Origin: Azoarcus olearius
GTDB lineage: Bacteria > Pseudomonadota > Gammaproteobacteria > Burkholderiales > Rhodocyclaceae
Length of the DNA: 64,000 nt
NCBI RefSeq assembly: GCF_001682385.1
Contig: NZ_CP016210.1
Span: forward strand, 62,001 to 126,000
Reading direction: 5' to 3'
The notes under the pieces were generated by a model. That model was not told where the DNA came from. It searched no databases and saw only the letters and a program-made list of their open reading frames with translations. Positions within the stretch are counted from its first letter, which is position 1. Each line of letters starts with the position of its first letter. Shown here in pieces: positions 1-64,000 of this stretch. A program made the translations under genes and the position numbers.

Positions 1-852
1 GCTCAGGTTCTTGAACCCGCAGCGTCGCGCAATCTCCGCCACCGGCAGGTTCGGCTCTTCCCTTAGCAGCGCCCGCGCCCGTTCCAGCCGCTGCGACAGC
101 ACGTAGTGGTAGGGCGTCTGGCCGACGGTGTCGCGGAAGGCGCGCAGGAAGTGGTCCTTGGAGATGCAAGCGAGGTCGGCCAGGTCCTGCAGGCAGATGT
201 CCTCGTGCAGGCGTTCGTGGATCAGCGCGGTGATCTTCTTCAGCACGCTCTGGCGCAGCTGGCTGCCGCTGCCGCCGCGCACCAGCGCGCGTTCGGTGTC
301 GGCGCGGCGCTCGCGCGCGTAGCGGGTGACGAGGTGGCGCACCAAGAGGCTCTGGATCTGGTCGAGCACCAGGGTTTCCAGACGGGTGCCGGCGCCGGCG
401 GAGGGCGGCGCCTCGCTGGCCAGCATGCGGAAGAAGCCGTCCAGCCAGGTGTCGTTCACCGCGAAGAAATCGTCGATTTCCGGACAGGCGTCGCGCTCCA
501 GCGTGTCGCGGGCGAAGGCGTCCATGAGGTCCTGCGACAGGTAGAGGTGGATGACCTGGGTGTTGCCGCCCAGCCGCCAGTCGGATTCGGAATCGCGCGG
601 CATGAAGGTGACCGAGCCCACGCGCGAACGGAAGCCGGTGACCACGCCCTGCTGCAGGCGCTCGACGTCGGTGTTGCCCGACAGGTGATAGACCAGCACA
701 TGCTCGGCGTTGCGGCGCAGCTGGGATTCGCCGGCGGGGTGGTTCCAGCGCGCGCCGAAGATGTCGCCGTTGTGGCCTTCCATCACGTAGTCCGGCGCAG
801 AGGCGGTGGCGCGCGCGATGAGCTGCGGGGTCGATGCAAACACTCCCGTCAT
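1..852 (-). CDS. AraC-family transcriptional regulator (3' end outside window)
   Basis: The 284 codons in the window cover an N-terminal sensing region of about 170 residues and most of a C-terminal AraC/XylS double helix-turn-helix. The first helix-turn-helix is recognisable in HERLHEDICLQDLADLA followed by SKDHFLRAFRDTVG, and the second begins near LPVAEIARRCGF, where the window ends. The ATG is favoured by a strong GGAGGAGA ribosome-binding site just upstream. The gene is divergent from the dehydrogenase at 1041, the usual layout for a regulator controlling its neighbour, so that dehydrogenase is the likely target (inference). The effector cannot be told from sequence. The gene is cut by the window edge, not visibly broken. 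Confidence 0.9.
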   Translation of the reverse strand, partial: MTGVFASTPQLIARATASAPDYVMEGHNGDIFGARWNHPAGESQLRRNAEHVLVYHLSGNTDVERLQQGVVTGFRSRVGSVTFMPRDSESDWRLGGNTQVIHLYLSQDLMDAFARDTLERDACPEIDDFFAVNDTWLDGFFRMLASEAPPSAGAGTRLETLVLDQIQSLLVRHLVTRYARERRADTERALVRGGSGSQLRQSVLKKITALIHERLHEDICLQDLADLACISKDHFLRAFRDTVGQTPYHYVLSQRLERARALLREEPNLPVAEIARRCGFKNLS

Positions 853-1040
853 TGTCTCCTCCGTAGGGGTACCGCTTTTGTTATGCAAGCCATTGTAGGC
901 GCGCCGTTTTCCAATTACAGCGGGCGACTTTGCAGATATCGCTAAAGTTATCCGCCGCCGGCGCCCGCGCCGCGCCGCCCGGCTACAGTGCGCAGCACCA
1001 CAAGGCCCCCGCGCGGGCCGCACAAGGACAGGAGACACAG
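853..1040. promoter_or_regulatory. Divergent promoter region, araC-type gene / dehydrogenase
   Basis: This 188 bp spacer lies between two divergent genes and must hold both promoters and probably the AraC-type operator. On the minus strand there is a TACAAT -10-like hexamer (plus-strand positions 892-897) without a convincing -35. No clear pair of AraC half-sites could be identified by eye. Confidence 0.35.
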
Positions 1041-1802
1041 ATGCAGGGCATGCTCGAACAGAAGGTGGTGATCGTCACCGGCGCCGGCTCCGGCATCGGC
1101 CGCGCGGCGGCCGAGCTGATGGCGCGCGAAGGCGCGATCGTGATCGCCAGCGACCTCAAGCTGGACACGGTGGAAGACACCGCGCACCGCATCACCCTGG
1201 CCGGTGGCCGCGCGCTGGCGGTGCGCACCGACGTGGCGAAGCTGGCCGAACTGGACGCGCTGCACGACCTCGCCATCGCCGAATTCGGCCGGCTGGACGG
1301 CGCCTTCAACAACGCCGGCATTCCGGGGCCGGGCGTGGCGCTCGCCGATCACGAGGAAGCCGCCTTCGACGCGCTGATCGCGATCAACCTGAAGGCGGTG
1401 TGGTACGGCATGAAGCGCCAGATCGAGTTGATGCTGCCGCGCGGCGGCGGCGCCATCGTCAATACCGCCTCGGTCGGCGGCATCGTCGGCAAGCCGGGGC
1501 TGTCGGTGTATTGCGCCACCAAGCACGCGGTGATCGGCCTCACCAAGACCGCGGCGCTGGAATACGGCAGCCGCGGCGTGCGGGTGAATGCGGTGTGTCC
1601 GGGGGTGATCCGCACGCCGATGGTGGACCAGGTGATCGCCGGCCAGCCGGGCGCGGAGGAAGAATGGAACAGGCTGCAGCCGATCGGCCGCATGGGCACG
1701 CCGGAGGAACTGGCCGAAACGGTGGCGTGGCTGATGTCGCCGCGGGCCTCGCTGGTGCATGGCCACGCGCTGGTGGCCGACGGCGGACTGACGGTGGCGT
1801 AA
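1041..1802 (+). CDS. Short-chain dehydrogenase/reductase (SDR)
   Basis: A 253-residue classical SDR, an NAD(P)-dependent oxidoreductase of unknown substrate. The cofactor glycine motif TGAGSGIG is at residues 13-20, followed by the NNAG motif, an active-site serine in NTASVGG, and the catalytic pair Y157 and K161 in YCATK. The C-terminal VADGGLTVA is typical of the family. The length is normal. The start was placed at the ATG after GGAGACACAG because it puts the Rossmann motif at the usual distance from the N-terminus; longer in-frame extensions upstream lack homology features. It is divergent from an AraC-type regulator. Related SDRs act on secondary alcohols or ring alcohols, but the substrate here is not inferable. 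Confidence 0.9.
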   Translation: MQGMLEQKVVIVTGAGSGIGRAAAELMAREGAIVIASDLKLDTVEDTAHRITLAGGRALAVRTDVAKLAELDALHDLAIAEFGRLDGAFNNAGIPGPGVALADHEEAAFDALIAINLKAVWYGMKRQIELMLPRGGGAIVNTASVGGIVGKPGLSVYCATKHAVIGLTKTAALEYGSRGVRVNAVCPGVIRTPMVDQVIAGQPGAEEEWNRLQPIGRMGTPEELAETVAWLMSPRASLVHGHALVADGGLTVA

Positions 1803-1907
1803 GCGTCTGGATCGGACGGAGGTCGACACCCGGGTATCGCGCGCATCGCACCCGGGGATGGCCGGCTGTCTTCAATGGTGATCAGGGGTCTGGTGCCCCC
1901 TCCACTT

Positions 1908-1934
1908 CGCCCGGTTGTCACCGGGCGTTTTTTT
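1908..1934 (+). terminator. Rho-independent terminator after the SDR gene
   Basis: A perfect 8 bp stem CGCCCGGT / ACCGGGCG with a TGTC loop is followed by seven T residues. It lies about 105 bp after the SDR stop codon. The remainder of the 350 bp gap up to the next gene (1935-2153) shows no gene I can support. Confidence 0.85.
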
Positions 1935-2153
1935 GGGCGCTGGAGCGGGTCGGGTGACTTCGATGCCGGCACGGCTAGCACCGGCCATGCGGAGCGTATC
2001 CCGCGATGCCGCGCCCACAGAAACATTCGGCCACATCCCGCAGTGAACACCGCTGCACACGCCCGGTCGACCTGCCAGACGGGCCGCCAGACGGGCCGCA
2101 CCTGGAGCCGGTGGCCCGGAGTGCAGCCTCGACCAACAAGCAAGGAGACGAGA

Positions 2154-2747
2154 ATGTTCACGCCCACGCATCCTGTCCGGTCCGGTCATTCTTGGGTTCT
2201 GGCGCTGATTGCGGCGCTGGGTCTGGCCTTCGCAGTTCCTGCCGTCGCCGCGGGCGACGACGCGAGCACCTACGACAAGGACTCCATCATCAAGGATGCT
2301 GCGGAGTTCTTCGGCGAAACCACCGAGGGCCTCGCCAAGGTCATCGAGAAGGCGTTCAACGAACAGGGACGCCCCAACGGCTACATCAAGGGCGAGGAAA
2401 TCGCCGGCGCAGTGGGCGTCGGCCTGCGCTACGGCGACGGCACACTGACTCTCAAGAAGGGCGGCTCCGCCAAGGTGTACTGGCAGGGTCCGTCGATCGG
2501 CTTCGACGTCGGCGCGAACGCCTCGAAAGTGTTCATCCTGGTCTATAACCTGCCCCGTACGCAGGACATCTACCAGCGCTTCCCTGGCATCGACGGCAGC
2601 GTGTACTACGTGGCCGGCGCCGGCATCAATTACCAGCAGCGCGACAACATCGTACTGGCACCGATCCGCGTGGGGGTGGGACTGCGCACCGGAGCAAGCG
2701 TGGGTTACATGCACTACACGCCCACCAAGACCCTGAATCCGCTCTAG
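2154..2747 (+). CDS. DUF1134 (EipA-like) secreted protein
   Basis: A 197-residue protein with an N-terminal signal peptide (hydrophobic stretch VLALIAALGLAFAVPAVAA, cleavage near residue 32) followed by a single DUF1134 domain. Family features include the acidic start of the mature protein, IKDAAEFFGETTEGLAKVIE, the GEEIAGAVGVGLRYG glycine-rich segment and the closing GVGLRTGASVGYMHYT. In alphaproteobacteria the DUF1134 protein EipA is a periplasmic beta-barrel-fold protein needed for envelope integrity (established for Brucella); the same role here is inference. Start chosen at the ATG after AAGGAGACGAGA. The gene stands alone between a terminator and a convergent operon. Confidence 0.85.
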   Translation: MFTPTHPVRSGHSWVLALIAALGLAFAVPAVAAGDDASTYDKDSIIKDAAEFFGETTEGLAKVIEKAFNEQGRPNGYIKGEEIAGAVGVGLRYGDGTLTLKKGGSAKVYWQGPSIGFDVGANASKVFILVYNLPRTQDIYQRFPGIDGSVYYVAGAGINYQQRDNIVLAPIRVGVGLRTGASVGYMHYTPTKTLNPL

Positions 2748-3056
2748 GACGTGCGGCCTGACCGGCGCCCTGTGGAGCCGCCGGCCGCCCGGTGAGTCCT
2801 GCTCTGCCCCGGTACGGCGGCAGCGAAGCGCGGACGTCACCGCCCGCCGGTCGCCCCCGCTCTTCAAGGGGTGGCTGGCGGGCTTGGCCGAGCTGGCTCG
2901 GCGCCGCCGCAGCGGTGGAGCGAAGCGGAGTTGTCGGGGCGTGGGATGGGGCCAGGTGCGGCGCTCGCGCCTCCTCCTGCCCCCTGGCGTTGGCTACACC
3001 TCAGCGGACCGCTCAGCCCCTCGCCTCGGCCGCTGAAGAGGCGGGGACCGCACCAC
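2748..3056. other. Convergent intergenic region, no gene seen
   Basis: A 309 bp GC-rich stretch lies between the converging DUF1134 gene and pxpA. It contains short inverted repeats of the AGCGG/CCGCT kind, but I could not find an intrinsic terminator with a T-run, a gene or a repeated element. Confidence 0.4.
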
Positions 3057-3827
3057 TCATTCCCCCATCTCCGGCAGGCCCACCAACTCCCACCCCTTCG
3101 CTGCCAAGGTCTCCGCCAGTCGCCGCGCGCTCTGCACCGCGCCGGGGGTGTCGCCATGCACGCAGACGCTGTGCATCGCCGTCTTCATCACCTTGCCGCT
3201 CTGCGCGACGATGCCGCCCGCGTCCAGCATCCGCAGCACGTGGGCGATGACCTCGTCGTGGTCGTGGATAACCGCGCCCGGCTGGGTGCGCGCAGCGAGC
3301 GTGGCGGCGTCGGTATAGGCGCGGTCGGCAAAGATCTCTGCCGCTACCCGCAGCCCGGCACGCTCGCCGACGGCGTGCAGTTCGGATAAGGCCGGGGCCA
3401 GCAGGATCAGCTCGCGGTCGAAGGCACGCACCGCGCGCACCACGGTGGCGGCGAGTTCGGCGTCCTCGCAGGCCTGATTGCTGAGCGCACCGTGCGGCTT
3501 CACATGGCTCAGCCGGCCGCCTTCGGCGGCGGCGATGCCGGCGAGTGCGCCGAGCTGGTAGATCACCGCCGCTTCCAGTTCGGCCGGTGCCATCTTCATC
3601 GGCCGACGGCCGAAGCCCTGCAGGTCGGGATAGGCCGGATGGGCGCCCAGGCTGACGCCGGCGGCGAGCGCCATCCGCACCGTGTTGCGCATCACCAGCG
3701 GGTCGCCGGCATGGAAGCCGCAGGCGATGTTGGCCGAGCGCACCACCTGCAGCAGCGCGTCGTCCTCGCCCATCTTCCAGGCGCCGAAGGATTCGCCGAG
3801 GTCGGCGTTGAGGTTGATCTTCATCAT
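3057..3827 (-). CDS. pxpA: 5-oxoprolinase subunit PxpA
   Basis: A 256-residue LamB/YcsF-family protein, subunit A of the prokaryotic ATP-dependent 5-oxoprolinase that opens 5-oxoproline (pyroglutamate) to glutamate in the cytoplasm. Family hallmarks are NLNADLGESFG near the N-terminus, NIACGFHAGDP and GAHPAYPD. It is the last gene of the pxpB-pxpC-pxpA operon, and its tandem ATGATG start overlaps the pxpC stop codon, so translation is probably coupled. Which of the two adjacent ATGs is used cannot be decided. In most genomes the three subunits are likewise adjacent, so the assignment is secure. Confidence 0.95.
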   Translation of the reverse strand: MMKINLNADLGESFGAWKMGEDDALLQVVRSANIACGFHAGDPLVMRNTVRMALAAGVSLGAHPAYPDLQGFGRRPMKMAPAELEAAVIYQLGALAGIAAAEGGRLSHVKPHGALSNQACEDAELAATVVRAVRAFDRELILLAPALSELHAVGERAGLRVAAEIFADRAYTDAATLAARTQPGAVIHDHDEVIAHVLRMLDAGGIVAQSGKVMKTAMHSVCVHGDTPGAVQSARRLAETLAAKGWELVGLPEMGE

Positions 3828-4924
3828 CGTGGTTCCGGAGGCGTTGGCGCAGCGGCCTGGTCAGCGGCGGCGGTGAGCGGGCGATATTCGGCGGCGAGCG
3901 CATGCACCACGCCGCTCACCAGGTTGGCCGCCTGCAGCGCGGCGAGGTCGATGCCGTCGGCCGCGAGCGGGCGCACGCTGGCGAGTAGCGCGCGGGTTCC
4001 GGCCTCGGCGGCACGGGCAAGGTGTTCGCCTTCCCCGGCCGTCACCGCGGCAAAGCGCAGCACCTGCCCCGGCCGCAGCGCCGCCAGGCGGCCGAGGTCG
4101 GCGCCGATCACGGTGGCGATCTTGGGGTAGCCGCCCGCCGTCTGCGCATCGGCCAGCAGCACGATGGGCTGACCGTTGCCGGGCACCTGGATCGCGCCCG
4201 GCACGGTGGCGTCGGAAACGATCTCGCGCGCACCGGCATGTTCCAGCGCCGGACCTTCCAGCCGCAGGCCCATGCGGTCGGCTTCGGCGCTGACGCGGTA
4301 TTCCTCGCCCAGCAGGGTGGCGAACGCGGCGGCGCTGAAGTGATCCGCCTGCGGGCCCGGCACGACGCGGATCGGGCCCTCTTCCACATACGGCGGACGG
4401 GGCAGCATGCGTTCCCCACCGGCGCGCGCCGCCTGCACCGGCAGCAGCATTCCGGTGGTCAGCGCGCGCCCGGCGAGCGGTCCATCCAGGCCGCCCAGCG
4501 CGGCGCGCGCATAGGTGGAAACGCTGCCGAGCACCGGAGTCAGCACCAAGCCTTCCACCGCAACCACGGCGATGCGCCCACCGCTCATGCGGCGCAGCCG
4601 CAGCAACTCGCCGTCGCCCAGCGTCAGCGAACGCCACGGCGCCAGCGCACTGCGTTCGCCGCCGCGCTCGATCTCCAGCACCGCGTCCCCGGCCACCGCC
4701 AGCCGCAGCGGTCCGCCGCGCGCGGCGAGCAGCAGGCCGCCGTCGAAGCACTCGATCACCGGCGCACCCTCGGCATTGCCGACGAGCACATTGGCGATCC
4801 GCATCAGGCGGGTGTCGAGCACACCCGCCCAGGGCACGCCGATACGGCGATAGCCACGCCGCCCACCGTCCTGCAGCGAGGCGTAGGCGCCGGGCGCGAG
4901 CACTTCGAGCTGCACCGCGCTCAT
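3824..4924 (-). CDS. pxpC: 5-oxoprolinase subunit PxpC (biotin-dependent carboxyltransferase-like)
   Basis: A 366-residue PxpC/KipA/YbgK-family protein. The N-terminal signature LQDGGRRGYRRIGVPWAGV is diagnostic of this family, and the central PRPPYVEEGPIRVVPGPQADHF and later QTAGGYPKIATV segments also match it. It is one of two subunits (with PxpB) of the ATP-dependent ring-opening partner of PxpA. The start ATG overlaps the pxpB stop by 4 bp, and its own stop overlaps the pxpA start by 4 bp, so all three are probably translated in a coupled way from one transcript. The length is somewhat longer than typical E. coli homologues (about 310 residues). Confidence 0.93.
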   Translation of the reverse strand: MSAVQLEVLAPGAYASLQDGGRRGYRRIGVPWAGVLDTRLMRIANVLVGNAEGAPVIECFDGGLLLAARGGPLRLAVAGDAVLEIERGGERSALAPWRSLTLGDGELLRLRRMSGGRIAVVAVEGLVLTPVLGSVSTYARAALGGLDGPLAGRALTTGMLLPVQAARAGGERMLPRPPYVEEGPIRVVPGPQADHFSAAAFATLLGEEYRVSAEADRMGLRLEGPALEHAGAREIVSDATVPGAIQVPGNGQPIVLLADAQTAGGYPKIATVIGADLGRLAALRPGQVLRFAAVTAGEGEHLARAAEAGTRALLASVRPLAADGIDLAALQAANLVSGVVHALAAEYRPLTAAADQAAAPTPPEPR

Positions 4925-5715
4925 CGCGCCCCACCCTCCGGCGCGGCCGAAGGGGCCGCGGTTCCGTCCCCCTCGGCCACTCCGGAACACAGCCATTCCT
5001 GCGGGTCGATTTCGCCGCCCTGCAGCGCGGCAGCCAGGCGGACATATTCCGCGCCCGACACTGGCGCAAAGACCACCCGGTCACCCGCCGCGAGCAGCGC
5101 GGGCGCGGCACGCCGGACATCGAACAGCGGCACCGGGCAGCGCCCGAGCAGATGCCAGCCGCCGGGGCTTTCCCATGGGTAGATCGCGGTAAGGCCGGTG
5201 GCGATGGCGACGCTGCCGGACGGCACGCGCAGCCGCGGCTCGGCCCGGCGCGGCAGACGCAGCGGTTCCGGCAGGTCGCCCATGAACGGAAAACCGGGCA
5301 GAAAGCCCAGCATGTAGACCCGGTATTCGGTGCCGCTGTGCAGCGCGACCACCGCGGCCTCGTCCAGCCCGGTGGCACGCGCGGTGGCGGCAAGGTCGGG
5401 CGCCGCCTCACCCTCGTAGCACACCGGCAGCCGCCAGCGCCGGCCCGGCGCCGCCGCCCTGTCCGCATCGCCCGCCAGCAAGGGCTGCAGCGCCGCCAGC
5501 AGCGCAGCGCGGCCGGTCACCAGCGGATCGAAGAACACCGTCAGCGAGCGGAAGGTAGGCATGGTCTCGACCAGCCCCGGCAGGCCACCATCGGCCTGCA
5601 GGCGGGCGATCGCGGCATCCAGCGCATTGACCGCCGCGAGCAGGCGCGGCTCGATCGCGTCGCCGAACTCGACCGTGAACGCCGCATCGCCCGCATCGAG
5701 CACGCGCGGCTTCAT
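4921..5715 (-). CDS. pxpB: 5-oxoprolinase subunit PxpB
   Basis: A 264-residue PxpB/KipI/YbgJ-family protein. The family motif GFLPGFPFMGDLP lies near residue 140 and is followed by RLPRRAEPRLRVPSGSVAIA and YPWESPGGWHLLGR. It is the first gene of the pxpBCA operon, with a good GGGGAGG ribosome-binding site upstream of the ATG. Together the subunits convert 5-oxoproline, a spontaneous glutamine or glutamate breakdown product, to glutamate. A 123 bp gap separates it from the hydrolase gene upstream on the same strand, which may or may not be co-transcribed. Confidence 0.94.
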   Translation of the reverse strand: MKPRVLDAGDAAFTVEFGDAIEPRLLAAVNALDAAIARLQADGGLPGLVETMPTFRSLTVFFDPLVTGRAALLAALQPLLAGDADRAAAPGRRWRLPVCYEGEAAPDLAATARATGLDEAAVVALHSGTEYRVYMLGFLPGFPFMGDLPEPLRLPRRAEPRLRVPSGSVAIATGLTAIYPWESPGGWHLLGRCPVPLFDVRRAAPALLAAGDRVVFAPVSGAEYVRLAAALQGGEIDPQEWLCSGVAEGDGTAAPSAAPEGGAR

Positions 5716-5838
5716 TGCGGCCTCCCCTGTGGCGGGCCGACGGCGGCGGAAAGACGGAGATTCACGGGAAGCAGGACACGCGGGACGGACACCCGCCGGA
5801 ACTTATCGGCCTGGCGCCCTGCCGGCAAGCGGCGGTGC

Positions 5839-6765
5839 TCAATCCGCCAGCAGAAAGGGCAGCGCCGCGGCCAGCAGTTCCGCCGGCGCTTCCTCGGGAA
5901 TGTAGTGGCCGCAGGGCAGGGTGCCGCCGCGCACGTCGTCCGCGACGCGGCGCCATTCGTCCAGCGGGCGGAAGCAGCGCTGCACGATGCCGCTCTCTCC
6001 CCACAGCACCTGCAGCGGCATCGCCAGCCGGCGCCCGGCGTCGCGGTCGGCGCGGTCGTGTTCGAGGTCGATCGTGGCGGCGGCGCGGTAGTCCTCGCAC
6101 AGGCTGTGCGCGGCGCCGGGCTGCGACAGGCAGCGCGCGTATTCGGCAAAGGCGGTCGGGTCGAAGGCGGCGAGCCCGGCGTGGCGGCTGCCCATCACGT
6201 CACGCAGGTAGGCAGTGGGGTCGGCTTCGATCAGGCGTTCCGGCAGTGGCGCGCGCTGGATCAGGAAGAACCAGTGCCAGTAGGCGCGCGCAAAGGTCTC
6301 GGTGGTCTGCTCGTACATCGCCAGCGTGGGGGCGATGTCGAGCAGCACCATGCGGCTCACCGCTTGTGGATGGTCGGCGGCGAGGCGATGTGCGACGCGC
6401 GCGCCACGGTCGTGGGCCAGCACGCGGAAACGGTCGTGGCCGAGCGCGCGCATCAGCGCCACCTGATCGGCCGCCATTTCGCGCTTGGAATAACGGGCGT
6501 GATCGCCGGTGCTCGCCGGACGGCTGGCGTCACCGTAGCCGCGCAGATCGCTCGCCACCACGGTGAAGTGGCGCGCGAGTTGGGCCGCCACCTTGTGCCA
6601 GATGGCGTGCGTCTGCGGGTGGCCGTGCAGCAGCAACAGCGGCGGGCCGTCGCCGCCGCTCACGCAGGGAATCGAGACGCCCGCGCCGACCTCGATCCGG
6701 CGACGGGCAAAGCCGGGAAACAGCACGGCATCGGCTGCGGCGGCGACCTCGGTGACTGCAGACAT
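5839..6765 (-). CDS. Haloacetate (fluoroacetate) dehalogenase-like alpha/beta hydrolase
   Basis: A 308-residue alpha/beta hydrolase. The nucleophile is an aspartate, D119 in the AHDRGAR segment, rather than serine. D119-R120 and R123 match the Asp-Arg-x-x-Arg arrangement of fluoroacetate dehalogenases, where the arginines bind the substrate carboxylate. The acid is probably D143 (LLDIAPT), the base H287 (CGHYIPEE), and H164-W165 match the halide-binding pair. The oxyanion region is HGHPQ near residue 48. The enzyme should hydrolyse the carbon-halogen bond of haloacetates in the cytoplasm; the true substrate is unknown. Start chosen at the ATG after GAGGATT; a longer in-frame N-terminus is arginine-rich and unlikely. 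Epoxide hydrolases are the nearest alternative. Confidence 0.82.
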   Translation of the reverse strand: MSAVTEVAAAADAVLFPGFARRRIEVGAGVSIPCVSGGDGPPLLLLHGHPQTHAIWHKVAAQLARHFTVVASDLRGYGDASRPASTGDHARYSKREMAADQVALMRALGHDRFRVLAHDRGARVAHRLAADHPQAVSRMVLLDIAPTLAMYEQTTETFARAYWHWFFLIQRAPLPERLIEADPTAYLRDVMGSRHAGLAAFDPTAFAEYARCLSQPGAAHSLCEDYRAAATIDLEHDRADRDAGRRLAMPLQVLWGESGIVQRCFRPLDEWRRVADDVRGGTLPCGHYIPEEAPAELLAAALPFLLAD

Positions 6766-6830
6766 TGGCGAATCCTCGCGGCGGGGGACGGAGGCCGAGT
6801 ATCGCCTCCGCGCCGGCCGCCGCAAAGCGC

Positions 6831-7586
6831 TCACGGATAGACGAACTGCCGCACCAGGGTCAGTTCGCCCGCGGCGCGCATCGGCACGTCGAACTCCTGC
6901 CGCCGTTCGGACGGCGTGCCCTCGTTGGAGATCACCGCGACGCGGGCGGTGGTCAGCATCTCGCCGCGGCCGCCGCCGTAGTAGTTCACCCAGATCTGGT
7001 ACGGCCCTTTCAGCGGCGCCGGCGACGCGAAGATCTCCGGGCCGTAGCCGGTGGTGACGTCCACATCGATCGCGCCGCCCTTCACCGCGCGGTTGCCATA
7101 CCAGGCGTGCTCGCCGTCTGGGGTGATCAGGTGCAGGTCGAGGTCGGTGCCGTCGGTGTCCCAGCTCAGTACCACGCGCAGGCGCGCTTCGGCTTGGCCG
7201 GCGGCGGTCTGGTAGAACTGCACGCGCTGCGGGCGGCCGTCGCCGGCGCGCACTTCCACGCTGTTGGAACCGGTGGCAAAGCTGTAGGCGCGGCCATAGC
7301 GGCCCTCTTCGTCCACCTCCAGCGGCATCGCGTTGCCATTGACGACCAGCGTGGCCGGACCCTTGGTGTGTCTGGCGATGCGGCCGCGGATCTGCGCGAC
7401 GCCCGGCACCCCGGCGTCGATCGCGGGACGCGAGGCGGGGTAGTTCACCTCCTGCGAGTACGGCGCCTCGGCGTTGCCCTGGCGCCAGCCGCCCACCGGC
7501 ATCTCGATCTCGGCCAGCGCGGGGGCGGCGGCGAGCGCCAGCAGCAGCGCGGACAGGGCACGTTCAGAACATGACGGTTTTGACAT
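6831..7586 (-). CDS. yfaP: YfaP-like secreted DUF2135 protein, copy 1
   Basis: A 251-residue protein with a signal peptide (ALSALLLALAAAPALA, cleavage near residue 25) and a C-terminal DUF2135 domain marked by VVLSWDTDGTDLDLHLITPDG, HAWYGN and GPYQIWVNYYGG. In E. coli YfaP is the last member of the yfaA-T-S-Q-P cluster; function unknown, expected location the periplasm. The domain resembles Ca-binding-like beta-sandwiches with many acidic residues. The start ATG lies inside the 3' end of copy 2, giving a 23 bp overlap. The two copies share the ordering of motifs (TLVVNGN, GSNSVE, DLHL..PDG, GPYQ.WVNY), so they are clearly paralogues. Confidence 0.82.
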   Translation of the reverse strand: MSKPSCSERALSALLLALAAAPALAEIEMPVGGWRQGNAEAPYSQEVNYPASRPAIDAGVPGVAQIRGRIARHTKGPATLVVNGNAMPLEVDEEGRYGRAYSFATGSNSVEVRAGDGRPQRVQFYQTAAGQAEARLRVVLSWDTDGTDLDLHLITPDGEHAWYGNRAVKGGAIDVDVTTGYGPEIFASPAPLKGPYQIWVNYYGGGRGEMLTTARVAVISNEGTPSERRQEFDVPMRAAGELTLVRQFVYP

Positions 7587-8400
7587 GGGTGAGGTCGCCG
7601 ATCTTGCGCAGCGGCACGACGAAGCTCTCGCGCCGTTCCTGCGGGGTGTTTTCGTGGAAGACGAGGGTGATGCGGCAGGTGATGATCTTCTTCTGCCGCG
7701 TGCTTTCGTCGAAGTGGTAGCCGGCGTCGCCAAAGTTGCCCCAGTAGTTCACGTAGAGCTGATAGGGGCCGCGCAGCGGCGCGGTCATCGAGAACATCTC
7801 CGGACCGGCGCCATCGACGCTGTCGACATCCATGCCGCCGCCGTTGGCGAGCACCGGGTGCGCCCAGAAGGCGTGCTGGCCGTCGGGCGTCAGCACATGC
7901 AGATCGACCTCGGCCTGATCATCGTCCCAGGCCAGGATCGCGCGCAACTGGGCGCGCGGGCGCCCCGGGTCGGCCTCGAAGAACTGCAGGCGGCGCAGCG
8001 GCTGCCCGTCCGCGCTGCGGATCTCGACGCTGTTGGAGCCGGGGCCGAAGGCGTAAGGGCGGGCGAAGTGGCCGTCGGCGTCGCTGTAGAGCGGCATCGG
8101 ATTGCCATTGACGACCAGCGTGGGCGGCGTGCGCGGGCGGCGGTTGGCGTCGCGCGCGCGATGCTCGGCGGCGAGCCGGCCGCGGATCAGCGTGCGTCCG
8201 GCCTGGACGCCGCGGTCGATTGGCGGATTGGGATACGCCACCGCGCCATCGCCGCTGTGGTCGGTGAGCGTGCCGCGGTTCCAGCCGCCGCTGGGCGCCT
8301 CCAGCGTGGCCGGCGGCATCGCGGCCGCGGCGCCTGCAGCGGCGACGGCCCACAGCGCAACGCACAGGCGCCACCAGGGAGGCGAAGGAAAGGCGGTCAT
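7564..8400 (-). CDS. yfaP: YfaP-like secreted DUF2135 protein, copy 2
   Basis: A 278-residue paralogue of the neighbouring DUF2135 protein, with signal sequence (WWRLCVALWAVAAAGAAAA), TLVVNGNPMPLYSDADG, ILAWDDDQAEVDLHVLTPDG and GPYQLYVNYWGN. It differs by a longer N-terminal part of the mature protein and a charged insertion (FDESTRQKK) near the C-terminus. Two in-frame ATGs exist at 8454 and 8400; neither has a good ribosome-binding site, and 8400 was chosen because it places the hydrophobic signal at the N-terminus. It sits between the yfaQ-like gene and copy 1 on the same strand. Function unknown; periplasmic location inferred. Confidence 0.8.
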   Translation of the reverse strand: MTAFPSPPWWRLCVALWAVAAAGAAAAMPPATLEAPSGGWNRGTLTDHSGDGAVAYPNPPIDRGVQAGRTLIRGRLAAEHRARDANRRPRTPPTLVVNGNPMPLYSDADGHFARPYAFGPGSNSVEIRSADGQPLRRLQFFEADPGRPRAQLRAILAWDDDQAEVDLHVLTPDGQHAFWAHPVLANGGGMDVDSVDGAGPEMFSMTAPLRGPYQLYVNYWGNFGDAGYHFDESTRQKKIITCRITLVFHENTPQERRESFVVPLRKIGDLTHVKTVMF

Positions 8401-8533
8401 GGTCGAAGCCCCCGCGAGATCGCGCACCGCAGCGCCGGATACGGCTGTCGTCATACGCGGATCGAATGAATGAAAGCGCGATTGTCCGGCCCGCCGCCGC
8501 TGCCGACAAGCGCCACGCACCGGTCGCCGCAAA

Positions 8534-10249
8534 TTACGGGGTGCCCAGCACCAGGCGCCGCGCCCAGCCTTCCACCCAGTTCTCGTCGCCGCTGGCCGGG
8601 TGATGGCGCAGGCCGAGGTGCAGGTACTCGTGGGCGAGCGTGATGCGGTCCTCCACGCTGTGCAGCGCGCGCACGTGGATGCGGCCGCGGTCCAGTTCGG
8701 AAAAGGGCGTGCCCCACGCCAGCCGGCACACCCGTGGCGCCGCCGGGGCCTCGAAGCCGGGCAGCGCGGCCAGTTGCGGGCGCCAGCGCGGCACCTGCTC
8801 GGCCAGCCAGCGCTCGGCCACCTCCAGGCGCTCGCACGGCAGCCCGGCGGGGTCGCGCGCGGCCACCAGGTCGGCGGCGGGAAAGGCGCGGCGCAGCATC
8901 GCATCCCAGCGCGCGCCGGCGCGCGCCTCGGCCACCGCCTCGCGCCACACCAGCCGGTCCGGCCCCGGCGTGTCGAGGTGGTAGCCCACCGGCGCGCCGC
9001 GCAGCACCAGTTCGGTGGTAAAGCCTGCCACCGCGAGCGCCGCCGCGCTGGGTGGATTGGGCGACACGCGCTGGGTGCGGCTGCTGTCGGCGATCGCCAG
9101 GCAGTTACCGGCGCGGCGCGCTTCGTTGAACAGGTAGCTGCGCGCCACCACCGCCAGCGCGCGCGCGGCCTCGGTCTCCCCGGCATCGGCCTCGCGGTCG
9201 AGCACGCGGGCCACATATTCATCCACACCGAAGCGGCCGTACACCCGCGGCGCGCCGTCCGCGAGATCCAACCGCATCTGGCCGCTGGCGCGAAACGGCA
9301 GGCTGACGCCATTGGCGAACACCGCGACGTGGCGGCCGCGCAGCGCGCCCGCGCGCGCCGGTCGGCCGTCCGCCCCATCAACCCGCCGCAGCGGATAACG
9401 GCTGAAGAACGCCACGTCCACGCACCCGGGCGCAAGGCTGCCCGCGCCCGCCGGCAAGGCCGCCGCGAGCGCCGCCGCGTCGCGCGCCAGCACCTGCTGC
9501 CCGGTGCCCGCGCCGCCGAACCACAGCGGCGTGCCGTCCGCCAGCCAGCCGGCGCCGCCGCCATAGCGGGTCCGCGTGCCGGGCAGGTACCAGGAGAAGG
9601 TCTTGACCCGCAGCCGGCCGCCGAGCGCGCCCACCGCGCCGGCCTCGCCGCCGGGGGCGAAGGCGCGCGCCAGCAGCACGCTGGCGGCCTCGGCGCGGGC
9701 GCGCGGCGGCACCGCTTCCAGCGCCCCGATCAGCGCGGCGGGGGACACCACGGTATCCGGCACGAGCGCCCCGAGGTCCGCCAGCCATGGCAGCGCGGGT
9801 GCGCGCGCCGTCCAGAACGCGCGCCAATCGGCAGCGTCTATGCCCAGTCGTGCGGGCTCGAAGAACAGCCCGCAGGACGCCACCAACGCGGCATCGCGGC
9901 CGATGCTGCCGCCGGATTCGCAGCAGTAGCTTTCCTCCTCGCGCAGGCGACGGCTGGCGGCGTCGCTGCCGCGGCCCGCGCGGCAGGCGTAATCCGGGGC
10001 CGGCACCCCGTGCTCGACCAGCCACGCGAACACGAACAGCTTCCACACGCTGCCGAGCGGCACCGCGGCCGGCGGCTGCGCGCCCGCCAACGGCCGTCCC
10101 TCGCCATCCACGCGCTGCAGCACCAGTTCGCCGCTGGCCGGGTCGCGATAGGCGAGATCGAGCGCGGCGGCCGCAGGACGGATGAGCAGCGCGCAGGCAA
10201 GCGCAACCAGCAGGCGGAGGCGGAACGCGGAGGACAGGTGCGGAAACAT
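8534..10249 (-). CDS. yfaQ: YfaQ-like secreted DUF2300 protein
   Basis: A 571-residue secreted protein matching YfaQ by context and architecture. After the signal peptide (residues about 10-28) come three recognisable pieces. GSVWK at 66-70 is an SxxK motif, followed by KTFSW and GWLADGTPLWFGG at about 216-246, an arrangement like serine penicillin-binding proteins. Residues 337-435, with VDEYVARVL, AARALAVVARSYL and AIADSSRTQR, resemble SpoIID. HEYLH at 540-544 followed by NWVEGWA looks like a zinc metallopeptidase site. The motifs are seen directly; the domain assignments are my inference. ATG chosen to give a clean signal peptide. It precedes the two yfaP-like genes and follows nothing of the yfa set, because yfaS lies 10 kb away. 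Confidence 0.75.
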   Translation of the reverse strand: MFPHLSSAFRLRLLVALACALLIRPAAAALDLAYRDPASGELVLQRVDGEGRPLAGAQPPAAVPLGSVWKLFVFAWLVEHGVPAPDYACRAGRGSDAASRRLREEESYCCESGGSIGRDAALVASCGLFFEPARLGIDAADWRAFWTARAPALPWLADLGALVPDTVVSPAALIGALEAVPPRARAEAASVLLARAFAPGGEAGAVGALGGRLRVKTFSWYLPGTRTRYGGGAGWLADGTPLWFGGAGTGQQVLARDAAALAAALPAGAGSLAPGCVDVAFFSRYPLRRVDGADGRPARAGALRGRHVAVFANGVSLPFRASGQMRLDLADGAPRVYGRFGVDEYVARVLDREADAGETEAARALAVVARSYLFNEARRAGNCLAIADSSRTQRVSPNPPSAAALAVAGFTTELVLRGAPVGYHLDTPGPDRLVWREAVAEARAGARWDAMLRRAFPAADLVAARDPAGLPCERLEVAERWLAEQVPRWRPQLAALPGFEAPAAPRVCRLAWGTPFSELDRGRIHVRALHSVEDRITLAHEYLHLGLRHHPASGDENWVEGWARRLVLGTP

Positions 10250-10298
10250 GGCCGCGGCATGATGTCGGCAGCCTGCGCCCGCTGGCAAGCCAATCGCG

Positions 10299-11411
10299 TC
10301 AGTTGTCGCGCCGGCCGCTCGCCAGCCGGTCCACCATCGCGCGGATCGTGCGGATCTGCACGCCGTCGCGGTCGGCGTAATGTGCGCCGGTGTAGCCCCA
10401 CCAGTCCCAGCAGCCGTTGGGGTTCCTGCCGGGGATCGACACCGCCTGCGGATACAGGACCACCAGCCGGTTGTCGTCCGCCCAGCGGTGGTAGCCGGCG
10501 TTCTTCACGAAGGTGGTGCCGTAGTACAGCCCGCCGCCCGGTGGCGGGCGCAGCGGCAGGAAGTTCTGGCCCTGCTTGCAGCCGTGCAGCGCGATATGCA
10601 GCCGGCAGCGCTCGCCGCGCGCGCACGCCGCCGGCACGTACAGCCAGCCGCTGTTGTCCAGCCCGTTGCCCCAGGTGAAGGGCGAGGGCGCGTCGGCCGG
10701 CAGATAAGGGCGTTGGTCGAACTCCACGAAGCGCCCTGTGGGGCGACGCGGCGCGCGCACCGGCGCGGGCGGCAACGGCACGCCCTGGCCGTAGATCCAG
10801 TCGAGGATTGCCTTTGCGCTGTCGAAGCGGCATCGGCCGATGTAGGGCGTCTCGGTCAGGCCGCAGTCGCGGCCGAAATCCAGCGTGGGCAGCGTATGGC
10901 CGGCGCCGTCGACCACGACCGGCGACACGCTGCTCCACGGCATGCCGCTGGCGGCATAGTAGGCATGCAGCTGCGCGGTGATGGTCGGCGGCACCAGCCC
11001 GTCGGCGGTGCCCACCACCGTCACCACGCGCTGGCGCGCAAGGTTGGCCGGGTCGTCGATGCGCCGCTCGGCGTGGAAGCGCCGCGTGGCTTCCACCAGT
11101 GCCGGCACCTCGGCGCTGGCATCGGTCACCTTGCAGTCCAGGAAGGGCTCGCCGGTGCAGGAGCACGTGGTGGTGGCACGGAAGAAGTCGTCGCGTGCGC
11201 AGTAATACGGCCCGCCGGCGATGATCCCCGCGCCCTTGATGATGGACGAGTGCGCGACCTGGAACTGCACCGCCATGAACGCACCGGACGAAATGCCCGA
11301 GATCGAGGTTTCGGCGATGTCGATGTTGAACGCCGGCAGCGGCGGCGCGGCGGTGGCCTGGAACGCCGCCGCGAGGGCGGCGCCGGCGATGATGCGGACG
11401 GTCTTCTTCAT
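10299..11411 (-). CDS. Secreted polyhydroxybutyrate depolymerase-like esterase
   Basis: A 370-residue protein with a signal peptide (KKTVRIIAGAALAAAF, cleavage near residue 22). A lipase box GISSG at 39-43 (nucleophile S41) lies just after it, as in the COG3509-type/periplasmic PHB depolymerases, with a probable acid in VVGTADGLVPP and base in DGAGHTLPT. A second conserved part, LHIALHGCKQG and CWDWWGYTG, is typical of this family. It likely hydrolyses short-chain polyhydroxyalkanoate or related esters in the periplasm or outside the cell. The start has a strong AGGAGGAGACC ribosome-binding site. It is the first of the genes that separate the two yfa-like blocks. Confidence 0.85.
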   Translation of the reverse strand: MKKTVRIIAGAALAAAFQATAAPPLPAFNIDIAETSISGISSGAFMAVQFQVAHSSIIKGAGIIAGGPYYCARDDFFRATTTCSCTGEPFLDCKVTDASAEVPALVEATRRFHAERRIDDPANLARQRVVTVVGTADGLVPPTITAQLHAYYAASGMPWSSVSPVVVDGAGHTLPTLDFGRDCGLTETPYIGRCRFDSAKAILDWIYGQGVPLPPAPVRAPRRPTGRFVEFDQRPYLPADAPSPFTWGNGLDNSGWLYVPAACARGERCRLHIALHGCKQGQNFLPLRPPPGGGLYYGTTFVKNAGYHRWADDNRLVVLYPQAVSIPGRNPNGCWDWWGYTGAHYADRDGVQIRTIRAMVDRLASGRRDN

Positions 11412-11516
11412 GGTCTCCTCCTGCCCGGATGCAATGCGCAAAATGCGAAACGCATTGTCATAAGCATAGCCAGCGCAGCGGAGAAAATCGCCCGTGGCGG
11501 GCCGCGGCCGCCCGCC

Positions 11517-12071
11517 TCAGCCGGGATTGCCGCGCCAGCGCCGCAGGCAGCGCTGGAAGAACAGGCTGTTGGGCACCTGCAGCACCGTGTCGCCGTGCTC
11601 GCCGGCGCTTTCCTGCAGCGTGGTGTAGATCAGGTTGATGTCCACCACCTGGCCCTTCAGCCCCGGCTTTTCGCCGTTCTCCAGCAGTTCGATGTGGTCG
11701 TAGAGGCGGAACGGCCGCGTGGTGAAGATCAGCAGCGTGCAGAAGATGTTGGAGAGCACGCTCCAGGCCGCGAAGAAGGCCACCGCGGCGACTGCGGCAA
11801 AACCGGTGAAGGCGGTCCACAGCACCGTGCCCGACACCCCGAAGCGGTCCAGCACCAGCAGCAGCGCACCGCTGTAGATGACGAAGCTGATCGTCCGCCG
11901 CGCGCCGATCACCAGTTCGGGCGGCAGGTTGTAATGCTCACCCAGCCGCCGCAGCAGCCGCCGCAGCACCATCCGCAGCAGCGCCGCGCCGAACAGGATC
12001 AGCGCGATCTGCAGGCCGAGGTGGATCAGGTCCAGCCAGGGGTCGGCCCAGGCGGGCAGCAGTTGCTTCAT
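11517..12071 (-). CDS. Small MscS-family mechanosensitive channel protein
   Basis: A 184-residue inner-membrane protein with three predicted transmembrane segments (about 15-35, 60-78 and 84-112). The last is the Gly/Ala-rich pore helix (FTGFAAVAAVAFFAAWSVLSN) typical of MscS, followed by the start of the beta domain (TTRPFRLYDHIEL, VVDINLIYTTL, VLQVPNSLFF). The C-terminal alpha/beta cage domain of full-length MscS (286 residues) is missing, as in other minimal family members. It would release solutes on osmotic downshift. The ATG at 12071 has a poor ribosome-binding site; an in-frame ATG at 12131 is possible. Confidence 0.8.
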   Translation of the reverse strand: MKQLLPAWADPWLDLIHLGLQIALILFGAALLRMVLRRLLRRLGEHYNLPPELVIGARRTISFVIYSGALLLVLDRFGVSGTVLWTAFTGFAAVAAVAFFAAWSVLSNIFCTLLIFTTRPFRLYDHIELLENGEKPGLKGQVVDINLIYTTLQESAGEHGDTVLQVPNSLFFQRCLRRWRGNPG

Positions 12072-12314
12072 GACGCACTCACGAAAAGCCGGCGGGAACG
12101 CCGCAAGGCCGTGATTGTAAGGCGGTGTCATGACGGGCGGCGGCACGGTGGCCCGGCGCCACCGCAGTCCCGCCGCCGCCGGACCCTGGGGCGCCGCCCC
12201 GCGGCCCCGGTGCATGTCGGACGGCATACCCCTCTTGCATCGACATCGCCGCTGGTGCGCTAATTCCACCCGCGCCGCCAGACCGCGCGGCGTATCGACA
12301 ACGAGGACATCCGC

Positions 12315-14201
12315 ATGCCGCGCTGGCTTCGTCTGCTCGGCCTGGCCGGCGCCTGCCTGGCGCTGGCCGGCTGCACGCTGATCCGCCTCGGCGACGAGGC
12401 CCAGGCCTTCTACACCTCGACCGTGCTGGTCGGGCGCGTGGCCGCGCCGGCCGGCTGGAGCGGGCCGGTGATCGTGGCCGCTCATCGCGAAGAGGACGGC
12501 GATGCGCCGCCCGCCCATCGCACCCTGCTGCACGAAGCCGGCGGCTTCGAGCTGATCGTGCCGGCGGGCGACTACCGCCTGTTCGCCTTCGGCGACACCA
12601 ACCGCAACGGCCGCTTCGACGCCGGCGAACCGGCGGGCGAATATGGCGGCGGCAAGCCGGTGGCGGCCTCCGGCAGCGGGGTGATCGCGCTGCTCGATTT
12701 CGCCCTCGGCGACGCCGCCGCGGCAGGTGCCGCAGCCCGCCGCGCCGCAGGCTGGCCGCCGTTGGACAGCCGCCACAGCACCCAGGCCGGCGCCCTCGCA
12801 GAACTGGATGCGCCCGCCTTCTCCGCCGCCAACGGCGTCGACGGCTACTGGGCGCCGATGGCCTTCTTCCGCGCCAGCGGCGGCAACGTGTATTTCCTCG
12901 AACCCTATGACCCGGCGCGCATCCCGGTGCTGTTCGTGCATGGCGCCGCCGGTTCGGCGCAGGACTGGCGCTACTTCTACGAGCACCTCGACCGCAGCCG
13001 CTACCAGGCCTGGATCTTCCAGTACCCCTCGGGTGCGGCGGTCGATTCGATGGCCTACCTGCTGTACTGGAAGCTCTTCAACCTGCAGCTGCGCCACCGC
13101 TTCGAGCGCCTGCACATCGTCGCCCACAGCATGGGCGGGCTGGTGGCGCGCAGCTTCCTGATCAACCACGGCAGCCAGGTGCGCGGGCTGGGCCTGTTCA
13201 TCTCGATCTCGACGCCGTGGGCGGGCGAGCCCACCGCCGCGCTGGGGGTGAAGCACGCCCCGGCGGTGGTGCCGTCGTGGCACGACATGGCCCCCGGCGG
13301 CAGCTTCATGCGGGCGCTGTTCGCGCGCCCGCTGCCGGCAGGGCTGGACTACTACCTGCTGTTCGGCCACCGCGGCGGCTACAGCCTGCTGCGCCCCAAC
13401 CACGACGGCACGGTGACCCTGGCCAGCCAGCTGCGCCAGGCGGCGCAGGCGGAAGCGCGGATGATCTACGGTTTCGACGAGGACCATGTCGGCATCCTGT
13501 CCTCGCCGCAGGTGCTCGCCCAGGTGCAGGCGCTGCTCGACAGCCACGCCGGTGGCCCCCGTGCCGACACCGCTTCCGGGGGACAGCTGCGCGCTGCGTT
13601 CACCACCGCGGACGGCGTGCTCCCCGCCGGGGTGCCGCTGCTGGTGCTGCAGCCGCTGGGCGAGGGCGCGCGCGTGGCGCCGATCACGGTGCCGCTCGCC
13701 GCCACCGACAGCGGCCGCAGCCTCGGCCCCTTCCCGCCCGGCGACTACGCCGCCAGCCTGCTGGTGCAGGGTTACCGCGCCGAACCGGCGCGCCAGCCGC
13801 TGCACATCGGCGACGGCGCGGCCGCGACCGCCCGCTTCCGCCTGCTGCCGCGCGGCGAACTCGCCGGCTACGTGGGCGACGAGGCCGACGCGGTGGGCAA
13901 CCCGGCCGGCAGCTACCGGCGGCCGCTCGACACCGTGCGCATCCGTGAGGTCGACCTGCGCGGCGCGGGCGTGCAGCGCACGCTGCGGCCGCTCGACACC
14001 GCGGCGGACGACGCGCTCGCCCTTCACCTGCGCGGCGAAGACAGTGCCGAGCGGGCGCACTTCGCCTTCTTCGACCTCGCCGCGGGCGACTACGAACTCA
14101 CCATCCGGGCCGACGGCTACGAAACCCATCGGTCGCGCCATACCGTGGTGCCGGGACAGGGCGGCCCGATGGCGCCGATCGTGCTGCAGCCGCGGCGCTG
14201 A
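12315..14201 (+). CDS. Lipoprotein alpha/beta hydrolase with C-terminal regulatory-type beta domains
   Basis: A 628-residue lipoprotein. The signal peptide ends in the lipobox LAGC (about residue 20). A first beta-sandwich-like region (residues about 35-110, with FAFGDTNRNGRFD) is followed by an alpha/beta hydrolase domain: oxyanion HGAAGSAQDW near 213, nucleophile S272 in AHSMGG, and a probable histidine in DEDHVGIL. The C-terminal third (about 415-628) has carboxypeptidase-regulatory-like segments (PPGDYAASLLVQGYR, AAGDYELTIRADGYE). It is probably an envelope-anchored esterase or lipase; the substrate is unknown. GAGGA upstream of the ATG supports the start. Divergent from mscS and convergent with the histidine kinase, only 21 bp apart. 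Confidence 0.82.
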   Translation: MPRWLRLLGLAGACLALAGCTLIRLGDEAQAFYTSTVLVGRVAAPAGWSGPVIVAAHREEDGDAPPAHRTLLHEAGGFELIVPAGDYRLFAFGDTNRNGRFDAGEPAGEYGGGKPVAASGSGVIALLDFALGDAAAAGAAARRAAGWPPLDSRHSTQAGALAELDAPAFSAANGVDGYWAPMAFFRASGGNVYFLEPYDPARIPVLFVHGAAGSAQDWRYFYEHLDRSRYQAWIFQYPSGAAVDSMAYLLYWKLFNLQLRHRFERLHIVAHSMGGLVARSFLINHGSQVRGLGLFISISTPWAGEPTAALGVKHAPAVVPSWHDMAPGGSFMRALFARPLPAGLDYYLLFGHRGGYSLLRPNHDGTVTLASQLRQAAQAEARMIYGFDEDHVGILSSPQVLAQVQALLDSHAGGPRADTASGGQLRAAFTTADGVLPAGVPLLVLQPLGEGARVAPITVPLAATDSGRSLGPFPPGDYAASLLVQGYRAEPARQPLHIGDGAAATARFRLLPRGELAGYVGDEADAVGNPAGSYRRPLDTVRIREVDLRGAGVQRTLRPLDTAADDALALHLRGEDSAERAHFAFFDLAAGDYELTIRADGYETHRSRHTVVPGQGGPMAPIVLQPRR

Positions 14202-14222
14202 GCGCGGCGGCGTGGCGCCGCA

Positions 14223-15536
14223 TCAGCCCTGGGGCAGGCTGACGATGGCGGCCAGCCCGCCGCCGCCGCGGTTCTCCAGCCGGATGTCGCCGCCCTGCGC
14301 GCGCAGCAGGTTGCGCGCAATCGCCAGGCCGAGGCCGGTGCCGCCTGTCTGGCGGCTGCGCGAATCCTCGGCGCGGAAGAAGGGTTCGAACACCTGCTCC
14401 AGCAGCGCCGGCGGCAGCCCGGGGCCGTCGTCCTCGATGCGGATCTCGACCCCGTCGCCCTCATGCGCGAGCCGCAGCGTGGTGGCGCCGCCGCCGTACT
14501 TCAGCGCGTTGTCGAGCAGGTTCTGCAGCGCGCGCTGCAACGCGCGCGGGGCACAGCGCACCGGCGCCGCCAGGCGGCCCTCGATGCGTACCGCCTGGCC
14601 CAGGTCGGCGGCCTGCTCGGCAAGCGACTCCACCAGCGCCTGCAGGTCCACCCGCGTGCTCGCCTCGCTCGGGCGCGCGCTGCGGGCGTAGTCCAGCCCT
14701 TCCTCGACGAGATGGCTCATCGCGTCGATGTCGGCCTCGATGCGCGCGCGCGCCTGCTCATCGGCGGGCAAGGCGCCGACGCGCAGGCGCAGGCGGGTGA
14801 GCGGGGTCTTGAGGTCGTGGGAAATCGCCGCGAGGATCTGGGTGCGTTCGGCCAGGTTCTTCTGCAGCGCGGCCTGCATCGCGTTGAAGGCGCGGCTGGC
14901 TTCGACCAGCTCGCTCGCGCCGCGCTCGGGCAGCGCCGGCGCGTCGAGGTTGCGGCCGAGCGCCCGCGCGGCGTCGGCCAGCCGGCGCAGCGGCCGCGTC
15001 GCCAGCCGCACCGCGCCCCACGCCGCCAGCATCACCGCCAGGCTGACGGCCGCCACATAGGCGGCGATCACGCCCAGCGGCGGCGGCGCGAGCGGCGCCT
15101 TGCGGGTGGGAAAGCGCACCAGCAGGGTGTGGGCCTCGTCCAGCGCCACCGCCAGCGCGGGGATGCCGTCTTCGCCCGGCACCGGCGGCGCGAGCATCAC
15201 CGCGCGCACATCGATCGCGGGACCGAGCAGGCGCCGCATCGGCACCATCGATTCGCGCAGATGCGGCGTATCGGCCGGGGGGTGGGTCCGTCCGGCCGGT
15301 TCCAGCGCGGGCTGGTAGAAGCCGCGGTCGAGCGCCGGTATCCACGTCTCGCGCTCGGCGGGCGGCATGCGCCCGAGCAGGCGGTGCAGGAAGGCGATGT
15401 CGGCGCCCATGAACTCGAACATCTGGCGCCGCGAATCGCGCGCGCTCACCGCCAGCGCGCCGCCGAAGCTCAGCACCTGGATCAGCACCGTGGCCACCAC
15501 CAGGATCAGGAACACCCGCCCGGCAAGCGACTTCAC
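14223..15536 (-). CDS. EnvZ-type sensor histidine kinase
   Basis: A 437-residue inner-membrane kinase: transmembrane segment at about 6-27, a periplasmic loop of about 140 residues, a second transmembrane segment near 160-180, HAMP, then HisKA with H240 in ISHDLKTPLTRL, and HATPase motifs NLLDNALKYGG, EDDGPGLP and GTGLGLAIARNLL. It starts with GTG; the GTGA sequence is also the response-regulator stop, a 4 bp overlap indicating translational coupling. The pair is divergent from the ABC/LolA-like/beta-barrel operon, which is its likely target. The periplasmic loop is proline-rich and not recognisable as a known sensor domain. Confidence 0.9.
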   Translation of the reverse strand: MKSLAGRVFLILVVATVLIQVLSFGGALAVSARDSRRQMFEFMGADIAFLHRLLGRMPPAERETWIPALDRGFYQPALEPAGRTHPPADTPHLRESMVPMRRLLGPAIDVRAVMLAPPVPGEDGIPALAVALDEAHTLLVRFPTRKAPLAPPPLGVIAAYVAAVSLAVMLAAWGAVRLATRPLRRLADAARALGRNLDAPALPERGASELVEASRAFNAMQAALQKNLAERTQILAAISHDLKTPLTRLRLRVGALPADEQARARIEADIDAMSHLVEEGLDYARSARPSEASTRVDLQALVESLAEQAADLGQAVRIEGRLAAPVRCAPRALQRALQNLLDNALKYGGGATTLRLAHEGDGVEIRIEDDGPGLPPALLEQVFEPFFRAEDSRSRQTGGTGLGLAIARNLLRAQGGDIRLENRGGGGLAAIVSLPQG

Positions 15537-16303
15537 GCGCCATCTCCGTCGCCAAAGCCGGGGGGGCGCGTCACGTGCGCGGCGACCGTCTTGCACAGCA
15601 CGTAGCCCTCGTTGCGCACCGTCTTGATGTAGGCCGGCTCGCGCGCATCGTCGCCCAGGCGCTTGCGCAGGCGGCTGACGCGCAGATCGATGGAGCGGTC
15701 GAACACGTCGGCCTCGCGCCCGGCCAGGCCGACCAGCAGCTGGTCGCGGTTCACCACGCACTGCGGATGGTCGAGCAGGAAGCGCAGCAGGGTGTATTCG
15801 GCCGCCTGCAGCAAGGTGACCGTGCCGCCGCGCGCGACCAGGTGGCGTTCGACGGTGTCGAGCAGCCAGTCGCCAAAGGCAAGGTAGCGCGCCACTTCGG
15901 TGCGCACCGTGCCCGGGGGCAGCATGCGCGCGCGGCGCAGCACCGCGCGCACGCGCGCCAGCAGTTCGCGTGCGACGAAGGGCTTGCCGAGATAGTCGTC
16001 GGCGCCCATCTCCAGCCCGATGATGCGATCGACGTCGTCGGCGCGCGCGGTCAGCATCACCACCGGAATCTGCGCATGGGCCGGGGTCTCACGCAGCCAG
16101 CGGAACAGCGCCATGCCGTCCTCGCCCGGCAGCATCAGGTCCAGCACCACCACATCGACCGGCCCCGCCAGCAGCGCGGCGCGCATCTGGCGGCCGTCGG
16201 CCGCGGCGGATACCTGCAGCGCCTGCTTGCCGAGGTAGTCGGCGAGCAGGTCGCGGATATCGGGGTCGTCGTCGACGATGAGGACGTGGTCGGGGCGGTT
16301 CAT
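15533..16303 (-). CDS. OmpR/PhoB-family response regulator
   Basis: A 256-residue regulator with an N-terminal receiver domain (acidic pocket VDDDPD at 10-15, phospho-acceptor D55 in VVLDLMLPGEDG, conserved lysine in YLGKPF) and a C-terminal winged helix (LLQAAEYTLLRFLLDHP, then FDRSIDLRVSRLRKRLGD and IKTVRNEGYVL). It is transcribed with the overlapping kinase gene. It probably binds the direct repeats in the adjacent divergent intergenic region (16335-16367) and controls the ABC/LolA-like operon and possibly itself (inference). The C-terminal extension (about 18 residues, glycine-rich) is slightly longer than usual. Confidence 0.92.
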   Translation of the reverse strand: MNRPDHVLIVDDDPDIRDLLADYLGKQALQVSAAADGRQMRAALLAGPVDVVVLDLMLPGEDGMALFRWLRETPAHAQIPVVMLTARADDVDRIIGLEMGADDYLGKPFVARELLARVRAVLRRARMLPPGTVRTEVARYLAFGDWLLDTVERHLVARGGTVTLLQAAEYTLLRFLLDHPQCVVNRDQLLVGLAGREADVFDRSIDLRVSRLRKRLGDDAREPAYIKTVRNEGYVLCKTVAAHVTRPPGFGDGDGA

Positions 16304-16334
16304 GGCCGTATTGTGCCGTCATGGATGTGTCGCC

Positions 16335-16391
16335 GTGTATCCGCGCCTCGCCGGCGTGTATCGGCGCAACGCGCGGCCAGCGCGCGATACA
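16335..16391. promoter_or_regulatory. Candidate response-regulator operator (direct repeats)
   Basis: Two near-identical 12-mers, GTGTATCCGCGC (16335-16346) and GTGTATCGGCGC (16356-16367), lie in the same orientation 21 bp apart, two helical turns. An inverted partial copy, TGTATCGCGC on the minus strand, lies at 16382-16391. The position between the divergent two-component genes and the ABC operon, and the spacing, fit OmpR/PhoB-type tandem binding. Confidence 0.5.
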
Positions 16392-16489
16392 AAACCGCGG
16401 CCGGGCGGACACATCGCGGCGACACCTGCGGGCGCCCAATAGCGCCATCGCGGGAGCCAGCCGGCGCCCGCCCTGCCGGAGCACCCGTC

Positions 16490-17224
16490 ATGAACACCGC
16501 CCCCCCCGCGGCCGCCGTGCGCACCGAGCCGGTCGCCGTGTTGCGCGGCATCCGCAAGCGCTATCGCCTGGACAACACCGCGGTCCTCGCCCTCGACGGC
16601 GTCGATCTCGACATCCCGCCCGCCCGCTTCACCGTCATCACCGGCCCGTCGGGCAGCGGCAAGAGCACCCTGCTGCACCTGCTCGGCGCGCTCGACCGCG
16701 CCGACGCCGGCACCCTCCACGTCGACGGCCGCGACCTCGCCCGCCTCGACGACGACGCGCTGTCGGCCTTCCGCGCGCGCCACATCGGCTTCGTGTTCCA
16801 GAGCTTCAACCTGCTGCCGGTGCTGACCGCGCTGGAGAACGTCGAATACCCGCTGCGCCTCGGCACGCTGTCCGCCGCCGCGCGCCGCGCCCGCGCGCTG
16901 GATCTGCTCGGCGCGGTCGGCCTGGCCGACAAGGCGCGCCACCGCCCGGCGGAACTCTCCGGCGGCCAGCGCCAGCGGGTAGCGATTGCCCGCGCGCTGG
17001 CCAATTCGCCCCGTCTGCTGCTGGCCGACGAGCCCACCGCCAACCTCGACCGCGCCACCGGCGCCGGCATCATCGCGCTGCTGCGCCGGCTGCAGCGCGA
17101 AACCGGCACCAGCGTGGTGTTCTCCTCCCACGACGCGGCGGTGCTCGATGCCGCCGACCTGCGCGTGACCCTGGTCGACGGCCGCGTCGCCCGGCTGGAA
17201 ACCGGGGCGGAGGTGGCGGCATGA
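16490..17224 (+). CDS. ABC transporter ATP-binding protein (LolD/MacB type)
   Basis: A 244-residue cytoplasmic ATPase with Walker A GPSGSGKST, Q-loop FVFQSFNLLPVLTALENV, signature LSGGQRQR, Walker B LLLADEPTANLD and the H-loop in FSSHD. The Q-loop wording NLLPVLTALENVEYPL is typical of the LolD/MacB/FtsE-like (type VII, mechanotransmission) branch. It is the first gene of a four-gene operon with a permease, a LolA-like protein and a beta-barrel; its stop overlaps the permease ATG by 4 bp. It is expected to power the permease. The ATG was chosen because it gives a short N-terminal extension before the domain; longer forms are possible. Confidence 0.93.
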   Translation: MNTAPPAAAVRTEPVAVLRGIRKRYRLDNTAVLALDGVDLDIPPARFTVITGPSGSGKSTLLHLLGALDRADAGTLHVDGRDLARLDDDALSAFRARHIGFVFQSFNLLPVLTALENVEYPLRLGTLSAAARRARALDLLGAVGLADKARHRPAELSGGQRQRVAIARALANSPRLLLADEPTANLDRATGAGIIALLRRLQRETGTSVVFSSHDAAVLDAADLRVTLVDGRVARLETGAEVAA

Positions 17225-18618
17225 GCACGCTCTTCCTCGCCTGGCGCAACGTGCTGCGCAACCGCCGCCGCAGCGCGATCACGCTCGCCACCATCGCGGT
17301 CGCGGCAATGGCCGTCGTGATGCTCGGCGGCTACGTCGCCGCCACCATCAAGGGGCTGGAAACGCTCACCGTGCGTCAGGTGGGCCACCTGCAGGTCATG
17401 AGCCGCGGCTACCTCGAATTCGGCCGCGCCAACCCCGCCCGCCACGCCCTGCGCGACTACGCCCCGCTCGCCGGGCGCCTGCGCGCCGATCCGCAACTGG
17501 CGCCGCTGCTGCACGTGGTGACGCCGACGCTGCAGGTGCAGGGCGTCGCCGGCCACTTCGCCAGCGCCAGCTCCAGCACCTTCAGCGCCGCCGGCTGGGT
17601 GGCGGACGATCGCGCCCGCATGCTGGCGTGGGACGGCCTGCGGCTGGGCACGCCGCCGCTGCCGACCGCGCTGCGCGCCGACCGCCCGGACGACGGCGTG
17701 ATCGGCGTCGGCCTCGCCCAGTTGCTCGACCTGTGCGACGCGCTGGCCATTGCCGATTGCGTGCGCGCACCGGCAGCGGTGCCGGCGGCCGCCGCCGCGA
17801 TCGACGCCGACCTCGCCGCCCTCAGCCGGCAAGCGCGCGAAGCGGGGCCCGCCGCACCCGCCGCCGGCGCGGTGGTGGTGGATCTGCTCGCCGCCGGTGC
17901 CAGCGGCGCGCCCAACATCGTGCGCATGACAGCGACACGCGCCGAGCGCCAGGGCGTGCGCGAACTCGACATGGTGCACGTCGGCCTGCCGCTGGCGCTG
18001 GCGCAGCGGCTGGTGTTCGGCACCGGCGCGGCCGGCGCCTCGGCGCTGGTGCTGCAGCTGGAAGACAGCGCCCGCCTGGACGAGGCGCGGGCGCGGGTCG
18101 CGGCGCTGGTGCACGACTACGCCGGCGACACGCTGGAGGTACGGACCTTTGCCGAGGTGTCGCCGAGCTACAACCAGGTCGTCCGCATGTTCCGCACGCT
18201 GTTCGGCTTCGTCTCGCTGCTGATGGCGGTGGTGACGCTGTTCGCGGTCGCCAACACGGTGAACATGGCGGTCAGCGAACGCACCGGCGAAATCGGCTCG
18301 CTGCGCGCGATCGGCCTGCCGCGGGCGCGCATCCGCCGCATGTTCGTGCTGGAAGGCGGGCTGGTCGGCGCCTTCGGCGCGGTGCTGGGGGTGGCGCTGG
18401 CGGTCGTGCTGGCGGGCGGGCTGATCAACCACGCCGGCTTCAGCTGGACGCCGCCCGGCAACATCACCCCGGTGCCGATCACCATCGACGTGCAGGGCAG
18501 CGCGCGGCTGTGCCTCGGCACCGTGCTGGCGATGACCCTGATCGCCTGCATCTCGTCGTGGTGGCCGGCCCGCCGCGCCGCCCGTCTCGAAATCGTGGAG
18601 GCCCTGCGCCATGCGTGA
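17221..18618 (+). CDS. ABC transporter permease, FtsX/LolE-MacB type
   Basis: A 465-residue inner-membrane protein: one N-terminal transmembrane helix (about 20-45), a large periplasmic domain (about 46-320), then three helices in the C-terminal FtsX domain (FRTLFGFVSLLMAVVTLFAVANTVNM, the SERTGEIGSLRAIG coupling motif, GGLVGAFGAVLGVALAVVLAGG, and a last helix near 435-455). This is the type VII ABC fold used by LolCDE and MacB, which moves substrates within or out of the periplasm rather than across the inner membrane. It overlaps the ATPase and the LolA-like gene. The substrate is probably a lipoprotein or lipid handed to the LolA-like neighbour (inference). Confidence 0.9.
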   Translation: MSTLFLAWRNVLRNRRRSAITLATIAVAAMAVVMLGGYVAATIKGLETLTVRQVGHLQVMSRGYLEFGRANPARHALRDYAPLAGRLRADPQLAPLLHVVTPTLQVQGVAGHFASASSSTFSAAGWVADDRARMLAWDGLRLGTPPLPTALRADRPDDGVIGVGLAQLLDLCDALAIADCVRAPAAVPAAAAAIDADLAALSRQAREAGPAAPAAGAVVVDLLAAGASGAPNIVRMTATRAERQGVRELDMVHVGLPLALAQRLVFGTGAAGASALVLQLEDSARLDEARARVAALVHDYAGDTLEVRTFAEVSPSYNQVVRMFRTLFGFVSLLMAVVTLFAVANTVNMAVSERTGEIGSLRAIGLPRARIRRMFVLEGGLVGAFGAVLGVALAVVLAGGLINHAGFSWTPPGNITPVPITIDVQGSARLCLGTVLAMTLIACISSWWPARRAARLEIVEALRHA

Positions 18619-19420
18619 CGTCCCCTTCCCCCGCGGCGGGCGCCGCCGCCTGCTGCTCGCAGCCTGCTGCCTCGCCGCCGGCGCCGCGCTGCCGGGTTGG
18701 GTGCGCGCCGACGACGAGGCGCTCGCGCTACTCGCCGGCAGCGACCGCGTGCGCAACCTGCCCGGCAGCTTCTCGGTGCAGATCGCGCTGACCGAATTCC
18801 GCCACGGCAAGCAGACCGGCAGCTCGGTGCTCACGGTGTATTCGCGCCCGGCGCCCGACAGCGGCCAGTACAACAACCTGGTGCGCTTCGTCGCCCCGGC
18901 GCGCGATGCCGGCAAGCTGATGCTGCGGCGCGGGCTGGACCTCTGGTTCCACGACCCCGCCAGCGGCGCCAGCGTGCGCATCTCGCCGCAACAGCGCCTG
19001 CTCGGCCAGGCCAGCAACGGCGACGTGATGAGCACCAATCTCGCACGCGACTACCGCGCCGAGCTGCTCGGCCGCGAAAGCCTGCGCGACGGCGAGGGCC
19101 AGCCGCGCGAGGCCGCCCGCCTGCGCCTCACCGCGCTGCGCGACGACGTGCCCTATCCGCTCGCCGACTACTGGATCGAACCCGGCAGCCACCATCCGCT
19201 GATGGCGCGCTACCACAGCGCCGAAGGCCGCCTGCTGAAGACCGCCTACTTCCGCAAGTACCGCGAGGTGCTGGGGGTGTTACGGCCGACCGAGACGGTG
19301 ATCATCGACGGCCTCGATCCCGACTGGGTGACGCTGATGCAGCTCTCCCGCCACACCGCGCGCGAGGTACCCGAGGCCTGGCTGCAGCGCGACTACCTGC
19401 CGCGCTTCAGCGGCGAATGA
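18611..19420 (+). CDS. LolA-like outer-membrane lipoprotein-sorting/lipid carrier protein
   Basis: A 269-residue periplasmic protein. The N-terminus has an Arg-rich start and signal (RRRLLLAACCLAAGAALPGWVRA, cleavage near residue 34; the twin cysteines are not in a good lipobox). The mature part is a LolA/LppX-type half-barrel family protein, recognisable by YSRPAPDSGQYNNLVRFVAPARDAGKLMLRRGLDLWFHDP, PQQRLLGQASNGDV and the late VIIDGLDPDWVT. Such proteins bind lipid acyl chains in a hydrophobic cavity. Its gene overlaps the permease by 8 bp and the barrel gene by 4 bp, arguing for a relay from permease to carrier to outer membrane (inference). Confidence 0.82.
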   Translation: MRDVPFPRGGRRRLLLAACCLAAGAALPGWVRADDEALALLAGSDRVRNLPGSFSVQIALTEFRHGKQTGSSVLTVYSRPAPDSGQYNNLVRFVAPARDAGKLMLRRGLDLWFHDPASGASVRISPQQRLLGQASNGDVMSTNLARDYRAELLGRESLRDGEGQPREAARLRLTALRDDVPYPLADYWIEPGSHHPLMARYHSAEGRLLKTAYFRKYREVLGVLRPTETVIIDGLDPDWVTLMQLSRHTAREVPEAWLQRDYLPRFSGE

Positions 19421-20598
19421 GCGCCGCCGCGCGGCCCGCGCGCATGCTGCGCGTGCTGGGGGCGGCGTTGCCGCTGCTGCTCGGCGCCGCCGGCGCGCCC
19501 GCGGCGGCGGCCTTCGACCCCCTCGCGCTGCAGCCGGAGACCCCCGCCGACGACACCGCCACCGCGCCTCCCCCCTGGCACGGCAGCGGCCCCGGCCTGC
19601 GGCTGGAACTCGCCCGCGAGCAGCAGGATCGCGCCGGGGGCGGATCGCAGGGCTACAGCAGCGTCGTGCTCGATTTCCGTGGCGAATGGCGAACAGGGGC
19701 GGGCCTGCGGCTGGCGCTCTCCGACCGCTACGAGCGCCGCATCGGCGGCGACGCCGCGCGCAACCGCAATGCCCTGCGCGAAGCCTATGCCAGCCTCGCG
19801 GCAGCGCCGGGCTGGTATGTGGATTTCGGCCGCATCAACTGGCGCAACGGCGTCGGCAGCGGCTACAACCCCACCGACTACCTCAAGCGCGGTGCCGACA
19901 TCGAGCAGGGCAGCCTCGACCCGCGAGCCCAGCGCGAAAACCGGCTCGGCACCGTGATGCTGCGCCAGCAGTGGGTCGGCGCCGCCGGCTCGGCCCAGCT
20001 CGCGCTGATCCCGGCGCTGGCCGACGGCCCCGAAAGCAGCCTGACCGCCCCCGGCTGGTCGCGCACCAACCGCGAGCGCGCCGCGCTGCTCAAGCTGGCG
20101 CCGACGGTGGACGAACGCACCAGCCTGGACCTGCTCGCCTACACCCGCGCCGGCGACGCGCCGCAGGTCGGTGCCAACCTCACCCGCCTGCTCGGCGACG
20201 CCTGGGTGCTGCATGCGGAATTCTCGCGCGGCCGCCGCGCGGCCGCGCCGGGCGCGCCGCTACGCCAGGCCGACGACAGCGCCATCGGCCTGGCCTGGAC
20301 CACGCCGCCAGGCGCGGTGCTGACGCTGGAGCACCAGCACGATGGCGGCGCCCGCCAGCGCGCGCTGTTCGCCCGCCTGGCGTGGGACGACGCCTTCGGC
20401 CTCGCCGGCGTGGATGTGTCCGCCTTCGTGCGCCGCACACTCGACAGCCGCGCGCGGCGCTGGCAGATCGAACTCGGCTGGGCGGCCGGCGACCGCGACG
20501 ACCTCCGCCTGCGCTGGGCCGGCAGCGACGGCACCACCGACCCCGCCACGCCCACGCCGCGCCACAGCCTCAATCTGGCGTGGCTGCATGCGTTCTAG
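19417..20598 (+). CDS. Predicted outer-membrane beta-barrel protein
   Basis: A 393-residue secreted protein with a signal peptide (MLRVLGAALPLLLGAAGAPAAAA) and a mature part dominated by alternating hydrophobic/polar strands ending in aromatic residues (for example LRLALSDRYERR, GWYVDFGRINWRNG, LNLAWLHAF). The C-terminal residue is phenylalanine preceded by an alternating pattern, the usual BAM recognition signal, so outer-membrane insertion is likely. I do not recognise the family. It is the last gene of the ABC operon and overlaps the LolA-like gene by 4 bp (ATGA), so it is probably the outer-membrane acceptor or channel of that system (inference). Confidence 0.7.
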   Translation: MSAAARPARMLRVLGAALPLLLGAAGAPAAAAFDPLALQPETPADDTATAPPPWHGSGPGLRLELAREQQDRAGGGSQGYSSVVLDFRGEWRTGAGLRLALSDRYERRIGGDAARNRNALREAYASLAAAPGWYVDFGRINWRNGVGSGYNPTDYLKRGADIEQGSLDPRAQRENRLGTVMLRQQWVGAAGSAQLALIPALADGPESSLTAPGWSRTNRERAALLKLAPTVDERTSLDLLAYTRAGDAPQVGANLTRLLGDAWVLHAEFSRGRRAAAPGAPLRQADDSAIGLAWTTPPGAVLTLEHQHDGGARQRALFARLAWDDAFGLAGVDVSAFVRRTLDSRARRWQIELGWAAGDRDDLRLRWAGSDGTTDPATPTPRHSLNLAWLHAF

Positions 20599-20688
20599 CG
20601 CCGCGCCGCCCCTCCGCCGGCGTGCGGTAGGCGAAGCGCAGCCTGCTCACGCCGCTGACCAGACGCGGACCGCCGCCCGCGCCGGCGC

Positions 20689-23600
20689 TTACTTCACCAC
20701 CCACACCCCGCTCTCGCCCTTGTCCGCCAGCGCCTTCTCCTCCGGCTGGTACATGCGGTAGTAGCGCGCGGGCGGCAGCACGAAGCGGCCAGGTTGGGCA
20801 ACGCGCAGCAGGTGGCGGATGGTGACCGTGCCTTCCAGCCGGTCCACCGGCACGCCATAGCTGCCGCTGCGTTCCTCGGCCCGGGCGCGCTCCAGCGCCA
20901 CCGGCTGGGGGCCGTCGTCGGCCAGCGCGATGCCCCAGGTGCCGCGCTCCACCGCGGCGCCCGGCGGCAGCGCGGCCTCGAGCAGGCCGCGGCGGTAGCC
21001 GGCGTCGGACTTCAGCACGATCTCGTCGAGGTAGAGCGACTGCACCGAGAGGCCGTCGGCCGGCTTCACCGGCGTGCGGGTATAGCCCTTGTCCGTGCGT
21101 TCGAGCCGGTACAGGCGGCGCTCCACGGTAACCGGCAGCGTGCCGGGACCGGCGCCCTCCTCGGCCTCGTAGCGCAGCACCGCGGTCAGCGCCTCGCCGC
21201 CGCGACCGCCTTCGACCTGCAGGCCGTTGGGCAGCGGGCTGGACGAAGGCCAGCGCCATTCGGCCAGACCGAACGCGGCGCGCGCGGCCTGCCACGCGCC
21301 CGCCGGATGCGCGGCGGAGGCCCCGGGCGCGATCTCGCCCAGCGCCTTGCGCGTCCACACCAGCGTCAGCGCGCGGTCCAGCGTCGGCGCGGCGCTGCCG
21401 GCACTCGCGAGGATGTCGGCCGCGGCGGTCCTGGCCTCCTTGCCGGCGAGCAGCAGCAGCGCGCGCGCCGCCGGCCGGTTGCTGGCGGCAAGCTGGGCTT
21501 GGGCCTCGGCGACCGTGGCGTCGAAGCCTGCCGGCAGCGGCGCCTGCGCACGCTGCGCGACCACCGCGGCGAGCACGCGGGCGTGGGCGATGCCGAGCGC
21601 GCTGTCGGGCGCGGCAAGGAAGGGGCTCCAGCTCTCGCCGCCGGTGCGGCCGTCCTCCGGCGCCTTGGCCTCGGCCAGCGCCTGCAGCAGGCCTTCGCTC
21701 TGGGTACGCACCGGCAGCCCGATCTCCTGCGCAAACCATAGCGCCAGCGCGCGGTGCAGCAGCGGCTCGTGGTTGGCGTGGTTGCGGTAGGCGGTCAGCA
21801 CGCGTTCCCAGTGCGCCGCGGGCAGCGTGATGCCGAGCGTGCGCGCGGCGTACCAGTCGGCGTAGTAGGCGTAGGCCGTCATCAGCGCGCTGTTCTCGGT
21901 GCCGTCGCCCCACCAGCCGAACACCGCCTGCGGGCCGGCAAGCGCGGCCAGGCGCAGGCGCTGGCTGTAGAGCGTCTGCCACAGGCGGCCGCCCTCGCCT
22001 TCGGCGCGGCGGTCGGGCGCGAGCAGCGGCGTCACCAGCGCCAGCGGAATCAGCCGGCTGGCGGTCTGCTCGGTGCAGCCCCAGGGGTAGTCGATGAGGT
22101 CGTCCGCGATGCGCAGGAAGTGCTCGCCGCCGCCCGCCACCAGGCGCAGGCGCAGGTCGCGCGCATCGGCCGGCAGCGTGAAGGCGGCCGGCGCGTCGCC
22201 GTGCAGCGCAAGGATCTGTTCGCGCGGACCGCGCCACTTCGCGCCGCGCGCGTCGAGCGGCGTCTCCAGCGCGTCCACCGTCTTGCCGCCCTCCTTCACT
22301 TCGACGCGGGCGGTTTCGCGGCCCTTGAAGTCCGGCAGCGCGAACTGCAGGTAATTCACGCCGCGGTGCAGGCTGGCCTCCTGTTTGACCTCCTTGCCGG
22401 CCAGCGTCAGCACCACCTCGGCCTTGCGGTCCTCGGCCGCGTTGTTGAACACCGCCAGCGCCGCCTGCGGCTTGTCGCCTTCACGCAGCCAGTCGGGCGA
22501 AGTCCATTTGGCATACAGCGGCTTGTCGGAACGGACGTAGGCGGTACGCTGGCCGGGCACGCCGTCGGCGGCGTCCAGTCCGACCGCGCGCACCGTGATG
22601 CGCCAGCGCGACAGCGCGTCCGGCATGCGGAAGGAGAAGCGCGCGCGGCCCTGGGCGTCGGTCTTCAGCGCCGGCAGCCAGGCGGCGGTGTCGGTGTCGT
22701 CGCGGCGCGGGCGTTCCAGCACCTTCACGCCGCGCTCGTTGTACTGGTGGCGCGCGGGCGGCTGGCGCGACGCGGCGGCGGACCAGTCGGCGGCCTCGTC
22801 ATAGGCGATGAAGTTGAGGCTGGCGCTGGTGCGCACGTTGTTGCGACGGATGTGCTGGAGGAATTCCGGCAGGCTGGGCGCAATCTCCGGCTGAAGCGCA
22901 TAGACCATCTCGTCCACCACCGAGACCGTGAGCAGCGCCGGCGCCGGCTTGCCGCGCAGCATGGCCTGGATGTCCACCGTCACGGTGTCGCCGGGCTGCA
23001 CGGTTTCATGGTCGCTGCGGATGTCCAGCGCGATGCGCGGCGGCTCCACCACCAGGCCGGCGTTCTGGAACACGTAGTCGCCGTGCTTCACATACACCGC
23101 AGAGAAGGTGATGTTGGGCGCATGCGCCTCGCTGACCGGGATGCGCGCGCGCCACTGGTTGGGGGCGAGGCGCTCGGTGCGCAGCCAGCTTCCGGGGCGG
23201 CTCAGCAGCGCGGTGGCGTCCACGCCGTCGCGCTCCAGGGTCAGCAGCGCTTCATCCACCGGCTCGGGGAAGGAGATCAGCACCTCGGCGGTGTCGCCCG
23301 GCTGGTAGCTGACCTTGTCGGTGACCATCTCGATCGAGCCGGGCGCGACCTTGAGGCTGTCCTTGTCGGTGGCGCCGCCCACCCAGTGCGCGGTGGCGGC
23401 GACGATATTGCCGGCGGCGTCGCGCAGCATCAGCGAATAGGAGCCGGGGCGGTCGAGCGCCGGCTTCCACTCGCGCTGCGCCGGGTCGAAATCGCCGCCG
23501 CTGCGGGATTGATCCTCCAGCCGCACGATCTCCCACTTGACCGGCGCCGCGGCGTTCTCGCCCTCGGCTTCGAGGCGGAAGGCCGGCTTGTCGCCCGCCA

Positions 23601-25302
23601 TCGTGAAGCTGCGGGTGCTCGCCAGCTTCCAGCTCGCCGCGGCGCGCTCCACCAGCAGTTCGCGCGAGCTGCGCACGCGGTAGGCGGCGCCGTCGGTGGC
23701 GAGCAGGGTGAGGATCAGGCGCGACGGCTCCTTCGCCGCCGGCAGCGTGAATTTCGCCTCGCCGCTGCCGTCGGTGGTGAGGCTGGCGGTGGACAACTGC
23801 ACCGGGAACAGGCCGCTGTAGCGCAGCTCGCCCTGCACCATGGTGAGGGTCTGCGCGCGCAGCGTGAGTTCCACGGCGGCGTTCTTCACCGGCTTGCCGT
23901 CGGGATAGGCAAGGCGGACCTTGCCGCTTACCGGCTCGCCGGTCTTGTAGCTCTTCTGGTCGGCCAGCAGCTCGATCTCGAAGTGCGGCTTGACGTATTC
24001 GGCGACGCGGAAGGCGGCACCGTACTGCTTGTCCTCGTAGCCGATGCGGATGTCGTAACCGCCGGCGACCGCGTTGTCGGGCAGGCGGAAGGCGGTGTCG
24101 GCGCCGCTGTCGGGCACCAGCGGCGCGCTGGTGGTGAGCACCGGGGTGCCGTTGGGGTCATGCACCTCGATGCGCAGCTCGCCGGCGCGCGCCGGGCGCG
24201 AACGGCTGGCGGACTGGAAGTCGCGGCCGAGGAACTTGATCCGCACCAGGTCGCCCGGGCGGTACAGCGGCCGGTCGGTCACCGCGTACAGCTTGGTGTC
24301 GTGGATCTCGCTGTCGTAGTAGAAGTTTTCCGACACGAACACCCCGCCGGCGGCATCCTCGCCGAGCAGGTAGGTGCGTTCCGGGCTGGCGTGGGCGAGC
24401 GTCGCGAGGCCGTCGGCGGCGGTGGTGGCGGACTTCAGCGTGCCGACGCCGTCGGTCCACAGCAGCCGGCTGTCGGCCACCGGGCGGCCGTCGTTGCGGT
24501 TGGCGGTCCACACGGTCAGCGCGCCGGCGGCGATCTTGGTCACCGCGACGGTGTCTGAGACGAACAGCAGCGTCAGCGCGCGATGGGTGCCGATGATCGC
24601 TTCCACCAGGTACAGGCCGGGCTTGAGCTTGCCGAGCGGCACATGGATGTTGCCCTCGCTCGCGGGGATGAAGTCGCTGCTCGACCCCTGCAGCTTCACC
24701 TCGGGCGGCTTGATCGGCTGCGCCTGCCACACCGGATAGCGGAAGCGGTCGACCAGCTCATAGCCCTCCAGCGCCTTGAAGCGCTGCGGCGCGCGGAACT
24801 CGGTTGGCTCCAGCAAAGCGCGCCGGCTCTGCAGCGCCGGGGCCGCGGCGGTGACGGTGCTGCGGGTGCGCGGATCGAACAGGTCGCGCCATGCGAAGCG
24901 CGACTTCTTCCAGGCGTTGTCCCACAGGTAGGACAGGGTGTTGGGCAGGCCTTCGTCGCGCGGCCGCGCGCGCACGTCGACGCGGTGCAGGTTCTTCTGC
25001 GCCTTCAGGAAATCGAGCGGCTTCGGCACCCGGTACAGCACCACGTCGACGCCGCCGTAGGCTTCCAGCATCTGGCGGCCGCCGTCGCGCGCCGGCACCT
25101 CGACCCGCAGCAGGGCCTCGTCGCCGCTGCCGAACTGGCGGTCGGCGAGGATGAAGAAGGGCATGCTCTCGAACGGCACGTAGCCGCTCGACAGCCCGAG
25201 CTCGGACTGCGCCGCGGCCGGCGGCGGCGCCACCGTGCAGGCAAGCGCGAGCAGCGCGGCGGAAAGCAGACGCGGGAGGGACGGGCGGAGTAGGGTCGTC
25301 AT
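20689..25302 (-). CDS. yfaS: Bacterial alpha-2-macroglobulin, YfaS-like
   Basis: A 1537-residue secreted protein of the alpha-2-macroglobulin family, a periplasmic protease trap. The signal peptide (residues about 8-31) ends with PAAAQ; a cysteine at the end of LLALAC is only a weak lipobox. MG domains fill the first half (for example TDRPLYRPGDLVRIKF, YVKPHFEIELLADQKSYKTGEPV). Near residue 1076 the sequence GCTEQ matches the CxEQ thioester motif used to trap proteases covalently. The ATG at 25302 lies downstream of the yfaT stop; a TTG at 25320 is an alternative. It is the third gene of the yfaA-yfaT-yfaS block, as in the E. coli cluster. Confidence 0.9.
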   Translation of the reverse strand: MTTLLRPSLPRLLSAALLALACTVAPPPAAAQSELGLSSGYVPFESMPFFILADRQFGSGDEALLRVEVPARDGGRQMLEAYGGVDVVLYRVPKPLDFLKAQKNLHRVDVRARPRDEGLPNTLSYLWDNAWKKSRFAWRDLFDPRTRSTVTAAAPALQSRRALLEPTEFRAPQRFKALEGYELVDRFRYPVWQAQPIKPPEVKLQGSSSDFIPASEGNIHVPLGKLKPGLYLVEAIIGTHRALTLLFVSDTVAVTKIAAGALTVWTANRNDGRPVADSRLLWTDGVGTLKSATTAADGLATLAHASPERTYLLGEDAAGGVFVSENFYYDSEIHDTKLYAVTDRPLYRPGDLVRIKFLGRDFQSASRSRPARAGELRIEVHDPNGTPVLTTSAPLVPDSGADTAFRLPDNAVAGGYDIRIGYEDKQYGAAFRVAEYVKPHFEIELLADQKSYKTGEPVSGKVRLAYPDGKPVKNAAVELTLRAQTLTMVQGELRYSGLFPVQLSTASLTTDGSGEAKFTLPAAKEPSRLILTLLATDGAAYRVRSSRELLVERAAASWKLASTRSFTMAGDKPAFRLEAEGENAAAPVKWEIVRLEDQSRSGGDFDPAQREWKPALDRPGSYSLMLRDAAGNIVAATAHWVGGATDKDSLKVAPGSIEMVTDKVSYQPGDTAEVLISFPEPVDEALLTLERDGVDATALLSRPGSWLRTERLAPNQWRARIPVSEAHAPNITFSAVYVKHGDYVFQNAGLVVEPPRIALDIRSDHETVQPGDTVTVDIQAMLRGKPAPALLTVSVVDEMVYALQPEIAPSLPEFLQHIRRNNVRTSASLNFIAYDEAADWSAAASRQPPARHQYNERGVKVLERPRRDDTDTAAWLPALKTDAQGRARFSFRMPDALSRWRITVRAVGLDAADGVPGQRTAYVRSDKPLYAKWTSPDWLREGDKPQAALAVFNNAAEDRKAEVVLTLAGKEVKQEASLHRGVNYLQFALPDFKGRETARVEVKEGGKTVDALETPLDARGAKWRGPREQILALHGDAPAAFTLPADARDLRLRLVAGGGEHFLRIADDLIDYPWGCTEQTASRLIPLALVTPLLAPDRRAEGEGGRLWQTLYSQRLRLAALAGPQAVFGWWGDGTENSALMTAYAYYADWYAARTLGITLPAAHWERVLTAYRNHANHEPLLHRALALWFAQEIGLPVRTQSEGLLQALAEAKAPEDGRTGGESWSPFLAAPDSALGIAHARVLAAVVAQRAQAPLPAGFDATVAEAQAQLAASNRPAARALLLLAGKEARTAAADILASAGSAAPTLDRALTLVWTRKALGEIAPGASAAHPAGAWQAARAAFGLAEWRWPSSSPLPNGLQVEGGRGGEALTAVLRYEAEEGAGPGTLPVTVERRLYRLERTDKGYTRTPVKPADGLSVQSLYLDEIVLKSDAGYRRGLLEAALPPGAAVERGTWGIALADDGPQPVALERARAEERSGSYGVPVDRLEGTVTIRHLLRVAQPGRFVLPPARYYRMYQPEEKALADKGESGVWVVK

Positions 25303-25312
25303 GGCGCGTGGA

Positions 25313-25996
25313 TCAGGCAAGGAAGGCCAGCGTGTGCACGCCGGCGAAATTCGGGTTGGTAGCGTCGGGCCGCCAGCGCGTGTCGGTCCATTGCAGCAGT
25401 TCGCGCGGCGTTACCGCGCGCAGGCCGTCGTCGCCGGGGCGGGGCTCGGCGCCGTTGTGATAGACGATGCGGTAGCCGGTCCACAGCATCAGGTGCTGGG
25501 CGTCGCCCTGGTCGAAGAACAGCAGATCGGCCGGGCGGGCAAGGCGCAGGTCGCGCCCGACCGGGCGGCTGTTTTCCTGCACGAGGCCGATCGCATTCAC
25601 GTAGGCGCCAGTGCTGCCGTCGGGCCGCTTCCAGCGGTGGCGCAGTTCGGCGCGCACGGCCGCGGGCACGGTATCAGGCGGCAGGCGACCGGAAATGCCC
25701 ATCGCCTGGCGCCAGCGTGCGTCGTGCTCGGCCAGCGCCTCGGCCACCGCGAAGCGCACCAGCCCGGCGCAGTCGCGATGGGTCCAGCGCGGGGTCGGGC
25801 CGCGCCGGATCTGCGCCTCGGCGATCCGCACCACCCAGGCACGCAGCGCGCGGCTCTGTTCGGCATCCAGCTGCGCCACCGGCTCGGCAGCGCGCCCCGG
25901 TGCCACCGGCATCAGCGCGCGCAGCGGAGTGGCGGCGCCGAGCAGCAGCAGCCCCGCGCCGAGTGCGCGCCGGCGTGCCGCGAGACGGACGCTCAC
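25313..25996 (-). CDS. yfaT: YfaT-like DUF1175 protein, NlpC/P60-like features
   Basis: A 227-residue secreted protein of the YfaT/DUF1175 family. The N-terminus is Arg-rich with a hydrophobic core (ALGAGLLLLGAATPLRA). HRDCAGLVRF at 73-82 and DLLFFDQGDAQHLMLWTG at 157-174 resemble the DCSGLV (cysteine) and GDLVFF...HVGIY (histidine) motifs of NlpC/P60 cysteine peptidases, so C76 and H168 are candidate catalytic residues; this link is my inference. It starts at GTG in a GTGA overlap with the yfaA-like stop, preceded by GGGGAAC; a GTG at 26020 is possible. It lies between yfaA and yfaS as in E. coli. Confidence 0.82.
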   Translation of the reverse strand: MSVRLAARRRALGAGLLLLGAATPLRALMPVAPGRAAEPVAQLDAEQSRALRAWVVRIAEAQIRRGPTPRWTHRDCAGLVRFAVAEALAEHDARWRQAMGISGRLPPDTVPAAVRAELRHRWKRPDGSTGAYVNAIGLVQENSRPVGRDLRLARPADLLFFDQGDAQHLMLWTGYRIVYHNGAEPRPGDDGLRAVTPRELLQWTDTRWRPDATNPNFAGVHTLAFLA

Positions 25997-27687
25997 GGAC
26001 GGTTCCCCGCGCTTTCCCACTGCAGCGCGTGCCAGCCACGCCCTTCCAGCGCCCCTTCGGCGCGCACCAGGCGCAGCGGCGGATACTTGGCCAGCGCCTC
26101 CAGGCGCGGCAGCAGGTTGGCGTCGGCGGCGTTGCGCAGCACCGCTTCCTCGTCACGCGGCAGCGCCGCGAACACTTCCTTGCGCACCAGCTTCGCCAGC
26201 GCCGCCGGTTCCAGCAGCGCAAGCGTGCGCGCGCCATCCGGCAGGCTGTCGCCCACCGCGGGATAGAGCTTGGCGCCGACATCGAGCGCTTTGTCCACCA
26301 GCGCGGCGTCGGGCGAGAACACCAGCGTGCGGCCGCTCACCGCGAGCGTCGGCGCCAGCGCCGGTTCGTCCTCGCCGCGGCGCACGCCATAAGGCGTCTC
26401 CACGGTCCGCCGCCACAGCCGCGCGCTGCCGCGCTGGCCGGCTTCCACCGGCGCGCGCTGGGCCGGTTCGCCCTTGCCGATCGCGCTATCGAACAGCGCC
26501 GCCAGCTCCTTGGCCCAGGCCTCATCGACATCGCGCCGCAGCGTGGTGGCGAACAAGGGCGTGTAGTGGCGCGATTCGCCATACCAACACACCGCAGCCG
26601 GGCCGCCGAACAGTTCGCGCGCGAGTTCGCCGACGCCGGCGCGGGCGCTTTCACCCCCCGCACCCGCGCCGATGCGGGCCGCGAGCGGCGCCAGCGCACC
26701 CCAGTCGGCCGGCAGCAGCGCGCACAGGCTGGGGCCGTGGGGCAGCGCGGGCCACAGCCCCGCGCCATCGAGCCCACCGGCGGGCAGACGGGCGCCGTCG
26801 ATCAGCGCCGCGGTGCGCCAGCCGCCCTTGTCGTCGAAGGCGAACGACAAGGCCTCGACGCCGGGCGCGAAGGCGCCATAGCCGAAGGTGTAGAAAGCGG
26901 ACGACACCACGAGCTGATGGCCTTCGTCCGCGCCCGCCGGGGCGAGGGCGAAGTGCGCGCCGAAAGGCGAATCGCGCTCGGCATCGGACTCGAGCAGGCG
27001 CGCCACCAGCGCCGCCGCGCGCGCATCCTGCACCGGTTCGGCACCCTCCTCGCCGGCGTGCTCGTCGCCGTCGTCGGCCACCAGCAGCATGCCGGGGTCG
27101 GACAGCGCGACCACGCGATCGCCTTCCACCGCGAGCAGCAGCTGGCGGCCGTAGCCGTACTGCAGCACCAGCAGGCGGGCCTTGCCGCCGCGCAGCGTGC
27201 CGGCGCTTTCGAGCTGGGTGTCAGGCAACACCGGCAGCGCCATCTGCAGCGCACGGGCAAGGCCGTTGCGCGTCATCGCCACCGCGAAATGCTTGAGCGA
27301 GCCGTCAGCGCCGCGCCACAGCGCCACCTCGGCAGGTTCGTCGAACACCGATTCGAGCACCCGCTCGGGCAGGCTCAGGCGGTGTTCGAAGGCGATGCGG
27401 CGCAGCGTGCCGGACAGCGCCAGGCGCTGCTCGTGGCGCTCGTAGTAATCGACGAAGTCCTCGGTCAGCACGTCGCGCGCCAGCGGCACCCGCAGCAGGT
27501 CGGCCGGCAGACGGGCGAGGCTGCGGGTGCGGATCAGCGCGTCCGGACGGGCGAGGTCGAGCGCGAGCGCATTGACGTGGCCGTCGAAGCGCTTGAACCA
27601 GAACAGCGCGACGGCGCCGACGACCAGCGCGAGGACGATTACGCCGAACAGCAGCTTGCGCCGCGGCGAGCGGGATGCGGAAGTCAT
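25993..27687 (-). CDS. yfaA: YfaA-like DUF2138 membrane-anchored protein
   Basis: A 564-residue protein with one N-terminal transmembrane anchor (KLLFGVIVLALVVGAVALFWF, about residues 12-32) and a large periplasmic DUF2138 domain. Conserved-looking segments include VDYYERHEQRLALSGTLRRIAFEH, PERVLESVFDEPAEVALWRG, GPAAVCWYGESRHYTPLF and VETPYGVRRGEDEPALAPTLAV. No enzymatic motif is evident. It is the first gene of the yfaA-T-S block. In P. aeruginosa the related mag operon encodes inner-membrane partners that complex with the macroglobulin, and this anchored protein could fill that role (inference). The start was placed at the ATG just before the basic residues preceding the anchor. Confidence 0.82.
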   Translation of the reverse strand: MTSASRSPRRKLLFGVIVLALVVGAVALFWFKRFDGHVNALALDLARPDALIRTRSLARLPADLLRVPLARDVLTEDFVDYYERHEQRLALSGTLRRIAFEHRLSLPERVLESVFDEPAEVALWRGADGSLKHFAVAMTRNGLARALQMALPVLPDTQLESAGTLRGGKARLLVLQYGYGRQLLLAVEGDRVVALSDPGMLLVADDGDEHAGEEGAEPVQDARAAALVARLLESDAERDSPFGAHFALAPAGADEGHQLVVSSAFYTFGYGAFAPGVEALSFAFDDKGGWRTAALIDGARLPAGGLDGAGLWPALPHGPSLCALLPADWGALAPLAARIGAGAGGESARAGVGELARELFGGPAAVCWYGESRHYTPLFATTLRRDVDEAWAKELAALFDSAIGKGEPAQRAPVEAGQRGSARLWRRTVETPYGVRRGEDEPALAPTLAVSGRTLVFSPDAALVDKALDVGAKLYPAVGDSLPDGARTLALLEPAALAKLVRKEVFAALPRDEEAVLRNAADANLLPRLEALAKYPPLRLVRAEGALEGRGWHALQWESAGNRP

Positions 27688-27970
27688 GGAGCGGACACCG
27701 TCTGGACAGGGTTGGATCGACCGCCGGCGTAATGCGAAGCGGATAGGCCGCGCGATTATGCCCCAGGGCTGCGCGACGCGGCAGGGCTGGGCGCACATCC
27801 GACGCCAAAACCCGCAGTGGGCTGTCGGCTTTGCTCCAATCCGCCCGGCGCCAGCCGATCAAGCCTTTGATTCCTATGAATGGCACTGCGCTTGCTTCGT
27901 ATCCCTGCGGTTTACCGCCTTGCCTGTTCCGCCCCCGGCGCCCGAGCCGGACCGCATTCGACGCGCGCAC

Positions 27971-29320
27971 ATGAAACATCAACTCGACTGGTCGTCCTAC
28001 GAAACCGCCGGGCAGGGCGATGCCTATGCCGGCATTCCCGCGACCGGGGGCGACTTCGCCAAGGCGGTGGCGGTGTGCATCAGCGACCGCAGCTGCCTGA
28101 AGAAGCCGAAGGGCGTGATGTGCCCGAGCTTTCGCGCCACCGACGAGGCAGCGCACTCGCCCGGTGAGCGGGTGAAGGTGCTGAAGGACGCCCTGAACGG
28201 CGAATTCGGCGACAACCCGTTTGCCGACCCGCGCATCCGTGATGCGCTGGAACTGTGCGTCGGCTGCAAGGGCTGCAAGCGCGAGTGCGCCAACCAGGTG
28301 GACATGGCGGCGATCAAGATCGAGGTGCTCGCCCAGCGCAACGCCGCGCTCGGAGTCAGCCCGCGCGACCGCCTGTTCGCCAGCCTGCCGCGTCTGCTCG
28401 GCGAACGGCGCTGGCTCGCCAGCTTGGTGCGCTGGCGCAACCGCAGCCCCTGGCTCGCGCGGCTGGGCGAACGCTGGCTGGGCATCGCCGCCGGGCGGGC
28501 GCTGCCGGAACCCGCTGCCCAGCCCTACGCGGCCCCCGCGGCACGCGCCACCGCCCCGGCGGACACGGCCGATGACCGCCGCGTGATCCTCTTCATCGAC
28601 ACCTTCGCACGCCACTTCGAACCCGAAATCGCCGCCGCCGCCCACGCGGTGCTCGACGCCGCCGGCTACCAGGTCGAGGTACTGGCGCCGGCCGCCGCCG
28701 ACGGCGAGCAGCGCCCACTGTGCTGCGGCCGCACTTGGCTGTCGCTCGGCCAGGTCGACGCGGCCCGCGCCGAGGCGCGCCGGATGCAGGCGGCGCTGCG
28801 GCCGGCGCTGGAAAAGGGCTGGCCGGTGGTGGGACTGGAACCGTCCTGCATCCTGTCGCTGCGCGACGACCACCTCAAGCTCGGCCTTGGCGCCGAAGCC
28901 GAGGCGCTCGCGAAGCAGGTCTACCTGTTCGAGGAATTCATCGCCCGCGAGCACGACCGCAAGCGCCTCCAGCTCAAGCTCAAGCCCCTCGCCGGCGGCA
29001 AGACCCTGGTGCATGGGCACTGCCACCAGAAGGCGGTGGGTGCGATGAAGTCGCTGCGCAAGGTGCTGCGCCTGATCCCCGAATTCGACTTCGAATTCGT
29101 CGAGGCCAGCTGCTGCGGCATGGCCGGGCATTTCGGCCTCGAGGCCGAGCACGCCGAAATCTCGCGCCGGATGGCCGAACTCGACCTGCTGCCGGCGCTG
29201 CGCGCGGCGCCCGACGCGCCGGTGCTCGCCAACGGCTTTTCCTGTCGCCACCAGATCCGCGAAGGCGTGGCGCGCCAACCCCGGCACGTGGCCCTGCTGC
29301 TGCAGGCCGCCCTCGCCTGA
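27971..29320 (+). CDS. Fe-S/CCG-domain oxidoreductase subunit (GlcF/YdiJ C-terminal type)
   Basis: A 449-residue protein matching the C-terminal half of large FAD-plus-Fe-S 2-hydroxyacid dehydrogenases such as YdiJ. Cysteines of the first cluster lie in CISDRSC and GVMCPSFRAT, those of the second in CVGCKGCKREC. Two CCG domains follow (RPLCCGRTW and ASCCGMAGHFG, each with a distal cysteine in LEPSC and the HGHCHQK region). It lacks any FAD-binding domain, so it would need a separate flavoprotein partner, and none lies in this window. It probably passes electrons from a hydroxyacid to a carrier. A 283 bp divergent gap lies upstream; a 148-residue unknown gene follows 16 bp later. Confidence 0.82.
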   Translation: MKHQLDWSSYETAGQGDAYAGIPATGGDFAKAVAVCISDRSCLKKPKGVMCPSFRATDEAAHSPGERVKVLKDALNGEFGDNPFADPRIRDALELCVGCKGCKRECANQVDMAAIKIEVLAQRNAALGVSPRDRLFASLPRLLGERRWLASLVRWRNRSPWLARLGERWLGIAAGRALPEPAAQPYAAPAARATAPADTADDRRVILFIDTFARHFEPEIAAAAHAVLDAAGYQVEVLAPAAADGEQRPLCCGRTWLSLGQVDAARAEARRMQAALRPALEKGWPVVGLEPSCILSLRDDHLKLGLGAEAEALAKQVYLFEEFIAREHDRKRLQLKLKPLAGGKTLVHGHCHQKAVGAMKSLRKVLRLIPEFDFEFVEASCCGMAGHFGLEAEHAEISRRMAELDLLPALRAAPDAPVLANGFSCRHQIREGVARQPRHVALLLQAALA

Positions 29321-29336
29321 TCCGGAGATCCCGCCC

Positions 29337-29783
29337 ATGTCCGATTCGTCCGATGCCTTCCGCGCCGCCGGCGCCCTTCCTATCCATCCCGCCACGGCCG
29401 CGGTACCGGCCGCCGACATCGGCCGCGCGCTGTGGTGCGCCGGCCTGCTCGGCAACCTGCACGACGCCGGGGTGGCGATCTCGCTGTGCACCTCCGGCTG
29501 GGACCAGGCCGCCTTCTTCGAATCGCGCGCCGCGCGCAAGAAGGCCCTGCAATGCCTCAACGTGATGGTGGATAGCGCGCGCGACCTGCCCGACGCGGTC
29601 ACTGCCCGCCTCGGCCGCATCGACTGGCTGGCGTGGGAAGCACTGCGCGCGGTGCTGAAGGCGCGCACCGCGGACGAACGCGACCGCCTGTGGTACGCGA
29701 TCGGCACCCTGGTGCCGGCCACGGTCATCGAGCTGCGCCGCTACCGCCGCCAGATGCCGCAGTTGTTCGAGTTCTCGCTGTAA
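29337..29783 (+). CDS. Conserved-looking hypothetical protein, 148 aa
   Basis: I do not recognise this protein. It is 148 residues, soluble, mostly helical by composition, with no signal or membrane segment. A hydrophobic stretch IGRALWCAGLLGNLHDAGVAISLC, a central basic AARKKALQ and the C-terminal LVPATVIELRRYRRQMPQLFEFSL are the visible features. It starts 16 bp after the Fe-S protein with GGAGATC as ribosome-binding site and is convergent with the PerM-type gene (10 bp apart), so it is probably co-transcribed with the Fe-S gene. Confidence 0.7.
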   Translation: MSDSSDAFRAAGALPIHPATAAVPAADIGRALWCAGLLGNLHDAGVAISLCTSGWDQAAFFESRAARKKALQCLNVMVDSARDLPDAVTARLGRIDWLAWEALRAVLKARTADERDRLWYAIGTLVPATVIELRRYRRQMPQLFEFSL

Positions 29784-29793
29784 GGCGGCGCGC

Positions 29794-30897
29794 TCAGGCG
29801 TCGCTGGCGGGGCGTCCGTCCTCGATGCCGACGGCGGCGGCGGCCTCTTCCTCGGTGTGATGCAGCCACTCGCGCCAGATCGCCACCAGCAGCGCCATCA
29901 GCACCGGGCCGACGAAGAGCCCCACCAGCCCCATCGTCTTGACCCCGCCGACCAGGCCGAAGAAGGTCGGCAGGAAGGGTAGCTTGACCGGCCCGCCCAC
30001 CAGCCGCGGGCGCAGGGTCTTGTCCACGATGAAGAGTTCGCAGGTGCCCCAGGTGAACAGTGCGAGGCCCGCCATCGGGTCGCCCGAGCCCACCAGGTAG
30101 AGCGACACCAGCGTGAATGCGAGCGGCGCGCCGCCGGGGATCAACGCCATGAAGGCGGTCGCCACCCCCAGCAGCACCGGCGACGGTACGCCGGCGATCC
30201 AGTAGGCCAGCCCCAGCACCACGCCCTCGCCAATTGCGATCAGGCCCATGCCGGTAACGGTGGCGCTGACGGTGGCCGGCACCACGCGCGAGAAGCGCTG
30301 CCAGCGCGCCGGCAGCACCTGCTCGCCGACGCGGTCGAGCTGGGCCGCGATGCGGTCACCGTCCTTGTAGATGAAGAACAGCGTGATCAGCATGAACAGC
30401 AGCGTCAGCACCGCGTGCAGCAGATCGCCGGTGGCCGCGAGCAGGATGCGGTAGATGTTGCCGAGGTGCTGCCCGCTGAGGATCTGCACCCACTCGCCGA
30501 GGGCCTGCGGCGCGCCGAGGTATTCCTGCCACAGCGCCGCCAGCCGGCCGCCGACCAGCGGTAGCGCCTCCACCCAGCGCGGTGGCGCCATGCCGTTGCG
30601 GTTGGCCGCCAGCAGCCATTCGATCAGCGTGTCGGCTTCGCGCATCGCGTACGAGCCGGCGAGCGACAGCGGCACCACCAGCACCAGGATCACGGTCATC
30701 AGCGCGAGGCTGGCGGCCACCGCGCTGCGCCCGCCGCAGCGCCGCAGCAGGCGCTCGTACAGCGGCCAGCTGGCAAAGCCGATGATCAGCGCGGCCAGCA
30801 CCGGCACGATGAAACCGCTGAGGAAATACACCCCTGCGAGCAGCAGCAGGAACAGCAGCCAGCGGGCGACGAGATGGGCGGGAAAGATGGACGGCAT
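29794..30897 (-). CDS. AI-2E/PerM-family membrane transporter
   Basis: A 367-residue inner-membrane protein with seven or eight predicted helices, including an N-terminal hairpin (about 12-45), a helix near 58-80 and a C-terminal cluster. The family segment TVTGMGLIAIGEGVVLGLAYWIAGVPSPVLLGVATAFMALIPGGAP is typical of AI-2E family (PerM/YdiK) permeases. Members have been linked to autoinducer-2 export or Na+/H+ antiport; the substrate here is unknown. The start ATG lacks a strong ribosome-binding site. A TATAGT -10-like hexamer lies upstream on the same strand (plus positions 30937-30942). Confidence 0.85.
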   Translation of the reverse strand: MPSIFPAHLVARWLLFLLLLAGVYFLSGFIVPVLAALIIGFASWPLYERLLRRCGGRSAVAASLALMTVILVLVVPLSLAGSYAMREADTLIEWLLAANRNGMAPPRWVEALPLVGGRLAALWQEYLGAPQALGEWVQILSGQHLGNIYRILLAATGDLLHAVLTLLFMLITLFFIYKDGDRIAAQLDRVGEQVLPARWQRFSRVVPATVSATVTGMGLIAIGEGVVLGLAYWIAGVPSPVLLGVATAFMALIPGGAPLAFTLVSLYLVGSGDPMAGLALFTWGTCELFIVDKTLRPRLVGGPVKLPFLPTFFGLVGGVKTMGLVGLFVGPVLMALLVAIWREWLHHTEEEAAAAVGIEDGRPASDA

Positions 30898-30998
30898 GGA
30901 CGGGACGGAGGCGGGCCGGGCGTGACGGACCGCCGGACTATACCGCGTTGCGGCGTCGCGACGATGGCAGCCGTGGCCGCCGCGCCGCACACGCCGGC

Positions 30999-31535
30999 TC
31001 AGGGCTGCGGATCGGCGCGAAAGCCGTAGCGCGCCGCCACCTCGGCACGCCCGATCGGCTGCAGCGGCAGGCCGCGCCAGCTCACCCCGGCGCAGGCAAG
31101 CACCGCTTCGATCTCGGCCGCAGCGCCGTCCGCGCCGCGGCACTCATCGACGAAGGCGGGCAGCTCGCGGTCGTCGAGCAGGCCGATGCCGGCTGCGGTG
31201 GCGATCAGCACGCTGCCCTCGTCATCGACATGCACCGCGCTCGCCGGCCCGGCCGCGACCTCGGTATGGGTCAGGAGTCCGCCATCCGCGCCCATCCGCA
31301 GCACGAACGGCGTGTAGTCCAGCCGCACGAACACGCGCTGCGGGCCGTTCTGCACGAACCACGCGCCGTCCTCTTCGCTGGCGTAATGCTGGTTGAGGAA
31401 GGCGAGCAGGCCGCGGTGCGTCACCGGCTCTCCCTGCAGGCGCCAGCGCCCGCGGCGGTCGAGCGACAGCCAGCCGTAGCAGGCCGGCACCTGCGGCCAG
31501 GGCCGGGGCGAACAGGCGGTTCCGTCGGTGCTCAT
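30999..31535 (-). CDS. Hypothetical protein coupled to HIBYL-CoA hydrolase-like gene, 178 aa
   Basis: A 178-residue soluble protein without signal or membrane segment. The conserved-looking core RWRLQGEPVTHRGLLAFL, then WFVQNGPQRVFVRLDYTPFVLR, suggests a small beta-rich domain; it weakly resembles DUF1285-like proteins, but I cannot assign it. Its ATG overlaps the stop of the upstream acyl-CoA hydrolase-like gene by 4 bp (ATGA), so translation is probably coupled. No catalytic motif was found. Confidence 0.75.
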   Translation of the reverse strand: MSTDGTACSPRPWPQVPACYGWLSLDRRGRWRLQGEPVTHRGLLAFLNQHYASEEDGAWFVQNGPQRVFVRLDYTPFVLRMGADGGLLTHTEVAAGPASAVHVDDEGSVLIATAAGIGLLDDRELPAFVDECRGADGAAAEIEAVLACAGVSWRGLPLQPIGRAEVAARYGFRADPQP

Positions 31536-32650
31536 GCCAGGTCCGCCAGCGGGTGCGCGCCGTCGAAGCGGGGGCGGAAGTTGTCGGCGATAAAGGCAGC
31601 GTCGACCGCGCCCACGTCGGCGGGCTGCCAGCGCGGCTTGCGGTCCTTGTCGATCAGCAGCGCGCGCACGCCTTCGACGAAATCGGCGCGCCCGGTGGCG
31701 GCCACCGAGACGATGTATTCCAGCCGGAACACCTCGGCCAGCGACAGGTGGCGGGCACGCCGCCACAGTTCGAGCGACAGCGCCGCCGAACTCGGCGCGC
31801 CGCGCACGAAGCTGCCCGCCGCGGCCGCCAGCCAGGGGTCGGGGTCGGCGGCGAGCGCGTGCAGTCGCACCGCGATCTCGGCCAGGCTGCCGCGCCCGAC
31901 GACGGCCTCGATGCGGTCGAGGTGGGTGCGCAGCGGCGCGGCCGGCATGCTCTCGCGCGCGCTGAATTCGCCCAGCAGATGGTCCAGCCGCAGGCGGTCG
32001 GCGGCGGCGTCGCCCGCCCAGCGGGTGGCACCGAGCGCGGCCAGCACGCCGCCGCGGGCGCCGTGGTCGAGGACGAAATCCGCCAGCCCGGCAAAGCGCG
32101 CGTCGGCGGCGTTGAGCGGCGCGCCGGTGAGCGCGAGGAACAGCCCCGCGCGCCCGGGCATGCGCGGCAGGAACCACGAGCCGCCGACGTCCGGATACAG
32201 GCCGATCGTGATCTCAGGCATCGCCATCCGCGTCTGCAGCGTCGCCACCCGGTGCGAGGCCCCGGCGAGCAGGCCGATGCCGCCGCCCATCACGATGCCG
32301 TGGCCCCAGCACAGCAGCGGCTTGGGGTAGGTGTGGATGCGGTAATCGAGGCGGTATTCGCGCTCGAAGAAGTCGGTGACCGCCTGCGGCGGCGCATCGC
32401 CATCGTGAGCACGCAGCGCGCGGTACAAGGCGGCGACGTCACCTCCGGCGCAGAAGGCCTTGTCGCCGCTGCCGTCGAGCACCACGCCGACGATATCGGG
32501 ATCGGCCGCCCAGGCGTCCAGCTGCGGCGCAAGCAGGTCGATCATCTCCAGCGACAGCGCGTTCAACGCGCGCTCGGCATTGAGCGTGGCATGGCCGAAG
32601 CGGCGGCCGCAGGCAGTGGGAATCTCGCGCAGCAGGACGGCGGCGGTCAT
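31532..32650 (-). CDS. Enoyl-CoA hydratase/isomerase family protein, 3-hydroxyisobutyryl-CoA hydrolase-like
   Basis: A 372-residue crotonase-fold protein. AFCAGGDVAALYR and WGHGIVMGGGIGLLAGASHRV form the oxyanion and CoA-binding loops, and MPEITIGLYPDVGGSWFL is characteristic of the 3-hydroxyisobutyryl-CoA hydrolase branch, as is the extra C-terminal region (DFVEGVRALLIDKDRKPRW). It would release 3-hydroxyisobutyrate from its CoA ester in valine breakdown. Other valine genes are not nearby, so the exact substrate is not proven. Tandem GTG ATG occurs at the start; the ATG follows GGAGA at a suitable spacing. Confidence 0.85.
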   Translation of the reverse strand: MTAAVLLREIPTACGRRFGHATLNAERALNALSLEMIDLLAPQLDAWAADPDIVGVVLDGSGDKAFCAGGDVAALYRALRAHDGDAPPQAVTDFFEREYRLDYRIHTYPKPLLCWGHGIVMGGGIGLLAGASHRVATLQTRMAMPEITIGLYPDVGGSWFLPRMPGRAGLFLALTGAPLNAADARFAGLADFVLDHGARGGVLAALGATRWAGDAAADRLRLDHLLGEFSARESMPAAPLRTHLDRIEAVVGRGSLAEIAVRLHALAADPDPWLAAAAGSFVRGAPSSAALSLELWRRARHLSLAEVFRLEYIVSVAATGRADFVEGVRALLIDKDRKPRWQPADVGAVDAAFIADNFRPRFDGAHPLADLA

Positions 32651-32790
32651 CACGTGTCTCCGTGGAATCGTGTCGGGGAGCCGGAATTGTGGCCCAGAGC
32701 CGGCCCGCGGTGCACCACGGGCTTCGGCGACGCGCTATCGTTCGCGCCCTGCGCTGGATTTCCCTCACCCTCGTCGCCGCGGAAGATCAC

Positions 32791-33405
32791 TTGGACACCT
32801 ACGCCGTCATCGACTTCGAAACCACCGGCATGGCCCCCGAGCATGGCGCCCGCCCGACCGAGATCGCCGTGGTGCTGGTGCGCAACGGCTGCGTGATCGA
32901 CCGCTACCAGAGCCTGATGAACGCCGGCGTGCACGTGCCCTACGAAATCCAGGCGCTGACCGGCATCACCAACGCGATGGTGCGCGCGGCGCCGCCGCTG
33001 GCGCAGGTGATGGCGCAAGCGGCCGATTTCGTCGGCAGCCACGCGCTGGTTGCGCACAACGCCGCGTTCGACCGCAAGTTCTGGGACGCCGAGCTGGACC
33101 GCCTGGGGCGTCGGCGCGAAGCCGATTTCGTGTGCTCGCTGCTGCTGTCGCGCCGCGTCTTTCCGGACTCTCCCAACCACAAGCTCGGCACCCTGGTGCG
33201 CACCCTCGGCTTGCCGGCCAGCGGGCGCTTCCACCGCGCGCTCGCCGACGCCGAGGCAACCGCGCAGCTGTTCGCCCGCATCGCCGACACGCTGTGCGAG
33301 CGCTATGCGCTGGCGGCGCTGGACCACGCGCTGCTGATGAAGATCCAGAAGACCGCCCGGGGCGCGCTCGACGGCTGCATCGCCCGCCACCGCGCAGCCG
33401 CCTGA
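32791..33405 (+). CDS. DnaQ-family 3'-5' exonuclease (Pol III epsilon-like)
   Basis: A 204-residue exonuclease-domain protein. Motif ExoI is DFETTG, ExoII is HNAAFDRKFWD, and ExoIII is HRALADAEAT, giving the DEDDh set of metal-binding residues. Length and lack of other domains fit a stand-alone epsilon-like exonuclease. The most likely start is a TTG at 32791 after GGAAG, since no ATG or GTG lies at a suitable place; a longer form beginning at 32662 would add a non-conserved N-terminus. It might act in DNA repair or RNA trimming; this cannot be distinguished. It is divergent from the hydrolase gene. Confidence 0.85.
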   Translation: MDTYAVIDFETTGMAPEHGARPTEIAVVLVRNGCVIDRYQSLMNAGVHVPYEIQALTGITNAMVRAAPPLAQVMAQAADFVGSHALVAHNAAFDRKFWDAELDRLGRRREADFVCSLLLSRRVFPDSPNHKLGTLVRTLGLPASGRFHRALADAEATAQLFARIADTLCERYALAALDHALLMKIQKTARGALDGCIARHRAAA

Positions 33406-33412
33406 GCCGGGC

Positions 33413-34165
33413 TCAGTCGATCTCGGCCGGCGCGAAGAAGGCCTCGTCGAAGCCCGCCGCTGCCGCCCCGCCGGGCAGCAGCGCGCCGTCGCGCAGGTCG
33501 AACTCGGCCGCCTGCAGCAGCGGCCCGGCGATGTCGCGGGTGTCGTAGGTCAGCAGCGCGATGCGGTCGACGCGCAGCCGCAGCGGCGGCGGTGCGACGA
33601 AGCCGTCGATCCGGCACAGCACCTCGGCGGCGGGCCACGCGCCGGCGTACAGGCCGACGGTGACGTGCGGCGTGTACGGACCGTCGGGGCGGTTCAGGTC
33701 GGCCGCCGCCAGCCGCGCGCGCACCATGGCCAGGCCGCCACCGCTGTCGTGCACCGTCAGAAAGGGCGCGGAACCGAAGGTGGCCAACCCCCCGATCTCG
33801 ATCTCGAACGGGCCCGGCGGCGCGCTGCGCAGGCTGCCGAGTTGCGCCGCCAGCGCGGCCGGGCCGTAGTCGTCGCGGCGCCGTGGCTGGCGTTGCGGAA
33901 AACCGCAGAGCGCGAGCGTGACGTGGGGCTGGCGGCGGTAGCCGGTCAGCAGCAGACCGGCGAGGTGGGCATCGGCCGCCGCCACCCGCGCCGCCACCGC
34001 GGGCAGGTCAAGGGGAATCGCCCACAACGCGTAGCGCGGGCGTCCGCCGTGCCACTCGGCGAAATCGCGGCGGACATTGCGCAGCGTGCGGCCGGCGGCG
34101 ACGAACTGCGCGCGCACGGCGGCCAGCGAGCCGGGGCGCGGGGAGGGGGGAGCGCTCTCGATCAT
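33413..34165 (-). CDS. 2'-5' RNA ligase/LigT-family phosphodiesterase-like protein
   Basis: A 250-residue 2H-phosphoesterase superfamily protein with two H-x-T motifs, PHVTLAL and PHVTVGL, about 90 residues apart. These histidines form the symmetric active site that cleaves or forms 2',5' or cyclic phosphodiester bonds in RNA-related substrates. An N-terminal extension of about 40 residues is longer than in the compact bacterial ThpR/LigT proteins. It is convergent with the DnaQ-like gene (8 bp gap). The rtcB gene lies 11 kb away; no link is shown. Start at the ATG. Confidence 0.83.
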   Translation of the reverse strand: MIESAPPSPRPGSLAAVRAQFVAAGRTLRNVRRDFAEWHGGRPRYALWAIPLDLPAVAARVAAADAHLAGLLLTGYRRQPHVTLALCGFPQRQPRRRDDYGPAALAAQLGSLRSAPPGPFEIEIGGLATFGSAPFLTVHDSGGGLAMVRARLAAADLNRPDGPYTPHVTVGLYAGAWPAAEVLCRIDGFVAPPPLRLRVDRIALLTYDTRDIAGPLLQAAEFDLRDGALLPGGAAAAGFDEAFFAPAEID

Positions 34166-34261
34166 GCCGGCATCTTAACGGCGGCATCCGCCCGCGATGC
34201 ACGGTCGATTCCCCTTGGCGTGACGCGGTTAATATGGGGCGATCGAATCCGGGAGACCGTC

Positions 34262-34642
34262 ATGACCGAACTGACCGAGCAGCACATCCGCAACCTGGTG
34301 CACACCTTCTACAGCCGCGCGCGCCAGCATCCCTCGCTGGGGCCGGTGTTCAACGCCGCCGTCAGCGACTGGGACCACCACCTCGGCGTCATCGTCGACT
34401 TCTGGTCCAACAGCCTGCTGCACACGCAGCGCTACAAGGGCCATGCCTTTCCGGTGCACATGAACCTGCCGATCAAGCGCGAGCACTTCGGCCAGTGGCT
34501 GGAACTGTTCCGCGAGGCGGCGCGCGAGACGCTGCCGGAAGAGGCCGCCCGCGCCGCGATCGGCCGTGCCGAGTTCATGGCCGAGAGCTTTCGCGCCGGG
34601 CTGTTCCCGCTCGATCCGCCGGGCCGGCCGCTCGCGGGCTGA
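34262..34642 (+). CDS. Group III truncated hemoglobin
   Basis: A 126-residue globin. The pattern FYSRARQHPSLGPVF, DHHLGVIVDFWS, LLHTQRYKGHAFPVHMNLPI and EHFGQWLELF is diagnostic of group III truncated hemoglobins; H66 in PVHMNL is the probable proximal heme ligand and Y17 corresponds to the B10 tyrosine. Such proteins bind oxygen or nitric oxide and may support NO or peroxide chemistry. The ATG follows GGGAGACC. It stands alone between divergent LigT-like and convergent small membrane protein genes. Cytochrome c' and heme chemoreceptor genes elsewhere in the window suggest a lifestyle with NO or low oxygen (inference). Confidence 0.92.
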   Translation: MTELTEQHIRNLVHTFYSRARQHPSLGPVFNAAVSDWDHHLGVIVDFWSNSLLHTQRYKGHAFPVHMNLPIKREHFGQWLELFREAARETLPEEAARAAIGRAEFMAESFRAGLFPLDPPGRPLAG

Positions 34643-34645
34643 GGC

Positions 34646-34894
34646 TCACTCCTTGTTCGCGGCCGCGCGCTCCTCGCGCGCCACTGCCTGCAGGTCGCGC
34701 AGATACCAGGCCGCGTAGCCGAAGCCGGCGGCCGCCACCGCCGCGGTGAACATCAGCGTGCGGTCGAAGGGCGCGCCGGCGGCGAGGTTGGCGACGACCA
34801 CGTAGCCGAGATAAAGCGCGGCGACGAGACCGCCGAGGATGCGGGTGAGGGCGAAGATCTTGCGCTGGCGCAGCGTGGGGGTGGCTCTGGGCAT
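34646..34894 (-). CDS. Small two-helix membrane protein, 82 aa
   Basis: An 82-residue hypothetical protein with two predicted transmembrane helices (LTRILGGLVAALYLGYVVVANLA and LMFTAAVAAAGFGYAAWYL) and a charged C-terminus (REERAAANKE). The first residues are basic, suggesting an N-in orientation. I do not recognise it. It is convergent with the globin gene (3 bp gap) and divergent from the sigma-54 regulator. A small inner-membrane protein of unknown role. Confidence 0.6.
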   Translation of the reverse strand: MPRATPTLRQRKIFALTRILGGLVAALYLGYVVVANLAAGAPFDRTLMFTAAVAAAGFGYAAWYLRDLQAVAREERAAANKE

Positions 34895-35032
34895 GGCGGA
34901 CGGGCTCGTTCGAAGCGGCGGCGGTGCGCCGCACAGGGGCTGCAGTCTAGCGAATCGCCCCGGCGCCCGGGCGCTGGTCTCGTTCATGTTGCGGTGCGAC
35001 AATGCCGCTCCCGCCGCCAACCCGCCCTTCGC

Positions 35033-36388
35033 ATGAACCCGGAATCCGCTCCCGCCAGCGCGCCCCAGCAGTCCGTCCTGGTGGTCGATGACGAACAGGG
35101 CATGCGCAACTTCCTCAGCCGTGCGCTGGCCTTGCGCGGCTTCGTGGTGGACACCGCCGAATCCGCCGAAGAAGGCGCCGAAAAACTCGCTGCCACGCGC
35201 TTCGACCTGGTGATCCTGGACATCGCGCTGCCCGGCAAGGCCGGCATCGAATGGCTGCAGGATCTCACCGCGGCGGGCTTTGCCGGCGAAGTGATCCTGA
35301 TCACCGCGTTCGCCGACATGCAGACCGCGATCGACGCGCTGCGCGCCGGCGCCGCGGACTTCATCCTGAAGCCCTTCCGCATCGACCAGATCCTCAACTC
35401 CATCCACCGCTCCACCGAACGCGCCCGCCTCGCGCGCGAGAACTTCCTGCTGCGCCGCCAGGTAGCCGGCAGCGGCAGCGCGAGCGACGGCATGATCGGC
35501 GCCTCGCCGGCGATCGGCCAGTTGCGCCAGATCCTGCACCGCATCGCGCCGACGCCCTCCACCGTGCTGATCCAGGGCGAATCCGGGGTCGGCAAGGAAG
35601 TGGTGGCGCGCGCGCTGCATCAGCTCTCGCCGCGCGCCGAACAACCTTTCGTCGCGGTCAATTGCGCGGCGATCTCGGCCGAGCTGATCGAGTCCGAACT
35701 CTTCGGCCACGTGAAGGGTGCCTTCACCGGCGCGCGCGAGGCGCGCAACGGCCTGTTCCACTACGCCCACGGCGGCACCCTGTTCCTGGACGAGATCGGC
35801 GAGTTGCCGCTGGCCCTGCAATCCCGCCTGCTGCGCGTGCTGGAAGAACGCAAGGTGCGCCCGGTGGGCACCGAACAGGAAGTGCCGGTGGATGTGCGCG
35901 TGCTCGCCGCCACCAACCGCGACCTGCGTGCCGAGGTGGCGGCGTGCCGCTTCCGTGAGGACCTGTTCTACCGCCTCGAAGTGATCACGCTGACGGTGCC
36001 GCCGCTGCGCGAGCGCGCGGAGGACGTACCGGCGCTGGCGGCGGCCTTCATGCAGCAGCTGGCGATGCAGCTCGGCCTGCCGCCGCTGCTGATCTCGCCC
36101 GAGGTGTCGGCGCGGCTGATGGCGCACCCCTGGCCGGGCAATGTGCGCGAACTGCGCAATTTCGTCGAACGTTCACTGCTGTTCGGCGATTTTCCGCTCG
36201 CCAGCCTGGCCGGCGCGGTGGCACCGCCGCCGCCCGCCTCCGCCGCGCCGCTGCTGCTCGAAGAGGTGGAGAAGCGCCACATCCTCGCGGTGCTCGACCA
36301 GTGCGGCGGCAACAAGACGCGCGCCGCGGAACTGCTCGGCGTGTCGCGCAAAACGTTGGAACGCAAGTGCGCGGAGTGGTCGGTATGA
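35033..36388 (+). CDS. Sigma-54-dependent response regulator (NtrC family)
   Basis: A 451-residue regulator: receiver domain with phospho-acceptor D63 (VILDIALPG) and conserved lysine in FILKPF; AAA+ domain with Walker A GESGVGKE, the sigma-54 contact loop GAFTGA and Walker [12 protein letters not shown]; and a Fis-type helix-turn-helix at the C-terminus ([22 protein letters not shown]). It activates sigma-54 promoters after phosphorylation by the kinase encoded 18 bp downstream. Target genes are not evident, though the MFS transporter downstream is a candidate. A weak ribosome-binding site precedes the ATG. Confidence 0.93.
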
Positions 36389-36406
36389 CCCCGGCGGCAC
36401 GCCGCG

Positions 36407-38593
<2,187 letters not shown>

Positions 38594-38620
38594 AAGCCCT
38601 CACTCGGCGAGTCCGCGATC

Positions 38621-39832
38621 ATGCTGCGCACCCTGAACCAACCCGGCCTGTGGCTGATCACGCTGACCGCGGCCGGCATCCTGATGGTGACCATGGGCGT
38701 GCGCCAGTCCACCGGACTGTTCGTCTCGCCGCTGAACAGCGCCACCGGCCTGGGCATCACCACGATCAGCTTCGCGCTGGCGATCGCGCAATTCACCTGG
38801 GGTGCGGTGCAGCCGCTGGCCGGCGCCGCCGCCGACCGCTACGGCCCCGGCCCGGTGCTGGCCGGCGGCATCCTGCTGCTGGCGCTGGGCAGCGCACTCA
38901 CCCCCTTCATGCAGAGCAGCTTCGGCCTCGTCGTCAGCCTCGGCCTGCTGTCGGCCATGGGCTCGGGCGCGGCCAGCTTCTCGGTGCTGATCGGCGCCGC
39001 CGCCCAGCGCCTGCCGCTCGAAGCGCGCGGCGCCGCCTCGGGCGTGGTCAATGCCGGCGGCTCCTTCGGCCAGTTCGTGTTCGCACCGATCGCCCAGAAG
39101 CTGATCCAGGGCGTGGGCTGGATGGGCGCGATGTGGGGGCTGGCGCTGCTGACGCTGGCGGCGCTGCCGCTGGTGAGAAAGCTGGTGCCGCCGGGCAGCC
39201 ATCCGCGCCACACGGCGAGCGACGGCAGCCTGCGCCGCGCGCTCGGCGAGGCGCTGCGCGACCGCAGCTACCGCCTGCTGCACCTCGGCTTCTTCACCTG
39301 CGGCTTCCACATCGCCTTCCTGGTCACCCACCTGCCGGGCGAAGTGGCACTGTGCGGGCTGCCGGCCGACGTCGCGAGCTGGTCGCTGGCGATCATCGGC
39401 CTGGCCAACATCGCCGGCAGCATCTATGCCGGCGGCTGCGTCGCGCGCTACCGCAGCAAGCACATCCTGTTCTGGATGTACGCCTCGCGCGCGGTGCTGG
39501 TGGCGCTCTACCTGATGGCGCCCAAGACCGCGATGACCTTCTACCTGTTCGCCGCCGGGCTGGGCTTCACCTGGCTGGCGACGGTGCCGCCCACCGCCGC
39601 CATCGTCGGCAAGCTGTTCGGCGTGCGCCATCTCGGCACCCTGTTCGGCCTGACCCTGCTCAGCCATCAGATCGGCGGCTTCCTCGGCGCCTGGCTGGGC
39701 GGCATCGCGGTCAGCCTGCAGGGCGACTACACGTGGATGTGGTACGCGGACATGGCACTGGCCGCCGCCGCTGCGCTGGTGAACCTGCCGATCCGCGAGG
39801 CGCCGGTGGCGGTGGCGCCCGCCGCGGCCTGA
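38621..39832 (+). CDS. Major facilitator superfamily transporter
   Basis: A 403-residue inner-membrane protein with about 12 predicted helices and the central cytoplasmic loop near residues 185-215. The N-terminal half has TMGVRQSTGLFVSPL and AGAAADRYGPGPVLAGG, the second a version of the MFS motif A. It resembles the OFA/oxalate-formate or NarK-like monocarboxylate branch (for example YbfB-like), but the substrate is not identifiable. It has its own promoter inside the upstream kinase gene, and may be a target of the two-component pair or of a separate repressor. ATG chosen as the first start after the kinase stop. Confidence 0.85.
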   Translation: MLRTLNQPGLWLITLTAAGILMVTMGVRQSTGLFVSPLNSATGLGITTISFALAIAQFTWGAVQPLAGAAADRYGPGPVLAGGILLLALGSALTPFMQSSFGLVVSLGLLSAMGSGAASFSVLIGAAAQRLPLEARGAASGVVNAGGSFGQFVFAPIAQKLIQGVGWMGAMWGLALLTLAALPLVRKLVPPGSHPRHTASDGSLRRALGEALRDRSYRLLHLGFFTCGFHIAFLVTHLPGEVALCGLPADVASWSLAIIGLANIAGSIYAGGCVARYRSKHILFWMYASRAVLVALYLMAPKTAMTFYLFAAGLGFTWLATVPPTAAIVGKLFGVRHLGTLFGLTLLSHQIGGFLGAWLGGIAVSLQGDYTWMWYADMALAAAAALVNLPIREAPVAVAPAAA

Positions 39833-39939
39833 CGCGCACGGGGCGGGCTTACGTCCGCTTACGGATTTCTTCCTGCCGGCATAACCCGGATTGGCAGGCT
39901 GGTCCGTTCAAGCGAGCATCCCGTCACCGCGAGTCCGCC

Positions 39940-41631
39940 ATGAACACCGCCCGCCACCGCATCGTCCTGCTCGCCCTGCCGCTGCTGTTCGCCTGCAGCG
40001 CCCAGGAGCCGCTCCGGCCCCTGGTCCAGGAACCCGCCGCCGCATCCGCATCCGGAGAGCAGGCCGACCGCGCGGCCGAAGCGGCCGCTCCGGCTGCGCC
40101 GCCGCCCGTCGCGCCCGCCCGCGTGCAGCGCCACGACGCCATGGGCGCCGCCAAGATCGCGCCGCCGGCGGTGGCTCCGCTGCCGCTGGCCGAACCGGCC
40201 GACCGCGAGCGCTACCAGGCGATCGAGCGCCACGGCATCCAGCGCGTCGCCGAAGCGCCGGTATCCACCTTCAGCATCGACGTCGACACCGGCAGCTACA
40301 GCAACCTGCGCCGGATGCTCAACGCCGGCCAGTTGCCGCCGCGCGACGCGCTGCGGGTGGAGGAGCTGGTCAATTACTTCCCCTACCGCTACTCGCTGCC
40401 GCAAGGCGACGCCCCCTTCGCGGTCGACACCGAAATCGCGCCGACGCCGTGGAACCCGCGCAGCCTGCTGCTGCGCGTCGGCATCCAGGCTGCCGACCCC
40501 GCCAAGCAGGCACTGCCGCCGGCCAACCTGGTGTTCCTGGTGGATGTCTCCGGTTCGATGAATTCGCCCGACAAGCTGCCGCTGCTGCAGAACGCGCTCA
40601 AGCTCTTCGTCGCCAAGTTGCGCCCGCAGGACCGGGTGGCGCTGGTGACCTATGCCAGCGGCACCCGGGTAGTGCTCGAACCCACCGCCGGCGACCGCAA
40701 GGCGGCGATCACCGCCGCCATCGACGGCCTCGTTCCCGGCGGCGCCACCGCCGGCGCGGCCGGCATCGACCTCGCCTACCGCATGGCCGAGCAGGGCTTC
40801 GTCGAGCACGGCATCAACCGCATCCTGCTGGCCACCGACGGCGACTTCAACGTCGGCATCACCCGCTTCGAAACCCTCAAGGACCGCGTCGCCGAGCGCC
40901 GCAAGTCGGGCATCGCGCTGTCCACGCTCGGCTTCGGCGGCGGCAACTACAACGATCAGTTGATGGAGCAGCTCGCCGACGCCGGCGACGGCGCCTACCG
41001 CTACATCGACAGCCTCGCCGAAGCGCAGAAGGTGCTGGTGGATGAATTCACCTCGACGCTGGCCACCGTGGCGAGCGACGTCAAGATCCAGCTCGAATTC
41101 AACCCGGCGCAGGTCGCCGAGTACCGCCAGATCGGCTTCGAGAACCGCAAGCTGCGGCGCGAGGACTTCGCCAACGACAAGGTCGATGCCGGCGAGATCG
41201 GTGCCGGCCACCGCGTCACCGCGCTCTACGAGATCACCCTGGCCGGCCAGCCCGGCGCGATCGAACCGCTGCGCTACGGCCAGCGCGTGGCGACGCCTGA
41301 GCGTGCCGCCAGCGGCGAACTCGCCTTCCTGCGGCTGCGCTACAAGCCGGCCCACGGCGCCGCCAGCCGCCTGCTCGAAGTGCCGCTGGCGCGCAGCCAG
41401 ATCCGCTCCCAGGGCAGCGATGACTTCCGCTTCGCCGCCGCGGTGGCCGCCTTCGGCCAGCGCCTCGGCGACGGCGGCCGCTACCTCGGCGACTTCGACT
41501 TCGCCGCCATCGGCGCCCTCGCCGCCGCCGCCCGCGGCGAGGACCGCTACGGCCACCGCGGCGAATTCCTCAACCTCGTGCGCCTCGCCGGCTCGCTGGC
41601 GAGCGCCCCGCAGGCTGCGGCCCGCGAATGA
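39940..41631 (+). CDS. VWA-domain lipoprotein (YfbK-like)
   Basis: A 563-residue lipoprotein: signal peptide with lipobox LFAC (about residue 20), a Pro/Ala-rich linker, a von Willebrand N-terminal domain (RVAEAPVSTFSIDVDTGSYS, then RVEELVNYFPY), the VWA domain with MIDAS residues in DVSGSM near residue 203 and TDGDFN near 303, and a DUF3520-like C-terminal domain. VWA proteins bind ligands through a divalent metal. The gene is followed by an ECF sigma factor overlapping by 4 bp and then a membrane protein, so it may be the envelope component of that signalling unit (inference). Confidence 0.88.
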   Translation: MNTARHRIVLLALPLLFACSAQEPLRPLVQEPAAASASGEQADRAAEAAAPAAPPPVAPARVQRHDAMGAAKIAPPAVAPLPLAEPADRERYQAIERHGIQRVAEAPVSTFSIDVDTGSYSNLRRMLNAGQLPPRDALRVEELVNYFPYRYSLPQGDAPFAVDTEIAPTPWNPRSLLLRVGIQAADPAKQALPPANLVFLVDVSGSMNSPDKLPLLQNALKLFVAKLRPQDRVALVTYASGTRVVLEPTAGDRKAAITAAIDGLVPGGATAGAAGIDLAYRMAEQGFVEHGINRILLATDGDFNVGITRFETLKDRVAERRKSGIALSTLGFGGGNYNDQLMEQLADAGDGAYRYIDSLAEAQKVLVDEFTSTLATVASDVKIQLEFNPAQVAEYRQIGFENRKLRREDFANDKVDAGEIGAGHRVTALYEITLAGQPGAIEPLRYGQRVATPERAASGELAFLRLRYKPAHGAASRLLEVPLARSQIRSQGSDDFRFAAAVAAFGQRLGDGGRYLGDFDFAAIGALAAAARGEDRYGHRGEFLNLVRLAGSLASAPQAAARE

Positions 41632-42224
41632 ACGACGGCGGGCTCTCCGGCGGCGCAGCCGACGACGGTGCGCTGATGCTGGCCTATGCCGCCGGCGACG
41701 CCACCGCCTTCGAACAGCTCTACGCCCGCCACCGCCGCGGGCTGTACGCCTACCTGCAGCGCCAAGCGCCGCGCCCCGGGTGGGTGGACGACCTGTTCCA
41801 GGAAACCTGGCTGGCGGTGATCGGCGCCCGCGCCGGCTACCGCCCCAGCGCCGCGTTCCGCACCTGGCTGTACGGCATCGCCCGCAACAAGCTGATCGAC
41901 CGCATCCGCCGCAGTGACGCGGTGCTGCTGAGCGACTTCCTCGCCGACGATGGCGACGACGGCGAACTGCTCGACCGCCTCGGCGCCGATGCCGGGCACG
42001 ACCCGGCGCAACTGCTTGCCCGCCGCCGCGACGGCGACGCCCTGCACGCCGCGCTGCGCACGCTGCCGGCGCCGCAGCGCGAGGTCTTCCTGCTGCGCGA
42101 ACAGGCCGACATGAGCCTTACGGAGATCGCCGCGCTGGTCGGCGTGCCGCTGGAAACCGCCAAAAGCCGGCTGCGCTACGCCATCGCCCGGCTGCGCGCC
42201 GCACTTGCCGAGGAGGTCGCCTGA
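41628..42224 (+). CDS. ECF-type RNA polymerase sigma factor
   Basis: A 198-residue sigma-70-family ECF factor. Region 2 is seen in FEQLYARHRRGLYAYLQR, DLFQETWLAVIGAR and FRTWLYGIARNKLIDRIRR, and region 4 in LPAPQREVFLLREQADMSLTEIAALVGVPLETAKSRLRYAIARLR. The ATG overlaps the VWA lipoprotein stop by 4 bp (ATGA), so production is probably coupled. It should direct a regulon together with the next gene as candidate anti-sigma factor. No ECF promoter was identified upstream. Confidence 0.92.
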   Translation: MNDGGLSGGAADDGALMLAYAAGDATAFEQLYARHRRGLYAYLQRQAPRPGWVDDLFQETWLAVIGARAGYRPSAAFRTWLYGIARNKLIDRIRRSDAVLLSDFLADDGDDGELLDRLGADAGHDPAQLLARRRDGDALHAALRTLPAPQREVFLLREQADMSLTEIAALVGVPLETAKSRLRYAIARLRAALAEEVA

Positions 42225-43003
42225 TGACGCGCCCCACCCCCGAACACGAACCGCAGGACGCCGCCGTCAGCGCCGCCTTCCGCGGCCTCGACACGCCCGA
42301 ACCGCCGCCGGCACTCGATGCCGCCATCCTCGCTGCCGCGCGCGCCGCGGTGGAGGAAGCGCCACCGTCGGCCGAGGTCGTGGCCTTTCCCCGCCGCCGC
42401 CGCGAAACCCGGCGCCGGCTGGCGCTCGCCGCCACGCTGGTGCTGGCGGTGGGTGTGAGCTGGCAACTGCGCGACAGCGCCGACCACGGCCTGCCGGCGC
42501 CGGCGCCCGCACCCGTTGCCGCGCCGGTCGAGCAGGAAGCCCCTGCCGCGCTGCCGACGCCGCCCGCCACCGAAGCGGAACAACGCGCGGCCAAACCCGC
42601 TGCCCCGGCACCGGCGCGACGTGCGGAATCCGCCGCAGCGCCGGCCCCGCGGGCGGAACCGCAAGCGGCAGCGGAAGCCGCCCCGCCTGTCGCAGCGCCA
42701 CCACCACCGGCGGCAACTGCCCCAGCCGCGCCCCCGCTGGCGGCGCCGGCCGCAGCCGAAGCCACCGCCGACGCAGCCGCCCCCGCAGCCAAGGCGATGG
42801 CACCGGCAATCGCCGCGCAGCGCGCCCGTGCCGACCATACCGACGGCGCCGAGGCCGAGCGCGAAGCCGCGATCACCACCATCCGCCGCCTGCTCGCCGC
42901 CGGGCGCCCGGACGAAGCCCGCGAACGCCTGCAGGACTTCCGCCGACGCTGGCCGGACGCGGTGCTGCCGCCCGATCTCGCGGCACTGGCGGCAGCGCCA
43001 TGA
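42224..43003 (+). CDS. Putative membrane-bound anti-sigma factor
   Basis: A 259-residue protein with a cytoplasmic N-terminus (about 1-65), one transmembrane helix (RRLALAATLVLAVGVSW, about 66-83), a long Ala/Pro-rich periplasmic stretch (about 85-205) and a helical C-terminal segment (EREAAITTIRRLLAAGRPDEARERLQDFRRRWPDAVLP). The position directly behind an ECF sigma factor (1 bp overlap) and the one-helix topology fit an anti-sigma factor, but no zinc-binding HxxxCxxC motif is present, so the assignment rests on context. Confidence 0.65.
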   Translation: MTRPTPEHEPQDAAVSAAFRGLDTPEPPPALDAAILAAARAAVEEAPPSAEVVAFPRRRRETRRRLALAATLVLAVGVSWQLRDSADHGLPAPAPAPVAAPVEQEAPAALPTPPATEAEQRAAKPAAPAPARRAESAAAPAPRAEPQAAAEAAPPVAAPPPPAATAPAAPPLAAPAAAEATADAAAPAAKAMAPAIAAQRARADHTDGAEAEREAAITTIRRLLAAGRPDEARERLQDFRRRWPDAVLPPDLAALAAAP

Positions 43004-43023
43004 CGCGACGGTGGCGAGGGTGA

Positions 43024-43245
43024 CTATCCGTCCTCGTCGCTGTCATCTTCCTCCTCGCCGTGGACGGCAGGGACCGCCAGACGACGGAGCGCCATGTGCT
43101 CGGCACGGCGGAGCGCACCACGGCTTTTGTCGTGTACCTGCACCCCGCGCCGCATCTTGGGCGCGGTCGCCAGCGGGTTGCGCGGCGGCGGCGAAGGCGG
43201 CACCACCAGCGGCAGGTCGCGTCGTTGCTTGTGTTTGCGGCTCAT
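43024..43245 (-). CDS. Small basic protein downstream of rtcB, 73 aa
   Basis: A 73-residue hypothetical protein. The N-terminus is highly basic (MSRKHKQRRDLP), a Pro-rich middle follows (VVPPSPPPRNPL), and the C-terminus is a strongly acidic run (GEEEDDSDEDG). It has a good GAGGA ribosome-binding site and follows the 320-residue protein by 10 bp, so it belongs to the same operon. The charge pattern suggests nucleic-acid or protein binding; unrecognised. Confidence 0.6.
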   Translation of the reverse strand: MSRKHKQRRDLPLVVPPSPPPRNPLATAPKMRRGVQVHDKSRGALRRAEHMALRRLAVPAVHGEEEDDSDEDG

Positions 43246-43255
43246 CGCGGCGTCC

Positions 43256-44218
43256 TCACAGACTGAACTTGAGCAATTGCACGCCCTCGGCACGACGCAA
43301 CCGGCGGAGAACGCTGCGGTCGGCGGCGAGGAAGGCGGGCAGGGTGGTGCCGGGGCGGAAACAGAAGCGCTGCGGCAGGCTGCTGTAGACCGACACCGGC
43401 GGCGCCGCGCCGTGGCGGATGTCCTTCAGCAGCACGCCCGACCGCGGCGTGTGCATCCAGATGTCGGCGATGCCGAGTTCCTCACGCAGGAAGAACAGCG
43501 TCGCCGCCAGCAGCGCCTCGTCCCACAGCGGGCGGTGCGGAGCGAGATGGCGGTCGTGGTAGGCAACCACGTCGGCGCGGCTGCCGCCGAAGCTGCGCTG
43601 ATAGCGGCGGGCGAAGGTGGCATCGTCCAGGCGCAGCGCGTTGTCGCGCACCCGCGCTGCGCGCCGCAGCCAGTCGGTCTGCAACTCCTCGATCAGCGCC
43701 TCGCCGCGTTCGAAATCCACGTCCAGCCGCGCCCACGCCAGGGTGTAGCGCGGTTCGGGCGCAGTCGGGTCGCGCAGCGCCGGATGGCCCCAGGCGTTGA
43801 ACGGGTCCTCGCCGCCGTGGGGGCGCACCAGCCGGCCGAAGGCGCGGTTGTGGCCGTGGTTGAAATTGAGTTGCAGCACCAGGTTGGCGCCACGGCGGCT
43901 GGTCTGCGCGGCGCGCCAGCGGCCGTTGCCCCACACGCCCAGGCTGAGCGTGTAGTGCTCCGGCTGCAGCATGCCGGGCAGCCAGGCGGCATCCACGGTG
44001 GCGCGGTCGAGCATGCCGCCGCAGCCGGCCAGCAGCGCACGCAGCGCCGGCTTCTGCAGCAGTTGCGCGGCGGCGTGGCCGCGCAGCGCCGCCACCGCGG
44101 TCGGCCGCGGCAGCGCGTAGCGCAGCAGTTGAAGGCTGTACTTATCCTTGAAGTAGGGAAACAGCGTGCGCCCGCGGGGGAGCAGGGCGCGCAGGCTGTC
44201 GATTTCCTGCATCTGCAT
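43256..44218 (-). CDS. Hypothetical protein in the rtcB operon, 320 aa
   Basis: A 320-residue soluble protein with no signal peptide or membrane segment. I do not recognise it. Features: FPYFKDKYSLQLLRYAL near the N-terminus, LVLQLNFNHGHNRAFGRLV in the middle, an IEELQTDWLRRA segment near 185, and a C-terminal block DIWMHTPRSGVLLKDIRHG, SVYSSLPQRFCF that looks like a conserved core. Two adjacent ATGs (44218 and 44212) are possible. It lies 177 bp after rtcB on the same strand and is followed by a 73-residue protein, so it may assist RNA repair (inference from context only). Confidence 0.75.
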   Translation of the reverse strand: MQMQEIDSLRALLPRGRTLFPYFKDKYSLQLLRYALPRPTAVAALRGHAAAQLLQKPALRALLAGCGGMLDRATVDAAWLPGMLQPEHYTLSLGVWGNGRWRAAQTSRRGANLVLQLNFNHGHNRAFGRLVRPHGGEDPFNAWGHPALRDPTAPEPRYTLAWARLDVDFERGEALIEELQTDWLRRAARVRDNALRLDDATFARRYQRSFGGSRADVVAYHDRHLAPHRPLWDEALLAATLFFLREELGIADIWMHTPRSGVLLKDIRHGAAPPVSVYSSLPQRFCFRPGTTLPAFLAADRSVLRRLRRAEGVQLLKFSL

Positions 44219-44309
44219 GGTGTTTTCGCTTCCGTTGATCGCTTGGGAATATCGGCGTCGGCCGGTGCATGGCAGCGGCCGGGAACAGCGGAAAGGTGAG
44301 TGCAGACAT
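44142..44309 (-). CDS. Possible small ORF between rtcB and the 320-aa gene, 55 aa
   Basis: An ATG preceded by AGGAGAACCGAC, a much better ribosome-binding site than that of the following gene, opens a 55-codon frame that runs 77 bp into the 320-residue gene in another frame. The first 30 residues (MSALTFPLFPAAAMHRPTPI...) carry no recognisable feature. It may serve as a translational leader for the downstream gene, or be a chance frame. Confidence 0.3.
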   Translation of the reverse strand: MSALTFPLFPAAAMHRPTPIFPSDQRKRKHHADAGNRQPARPAPPRAHAVSLLQG

Positions 44310-44395
44310 GTCGGTTCTCCTGGTCGGTAGGGGCGGACGGCTGTGGATAACCCGCCCGCCGGATGTTTCGGTCACAACAGTGCGCGGCGCCGGCT

Positions 44396-45604
44396 TCAGC
44401 CTTTGACGCAGAGCACCTGCTTGAGGGTGTGCACCACTTCGACGAGATCGGTCTGGTTGGCCATGACCTCGTCGATGTTCTTGTAGGCGGCGGGAATCTC
44501 GTCGATCACGCCGCCGTCCTTGCGGCATTCCACGCCGGCGGTCTGGGCTTCGAGGTCGAAGCGGCTGAAGCGCCGCTTGGCCTCGCTGCGGCTCATGCGG
44601 CGGCCGGCGCCGTGCGAGCACGAGCAGTACGACGCGGCATTGCCCAGCCCGCGCACGATGTAGCTCTTCGCCCCCATGCTGCCGGGGATGATGCCCAGCT
44701 CGCCGGCGCCGGCGCGGATCGCGCCCTTGCGGGTGACGTAGAGCGACTCGCCGAAGTGGGTCTCGCGCGCCACGTAGTTGTGGTGGCAGTTGATCGCCTC
44801 CTCGGTGATGCTGAAGGCCGGCAGCAGCGGGCGGATCGCCTCCACCACCAGCGCCATCATCATGCGGCGGTTCTCCATCGCGTAGTCCTGCGCCCAGTGC
44901 ACCGCGTCCACGTAGTCGTCGAACAGCGCGCTGCCCTCGCTGAAGTAGGCGAGGTCCTTGTCCGGCAGCGCATGCAGGTGACGGCCCATGTCCTTCTTGG
45001 CCGCGGCGATGAAGTAGCGGCCGATGACGTTGCCGATGCCGCGGCTGCCGGAATGCAGCATCACCCACAGCTGGTCGGCCTCGTCCACGCACAGCTCGAT
45101 GAAGTGGTTGCCGCCGCCCAGACTGCCGAGCTGGCAGATCCAGGTGGTGTTGAAGCGGCGCTGCATCTTCATCAGCCCGGGATGGCGGCCGACGATCCCG
45201 TCCAGGCGGTCTCCGAGCCGGCGCGCCTGGCGGGCGTGAGCGCTGCCGCGCACCCGGCTTTCATCGTGCTGCTCGAAGCCCACCGGCACCGCCGCCTCGA
45301 TCGCCGAGCGCAGGCGGCCAAGGTTGTCCGGCAGCCGGCCGGCATCCAGCGACAGCCGCAGCGCGTTCATGCCGCAGCCGATGTCGACGCCGACCGCCGC
45401 CGGAATGATGGCGTGCGCGGTCGGAATCACCGACCCGATGGTGGCGCCGATGCCGGCGTGCACATCCGACATCGCCGCGATCGGGTGATCCACGATGGGC
45501 AGCTGCGACAGATTCACCAGCTGCTGCAGCGCTTCGTGTTCGATATCCCGCGTCCACAGCTTGATCGGGACGCGGCCCTTGTTGAGGGTGAGTTGTATGG
45601 CCAT
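44396..45604 (-). CDS. rtcB: RNA-splicing ligase RtcB
   Basis: A 402-residue RtcB, the GTP- and Mn-dependent ligase that joins RNA 3'-phosphate or 2',3'-cyclic phosphate ends to 5'-OH ends. Metal ligands D74 and C77 lie in VGVDIGCGMN; LGGGNHFIEL and HSGSRGIGN supply further metal and phosphate ligands; H331 in SHGAGR is the histidine that is guanylylated. The length matches E. coli RtcB. No rtcA or rtcR gene is adjacent. The start ATG follows GGAAAAGGCAGCA. A leader of about 300 nt with a small peptide gene and an intrinsic terminator precedes it. Two unknown genes follow. Confidence 0.95.
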   Translation of the reverse strand: MAIQLTLNKGRVPIKLWTRDIEHEALQQLVNLSQLPIVDHPIAAMSDVHAGIGATIGSVIPTAHAIIPAAVGVDIGCGMNALRLSLDAGRLPDNLGRLRSAIEAAVPVGFEQHDESRVRGSAHARQARRLGDRLDGIVGRHPGLMKMQRRFNTTWICQLGSLGGGNHFIELCVDEADQLWVMLHSGSRGIGNVIGRYFIAAAKKDMGRHLHALPDKDLAYFSEGSALFDDYVDAVHWAQDYAMENRRMMMALVVEAIRPLLPAFSITEEAINCHHNYVARETHFGESLYVTRKGAIRAGAGELGIIPGSMGAKSYIVRGLGNAASYCSCSHGAGRRMSRSEAKRRFSRFDLEAQTAGVECRKDGGVIDEIPAAYKNIDEVMANQTDLVEVVHTLKQVLCVKG

Positions 45605-45654
45605 TGCTGCCTTTTCCATTGCCTGCCGCCGGCGCGATCGCGCGGCGGACGGAT

Positions 45655-45688
45655 AAACAAAAAGCCCCGGCCGGGAAGACCAGGGCTT
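45655..45688 (-). terminator. Intrinsic terminator in the rtcB leader (possible attenuator)
   Basis: Read on the minus strand, AAGCCCTGG pairs with CCGGGGCTT (9 bp with one G-U pair) around a 9 nt loop, followed by TTTGTTT. It lies upstream of rtcB (ATG at 45604) and downstream of the leader promoter, so it would stop transcription before rtcB unless read through. Confidence 0.65.
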
Positions 45689-45768
45689 CAGGCAATGGCG
45701 GCACCGCTGCGGGTGGGGCCATCGGAGGCTGTCCTGGCTCGGGGCGGCTGGCGCCCGAGCCGTTTCAT
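45688..45768 (-). CDS. Possible 26-aa ORF in the rtcB leader
   Basis: ATG to TGA, 26 residues (MKRLGRQPPRARTASDGPTR...), basic. No clear ribosome-binding site. Its stop codon abuts the terminator stem, so a ribosome finishing here would cover the 5' arm. The first codons overlap a GGCTCGGG/CCCGAGCC hairpin. Support is weak. Confidence 0.25.
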   Translation of the reverse strand: MKRLGRQPPRARTASDGPTRSGAAIA

Positions 45769-45783
45769 GCGGCAGCAGGCGCT

Positions 45784-45822
45784 TCAGCGCGTGGTGTGCT
45801 CCTTGTGGTTCGCTGCTGGCAT
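45784..45822 (-). CDS. Possible 12-aa leader peptide upstream of rtcB
   Basis: A 13-codon frame (MPAANHKEHTTR, stop TGA) preceded by a perfect AGGAGG at 45828-45833, 5 nt before the ATG, the strongest ribosome-binding site in the leader. It precedes a hairpin and the intrinsic terminator, as leader peptides of attenuators do. No strong run of one amino acid is present (two His, two Thr), so what it would sense is unclear. Confidence 0.45.
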   Translation of the reverse strand: MPAANHKEHTTR

Positions 45823-45919
45823 GGGGGCCTCCTGGAATTCGGCGTGTGAACGCGAGGGGTTGATCGGGAATCCGCCGGGCGGATCTGCGCGGCAATGCCT
45901 TGCGCATGGGATACGGCGG

Positions 45920-45949
45920 ACTTTACGCGCCCGCGCGGCACGCTGTCAA
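45920..45949 (-). promoter_or_regulatory. Sigma-70-type promoter for the rtcB leader
   Basis: On the minus strand TTGACA (plus positions 45944-45949) and TAAAGT (45920-45925; 4 of 6 matches) are 18 bp apart. Transcription would start near 45912, giving a 5' leader of roughly 300 nt before rtcB. An exact DnaA-box 9-mer TTATCCACA (45955-45963) lies just upstream of the -35. Confidence 0.5.
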
Positions 45950-45994
45950 AAACTTTATCCACAGCCTCCCGGCGCACGGAAGGCCCTGATTGCT

Positions 45995-46003
45995 TGGTAG
46001 AAT
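45995..46003 (+). promoter_or_regulatory. Extended -10 promoter for prfC
   Basis: TGGTAGAAT reads as an extended -10 (TGnTAGAAT, 5 of 6 matches to TATAAT). No -35 is visible. It is divergent from the rtcB promoter and about 60 bp before the prfC start. Confidence 0.4.
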
Positions 46004-46063
46004 CCGGCCACTGCGCGCTGCCGCCCGGCAGCGCCCTCCGCAACCCTTGATGGCCCTCTTCCC

Positions 46064-47686
46064 TTGTCCTCCACGCCTTTTCCGCCCGAGCTGCTCCGCG
46101 ACGTCGACAAACGCCGCACCTTCGCGATCATTTCCCACCCCGACGCGGGCAAGACCACGCTGACCGAAAAGCTGCTGCTGTTCGGCGGCGCGATCCAGCT
46201 CGCCGGCACGGTGAAGGCGCGCAAGTCCGCCCGCCACGCCACCTCCGACTGGATGGAGGTGGAAAAGCAGCGCGGCATCTCGGTGACCAGCTCGGTGATG
46301 CAGTTCGAATACCAGGACCACACCATCAACCTGCTCGACACCCCGGGCCACGAGGACTTCTCCGAGGACACCTACCGCGTGCTCACCGCGGTGGATGCCG
46401 CGGTGATGGTGATCGACGCCGCCAAGGGCGTGGAAGCGCAGACCATCAAGCTGCTCGAGGTCTGCCGCCTGCGCAACACCCCCATCATCACCTTCGTGAA
46501 CAAGATGGACCGCGAGGTGCGCGAGCCCTTCGAGCTGCTCGCCGAGATCGAGGACGTGCTCAAGATCAGCTGCGCGCCGGTGACCTGGCCGATCGGCATG
46601 GGCAAGGCCTTCCGCGGCGTCTATCACCTGCTGCAGGACCACGTGCTCACCTTCACCCCCGGCGAGGAGCGCCGCAGCGACGCCGAGGTGCTGTCCGGCA
46701 TCGGCAACCCGGAACTCGACGCCCGCTTCCCGATGGAGATCGGCCAGGTGCGCGACGACGTCGGCCTGCTCAACGACGCCTCGCCGCCCTTCGACCTCGA
46801 CGAATTCCTCGCCGGCAAGCAGAGCCCGGTGTTCTTCGGTTCCGGTATCAACAACTTCGGTGTGCAGGAGATCCTGCAGGCCCTGATCGACTGGGCGCCG
46901 CCGCCGCAGCAGCGCATCGCCGGCACCAAGGGCAACGACACCCGCATGGTGCAGCCGGCCGAACCCGCCTTCACCGGCTTCGTGTTCAAGATCCAGGCCA
47001 ACATGGACCCGAAACACCGCGACCGCATCGCCTTCTTCCGCATCTGCTCCGGCCGCTACCAGTCGGGCATGAAGGTCAAGCACGTGCGCGCAGGGCGCGA
47101 GATGAAGCTCGCCAACGCGCTCACCTTCATGGCCAACGAACGGGTGCTGAAGGACGACGGCGTCGCCGGCGACATCATCGGCATCCACAACCACGGCCAG
47201 CTGCAGATCGGCGACACCCTGACCGAAGGCGAGATCCTCGGCTTCAAGGGCATCCCCTACTTCTCGCCGGAAATGTTCCGCGCCGCGCGCCTGCGCGACC
47301 CCCTCAAATCCAAGCAGTTGCAGAAGGGTTTGCAGGAGCTGGGCGAAGAAGGCGCCATCCAGGTGTTCGAACAGGACGGCGGGCAGATGCTGCTCGGCGC
47401 GGTCGGGCAGCTGCAGTTCGAAGTCGTCGCCCAGCGTCTGAAGGACGAATACAAGGTCGATGCGATCTTCGAAACCGCGGACATCCACACCGCGCGCTGG
47501 CTGACCTTCCCCGACGACCTCACCCGCCGCAATTTCGAGCGCGAACAGGCGCTGCGGCTGGGCAAGGATGTGGATGGCAACCTGGTGTACCTGGCCAGCA
47601 GCCGCTACAACCTGGAAGTGACGCGCGAAAAATGGCCCACGGTGGGCTTCCACGCCACCCGCGAGCACGGCCAGGTGATCGCCTGA
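46064..47686 (+). CDS. prfC: Peptide chain release factor 3
   Basis: A 540-residue translational GTPase that recycles RF1/RF2 from the ribosome. G1 is SHPDAGKTT near residue 25, G3 is DTPGHEDF, G4 is NKMD, and the RF3-specific C-terminal domains follow (for example [39 protein letters not shown]). The length is usual. The start appears to be TTG: no ATG or GTG lies in frame upstream of the GTPase domain except far inside it, and an ATG at 46050 is out of frame. The ribosome-binding site is poor. Confidence 0.93.
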
Positions 47687-47705
47687 GCCGGCGCTCCACG
47701 ACGCG

Positions 47706-48233
47706 ATGAGCAACACCGACCACGCCGACACCCGCCGCCTGGGCCGCGTCATGGCCTGGCTGGCGGCGCTGGCGCTGCTCGGCCTGCTGTGGCTGTATTT
47801 CGAAAACGAACTCGAACACCGCAACAACCCCAACCGCGGCCTCGTCGCGGATCCGGGTGGTGGCGCCGAGCTGGTGCTCAAGCGCAACCGCGCCGGCCAC
47901 TACGTGGCGCCGGGCACGATCAACGGCCGCCCGGTCACCTTCCTGCTCGACACCGGCGCCAGCCAGGTCTCGGTGCCCGCCCGGCTGGCCGACCAGCTCG
48001 ACCTCAAGCCCGGCGCGCCGGCGCAGGTCATGACCGCCAACGGCGCGGTCCAGGTGCGACTGACCCGCATCGACGAACTCGTTCTCGGCCCTTTCCGCGT
48101 ACGCGGCGTGCAGGGTCATCTCAACCCGGGCATGAACGCGCACGACGAAATCCTGCTCGGCATGAGCGTGCTGAAGGCGCTGGAATTCACCCAGCGCGGC
48201 GACACGCTGATCCTGCGCGCCCCCACCCCCTGA
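47706..48233 (+). CDS. Membrane-anchored retropepsin-like aspartic protease
   Basis: A 175-residue protein with one N-terminal transmembrane helix (MAWLAALALLGLLWLYF, about 16-32) and a C-terminal clan AA aspartic protease domain (TIGR02281 type): YVAPGTINGRPVTFLLDTGAS with catalytic D82 and DEILLGMSVLKALEF near the end. Such proteins form dimers in which each subunit gives one aspartate. Substrate unknown; the domain should face the periplasm. It starts 19 bp after prfC and is probably co-transcribed. Confidence 0.85.
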   Translation: MSNTDHADTRRLGRVMAWLAALALLGLLWLYFENELEHRNNPNRGLVADPGGGAELVLKRNRAGHYVAPGTINGRPVTFLLDTGASQVSVPARLADQLDLKPGAPAQVMTANGAVQVRLTRIDELVLGPFRVRGVQGHLNPGMNAHDEILLGMSVLKALEFTQRGDTLILRAPTP

Positions 48234-48687
48234 CCCGTGCGCCGCGGCCCTGAGGCCCTGAGGCCCTGGGGAGCCGCAGGAAGCGCCCGGCCGCCCCGTC
48301 AGGGCGCCATCCAGCCTCCTCCCGATCCCACAGGCGCGAAGAGCGGCAAACCGCGCGGCCCCGGCCGGCAAGACCCGTTTTCCCAAGTGATTTTCCGCCT
48401 CGGGCGCCCGCCTTCCCGCCCGCCGCAGCGCTGTTGAAAAGCTGTGTTGCGGGAACCGGAAAAGTTGTGGACAACCGGCCGCTGCGGAGAAGCGCCGTTT
48501 TCCATCAACAAATCATCCCGTTCTTTCCCCGCCCTTGTACACGATTTTTCCCTGGTCTTAATGTACTGATTCAGCTGGAATAAACGGGCTTATCCACAGA
48601 AACGGGGCGTACATAATCTTTAAGGTTTGTTTACTTCTATAAAACCTGTGTACACCCCTTCCTGAAGCGCGGTCGGACTTCGACGGC
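48234..48687. other. Convergent intergenic region, AT-rich, DnaA-box-like sites
   Basis: A 454 bp gap between two converging genes. The second half (about 48480-48660) is AT-rich for this genome. It holds an exact DnaA box TTATCCACA at 48590-48598, an imperfect palindrome GTTGT-GG-ACAAC at 48464-48475, the 8 bp palindrome GTGTACAC near 48650, and an AGGTTT...AAACCT inverted repeat near 48625-48650. No gene or RNA could be supported. Confidence 0.5.
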
Positions 48688-49662
48688 TCAGAACGGCGGA
48701 TCGCCTGCGAGGGCGGGTTCCACCGCCGGCCTGTCGAATGCGGTGACCGCGGGCTGCACCTCCGGCGTGGCCAGCTCGCCACCCAGCGCATCCACCACCG
48801 CCGGCAGCAGCTTCTGCAGCTCGCCGGTCATCAATGCGAACTCGGCGTTGAACAAGGCGATCGCGTCCTCGGCTTCGCCGTCGATCTGGTCACGCACGAC
48901 ATCGAGGAAGTCCAGCCGCTTGATTTCCAGCTTCTCGGTCAGCACGAAGCTGACGCGATCGTCGAAGGTCATCGCCAGCCGGGTGGGCAGCTTGCCGGCG
49001 GTCAGGTGGCCCTTGATCTCGTCGCCTTCCAGCGTGTGGCGCACGTAGCGCACCGCCGCCTTGTCCTCGGTCACCGAGCGCAGCTCGCAATCCTGGTCGA
49101 TCGTGAAGTTGGCGGGGGCTTCGCCGCCGGCCAGCCAGTCGGCCATCGCGGACGACGGCGAGCGTTCGGTGCGCAGCAGGGCCAGCGGCAGGCTGTCCAG
49201 GGTCTGGCGCAGGTGTTCGAGCACGTCTTCGGCGCGGGCCGCGCTCGAGGCATCCACCGCCAGCCAGCCATGGACCGGGTCGATCCAGGCGTGGATGCGG
49301 CGGCGGCGGGTGAAGGCGCGCGGCAGCAGTTCCTGCGTGACCTGCTCACGCAACTCCTTCAACTGCTTGCGGCCGAGCTTGTAGCCCTGCTGCTCGGCGA
49401 TCTCCTCGGCGCGCTCGTCGGCAACCTGCTTGACCACCGAGGACGGCAGCAGCTTGCCCTCGACGCCGAGCGCGATCAGCCACTGGTCGCCCACCGGATG
49501 CACCAGCACGTCGTCGGCCACCGGCGCCACCCAGCCGCGGCTTTCCATGTCCTGGCTGCCGCAGGGCTGGAAGCGGCGCTTGGCGAGCTGTTCCTCGAAA
49601 CGTTCGAGGCTGATGTCCCACGGGGCGGGCAGGCGGTAGAGCTGTAGATTCTTGAACCACAT
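48688..49662 (-). CDS. rdgC: Recombination-associated protein RdgC
   Basis: A 324-residue RdgC homologue: MWFKNLQLYRL at the N-terminus, the conserved RRFQPCGSQDMESRGWV segment and ALGVEGKLLPSSVVKQ are typical. RdgC is a ring-forming DNA-binding protein of the nucleoid that limits RecA loading. The C-terminal 30 residues are less conserved. The ATG is preceded by AGGAAAAAATC. It is divergent from nothing; the DUF1857 gene lies 70 bp upstream on the same strand. It converges with the retropepsin-like gene across the AT-rich gap. Confidence 0.95.
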   Translation of the reverse strand: MWFKNLQLYRLPAPWDISLERFEEQLAKRRFQPCGSQDMESRGWVAPVADDVLVHPVGDQWLIALGVEGKLLPSSVVKQVADERAEEIAEQQGYKLGRKQLKELREQVTQELLPRAFTRRRRIHAWIDPVHGWLAVDASSAARAEDVLEHLRQTLDSLPLALLRTERSPSSAMADWLAGGEAPANFTIDQDCELRSVTEDKAAVRYVRHTLEGDEIKGHLTAGKLPTRLAMTFDDRVSFVLTEKLEIKRLDFLDVVRDQIDGEAEDAIALFNAEFALMTGELQKLLPAVVDALGGELATPEVQPAVTAFDRPAVEPALAGDPPF

Positions 49663-49732
49663 GATGATTTTTTCCTGGACGTGAACGAAGCACGCCCGCA
49701 GCGTACGGCCACGGGCGCGGGATTGAAGGGCT

Positions 49733-50200
49733 TTACTGCAGGCGGCCGGATTCCGCGATCATCCGGATCATCTTCAGCGTGTCGAGATCGGACTGATGGT
49801 AGGCCGAGCGCACGATATCGGCGTACTTCGCGTCCTCGCCGCCGACATCCGGCAACGTGGTGGCATAGGTGAAGCGCAGGAAGAGCGCGCCGGGTTGCGG
49901 CTCCTCGATGCGTATCGTCAGGCTGCCGCCGGCGTGCTCGGCATTGGCTTCGGATTCGAAGCTGATCCATTCGAGTTCGGCGAAGCGGACCCGGTCACGG
50001 ATGACCGCGGCGCCGAAGTGCAGGTCGCGCACCAGCTCGTTGGGGCTGCGCTCGACGATGCGGCAGGATTCCAGCCCGGGCAGAAAGGGGCGAGCGTCCT
50101 CGGCGCGGCACAGCAGGCCGAACCAGAGTTCTTCCCGCGTCAGCCGGGTGGTGTGGGGATCGGCGAGATCATTGACCTCGACCAGGTGTTCGAACTTCAC
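49733..50200 (-). CDS. SRPBCC/DUF1857 (AtaL-like) protein
   Basis: A 155-residue single-domain START-like protein. LTREELWFGLLCRAEDARPFLPG, RDLHFGAAVIRDRVRF and the C-terminal SAYHQSDLDTLKMIRMI match the DUF1857 (AtaL-like) family; the fold makes a hydrophobic ligand pocket. Function in bacteria unknown. It starts at GTG after GGGAG. It is divergent from the pseudouridine synthase gene and 70 bp upstream of rdgC. Confidence 0.8.
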   Translation of the reverse strand: MKFEHLVEVNDLADPHTTRLTREELWFGLLCRAEDARPFLPGLESCRIVERSPNELVRDLHFGAAVIRDRVRFAELEWISFESEANAEHAGGSLTIRIEEPQPGALFLRFTYATTLPDVGGEDAKYADIVRSAYHQSDLDTLKMIRMIAESGRLQ

Positions 50201-50287
50201 GGACTTCTCCCTCGCGGGTCGGCTTCGCAGTTTACCGCGAGCCGGGGCGCACTCGCAGGTCCGGGCATCCGGGCTACCATGCCGGCC

Positions 50288-51025
50288 ATGCAAATCGAAC
50301 GCCTCCTCCATTCCCAGGGCTTCGGCAGCCGCAAGGACTGCCGCGCCCTCCTTCGTGCCGGCTACGTCAGCGTCGCCGGCGTGCCCTGCGACGACCCCCG
50401 CGCCGAATTCGACCCCGGCAGCAAGGACGGCAGTCCGGGGCTCGAATTCACCGTCGATGACGAGATCTGGCACTTCCGCGCGCAGGCCTATCTGATGCTG
50501 CACAAGCCCGCGGGCTACGAGTGTTCGCACAAGCCCACCTTCCATCCCTCGGTGTTCACGCTGTTGCCGCCGCAGTTGCTCAACCGTGGCGTGCAATGCA
50601 TCGGCCGGCTGGACCAGGACACCACCGGGCTGTTGCTGCTGTCGGACGACGGGCAGTTCATCCACCAGTGGAGCTCGGGCAAGAAGCGCACGCCCAAGGT
50701 GTACGAGATCGGCCTCAAGCACGCAGCCGACGACGCCCTGGTGGCGGCGCTGCTGGCCGGTGTCGAACTCCACGACGAACCGGCGCCGATCGCGGCCGCT
50801 GCGTGCGAGATCACCGCCAGCCACGCGCTGCGGCTGACGATTACCGAAGGCAAGTATCACCAGGTCAAGCGCATGGTGGCCGCGGCGGGCAACCGGGTGG
50901 AAACCCTGCATCGCAGCCGCGTCGGCGGCCTGACGCTGGATCCGGCCTTGAAGCCCGGCGAATGGCGCTGGCTCGAAGCGGCCGATATCGCTGCGTTGGC
51001 CGCGGGTGCGGCCGACGGCGATTGA
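50288..51025 (+). CDS. RsuA-type 16S rRNA pseudouridine synthase
   Basis: A 245-residue RsuA/RluB/E/F-family enzyme. An N-terminal S4 RNA-binding domain (RLLHSQGFGSRKDCRALLRAGYVSVAG) precedes the catalytic domain with D109 in GRLDQDTTGLLLLSDDG, and KVYEIGL and ITEGKYHQVKRM are family motifs. RsuA makes pseudouridine 516 of 16S rRNA; the exact target here is inferred from subfamily only. An upstream ATG three codons earlier (50279) is also possible. Confidence 0.9.
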   Translation: MQIERLLHSQGFGSRKDCRALLRAGYVSVAGVPCDDPRAEFDPGSKDGSPGLEFTVDDEIWHFRAQAYLMLHKPAGYECSHKPTFHPSVFTLLPPQLLNRGVQCIGRLDQDTTGLLLLSDDGQFIHQWSSGKKRTPKVYEIGLKHAADDALVAALLAGVELHDEPAPIAAAACEITASHALRLTITEGKYHQVKRMVAAAGNRVETLHRSRVGGLTLDPALKPGEWRWLEAADIAALAAGAADGD

Positions 51026-51276
51026 AGCGCCAGCCAGCAGGGGTAGGTTTTATCTTGTTTTTTTAATTATTAAAGAAATAAAGAAGTTAACAGGGGACGA
51101 AAATCTGTGGATAACCGGATGAAACCCCGTGCCGGAAAGGAATCCAGCCGGGGACAAGGTCGTAGATAAGCCCCGGAGTCAGTTGTGCACGAAATGTCCA
51201 TGATTTTCTTGTCCCCGTCGCTTATCCGCTTTGTCCACATCCTGTCCCGGCTTCTCTCCCCTGCTTGTCCACGTCC
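51026..51276. other. AT-rich intergenic region with DnaA-box-like sequences
   Basis: A 251 bp gap upstream of earP. About 45 bp (51047-51091) are almost purely A/T. TGTGGATAA (51106-51114) is an exact DnaA box on the minus strand. TTATCCGCT (51222-51230), TTGTCCACA (51231-51239) and TTGTCCACG (51265-51273) are near matches. A further exact box lies at 51330-51338 inside earP. The region probably also holds the earP promoter. It resembles a small origin-like or DnaA-titration site, but no dnaA or dnaN gene is near. Confidence 0.5.
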
Positions 51277-52443
51277 ATGAACCCGATCGCCCCGCAAACG
51301 CCGCCCGACTGGGAGATTTTCTGCCGTGTTGTGGATAACTATGGGGATATCGGCGTCTGCTGGCGGCTCGCCCGGATGCTGGCCGCGACCGGCACCACCG
51401 TAAGGCTGTGGGTGGACGACTGGAGCGCGCTGGGCCGGCTGTGTCCCGCGGTGGCGGACGCAACCGGCGCCGCGCTGCTGGCAGGGGTGGAGCTGAGGCA
51501 ATGGAGCAGTCCTTTCCCCGCACCTGCGCCCGGCGCCAACGTGATCGAAGCCTTTGCGTGCGAACTGCCGTCGTCCCAGGTCCATGCGATGGCACGCTGC
51601 AGTCTGCCGCCGGCGTGGATCAACCTCGAATACCTCTCCGCCGAGGACTGGGTGGCAGGCTGCCACCGGCTCGCGTCGCCGCACCCCGCCCTCGGCCTGG
51701 TCAAGCACTTCTTCTTCCCCGGTTTCGACGGCGGAAGCGGCGGCCTGCTGCGCGAACCCGGGCTGCTCGCCGCGCGTGACCGCTACCGTGCCGGCGGCGG
51801 GCGGGCGGCGCTGCTCCAAGCGCTGGGTTTGGGCGCGGACACGGCCGACGCGCTGGTGGTCTCGCTTTTCGCCTATGAGCAGCCGGCGCTGGCCGAACTG
51901 CTTGGGGCATGGCGGCGTTCGCCGCGGCCGCTGGTGCTGCTGGTGCCGGAGGGGCGGGTGCTCGCCGATCTCGCCGGGGCGCTGGGCGGCGGTCCGCTGG
52001 CGGTGGGCGAACGCCGCCGGCTCGATGCGCTGCAGGTGGCGGTGCTGCCCTTTTCCGACCAGGACGGTTACGACCGCTTGCTGTGGAGCTGCGACCTCAA
52101 CTTCGTTCGCGGCGAAGACTCCTTCGTGCGCGCGCAATGGGCCGCGGCCCCCTTCGTCTGGCAGATCTACCGCCAGCCCGACGACGCCCATGCCGACAAG
52201 CTCGACGCCTTTCTCGCGCGCTACGCGGCGGGGCTGGACGAAGCGCCGCGGACCGCGCTGGGCAGGTTCTGGAAAGCCTGGAACGGCGAAGGGAGCGCTG
52301 CCGCGGCGTGGCCGGACTTTGCCGCCGCGCTGCCGCTGCTGGCGGACCACACCGCGCGCTGGAGCGCGGCCCTGGCGGCGCAGGACGACCTGGCGACCCA
52401 GTTGAAGCGATTCTGCAACCACATCCGCCAGCCGGCAGGTTAG
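51277..52443 (+). CDS. earP: EF-P arginine rhamnosyltransferase EarP
   Basis: A 388-residue EarP, the dTDP-rhamnose-dependent enzyme that attaches rhamnose to Arg32 of EF-P. Family motifs are CRVVDNYGDIGVCWRLARML near the N-terminus, NLEYLSAEDWV, HFFFPGF and RGEDSFVRAQWA near residue 290. Its target efp lies directly downstream, the usual order in this lineage, and that EF-P has R32. ATG chosen; a TTG four codons upstream is an alternative. Confidence 0.95.
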   Translation: MNPIAPQTPPDWEIFCRVVDNYGDIGVCWRLARMLAATGTTVRLWVDDWSALGRLCPAVADATGAALLAGVELRQWSSPFPAPAPGANVIEAFACELPSSQVHAMARCSLPPAWINLEYLSAEDWVAGCHRLASPHPALGLVKHFFFPGFDGGSGGLLREPGLLAARDRYRAGGGRAALLQALGLGADTADALVVSLFAYEQPALAELLGAWRRSPRPLVLLVPEGRVLADLAGALGGGPLAVGERRRLDALQVAVLPFSDQDGYDRLLWSCDLNFVRGEDSFVRAQWAAAPFVWQIYRQPDDAHADKLDAFLARYAAGLDEAPRTALGRFWKAWNGEGSAAAAWPDFAAALPLLADHTARWSAALAAQDDLATQLKRFCNHIRQPAG

Positions 52444-52503
52444 AATCGCGCGTTTCGATTCACGTGGACCGCGGCCTGGCCGCGCCCCAGCTCAGGACAC
52501 AGC

Positions 52504-53061
52504 ATGAAAACCGCACAGGAACTCCGCTCCGGCAACGTCATCATGGTCGGCAGCGACCCGCTGGTGGTGCAGAAGGCCGAATACAACAAGTCCGGCCGCA
52601 ACGCCGCGGTCGTGAAGATGAAGCTCAAGAACCTGCTGACCGGCGCGCCGTCCGAATCGGTGTACAAGGCCGACGACAAGTTCGAAGTCGTGCAGCTCGA
52701 CCGCAAGGAAGTGACCTACTCCTACTTCGCCGATCCGATGTACGTGTTCATGGACGCCGACTACGAGCAGTTCGAGGTCGAAGCCGAGAACATGACCGAC
52801 GCGCTCAAGTACCTCGAAGACGGCCTGCAGTGCGAAGTCGTGTTCTACAACGGCAAGGCCATCTCGGTCGAACTGCCCACCACCGTGGTGCGTGAAGTGG
52901 TCTATACCGAACCCGCGGTCAAGGGCGACACCTCCGGCAAGGTCATGAAGCCGGCCAAGATCGCCACCGGCTTCGAACTGCCGGTTCCCGCCTTCGTTGA
53001 AATCGGCGACAAGATCGAAATCGACACCCGTACCGACGAGTACAAGAACCGCGTCAAGTAA
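52504..53061 (+). CDS. efp: Elongation factor P
   Basis: A 185-residue EF-P, which relieves ribosome stalling at polyproline stretches. Domain I carries KSGR with Arg at position 32, the residue rhamnosylated by EarP in this class. The conserved domain II and C-terminal [15 protein letters not shown] are intact. The gene follows earP by 60 bp and is followed by a strong terminator. Confidence 0.97.
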
Positions 53062-53081
53062 GCCGCGCGCGTTCTCAAGCC

Positions 53082-53110
53082 AAGGGGCCCCGCGTGGGCC
53101 CCTTTGTTTT
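53082..53110 (+). terminator. Rho-independent terminator after efp
   Basis: A 9 bp perfect stem AAGGGGCCC / GGGCCCCTT with loop CGCGT is followed by TTGTTTT. It closes the earP-efp unit. Confidence 0.85.
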
Positions 53111-53184
53111 CCGATTGTTGCCGGCGGGATATCGGCGGCCGCCGCCGGGTCCGAAGCGGCATTCCGACTCCCCTTGCTGCCGCC

Positions 53185-53616
53185 ATGTCCGTCCGGTCTT
53201 CCCCCACCCGTGTTGTTGCCCTGTCCCTTGCGCTGACGATGCTTGCGCTGCTGCCCGCCTGTAGCGACGGCCCTGGCAGTGAAGCCCGGCGTTCGGCGCA
53301 GGAAGCGGCGAGTGCCGCGCGCGAAGCCCTCGACAAGGCGGGCGAGGCTGCGCAGAAGGCCGGCGAGGCGGGCAAGGCCGCGCTCGAGGCGGTCGAGCAG
53401 GGCACGCGCGCGGGCACCGAGCGCGGCGGCGAAAAGCTGGAAGCGCTGACCGACGCCACCGGCGAGCATGCGCGGGACGCGCAGGAGGCGGCCGAGCGGG
53501 CCGCCCAGCGCATCGCCGACGCCACCCGCGACGCCGCGCGCAGGCTCGCCACAGCCGGGCGTGACGCAGTGGAGGCGGTGCGCCGGCCTGATCAGGGCGA
53601 GACGGGGCCGCGCTGA
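53185..53616 (+). CDS. Small Ala/Glu-rich lipoprotein
   Basis: A 143-residue protein with a signal peptide and lipobox LLPAC (about residue 25-29), followed by about 110 residues dominated by Ala, Glu, Arg and Lys in short repeats (EAASAAREALDKAGEAAQKAGEAG...). It should form a long helix or coiled coil, like apolipoprotein-like or LEA-type proteins. Function not recognised. It lies between the efp terminator and uvrA-type gene. Confidence 0.7.
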   Translation: MSVRSSPTRVVALSLALTMLALLPACSDGPGSEARRSAQEAASAAREALDKAGEAAQKAGEAGKAALEAVEQGTRAGTERGGEKLEALTDATGEHARDAQEAAERAAQRIADATRDAARRLATAGRDAVEAVRRPDQGETGPR

Positions 53617-53691
53617 CCCTCCGCGGCGCGGACTCGGCCACAGCGCGAAGCGCCCTACAATCACGCCTTTCTGCCCTCCCCGCAGTCCGCC

Positions 53692-59301
<5,610 letters not shown>

Positions 59302-59346
59302 GCCGGTCTGTGCTGCGTTTTGCCTTTGTCCGACTGGAATGCATCA

Positions 59347-60045
59347 ATGAACAAGAAGCTGATCCGGGTGTGGGACCTGCCCACCCGTCTGTTCCACTGG
59401 CTGCTGCTCGCGCTCGTAGTGGCTGCCTTCGTCACCGGGATGATCGGCGGCAACTTCATCGTCTGGCACGGCTGGCTGGGCATCGCCATCTCCGGCCTGC
59501 TGGCCTTCCGCCTGACCTGGGGGCTGGTCGGTTCCACCTATGCGCGTTTCGCGCACTTCGTGCCCGGCCCGCAGCGCATCCTCGCCTATCTGCGCGGCCA
59601 CTGGCGCGGCGTCGGCCACAATCCGCTCGGTGCGCTGTCGGTGCTGGCGCTGCTCGGCGTGCTCGCGTTCCAGGTGGGCAGCGGGCTGGTCGCCAACGAC
59701 GACATCGCCTTCAGCGGCCCGCTTGCGCCGCTGGTGTCCGAGGAGGTCGGGGCCTGGCTTACCGGCCTGCATCGCCAGAACATGTGGGTGATCCTTGCGC
59801 TGGTCGGCCTGCACGTCGGCGCCATCGTGTTCTATGTGCGCGCGAAGAAGGACAACCTGGTCACGCCGATGATCACCGGGATGAAGGAAGTCGCCGACGG
59901 CGGCGTCAAGTCGGCCGAAGGCGGCGGGGTGATTCCCTTCGTGATCGCGCTGGCGGTGGCCGCAGCGGTGGTCTGGGTTACCGCGGGTGGGCTGGTGCCG
60001 CCTCCGCCGCCGCCCGCCCCGGCGGAGGCCGCGCCGGCCTGGTGA
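59347..60045 (+). CDS. Cytochrome b561-family membrane protein
   Basis: A 232-residue inner-membrane protein with four core helices plus a C-terminal one, of the diheme cytochrome b type. RVWDLPTRLFHWLL, a His in IVWHGWLG, HPLG-like HNPLGALSVLALL and LVGLHVGAIVFY supply probable heme ligands. It probably moves electrons between quinone and a periplasmic acceptor. The C-terminus ends in a Pro-rich tail (PPPPPPAPAE). It is convergent with the cytochrome c' gene; co-function is plausible but not shown. Confidence 0.88.
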   Translation: MNKKLIRVWDLPTRLFHWLLLALVVAAFVTGMIGGNFIVWHGWLGIAISGLLAFRLTWGLVGSTYARFAHFVPGPQRILAYLRGHWRGVGHNPLGALSVLALLGVLAFQVGSGLVANDDIAFSGPLAPLVSEEVGAWLTGLHRQNMWVILALVGLHVGAIVFYVRAKKDNLVTPMITGMKEVADGGVKSAEGGGVIPFVIALAVAAAVVWVTAGGLVPPPPPPAPAEAAPAW

Positions 60046-60062
60046 GCGTCCAACCATAAAAA

Positions 60063-60087
60063 AAGCGCCGGGGGATGCCCGGCGCTT
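60063..60087. terminator. Bidirectional terminator between cytochrome genes
   Basis: A 10 bp stem AAGCGCCGGG / CCCGGCGCTT with a 5 nt loop. On the minus strand it is followed by seven T residues, so it is a strong terminator for the cytochrome c' gene. On the plus strand the tail TCTTGTTT is weaker. Confidence 0.85.
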
Positions 60088-60106
60088 CTTGTTTGTGACC
60101 GCGGAC

Positions 60107-60568
60107 TTACTCTTCGCGGTACTGGTCGTGACAGGCCTTGCAGGTCTTGCCCACTTCGCCGAACGCGACCTTCACCGCGGCGGCGTCGCCGTCGGCGGCC
60201 ACCTTGGCGAGGTTGTTGGCGGCCTTGTTGAAGTCCACTGCGACCTTGGTCACGCCTTCCTTGTCGGTGAACATCGCCGGCTTGACCCGCGTGGTCTGGC
60301 CGCCGACGGCCTTCTCGGTGCCCGGCCCGTACAGCGCGCCCATGCCGGAGTTGGCGATGCCGGCGATCGCATTGGCGGCGGCGGCGACCTGATCCTTGTT
60401 GTAGCTGCCTTCCAGGTTGGCCTTGATCTTGCCCATGTTCCAGCTCATGTAGCTGTAGCCCGCCTTGCGGTACTTGATCTGGTCTTCCGGCTTGACCTGC
60501 GCGGAAGCGGCGCTGGCGAGCGCGAAGGCGGCCATGCCGAACGCGATGCGGGCGATGATTTTCTTCAT
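60107..60568 (-). CDS. Cytochrome c' (class II)
   Basis: A 153-residue periplasmic protein with a signal peptide (ARIAFGMAAFALASAASA, cleavage near residue 23) and a C-terminal CKACH heme motif (C143, C146, H147), the hallmark of class II cytochrome c'. The mature part is a four-helix bundle. Cytochromes c' bind NO and help detoxify it. The ATG follows GAGGAAAAC. It is divergent from a chemoreceptor that also has a heme motif. The 259 bp between them holds both promoters. Confidence 0.93.
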   Translation of the reverse strand: MKKIIARIAFGMAAFALASAASAQVKPEDQIKYRKAGYSYMSWNMGKIKANLEGSYNKDQVAAAANAIAGIANSGMGALYGPGTEKAVGGQTTRVKPAMFTDKEGVTKVAVDFNKAANNLAKVAADGDAAAVKVAFGEVGKTCKACHDQYREE

Positions 60569-60747
60569 GTTTTCCTCGTTGTCGTTGAAGTCTGGGGCTG
60601 CAGCCGGCCGCGCCCGTGAGGGCGCGGACAGCGGAGCGGGATAGTACAACGGGTTCTCGGACCTTCACCCGCGACGATAGGTTCAAAACCTGCTTGAACG
60701 GAGTTGCAGGCAGCATGACAATGCAGCCGAACATACCCCGAAAGTAC

Positions 60748-60775
60748 TAAAGTCAGACCATCCTCCAGCCGTAGA
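60748..60775 (+). promoter_or_regulatory. Candidate sigma-28 (FliA) promoter for the chemoreceptor
   Basis: TAAAGTCA (from 60748) and GCCGTAGA (60768-60775) are separated by 12 bp, against the FliA consensus TAAAGTTT-N11-GCCGATAA. Flagellar and chemotaxis genes commonly use such promoters, so a chemoreceptor target fits. The match is imperfect. Confidence 0.4.
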
Positions 60776-60827
60776 TCGAACTGGAGCGCAGCACTGTCAC
60801 CCGGAGTGCCGGGGAGGGAGAACAAAA

Positions 60828-62453
60828 ATGGGACGACTCGCCAACACACCGATCTGGCTGCGGCTGACCGGCGCGATCTGGCTCATGCTGGTGCTCGCCT
60901 GGGGCAGCATGATCGCGTGGGAGACCCGCGCCAACCGCGACATCGCGATCGAGCAGGCGAAGGACTTCGCCCGTTCCGTCAATGAGATGACGATGGCGGG
61001 TCTGACCGGGATGATGATCACCGGCACCGTCGCCCAGCGCGATGTCTTCCTCGATCAGATCAAGGAGCTGTCCGCGGTCCGCGACCTCGAAGTGATCCGC
61101 GGCGAAGCGGTCAGCAAGCTGTTCGGCCCCGGCGCCGGGGCCGCTTCGGAACCGCCCGACGCGGTCGAGCGCGAAGTGCTGGCCGGCGGCGAGCCGGTGA
61201 TGCGGGTCGAGAACGACGCGCAGAACGGCGAACACCTGCGGGTGGTGATTGCCGCGCGCGCGTCGCACAACTACCTCGGCAAGGACTGCATCCTGTGCCA
61301 TCAGGTTGCCGAGGGCACGCCGCTCGGCGCGGTCAGCATGCGCATCTCGCTCGACAAGGTGAATGCCGCGGTCACGAGCTTCCGCAACCAGAGCATCGTG
61401 TTCGCGGTGCTGGTGTCGCTGCCCCTGCTGGCGGTGGTGTTCCTGTTCATCCGCCGCTTCGTGATCCGGCCGCTCGATCACCTGGGTGCCGGCATGGCGG
61501 AAATCGCGCAGGGCGAAGGCGACCTGACGCGGCGCCTGGCGCGCGACGGCGACGACGAGATCGGGCGCACCGCGGAGGTGTTCAACCGCATGCTGGCGAC
61601 GCTCGCCGGTCTGGTCCGCCAGGTGGGTGAATCCGCCAGCCAGGTCACCGGGTCGGCGGCCAGCCTCGCAAGCGGCGCGGCACGCGTGGCCGAGAGTTCG
61701 CACCGGCAGAACGACCGCTCGCTGTCCGCCGCCGGTGCGGTTGAGGCGCTGACGGTCGACATCGCCCGCATCGCGGAGAGCACCGAACGGGTACGGGAGC
61801 GTTCGCGCGAGAGCCTTGCGCGCTCGCTGGAGGGACAGCACAGCCTGGCGCAGCTCATCGGCGAAGTCGGACATGTGGAAGGCGCGGTGCAGCACATGGC
61901 GACCGCGGTGGATGCCTTCATGCAATCCACCAGCGCGATCACGCGGATGACGCAGGAGGTGCGCGAGATCGCCGAGCAGACCAATCTGCTCGCGCTCAAC
62001 GCGGCGATCGAAGCTGCCCGCGCCGGCGAGCAGGGCCGCGGCTTCGCGGTCGTGGCCGACGAGGTGCGCAAGCTGGCCGAGAAGTCGGCCCATTCGGCCG
62101 GCGGTATCGACGCCATCACGCGCGAGATCGGCCAGCAGTCGGATTCGGTGAACCAGGCGATTGCGCGCGGGCTCGAACACCTGGCGTCGAGCCGGCGCGC
62201 GGCCGACGTGGTGTCGGGCGTGCTCGATGCCGCCAATGCGGCGGTCAGCGAAGTCGGCGAGGGGCTGGATCACATCGCCGCCACCACCGCCGAGCAGCGC
62301 CGTTCCAGCGAGTCGGTGACGGCCAGCATCGAGGCCATTGCCGGCATGGCGCGCGACAACAACGCCGCGATCGAGGAGACCGTGGCGGCCGCGCGCGAGC
62401 TGGAGCAGCTCGCGGCGCGCCTGCAGGATTCGGTGTCGCGCTTCCGCGTCTAG
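60828..62453 (+). CDS. Methyl-accepting chemotaxis protein with a periplasmic heme c motif
   Basis: A 541-residue chemoreceptor: transmembrane helix at about 10-31, periplasmic sensor (about 32-185) containing CILCH (C154, C157, H158), second helix near 187-207, HAMP, and a signalling domain with [39 protein letters not shown]. The CxxCH site suggests covalent heme c, as in a few heme-containing chemoreceptors, so it may sense redox state, oxygen or NO. The ribosome-binding site is GGGAGGGAG. It is divergent from cytochrome c'. Confidence 0.92.
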
Positions 62454-62460
62454 GCGGGGC

Positions 62461-63900
62461 TCAGTCCAGCCGTATCGGCACGAAGATGCGGGCGCTGCCG
62501 CGCTGGACCAGCAGCGCAAAGCGGTTGCCCGCCTTTTCCGCCAACTGGCGGAACTGGGCGACCGTAGTGACCGGCTGGTTGTTGATCGCCAGCACGATGT
62601 CACCGCGCTCCAGCCCGGCCTTGGCCGCCGGACCGCTGGCGGCTTCGACCACCAGCCCGCCGTTGATGCCGAGCTGGGCGGCTTCCTGGCTGCTGAGCGG
62701 CCGTGCCGTGAGGCCGAGCTTGCCGCCGGTGCTCTCGCCCCGGCCGGGGCGCGCCGGCGCCGCCGCGGCGGTTTCGGCACCCAGTTCGTCCAGCGTCGCG
62801 CTCACCTCGCGGCTGCGGCCGTCGCGCCACACTTCCAGCCGTACCCGGGTGCCCGGGCGCTTGTCGCCGATGATGCGCGGCAGGTCGGCTGAATCGTTGA
62901 TCCGCGTTCCATCCACTGCCAGCACCACGTCGCCCGCCTTGACGCCCGCCTTGTCCGCGGCGCTGTCCGGTTCCACATTGGCGACCAGCGCGCCGCGCGC
63001 GTCGGGCAGGCCAAAGGACTGCGCCAGCTCCTTGTCCACGCCCTGGATGGCGATGCCGAGGCGGCCGCGCTGCACCCGGCCATGCGTCACCAGCTGGTCC
63101 TTGACCTTCATCGCGACGTCGATCGGGATTGCGAACGAGATCCCCATGAAGCCGCCCGAACGCGAGTAGATCTGCGAGTTGATGCCGATGACCTCGCCGC
63201 CCAGGTTGAACAGCGGCCCGCCCGAGTTGCCGGGGTTGATCGCGACGTCGGTCTGCAGGAAAGGCACGTAGTTCTCGTCGGGCAACCGCCGCGCCTTGGC
63301 GGAGATGATGCCGGCGGTCACCGAGTGATCGAAGCCGAAGGGCGAGCCGACCGCGATCACCCATTCGCCGACGCGCGAGCGTTCGGCATCGCCGATCTTC
63401 ACCGTCGGCAGGTTGCGCGCGTCGATCTTGATCACCGCGACGTCGGTGCGTTTGTCCGTCCCCACCACCCTGGCCTTGAATTCACGCTTGTCCACCAGCG
63501 TGACCGTGACTTCGGCCCCGGACTCGCCCACCACGTGGGCGTTGGTCAGCACATAGCCGTCGGCGCTGACGATGAAGCCAGAGCCGATGCCGCGGCTGAT
63601 CCGCGGCGCGCCCTGGCCGGGCATCTCCGGCGTGGGTACGCCGAAGCGGCGCAGGAAGTCGTAGAAGGGATCGTTGGCCAGCCCGCCGTCGCCGCCGGCT
63701 TGCTGCTGTACCACGCTGATGTTGACCACCGCCGGGCCGACCTGCTCGACCAGGTCGCCGAAGTCCGGCAGGCCATAGCGATTGGAGGCGGGCGAACTGT
63801 CGCCGAACAGCGCGGCGTGGGCGGAGGAGGACAGCGAAGCGGCGGGAATCCAGCCGGCGAGGCTGAGCGCAAGGGCGGTCACGGCAAGCGGGTGGCGCAT
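62461..63900 (-). CDS. DegP/DegQ/MucD-type periplasmic serine protease
   Basis: A 479-residue secreted protease-chaperone. A signal peptide (TALALSLAGWIPAASL, cleavage near residue 29) precedes a trypsin-like domain with catalytic H122 (TNAHVV), D153 (RTDVAV) and S226 (GNSGGPL), and two PDZ domains (about 285-370 and 400-470). It degrades or refolds damaged envelope proteins. The ATG follows AGGATAC. It converges with the chemoreceptor gene (7 bp gap). Only 100 bp upstream is in the window, so the usual sigma-E neighbourhood cannot be judged. Confidence 0.93.
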   Translation of the reverse strand: MRHPLAVTALALSLAGWIPAASLSSSAHAALFGDSSPASNRYGLPDFGDLVEQVGPAVVNISVVQQQAGGDGGLANDPFYDFLRRFGVPTPEMPGQGAPRISRGIGSGFIVSADGYVLTNAHVVGESGAEVTVTLVDKREFKARVVGTDKRTDVAVIKIDARNLPTVKIGDAERSRVGEWVIAVGSPFGFDHSVTAGIISAKARRLPDENYVPFLQTDVAINPGNSGGPLFNLGGEVIGINSQIYSRSGGFMGISFAIPIDVAMKVKDQLVTHGRVQRGRLGIAIQGVDKELAQSFGLPDARGALVANVEPDSAADKAGVKAGDVVLAVDGTRINDSADLPRIIGDKRPGTRVRLEVWRDGRSREVSATLDELGAETAAAAPARPGRGESTGGKLGLTARPLSSQEAAQLGINGGLVVEAASGPAAKAGLERGDIVLAINNQPVTTVAQFRQLAEKAGNRFALLVQRGSARIFVPIRLD

Positions 63901-64000
63901 GGACGGTATCCTGTGGCGGAAACGTGTGGGACGGGATGCGTGGGTGGACGCCGCGGCCGGGCCGTGCGTTCCCGGACGCAAGCCCGGCATAGATCGGGGC

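Follow-up and report, generated by a model that had tools for sequence, protein, structure and literature searches.

INTRODUCTION

Type VII ABC transporters, which include MacB and BceAB, perform their work on the periplasmic side and do not pump substrates across the membrane. In the Lol pathway (LolCDE-LolA-LolB), a type VII motor of the LolD/LolCE superfamily is combined with a carrier of the LolA fold and an acceptor in the outer membrane. A LolA-like carrier and an outer-membrane acceptor are likewise found in the aryl-polyene system ApeL-ApeM-ApeN, proposed to move the E. coli polyene lipid from an FAS/PKS-like cluster; its motor, however, is an RND protein rather than an ABC transporter, and its acceptor is a LolB-like protein and not a barrel (PMC8253772). 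Other sets pair an inner-membrane motor of the RND/MMPL type with a LolA-like protein (TOL_3187/TOL_3188, PMC6304351; PG1175-81, PMC10434189), the motor again being proton driven and not an ABC transporter. In the TOL set, C28 alkane induced a porin along with an MMPL-LolA protein (PMC6304351). YbbAP-TesA pairs a type VII ABC transporter with a periplasmic partner, for which YbbAP was proposed to extract hydrophobic compounds, but this partner is a hydrolase, the permease has ten helices, and an outer-membrane part is absent (PMC12646458). In spirochaetes, an extract-carry-deliver logic with an Omp85 barrel was proposed in 2026 for Borrelia BBJ23-29, a cluster encoding a MacB/LolE-like ABC transporter, a LolA-like protein, and the Omp85-type barrel, together with two TPR proteins and the product of one unknown gene, and with no sensor pair reported (PMC13078400).

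Here, we analyze an operon of Azoarcus olearius within a 64,000-nucleotide stretch of contig NZ_CP016210.1 (positions 62,001 to 126,000), hereafter called the window. The operon differs from the Lol pathway in that its carrier belongs to PF17131 and not to PF03548, the permease is encoded by one gene, a predicted 18-strand barrel replaces LolB, a sensor pair of its own is present, and the operon coexists with a canonical Lol set. An earlier note on this DNA had stated that no characterised system is known to have such a composition. This statement does not hold, since Borrelia BBJ23-29 follows the same logic with a barrel of another family (PMC13078400). The logic thus has precedents in BBJ23-29 and in the RND analogue ApeLMN (PMC8253772). 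For the proteobacterial four-gene set itself, no description was found in the open-access papers searched, among which the Borrelia paper was the sole close parallel.

RESULTS

Gene calling re-derived six genes at positions 14223-20598, with the coordinates given in the earlier note. On the minus strand lie an EnvZ-type sensor histidine kinase gene (14223..15536; HAMP, HisKA, and HATPase_c domains) and, overlapping it by 4 bp, the gene of an OmpR-type response regulator assigned by a family profile match (15533..16303). After 186 bp, four genes follow divergently on the plus strand, encoding a LolD/MacB-type ABC ATPase (16490..17224; ABC_tran, 117 bits), an FtsX-type (type VII) ABC permease (17221..18618; FtsX PF02687, 66.9 bits with a cut-off of 25.5), a LolA-like periplasmic carrier (18611..19420), and a protein of no named family whose predicted structure is an 18-strand outer-membrane beta-barrel (19417..20598). 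Consecutive genes of this operon overlap by 4, 8, and 4 bp. Gene order, overlaps, and the divergent OmpR/EnvZ pair described previously are thereby confirmed, both by the re-derived genes and by the family matches. The operon and its sensor pair are flanked by genes for an alpha/beta-hydrolase (12315-14201) and an alpha-2-macroglobulin (20689-25320). Considered as candidate members, both were ruled out by tblastn, which gave 0 matches to either gene in 15 related loci; we therefore do not regard them as parts of the system.

Conservation was surveyed in 84 loci, of which 80 were collected by LolA similarity alone and 7 by a barrel search, less 3 duplicates. The genes for ATPase, permease, LolA-like protein, and barrel occur in the same order in 76 of these, a recurrence far beyond chance because nearly all loci were picked by LolA similarity alone. 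Six of the eight exceptions are loci cut by contig ends; the remaining two (L083 and L110) hold ATPase, LolA-like, and barrel genes and no recognisable permease gene. When the search started from the barrel, seven other genomes of the order gave a match, and each of them contains the whole set. Even around distant LolA-like matches (about 20-36% identity), the four genes mostly keep their order, the barrel there being very divergent, and hhalign profile comparison indicated that close and distant barrels are homologous (99.9%, E 5e-31). Lone genes were limited to one distant barrel match (L160) and one LolA-like match (L183). The four proteins have correlated pairwise distances across 73 loci (r=0.87-0.90), a figure to which shared species history contributes. 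Co-occurrence in other genomes had been named as a check on the proposed operon, and it was observed: LolA-like and barrel genes are almost never found without the ABC genes. The four genes constitute a single conserved unit, and that they act together is strongly supported.

The ATPase carries the Walker A motif GPSGSGKST, the signature LSGGQ, and the stretch LADEPTANLD. Among Pfam and NCBIfam profiles, LolD is its best match and LolCE that of the permease; in the equivalog tests, the scores lie below the cut-offs (TIGR02211, 219.7 bits versus 307.75; TIGR02212, 69.9 bits versus 362.45). An FtsX C-terminal domain and a separate ATPase of the LolD/MacB class place the pair in the type VII (MacB/FtsX/LolCDE) group. 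The best solved matches of the permease, which possesses a large periplasmic domain, are YtrF, LolC/E/F, and MacB. Considering that there is a single permease gene, the permease is probably a homodimer. Canonical Lol membership was rejected on three counts: the missed LolD and LolCE cut-offs, a carrier outside PF03548, and no LolB gene in the operon. The genome encodes its canonical LolA (PF03548) elsewhere (C1:1573190), its only LolB match lies outside the operon (C1:857144), and a LolCE-type permease is also present elsewhere, so that the operon represents a second route. A MacAB-TolC tripartite pump was likewise rejected, as the families of the operon genes include neither a MacA-type adaptor nor a TolC-type factor, and the barrel had no TolC-type match among the matches listed. 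In a chitin transcriptome of Jeongeupia, an FtsX-like permease, perhaps the same one, was among the most strongly up-regulated genes (PMC10455584).

The carrier is a member of PF17131 (LolA_like, 103 bits; gathering cut-off, 30) and matched only this Pfam family, not PF03548. Its LolA-like identity stood up to structure prediction, the AlphaFold2 model (pLDDT 91) showing the LolA fold. The nearest solved structure is NE2245 of Nitrosomonas (3buu; TM 0.74/0.88, the higher value being by target length), followed by LolA3 of Porphyromonas gingivalis and a DUF1329 protein, and then by LolA, RseB, and LprG. LolA3 has a hydrophobic groove and bound LolB weakly (PMC13103446), and deletion of LolA3 in F. 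johnsoniae gave no phenotype (PMC11885536). Proteins of PF17131 are widespread and are at present annotated as lipoprotein-sorting.

Attempts to name the barrel by sequence were abandoned, as searches yielded no Pfam or NCBIfam family and no informative PDB match. An AlphaFold2 model based on 59 relatives (pLDDT 86.7, pTM 0.81) has 18 strands, and the last gene of the operon is by this prediction an outer-membrane barrel. In fold, it most resembles OprD/Occ channels and the alginate exporter AlgE (E ~1e-10, TM ~0.57), and the 50 matches listed comprise OprD/Occ, AlgE, and porins. Membership in the OprD/Occ or AlgE families was rejected, as the window barrel has no Pfam match and its relatives have no OprD or AlgE match, leaving a likeness of fold only. 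Omp85 membership was discarded as well, with no Omp85 match in Pfam and none among the 50 fold matches listed. The window barrel ends in LAWLHAF, and a C-terminal Phe is shared by 50 of the 77 relatives with a complete C terminus. At the mature N terminus, a low-confidence region of the model, 36 of 59 relatives carry an ALxLAD motif that does not recur elsewhere in the protein; a looser form is present in 46 of the 59, versus 10.6 expected in shuffles, and the window barrel has the variant FDPLALQ. This N terminus may serve as a docking peptide.

Eleven related loci have an OmpR/EnvZ-type pair facing the operon, and in the carrier tree, 11 of the 12 loci with the sensor pair (window included) form one supported group. 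In other clades, 11 loci have a LytS/LytTR pair downstream of the operon and 8 have a strongly scoring AraC regulator in divergent orientation instead, and about 60% of close loci have none of these three counted regulator types. Loci of the window clade conserve, in the divergent promoter, the pattern TGTRTC-n4-TGTRTC followed by inverted GATACA half-sites. In the window, a 10-bp direct repeat, TGTGTC-n4-TGTATC (16326..16341, plus strand), conserved in the clade, is a probable response-regulator box. Promoter comparison added a further TGTATC half-site (16357..16362, plus strand) and the inverted half-sites GATACA (16386) and GACACA (16408) (16386..16413, minus strand), an arm kept in several loci of the clade. 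Among the 207 loci searched, the exact repeat was confined to this clade, where 7 of 11 loci have it at the same place; the 4.45-Mb genome contains a single copy, the one in the operon promoter. With one mismatch allowed, the genome has 15 sites versus 10 for a reversed control pattern; thus, most of these sites are attributable to chance. One such near-identical box lies between a paralog of the window regulator (66% identical) and an LTXXQ (Spy/CpxP-type) gene. Its position suggests that the TGTATC-type box belongs to the family of the window regulator, with envelope stress as the signal. The postulated two-component control thereby gains support from a conserved operator-like array, as judged from the promoter sequences.

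The genes surrounding related operons point to possible cargo. In Enterobacterales (E. coli, Enterobacter, Klebsiella, and Rahnella), the set lies among genes for ketosynthase, ACP, FabZ dehydratase, aminomethyltransferase, and malonyltransferase, and in several of these copies a further gene separates ATPase and permease. The E. coli copy lies on a chromosomal island at tRNA-Ser, and 375 of 5,426 complete genomes (~7%) match this island; on an E. coli plasmid, the set adjoins a FeeM-type N-acyl amino acid synthase gene. By annotation alone, the Enterobacterales enzyme set resembles that of the cyl operon of streptococci, which directs synthesis of the lipid granadaene and includes CylA/B as its exporter (PMC6985545). 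PKS-like neighbors were also found in Aliiroseovarius, in Paraburkholderia, and at locus L176, where the neighbor is a 1,860-residue KS-AT-ACP-KR protein. In the carrier tree, the Paraburkholderia copy falls within the close family, and the Enterobacterales island and Aliiroseovarius copies branch immediately outside, with several long-branch joins unsure. The neighboring fatty-acid/polyketide-type genes most likely produce the cargo in these relatives. Stand-alone copies have no conserved biosynthesis gene nearby, mainly regulators recurring around them, and ketosynthases are few in the window genome, so the link to lipids is drawn from relatives only. The earlier note had proposed a lipoprotein or a lipid as cargo. 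The lipid part of this proposal is favored by the lipid/polyketide genes linked to relatives; for the lipoprotein part, no specific evidence emerged, no lipoprotein gene adjoining the stand-alone copies being conserved, and a lipoprotein cargo is weakly supported.

DISCUSSION

The periplasmic-side work of type VII transporters, taken together with the proposal for YbbAP (PMC12646458), leads us to read the operon as a machine that extracts, carries, and delivers. This logic and the dedicated character of the route, both put forward earlier, are supported by the invariant gene set, the LolA fold of the carrier, and the canonical Lol genes elsewhere. We consider it an even chance that the operon encodes a route across the envelope dedicated to a lipid-like small molecule, that is, an amphiphilic lipid or lipidic natural product and not a lipoprotein. 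The kinase would detect an envelope condition, and the regulator would activate the operon through the TGTATC boxes. The ATPase would then drive a homodimeric FtsX-type permease, by which the cargo would be lifted from the periplasmic leaflet and not pumped across the membrane. The LolA-like protein may take the acyl part of the cargo into its groove and cross the periplasm with it. The barrel would receive the cargo, perhaps via its conserved N-terminal peptide, and pass it into or through the outer membrane.

Other readings of the same parts have to be weighed against this one. The sensor pair might detect membrane-active amphiphiles, such as host or competitor lipopeptides or detergents, which the machine would draw out of the inner membrane and expel via the barrel. 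Attachment of three unrelated regulator types to the same operon would fit such an envelope-defence pump, as would the presence of MacB and BceAB among type VII transporters and the paralogous sensor pair, which faces the Spy/CpxP-type LTXXQ gene with its near-identical box and so points to envelope stress. However, an adaptor or TolC-type partner is lacking, a toxic ligand is without direct evidence, and the cluster-borne relatives suggest endogenous products, which makes a defence role rather unlikely. Alternatively, the operon could be a second Lol pathway serving some of the lipoproteins, with the barrel replacing LolB or exposing lipoproteins at the surface. The profile preferences of ATPase and permease for LolD and LolCE and the LolA fold of the carrier are in line with this, and the Borrelia system was read in this way (PMC13078400). 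Yet both proteins are far from the LolD and LolCE cut-offs, the operon adjoins no conserved lipoprotein gene, canonical Lol genes are present elsewhere in the genome, and relatives are located in lipid/polyketide clusters. Moreover, LolA3, the nearest studied carrier, barely binds LolB, and its loss in F. johnsoniae is without phenotype (PMC13103446, PMC11885536). On balance, we judge a second Lol pathway to be unlikely.

The direction of transport deserves separate consideration. With a barrel whose nearest fold matches are both OprD/Occ uptake channels and AlgE, the operon might admit hydrophobic compounds through a porin-like barrel, the LolA-like protein carrying them inward, and the co-induction of an MMPL-LolA protein and a porin on C28 alkane (PMC6304351) offers a parallel. 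Nevertheless, the FtsX-type ABC proteins studied so far act outward or on the periplasmic side, and the biosynthetic neighbors of relatives imply export; uptake is thus highly improbable.

If the operon serves export of a lipid-like molecule, it might represent an export system that spans the Proteobacteria and has no name so far, with lipidic small molecules crossing the entire envelope by way of a type VII ABC transporter, a PF17131 carrier, and an 18-strand barrel. For this generalization, we put the chances somewhat below even. Such a system would parallel the RND-driven aryl-polyene route with an ABC motor instead, acting as a plug-in for lipid/polyketide clusters and, in betaproteobacteria, as a stand-alone device under sensor control. 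It would also give a function to PF17131 proteins and to a nameless barrel family. How lipids other than LPS and lipoproteins arrive at the outer membrane is an open question, which a conserved set of motor, carrier, and barrel makes testable, and the cluster-borne copies allow the cargo to be predicted from its neighbors.

A second architecture, with two permease genes and an ATPase gene divergent from the LolA-like gene, forms one clade with 100% support, and no barrel was detected at its loci. The carrier and ATPase of this second architecture are also present in the window genome (L019).

Variation among related loci and flanks of the operon

In 6 of the 11 loci in which a kinase/regulator pair faces the operon, a DUF2141 gene encoding a small secreted protein lies between the regulator and ATPase genes (L050, positions 5401-5823; also L012, L052, L054, L059, and L062). 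In the window, this interval lacks the DUF2141 gene. A weak DUF2141 match was detected close to the N-terminus of the lipobox-bearing, PGAP1-like alpha/beta-hydrolase encoded at 12315-14201, convergent with the kinase gene. On the other side, a minus-strand bacterial alpha-2-macroglobulin gene (20689-25320) ends 90 bp past the barrel gene and is not conserved together with the operon. Two collected loci (L083:7024-8777 and L110:7216-8789) carry ATPase, LolA-like, and barrel genes with no recognizable permease nearby.

Paralogs and copies in other genomes

The A. olearius genome also contains a paralogous architecture lacking the barrel (L019:8913-10489 and L190:7265-9819), in which ATPase and LolA-like genes are divergent and two FtsX-type permeases are arranged in tandem approximately 140 kb away. 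In the same genome, a second OmpR/EnvZ-type pair, whose regulator is 66% identical to that of the window, is divergent from an LTXXQ (Spy/CpxP-type) gene (L220:4212-7024; C1:3106711-3109523), and a near-identical copy of the probable response-regulator box, TGTATCCCAGCGTATC, is situated between them.

The gene cluster that holds the ABC set on an Aliiroseovarius plasmid also contains an MMPL transporter, which forms a pair with a further outer membrane lipoprotein-sorting protein (L204:5702-9133). In the Escherichia coli O158:H23 chromosome, the four-gene set (L198:16106-20946), with an additional gene separating ATPase from permease, is located inside a fatty-acid/polyketide-type island adjoining tRNA-Ser; matches were present in 375 of the 5,426 complete genomes of this species. 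This island also includes ycdU, a gene name familiar from K-12, and a remnant may have been kept in that strain. A diverged copy of the set on an E. coli G8 plasmid (L199:11981-17835) lies beside genes for an FeeM-type N-acyl amino acid synthase, a ketosynthase, and an ACP.
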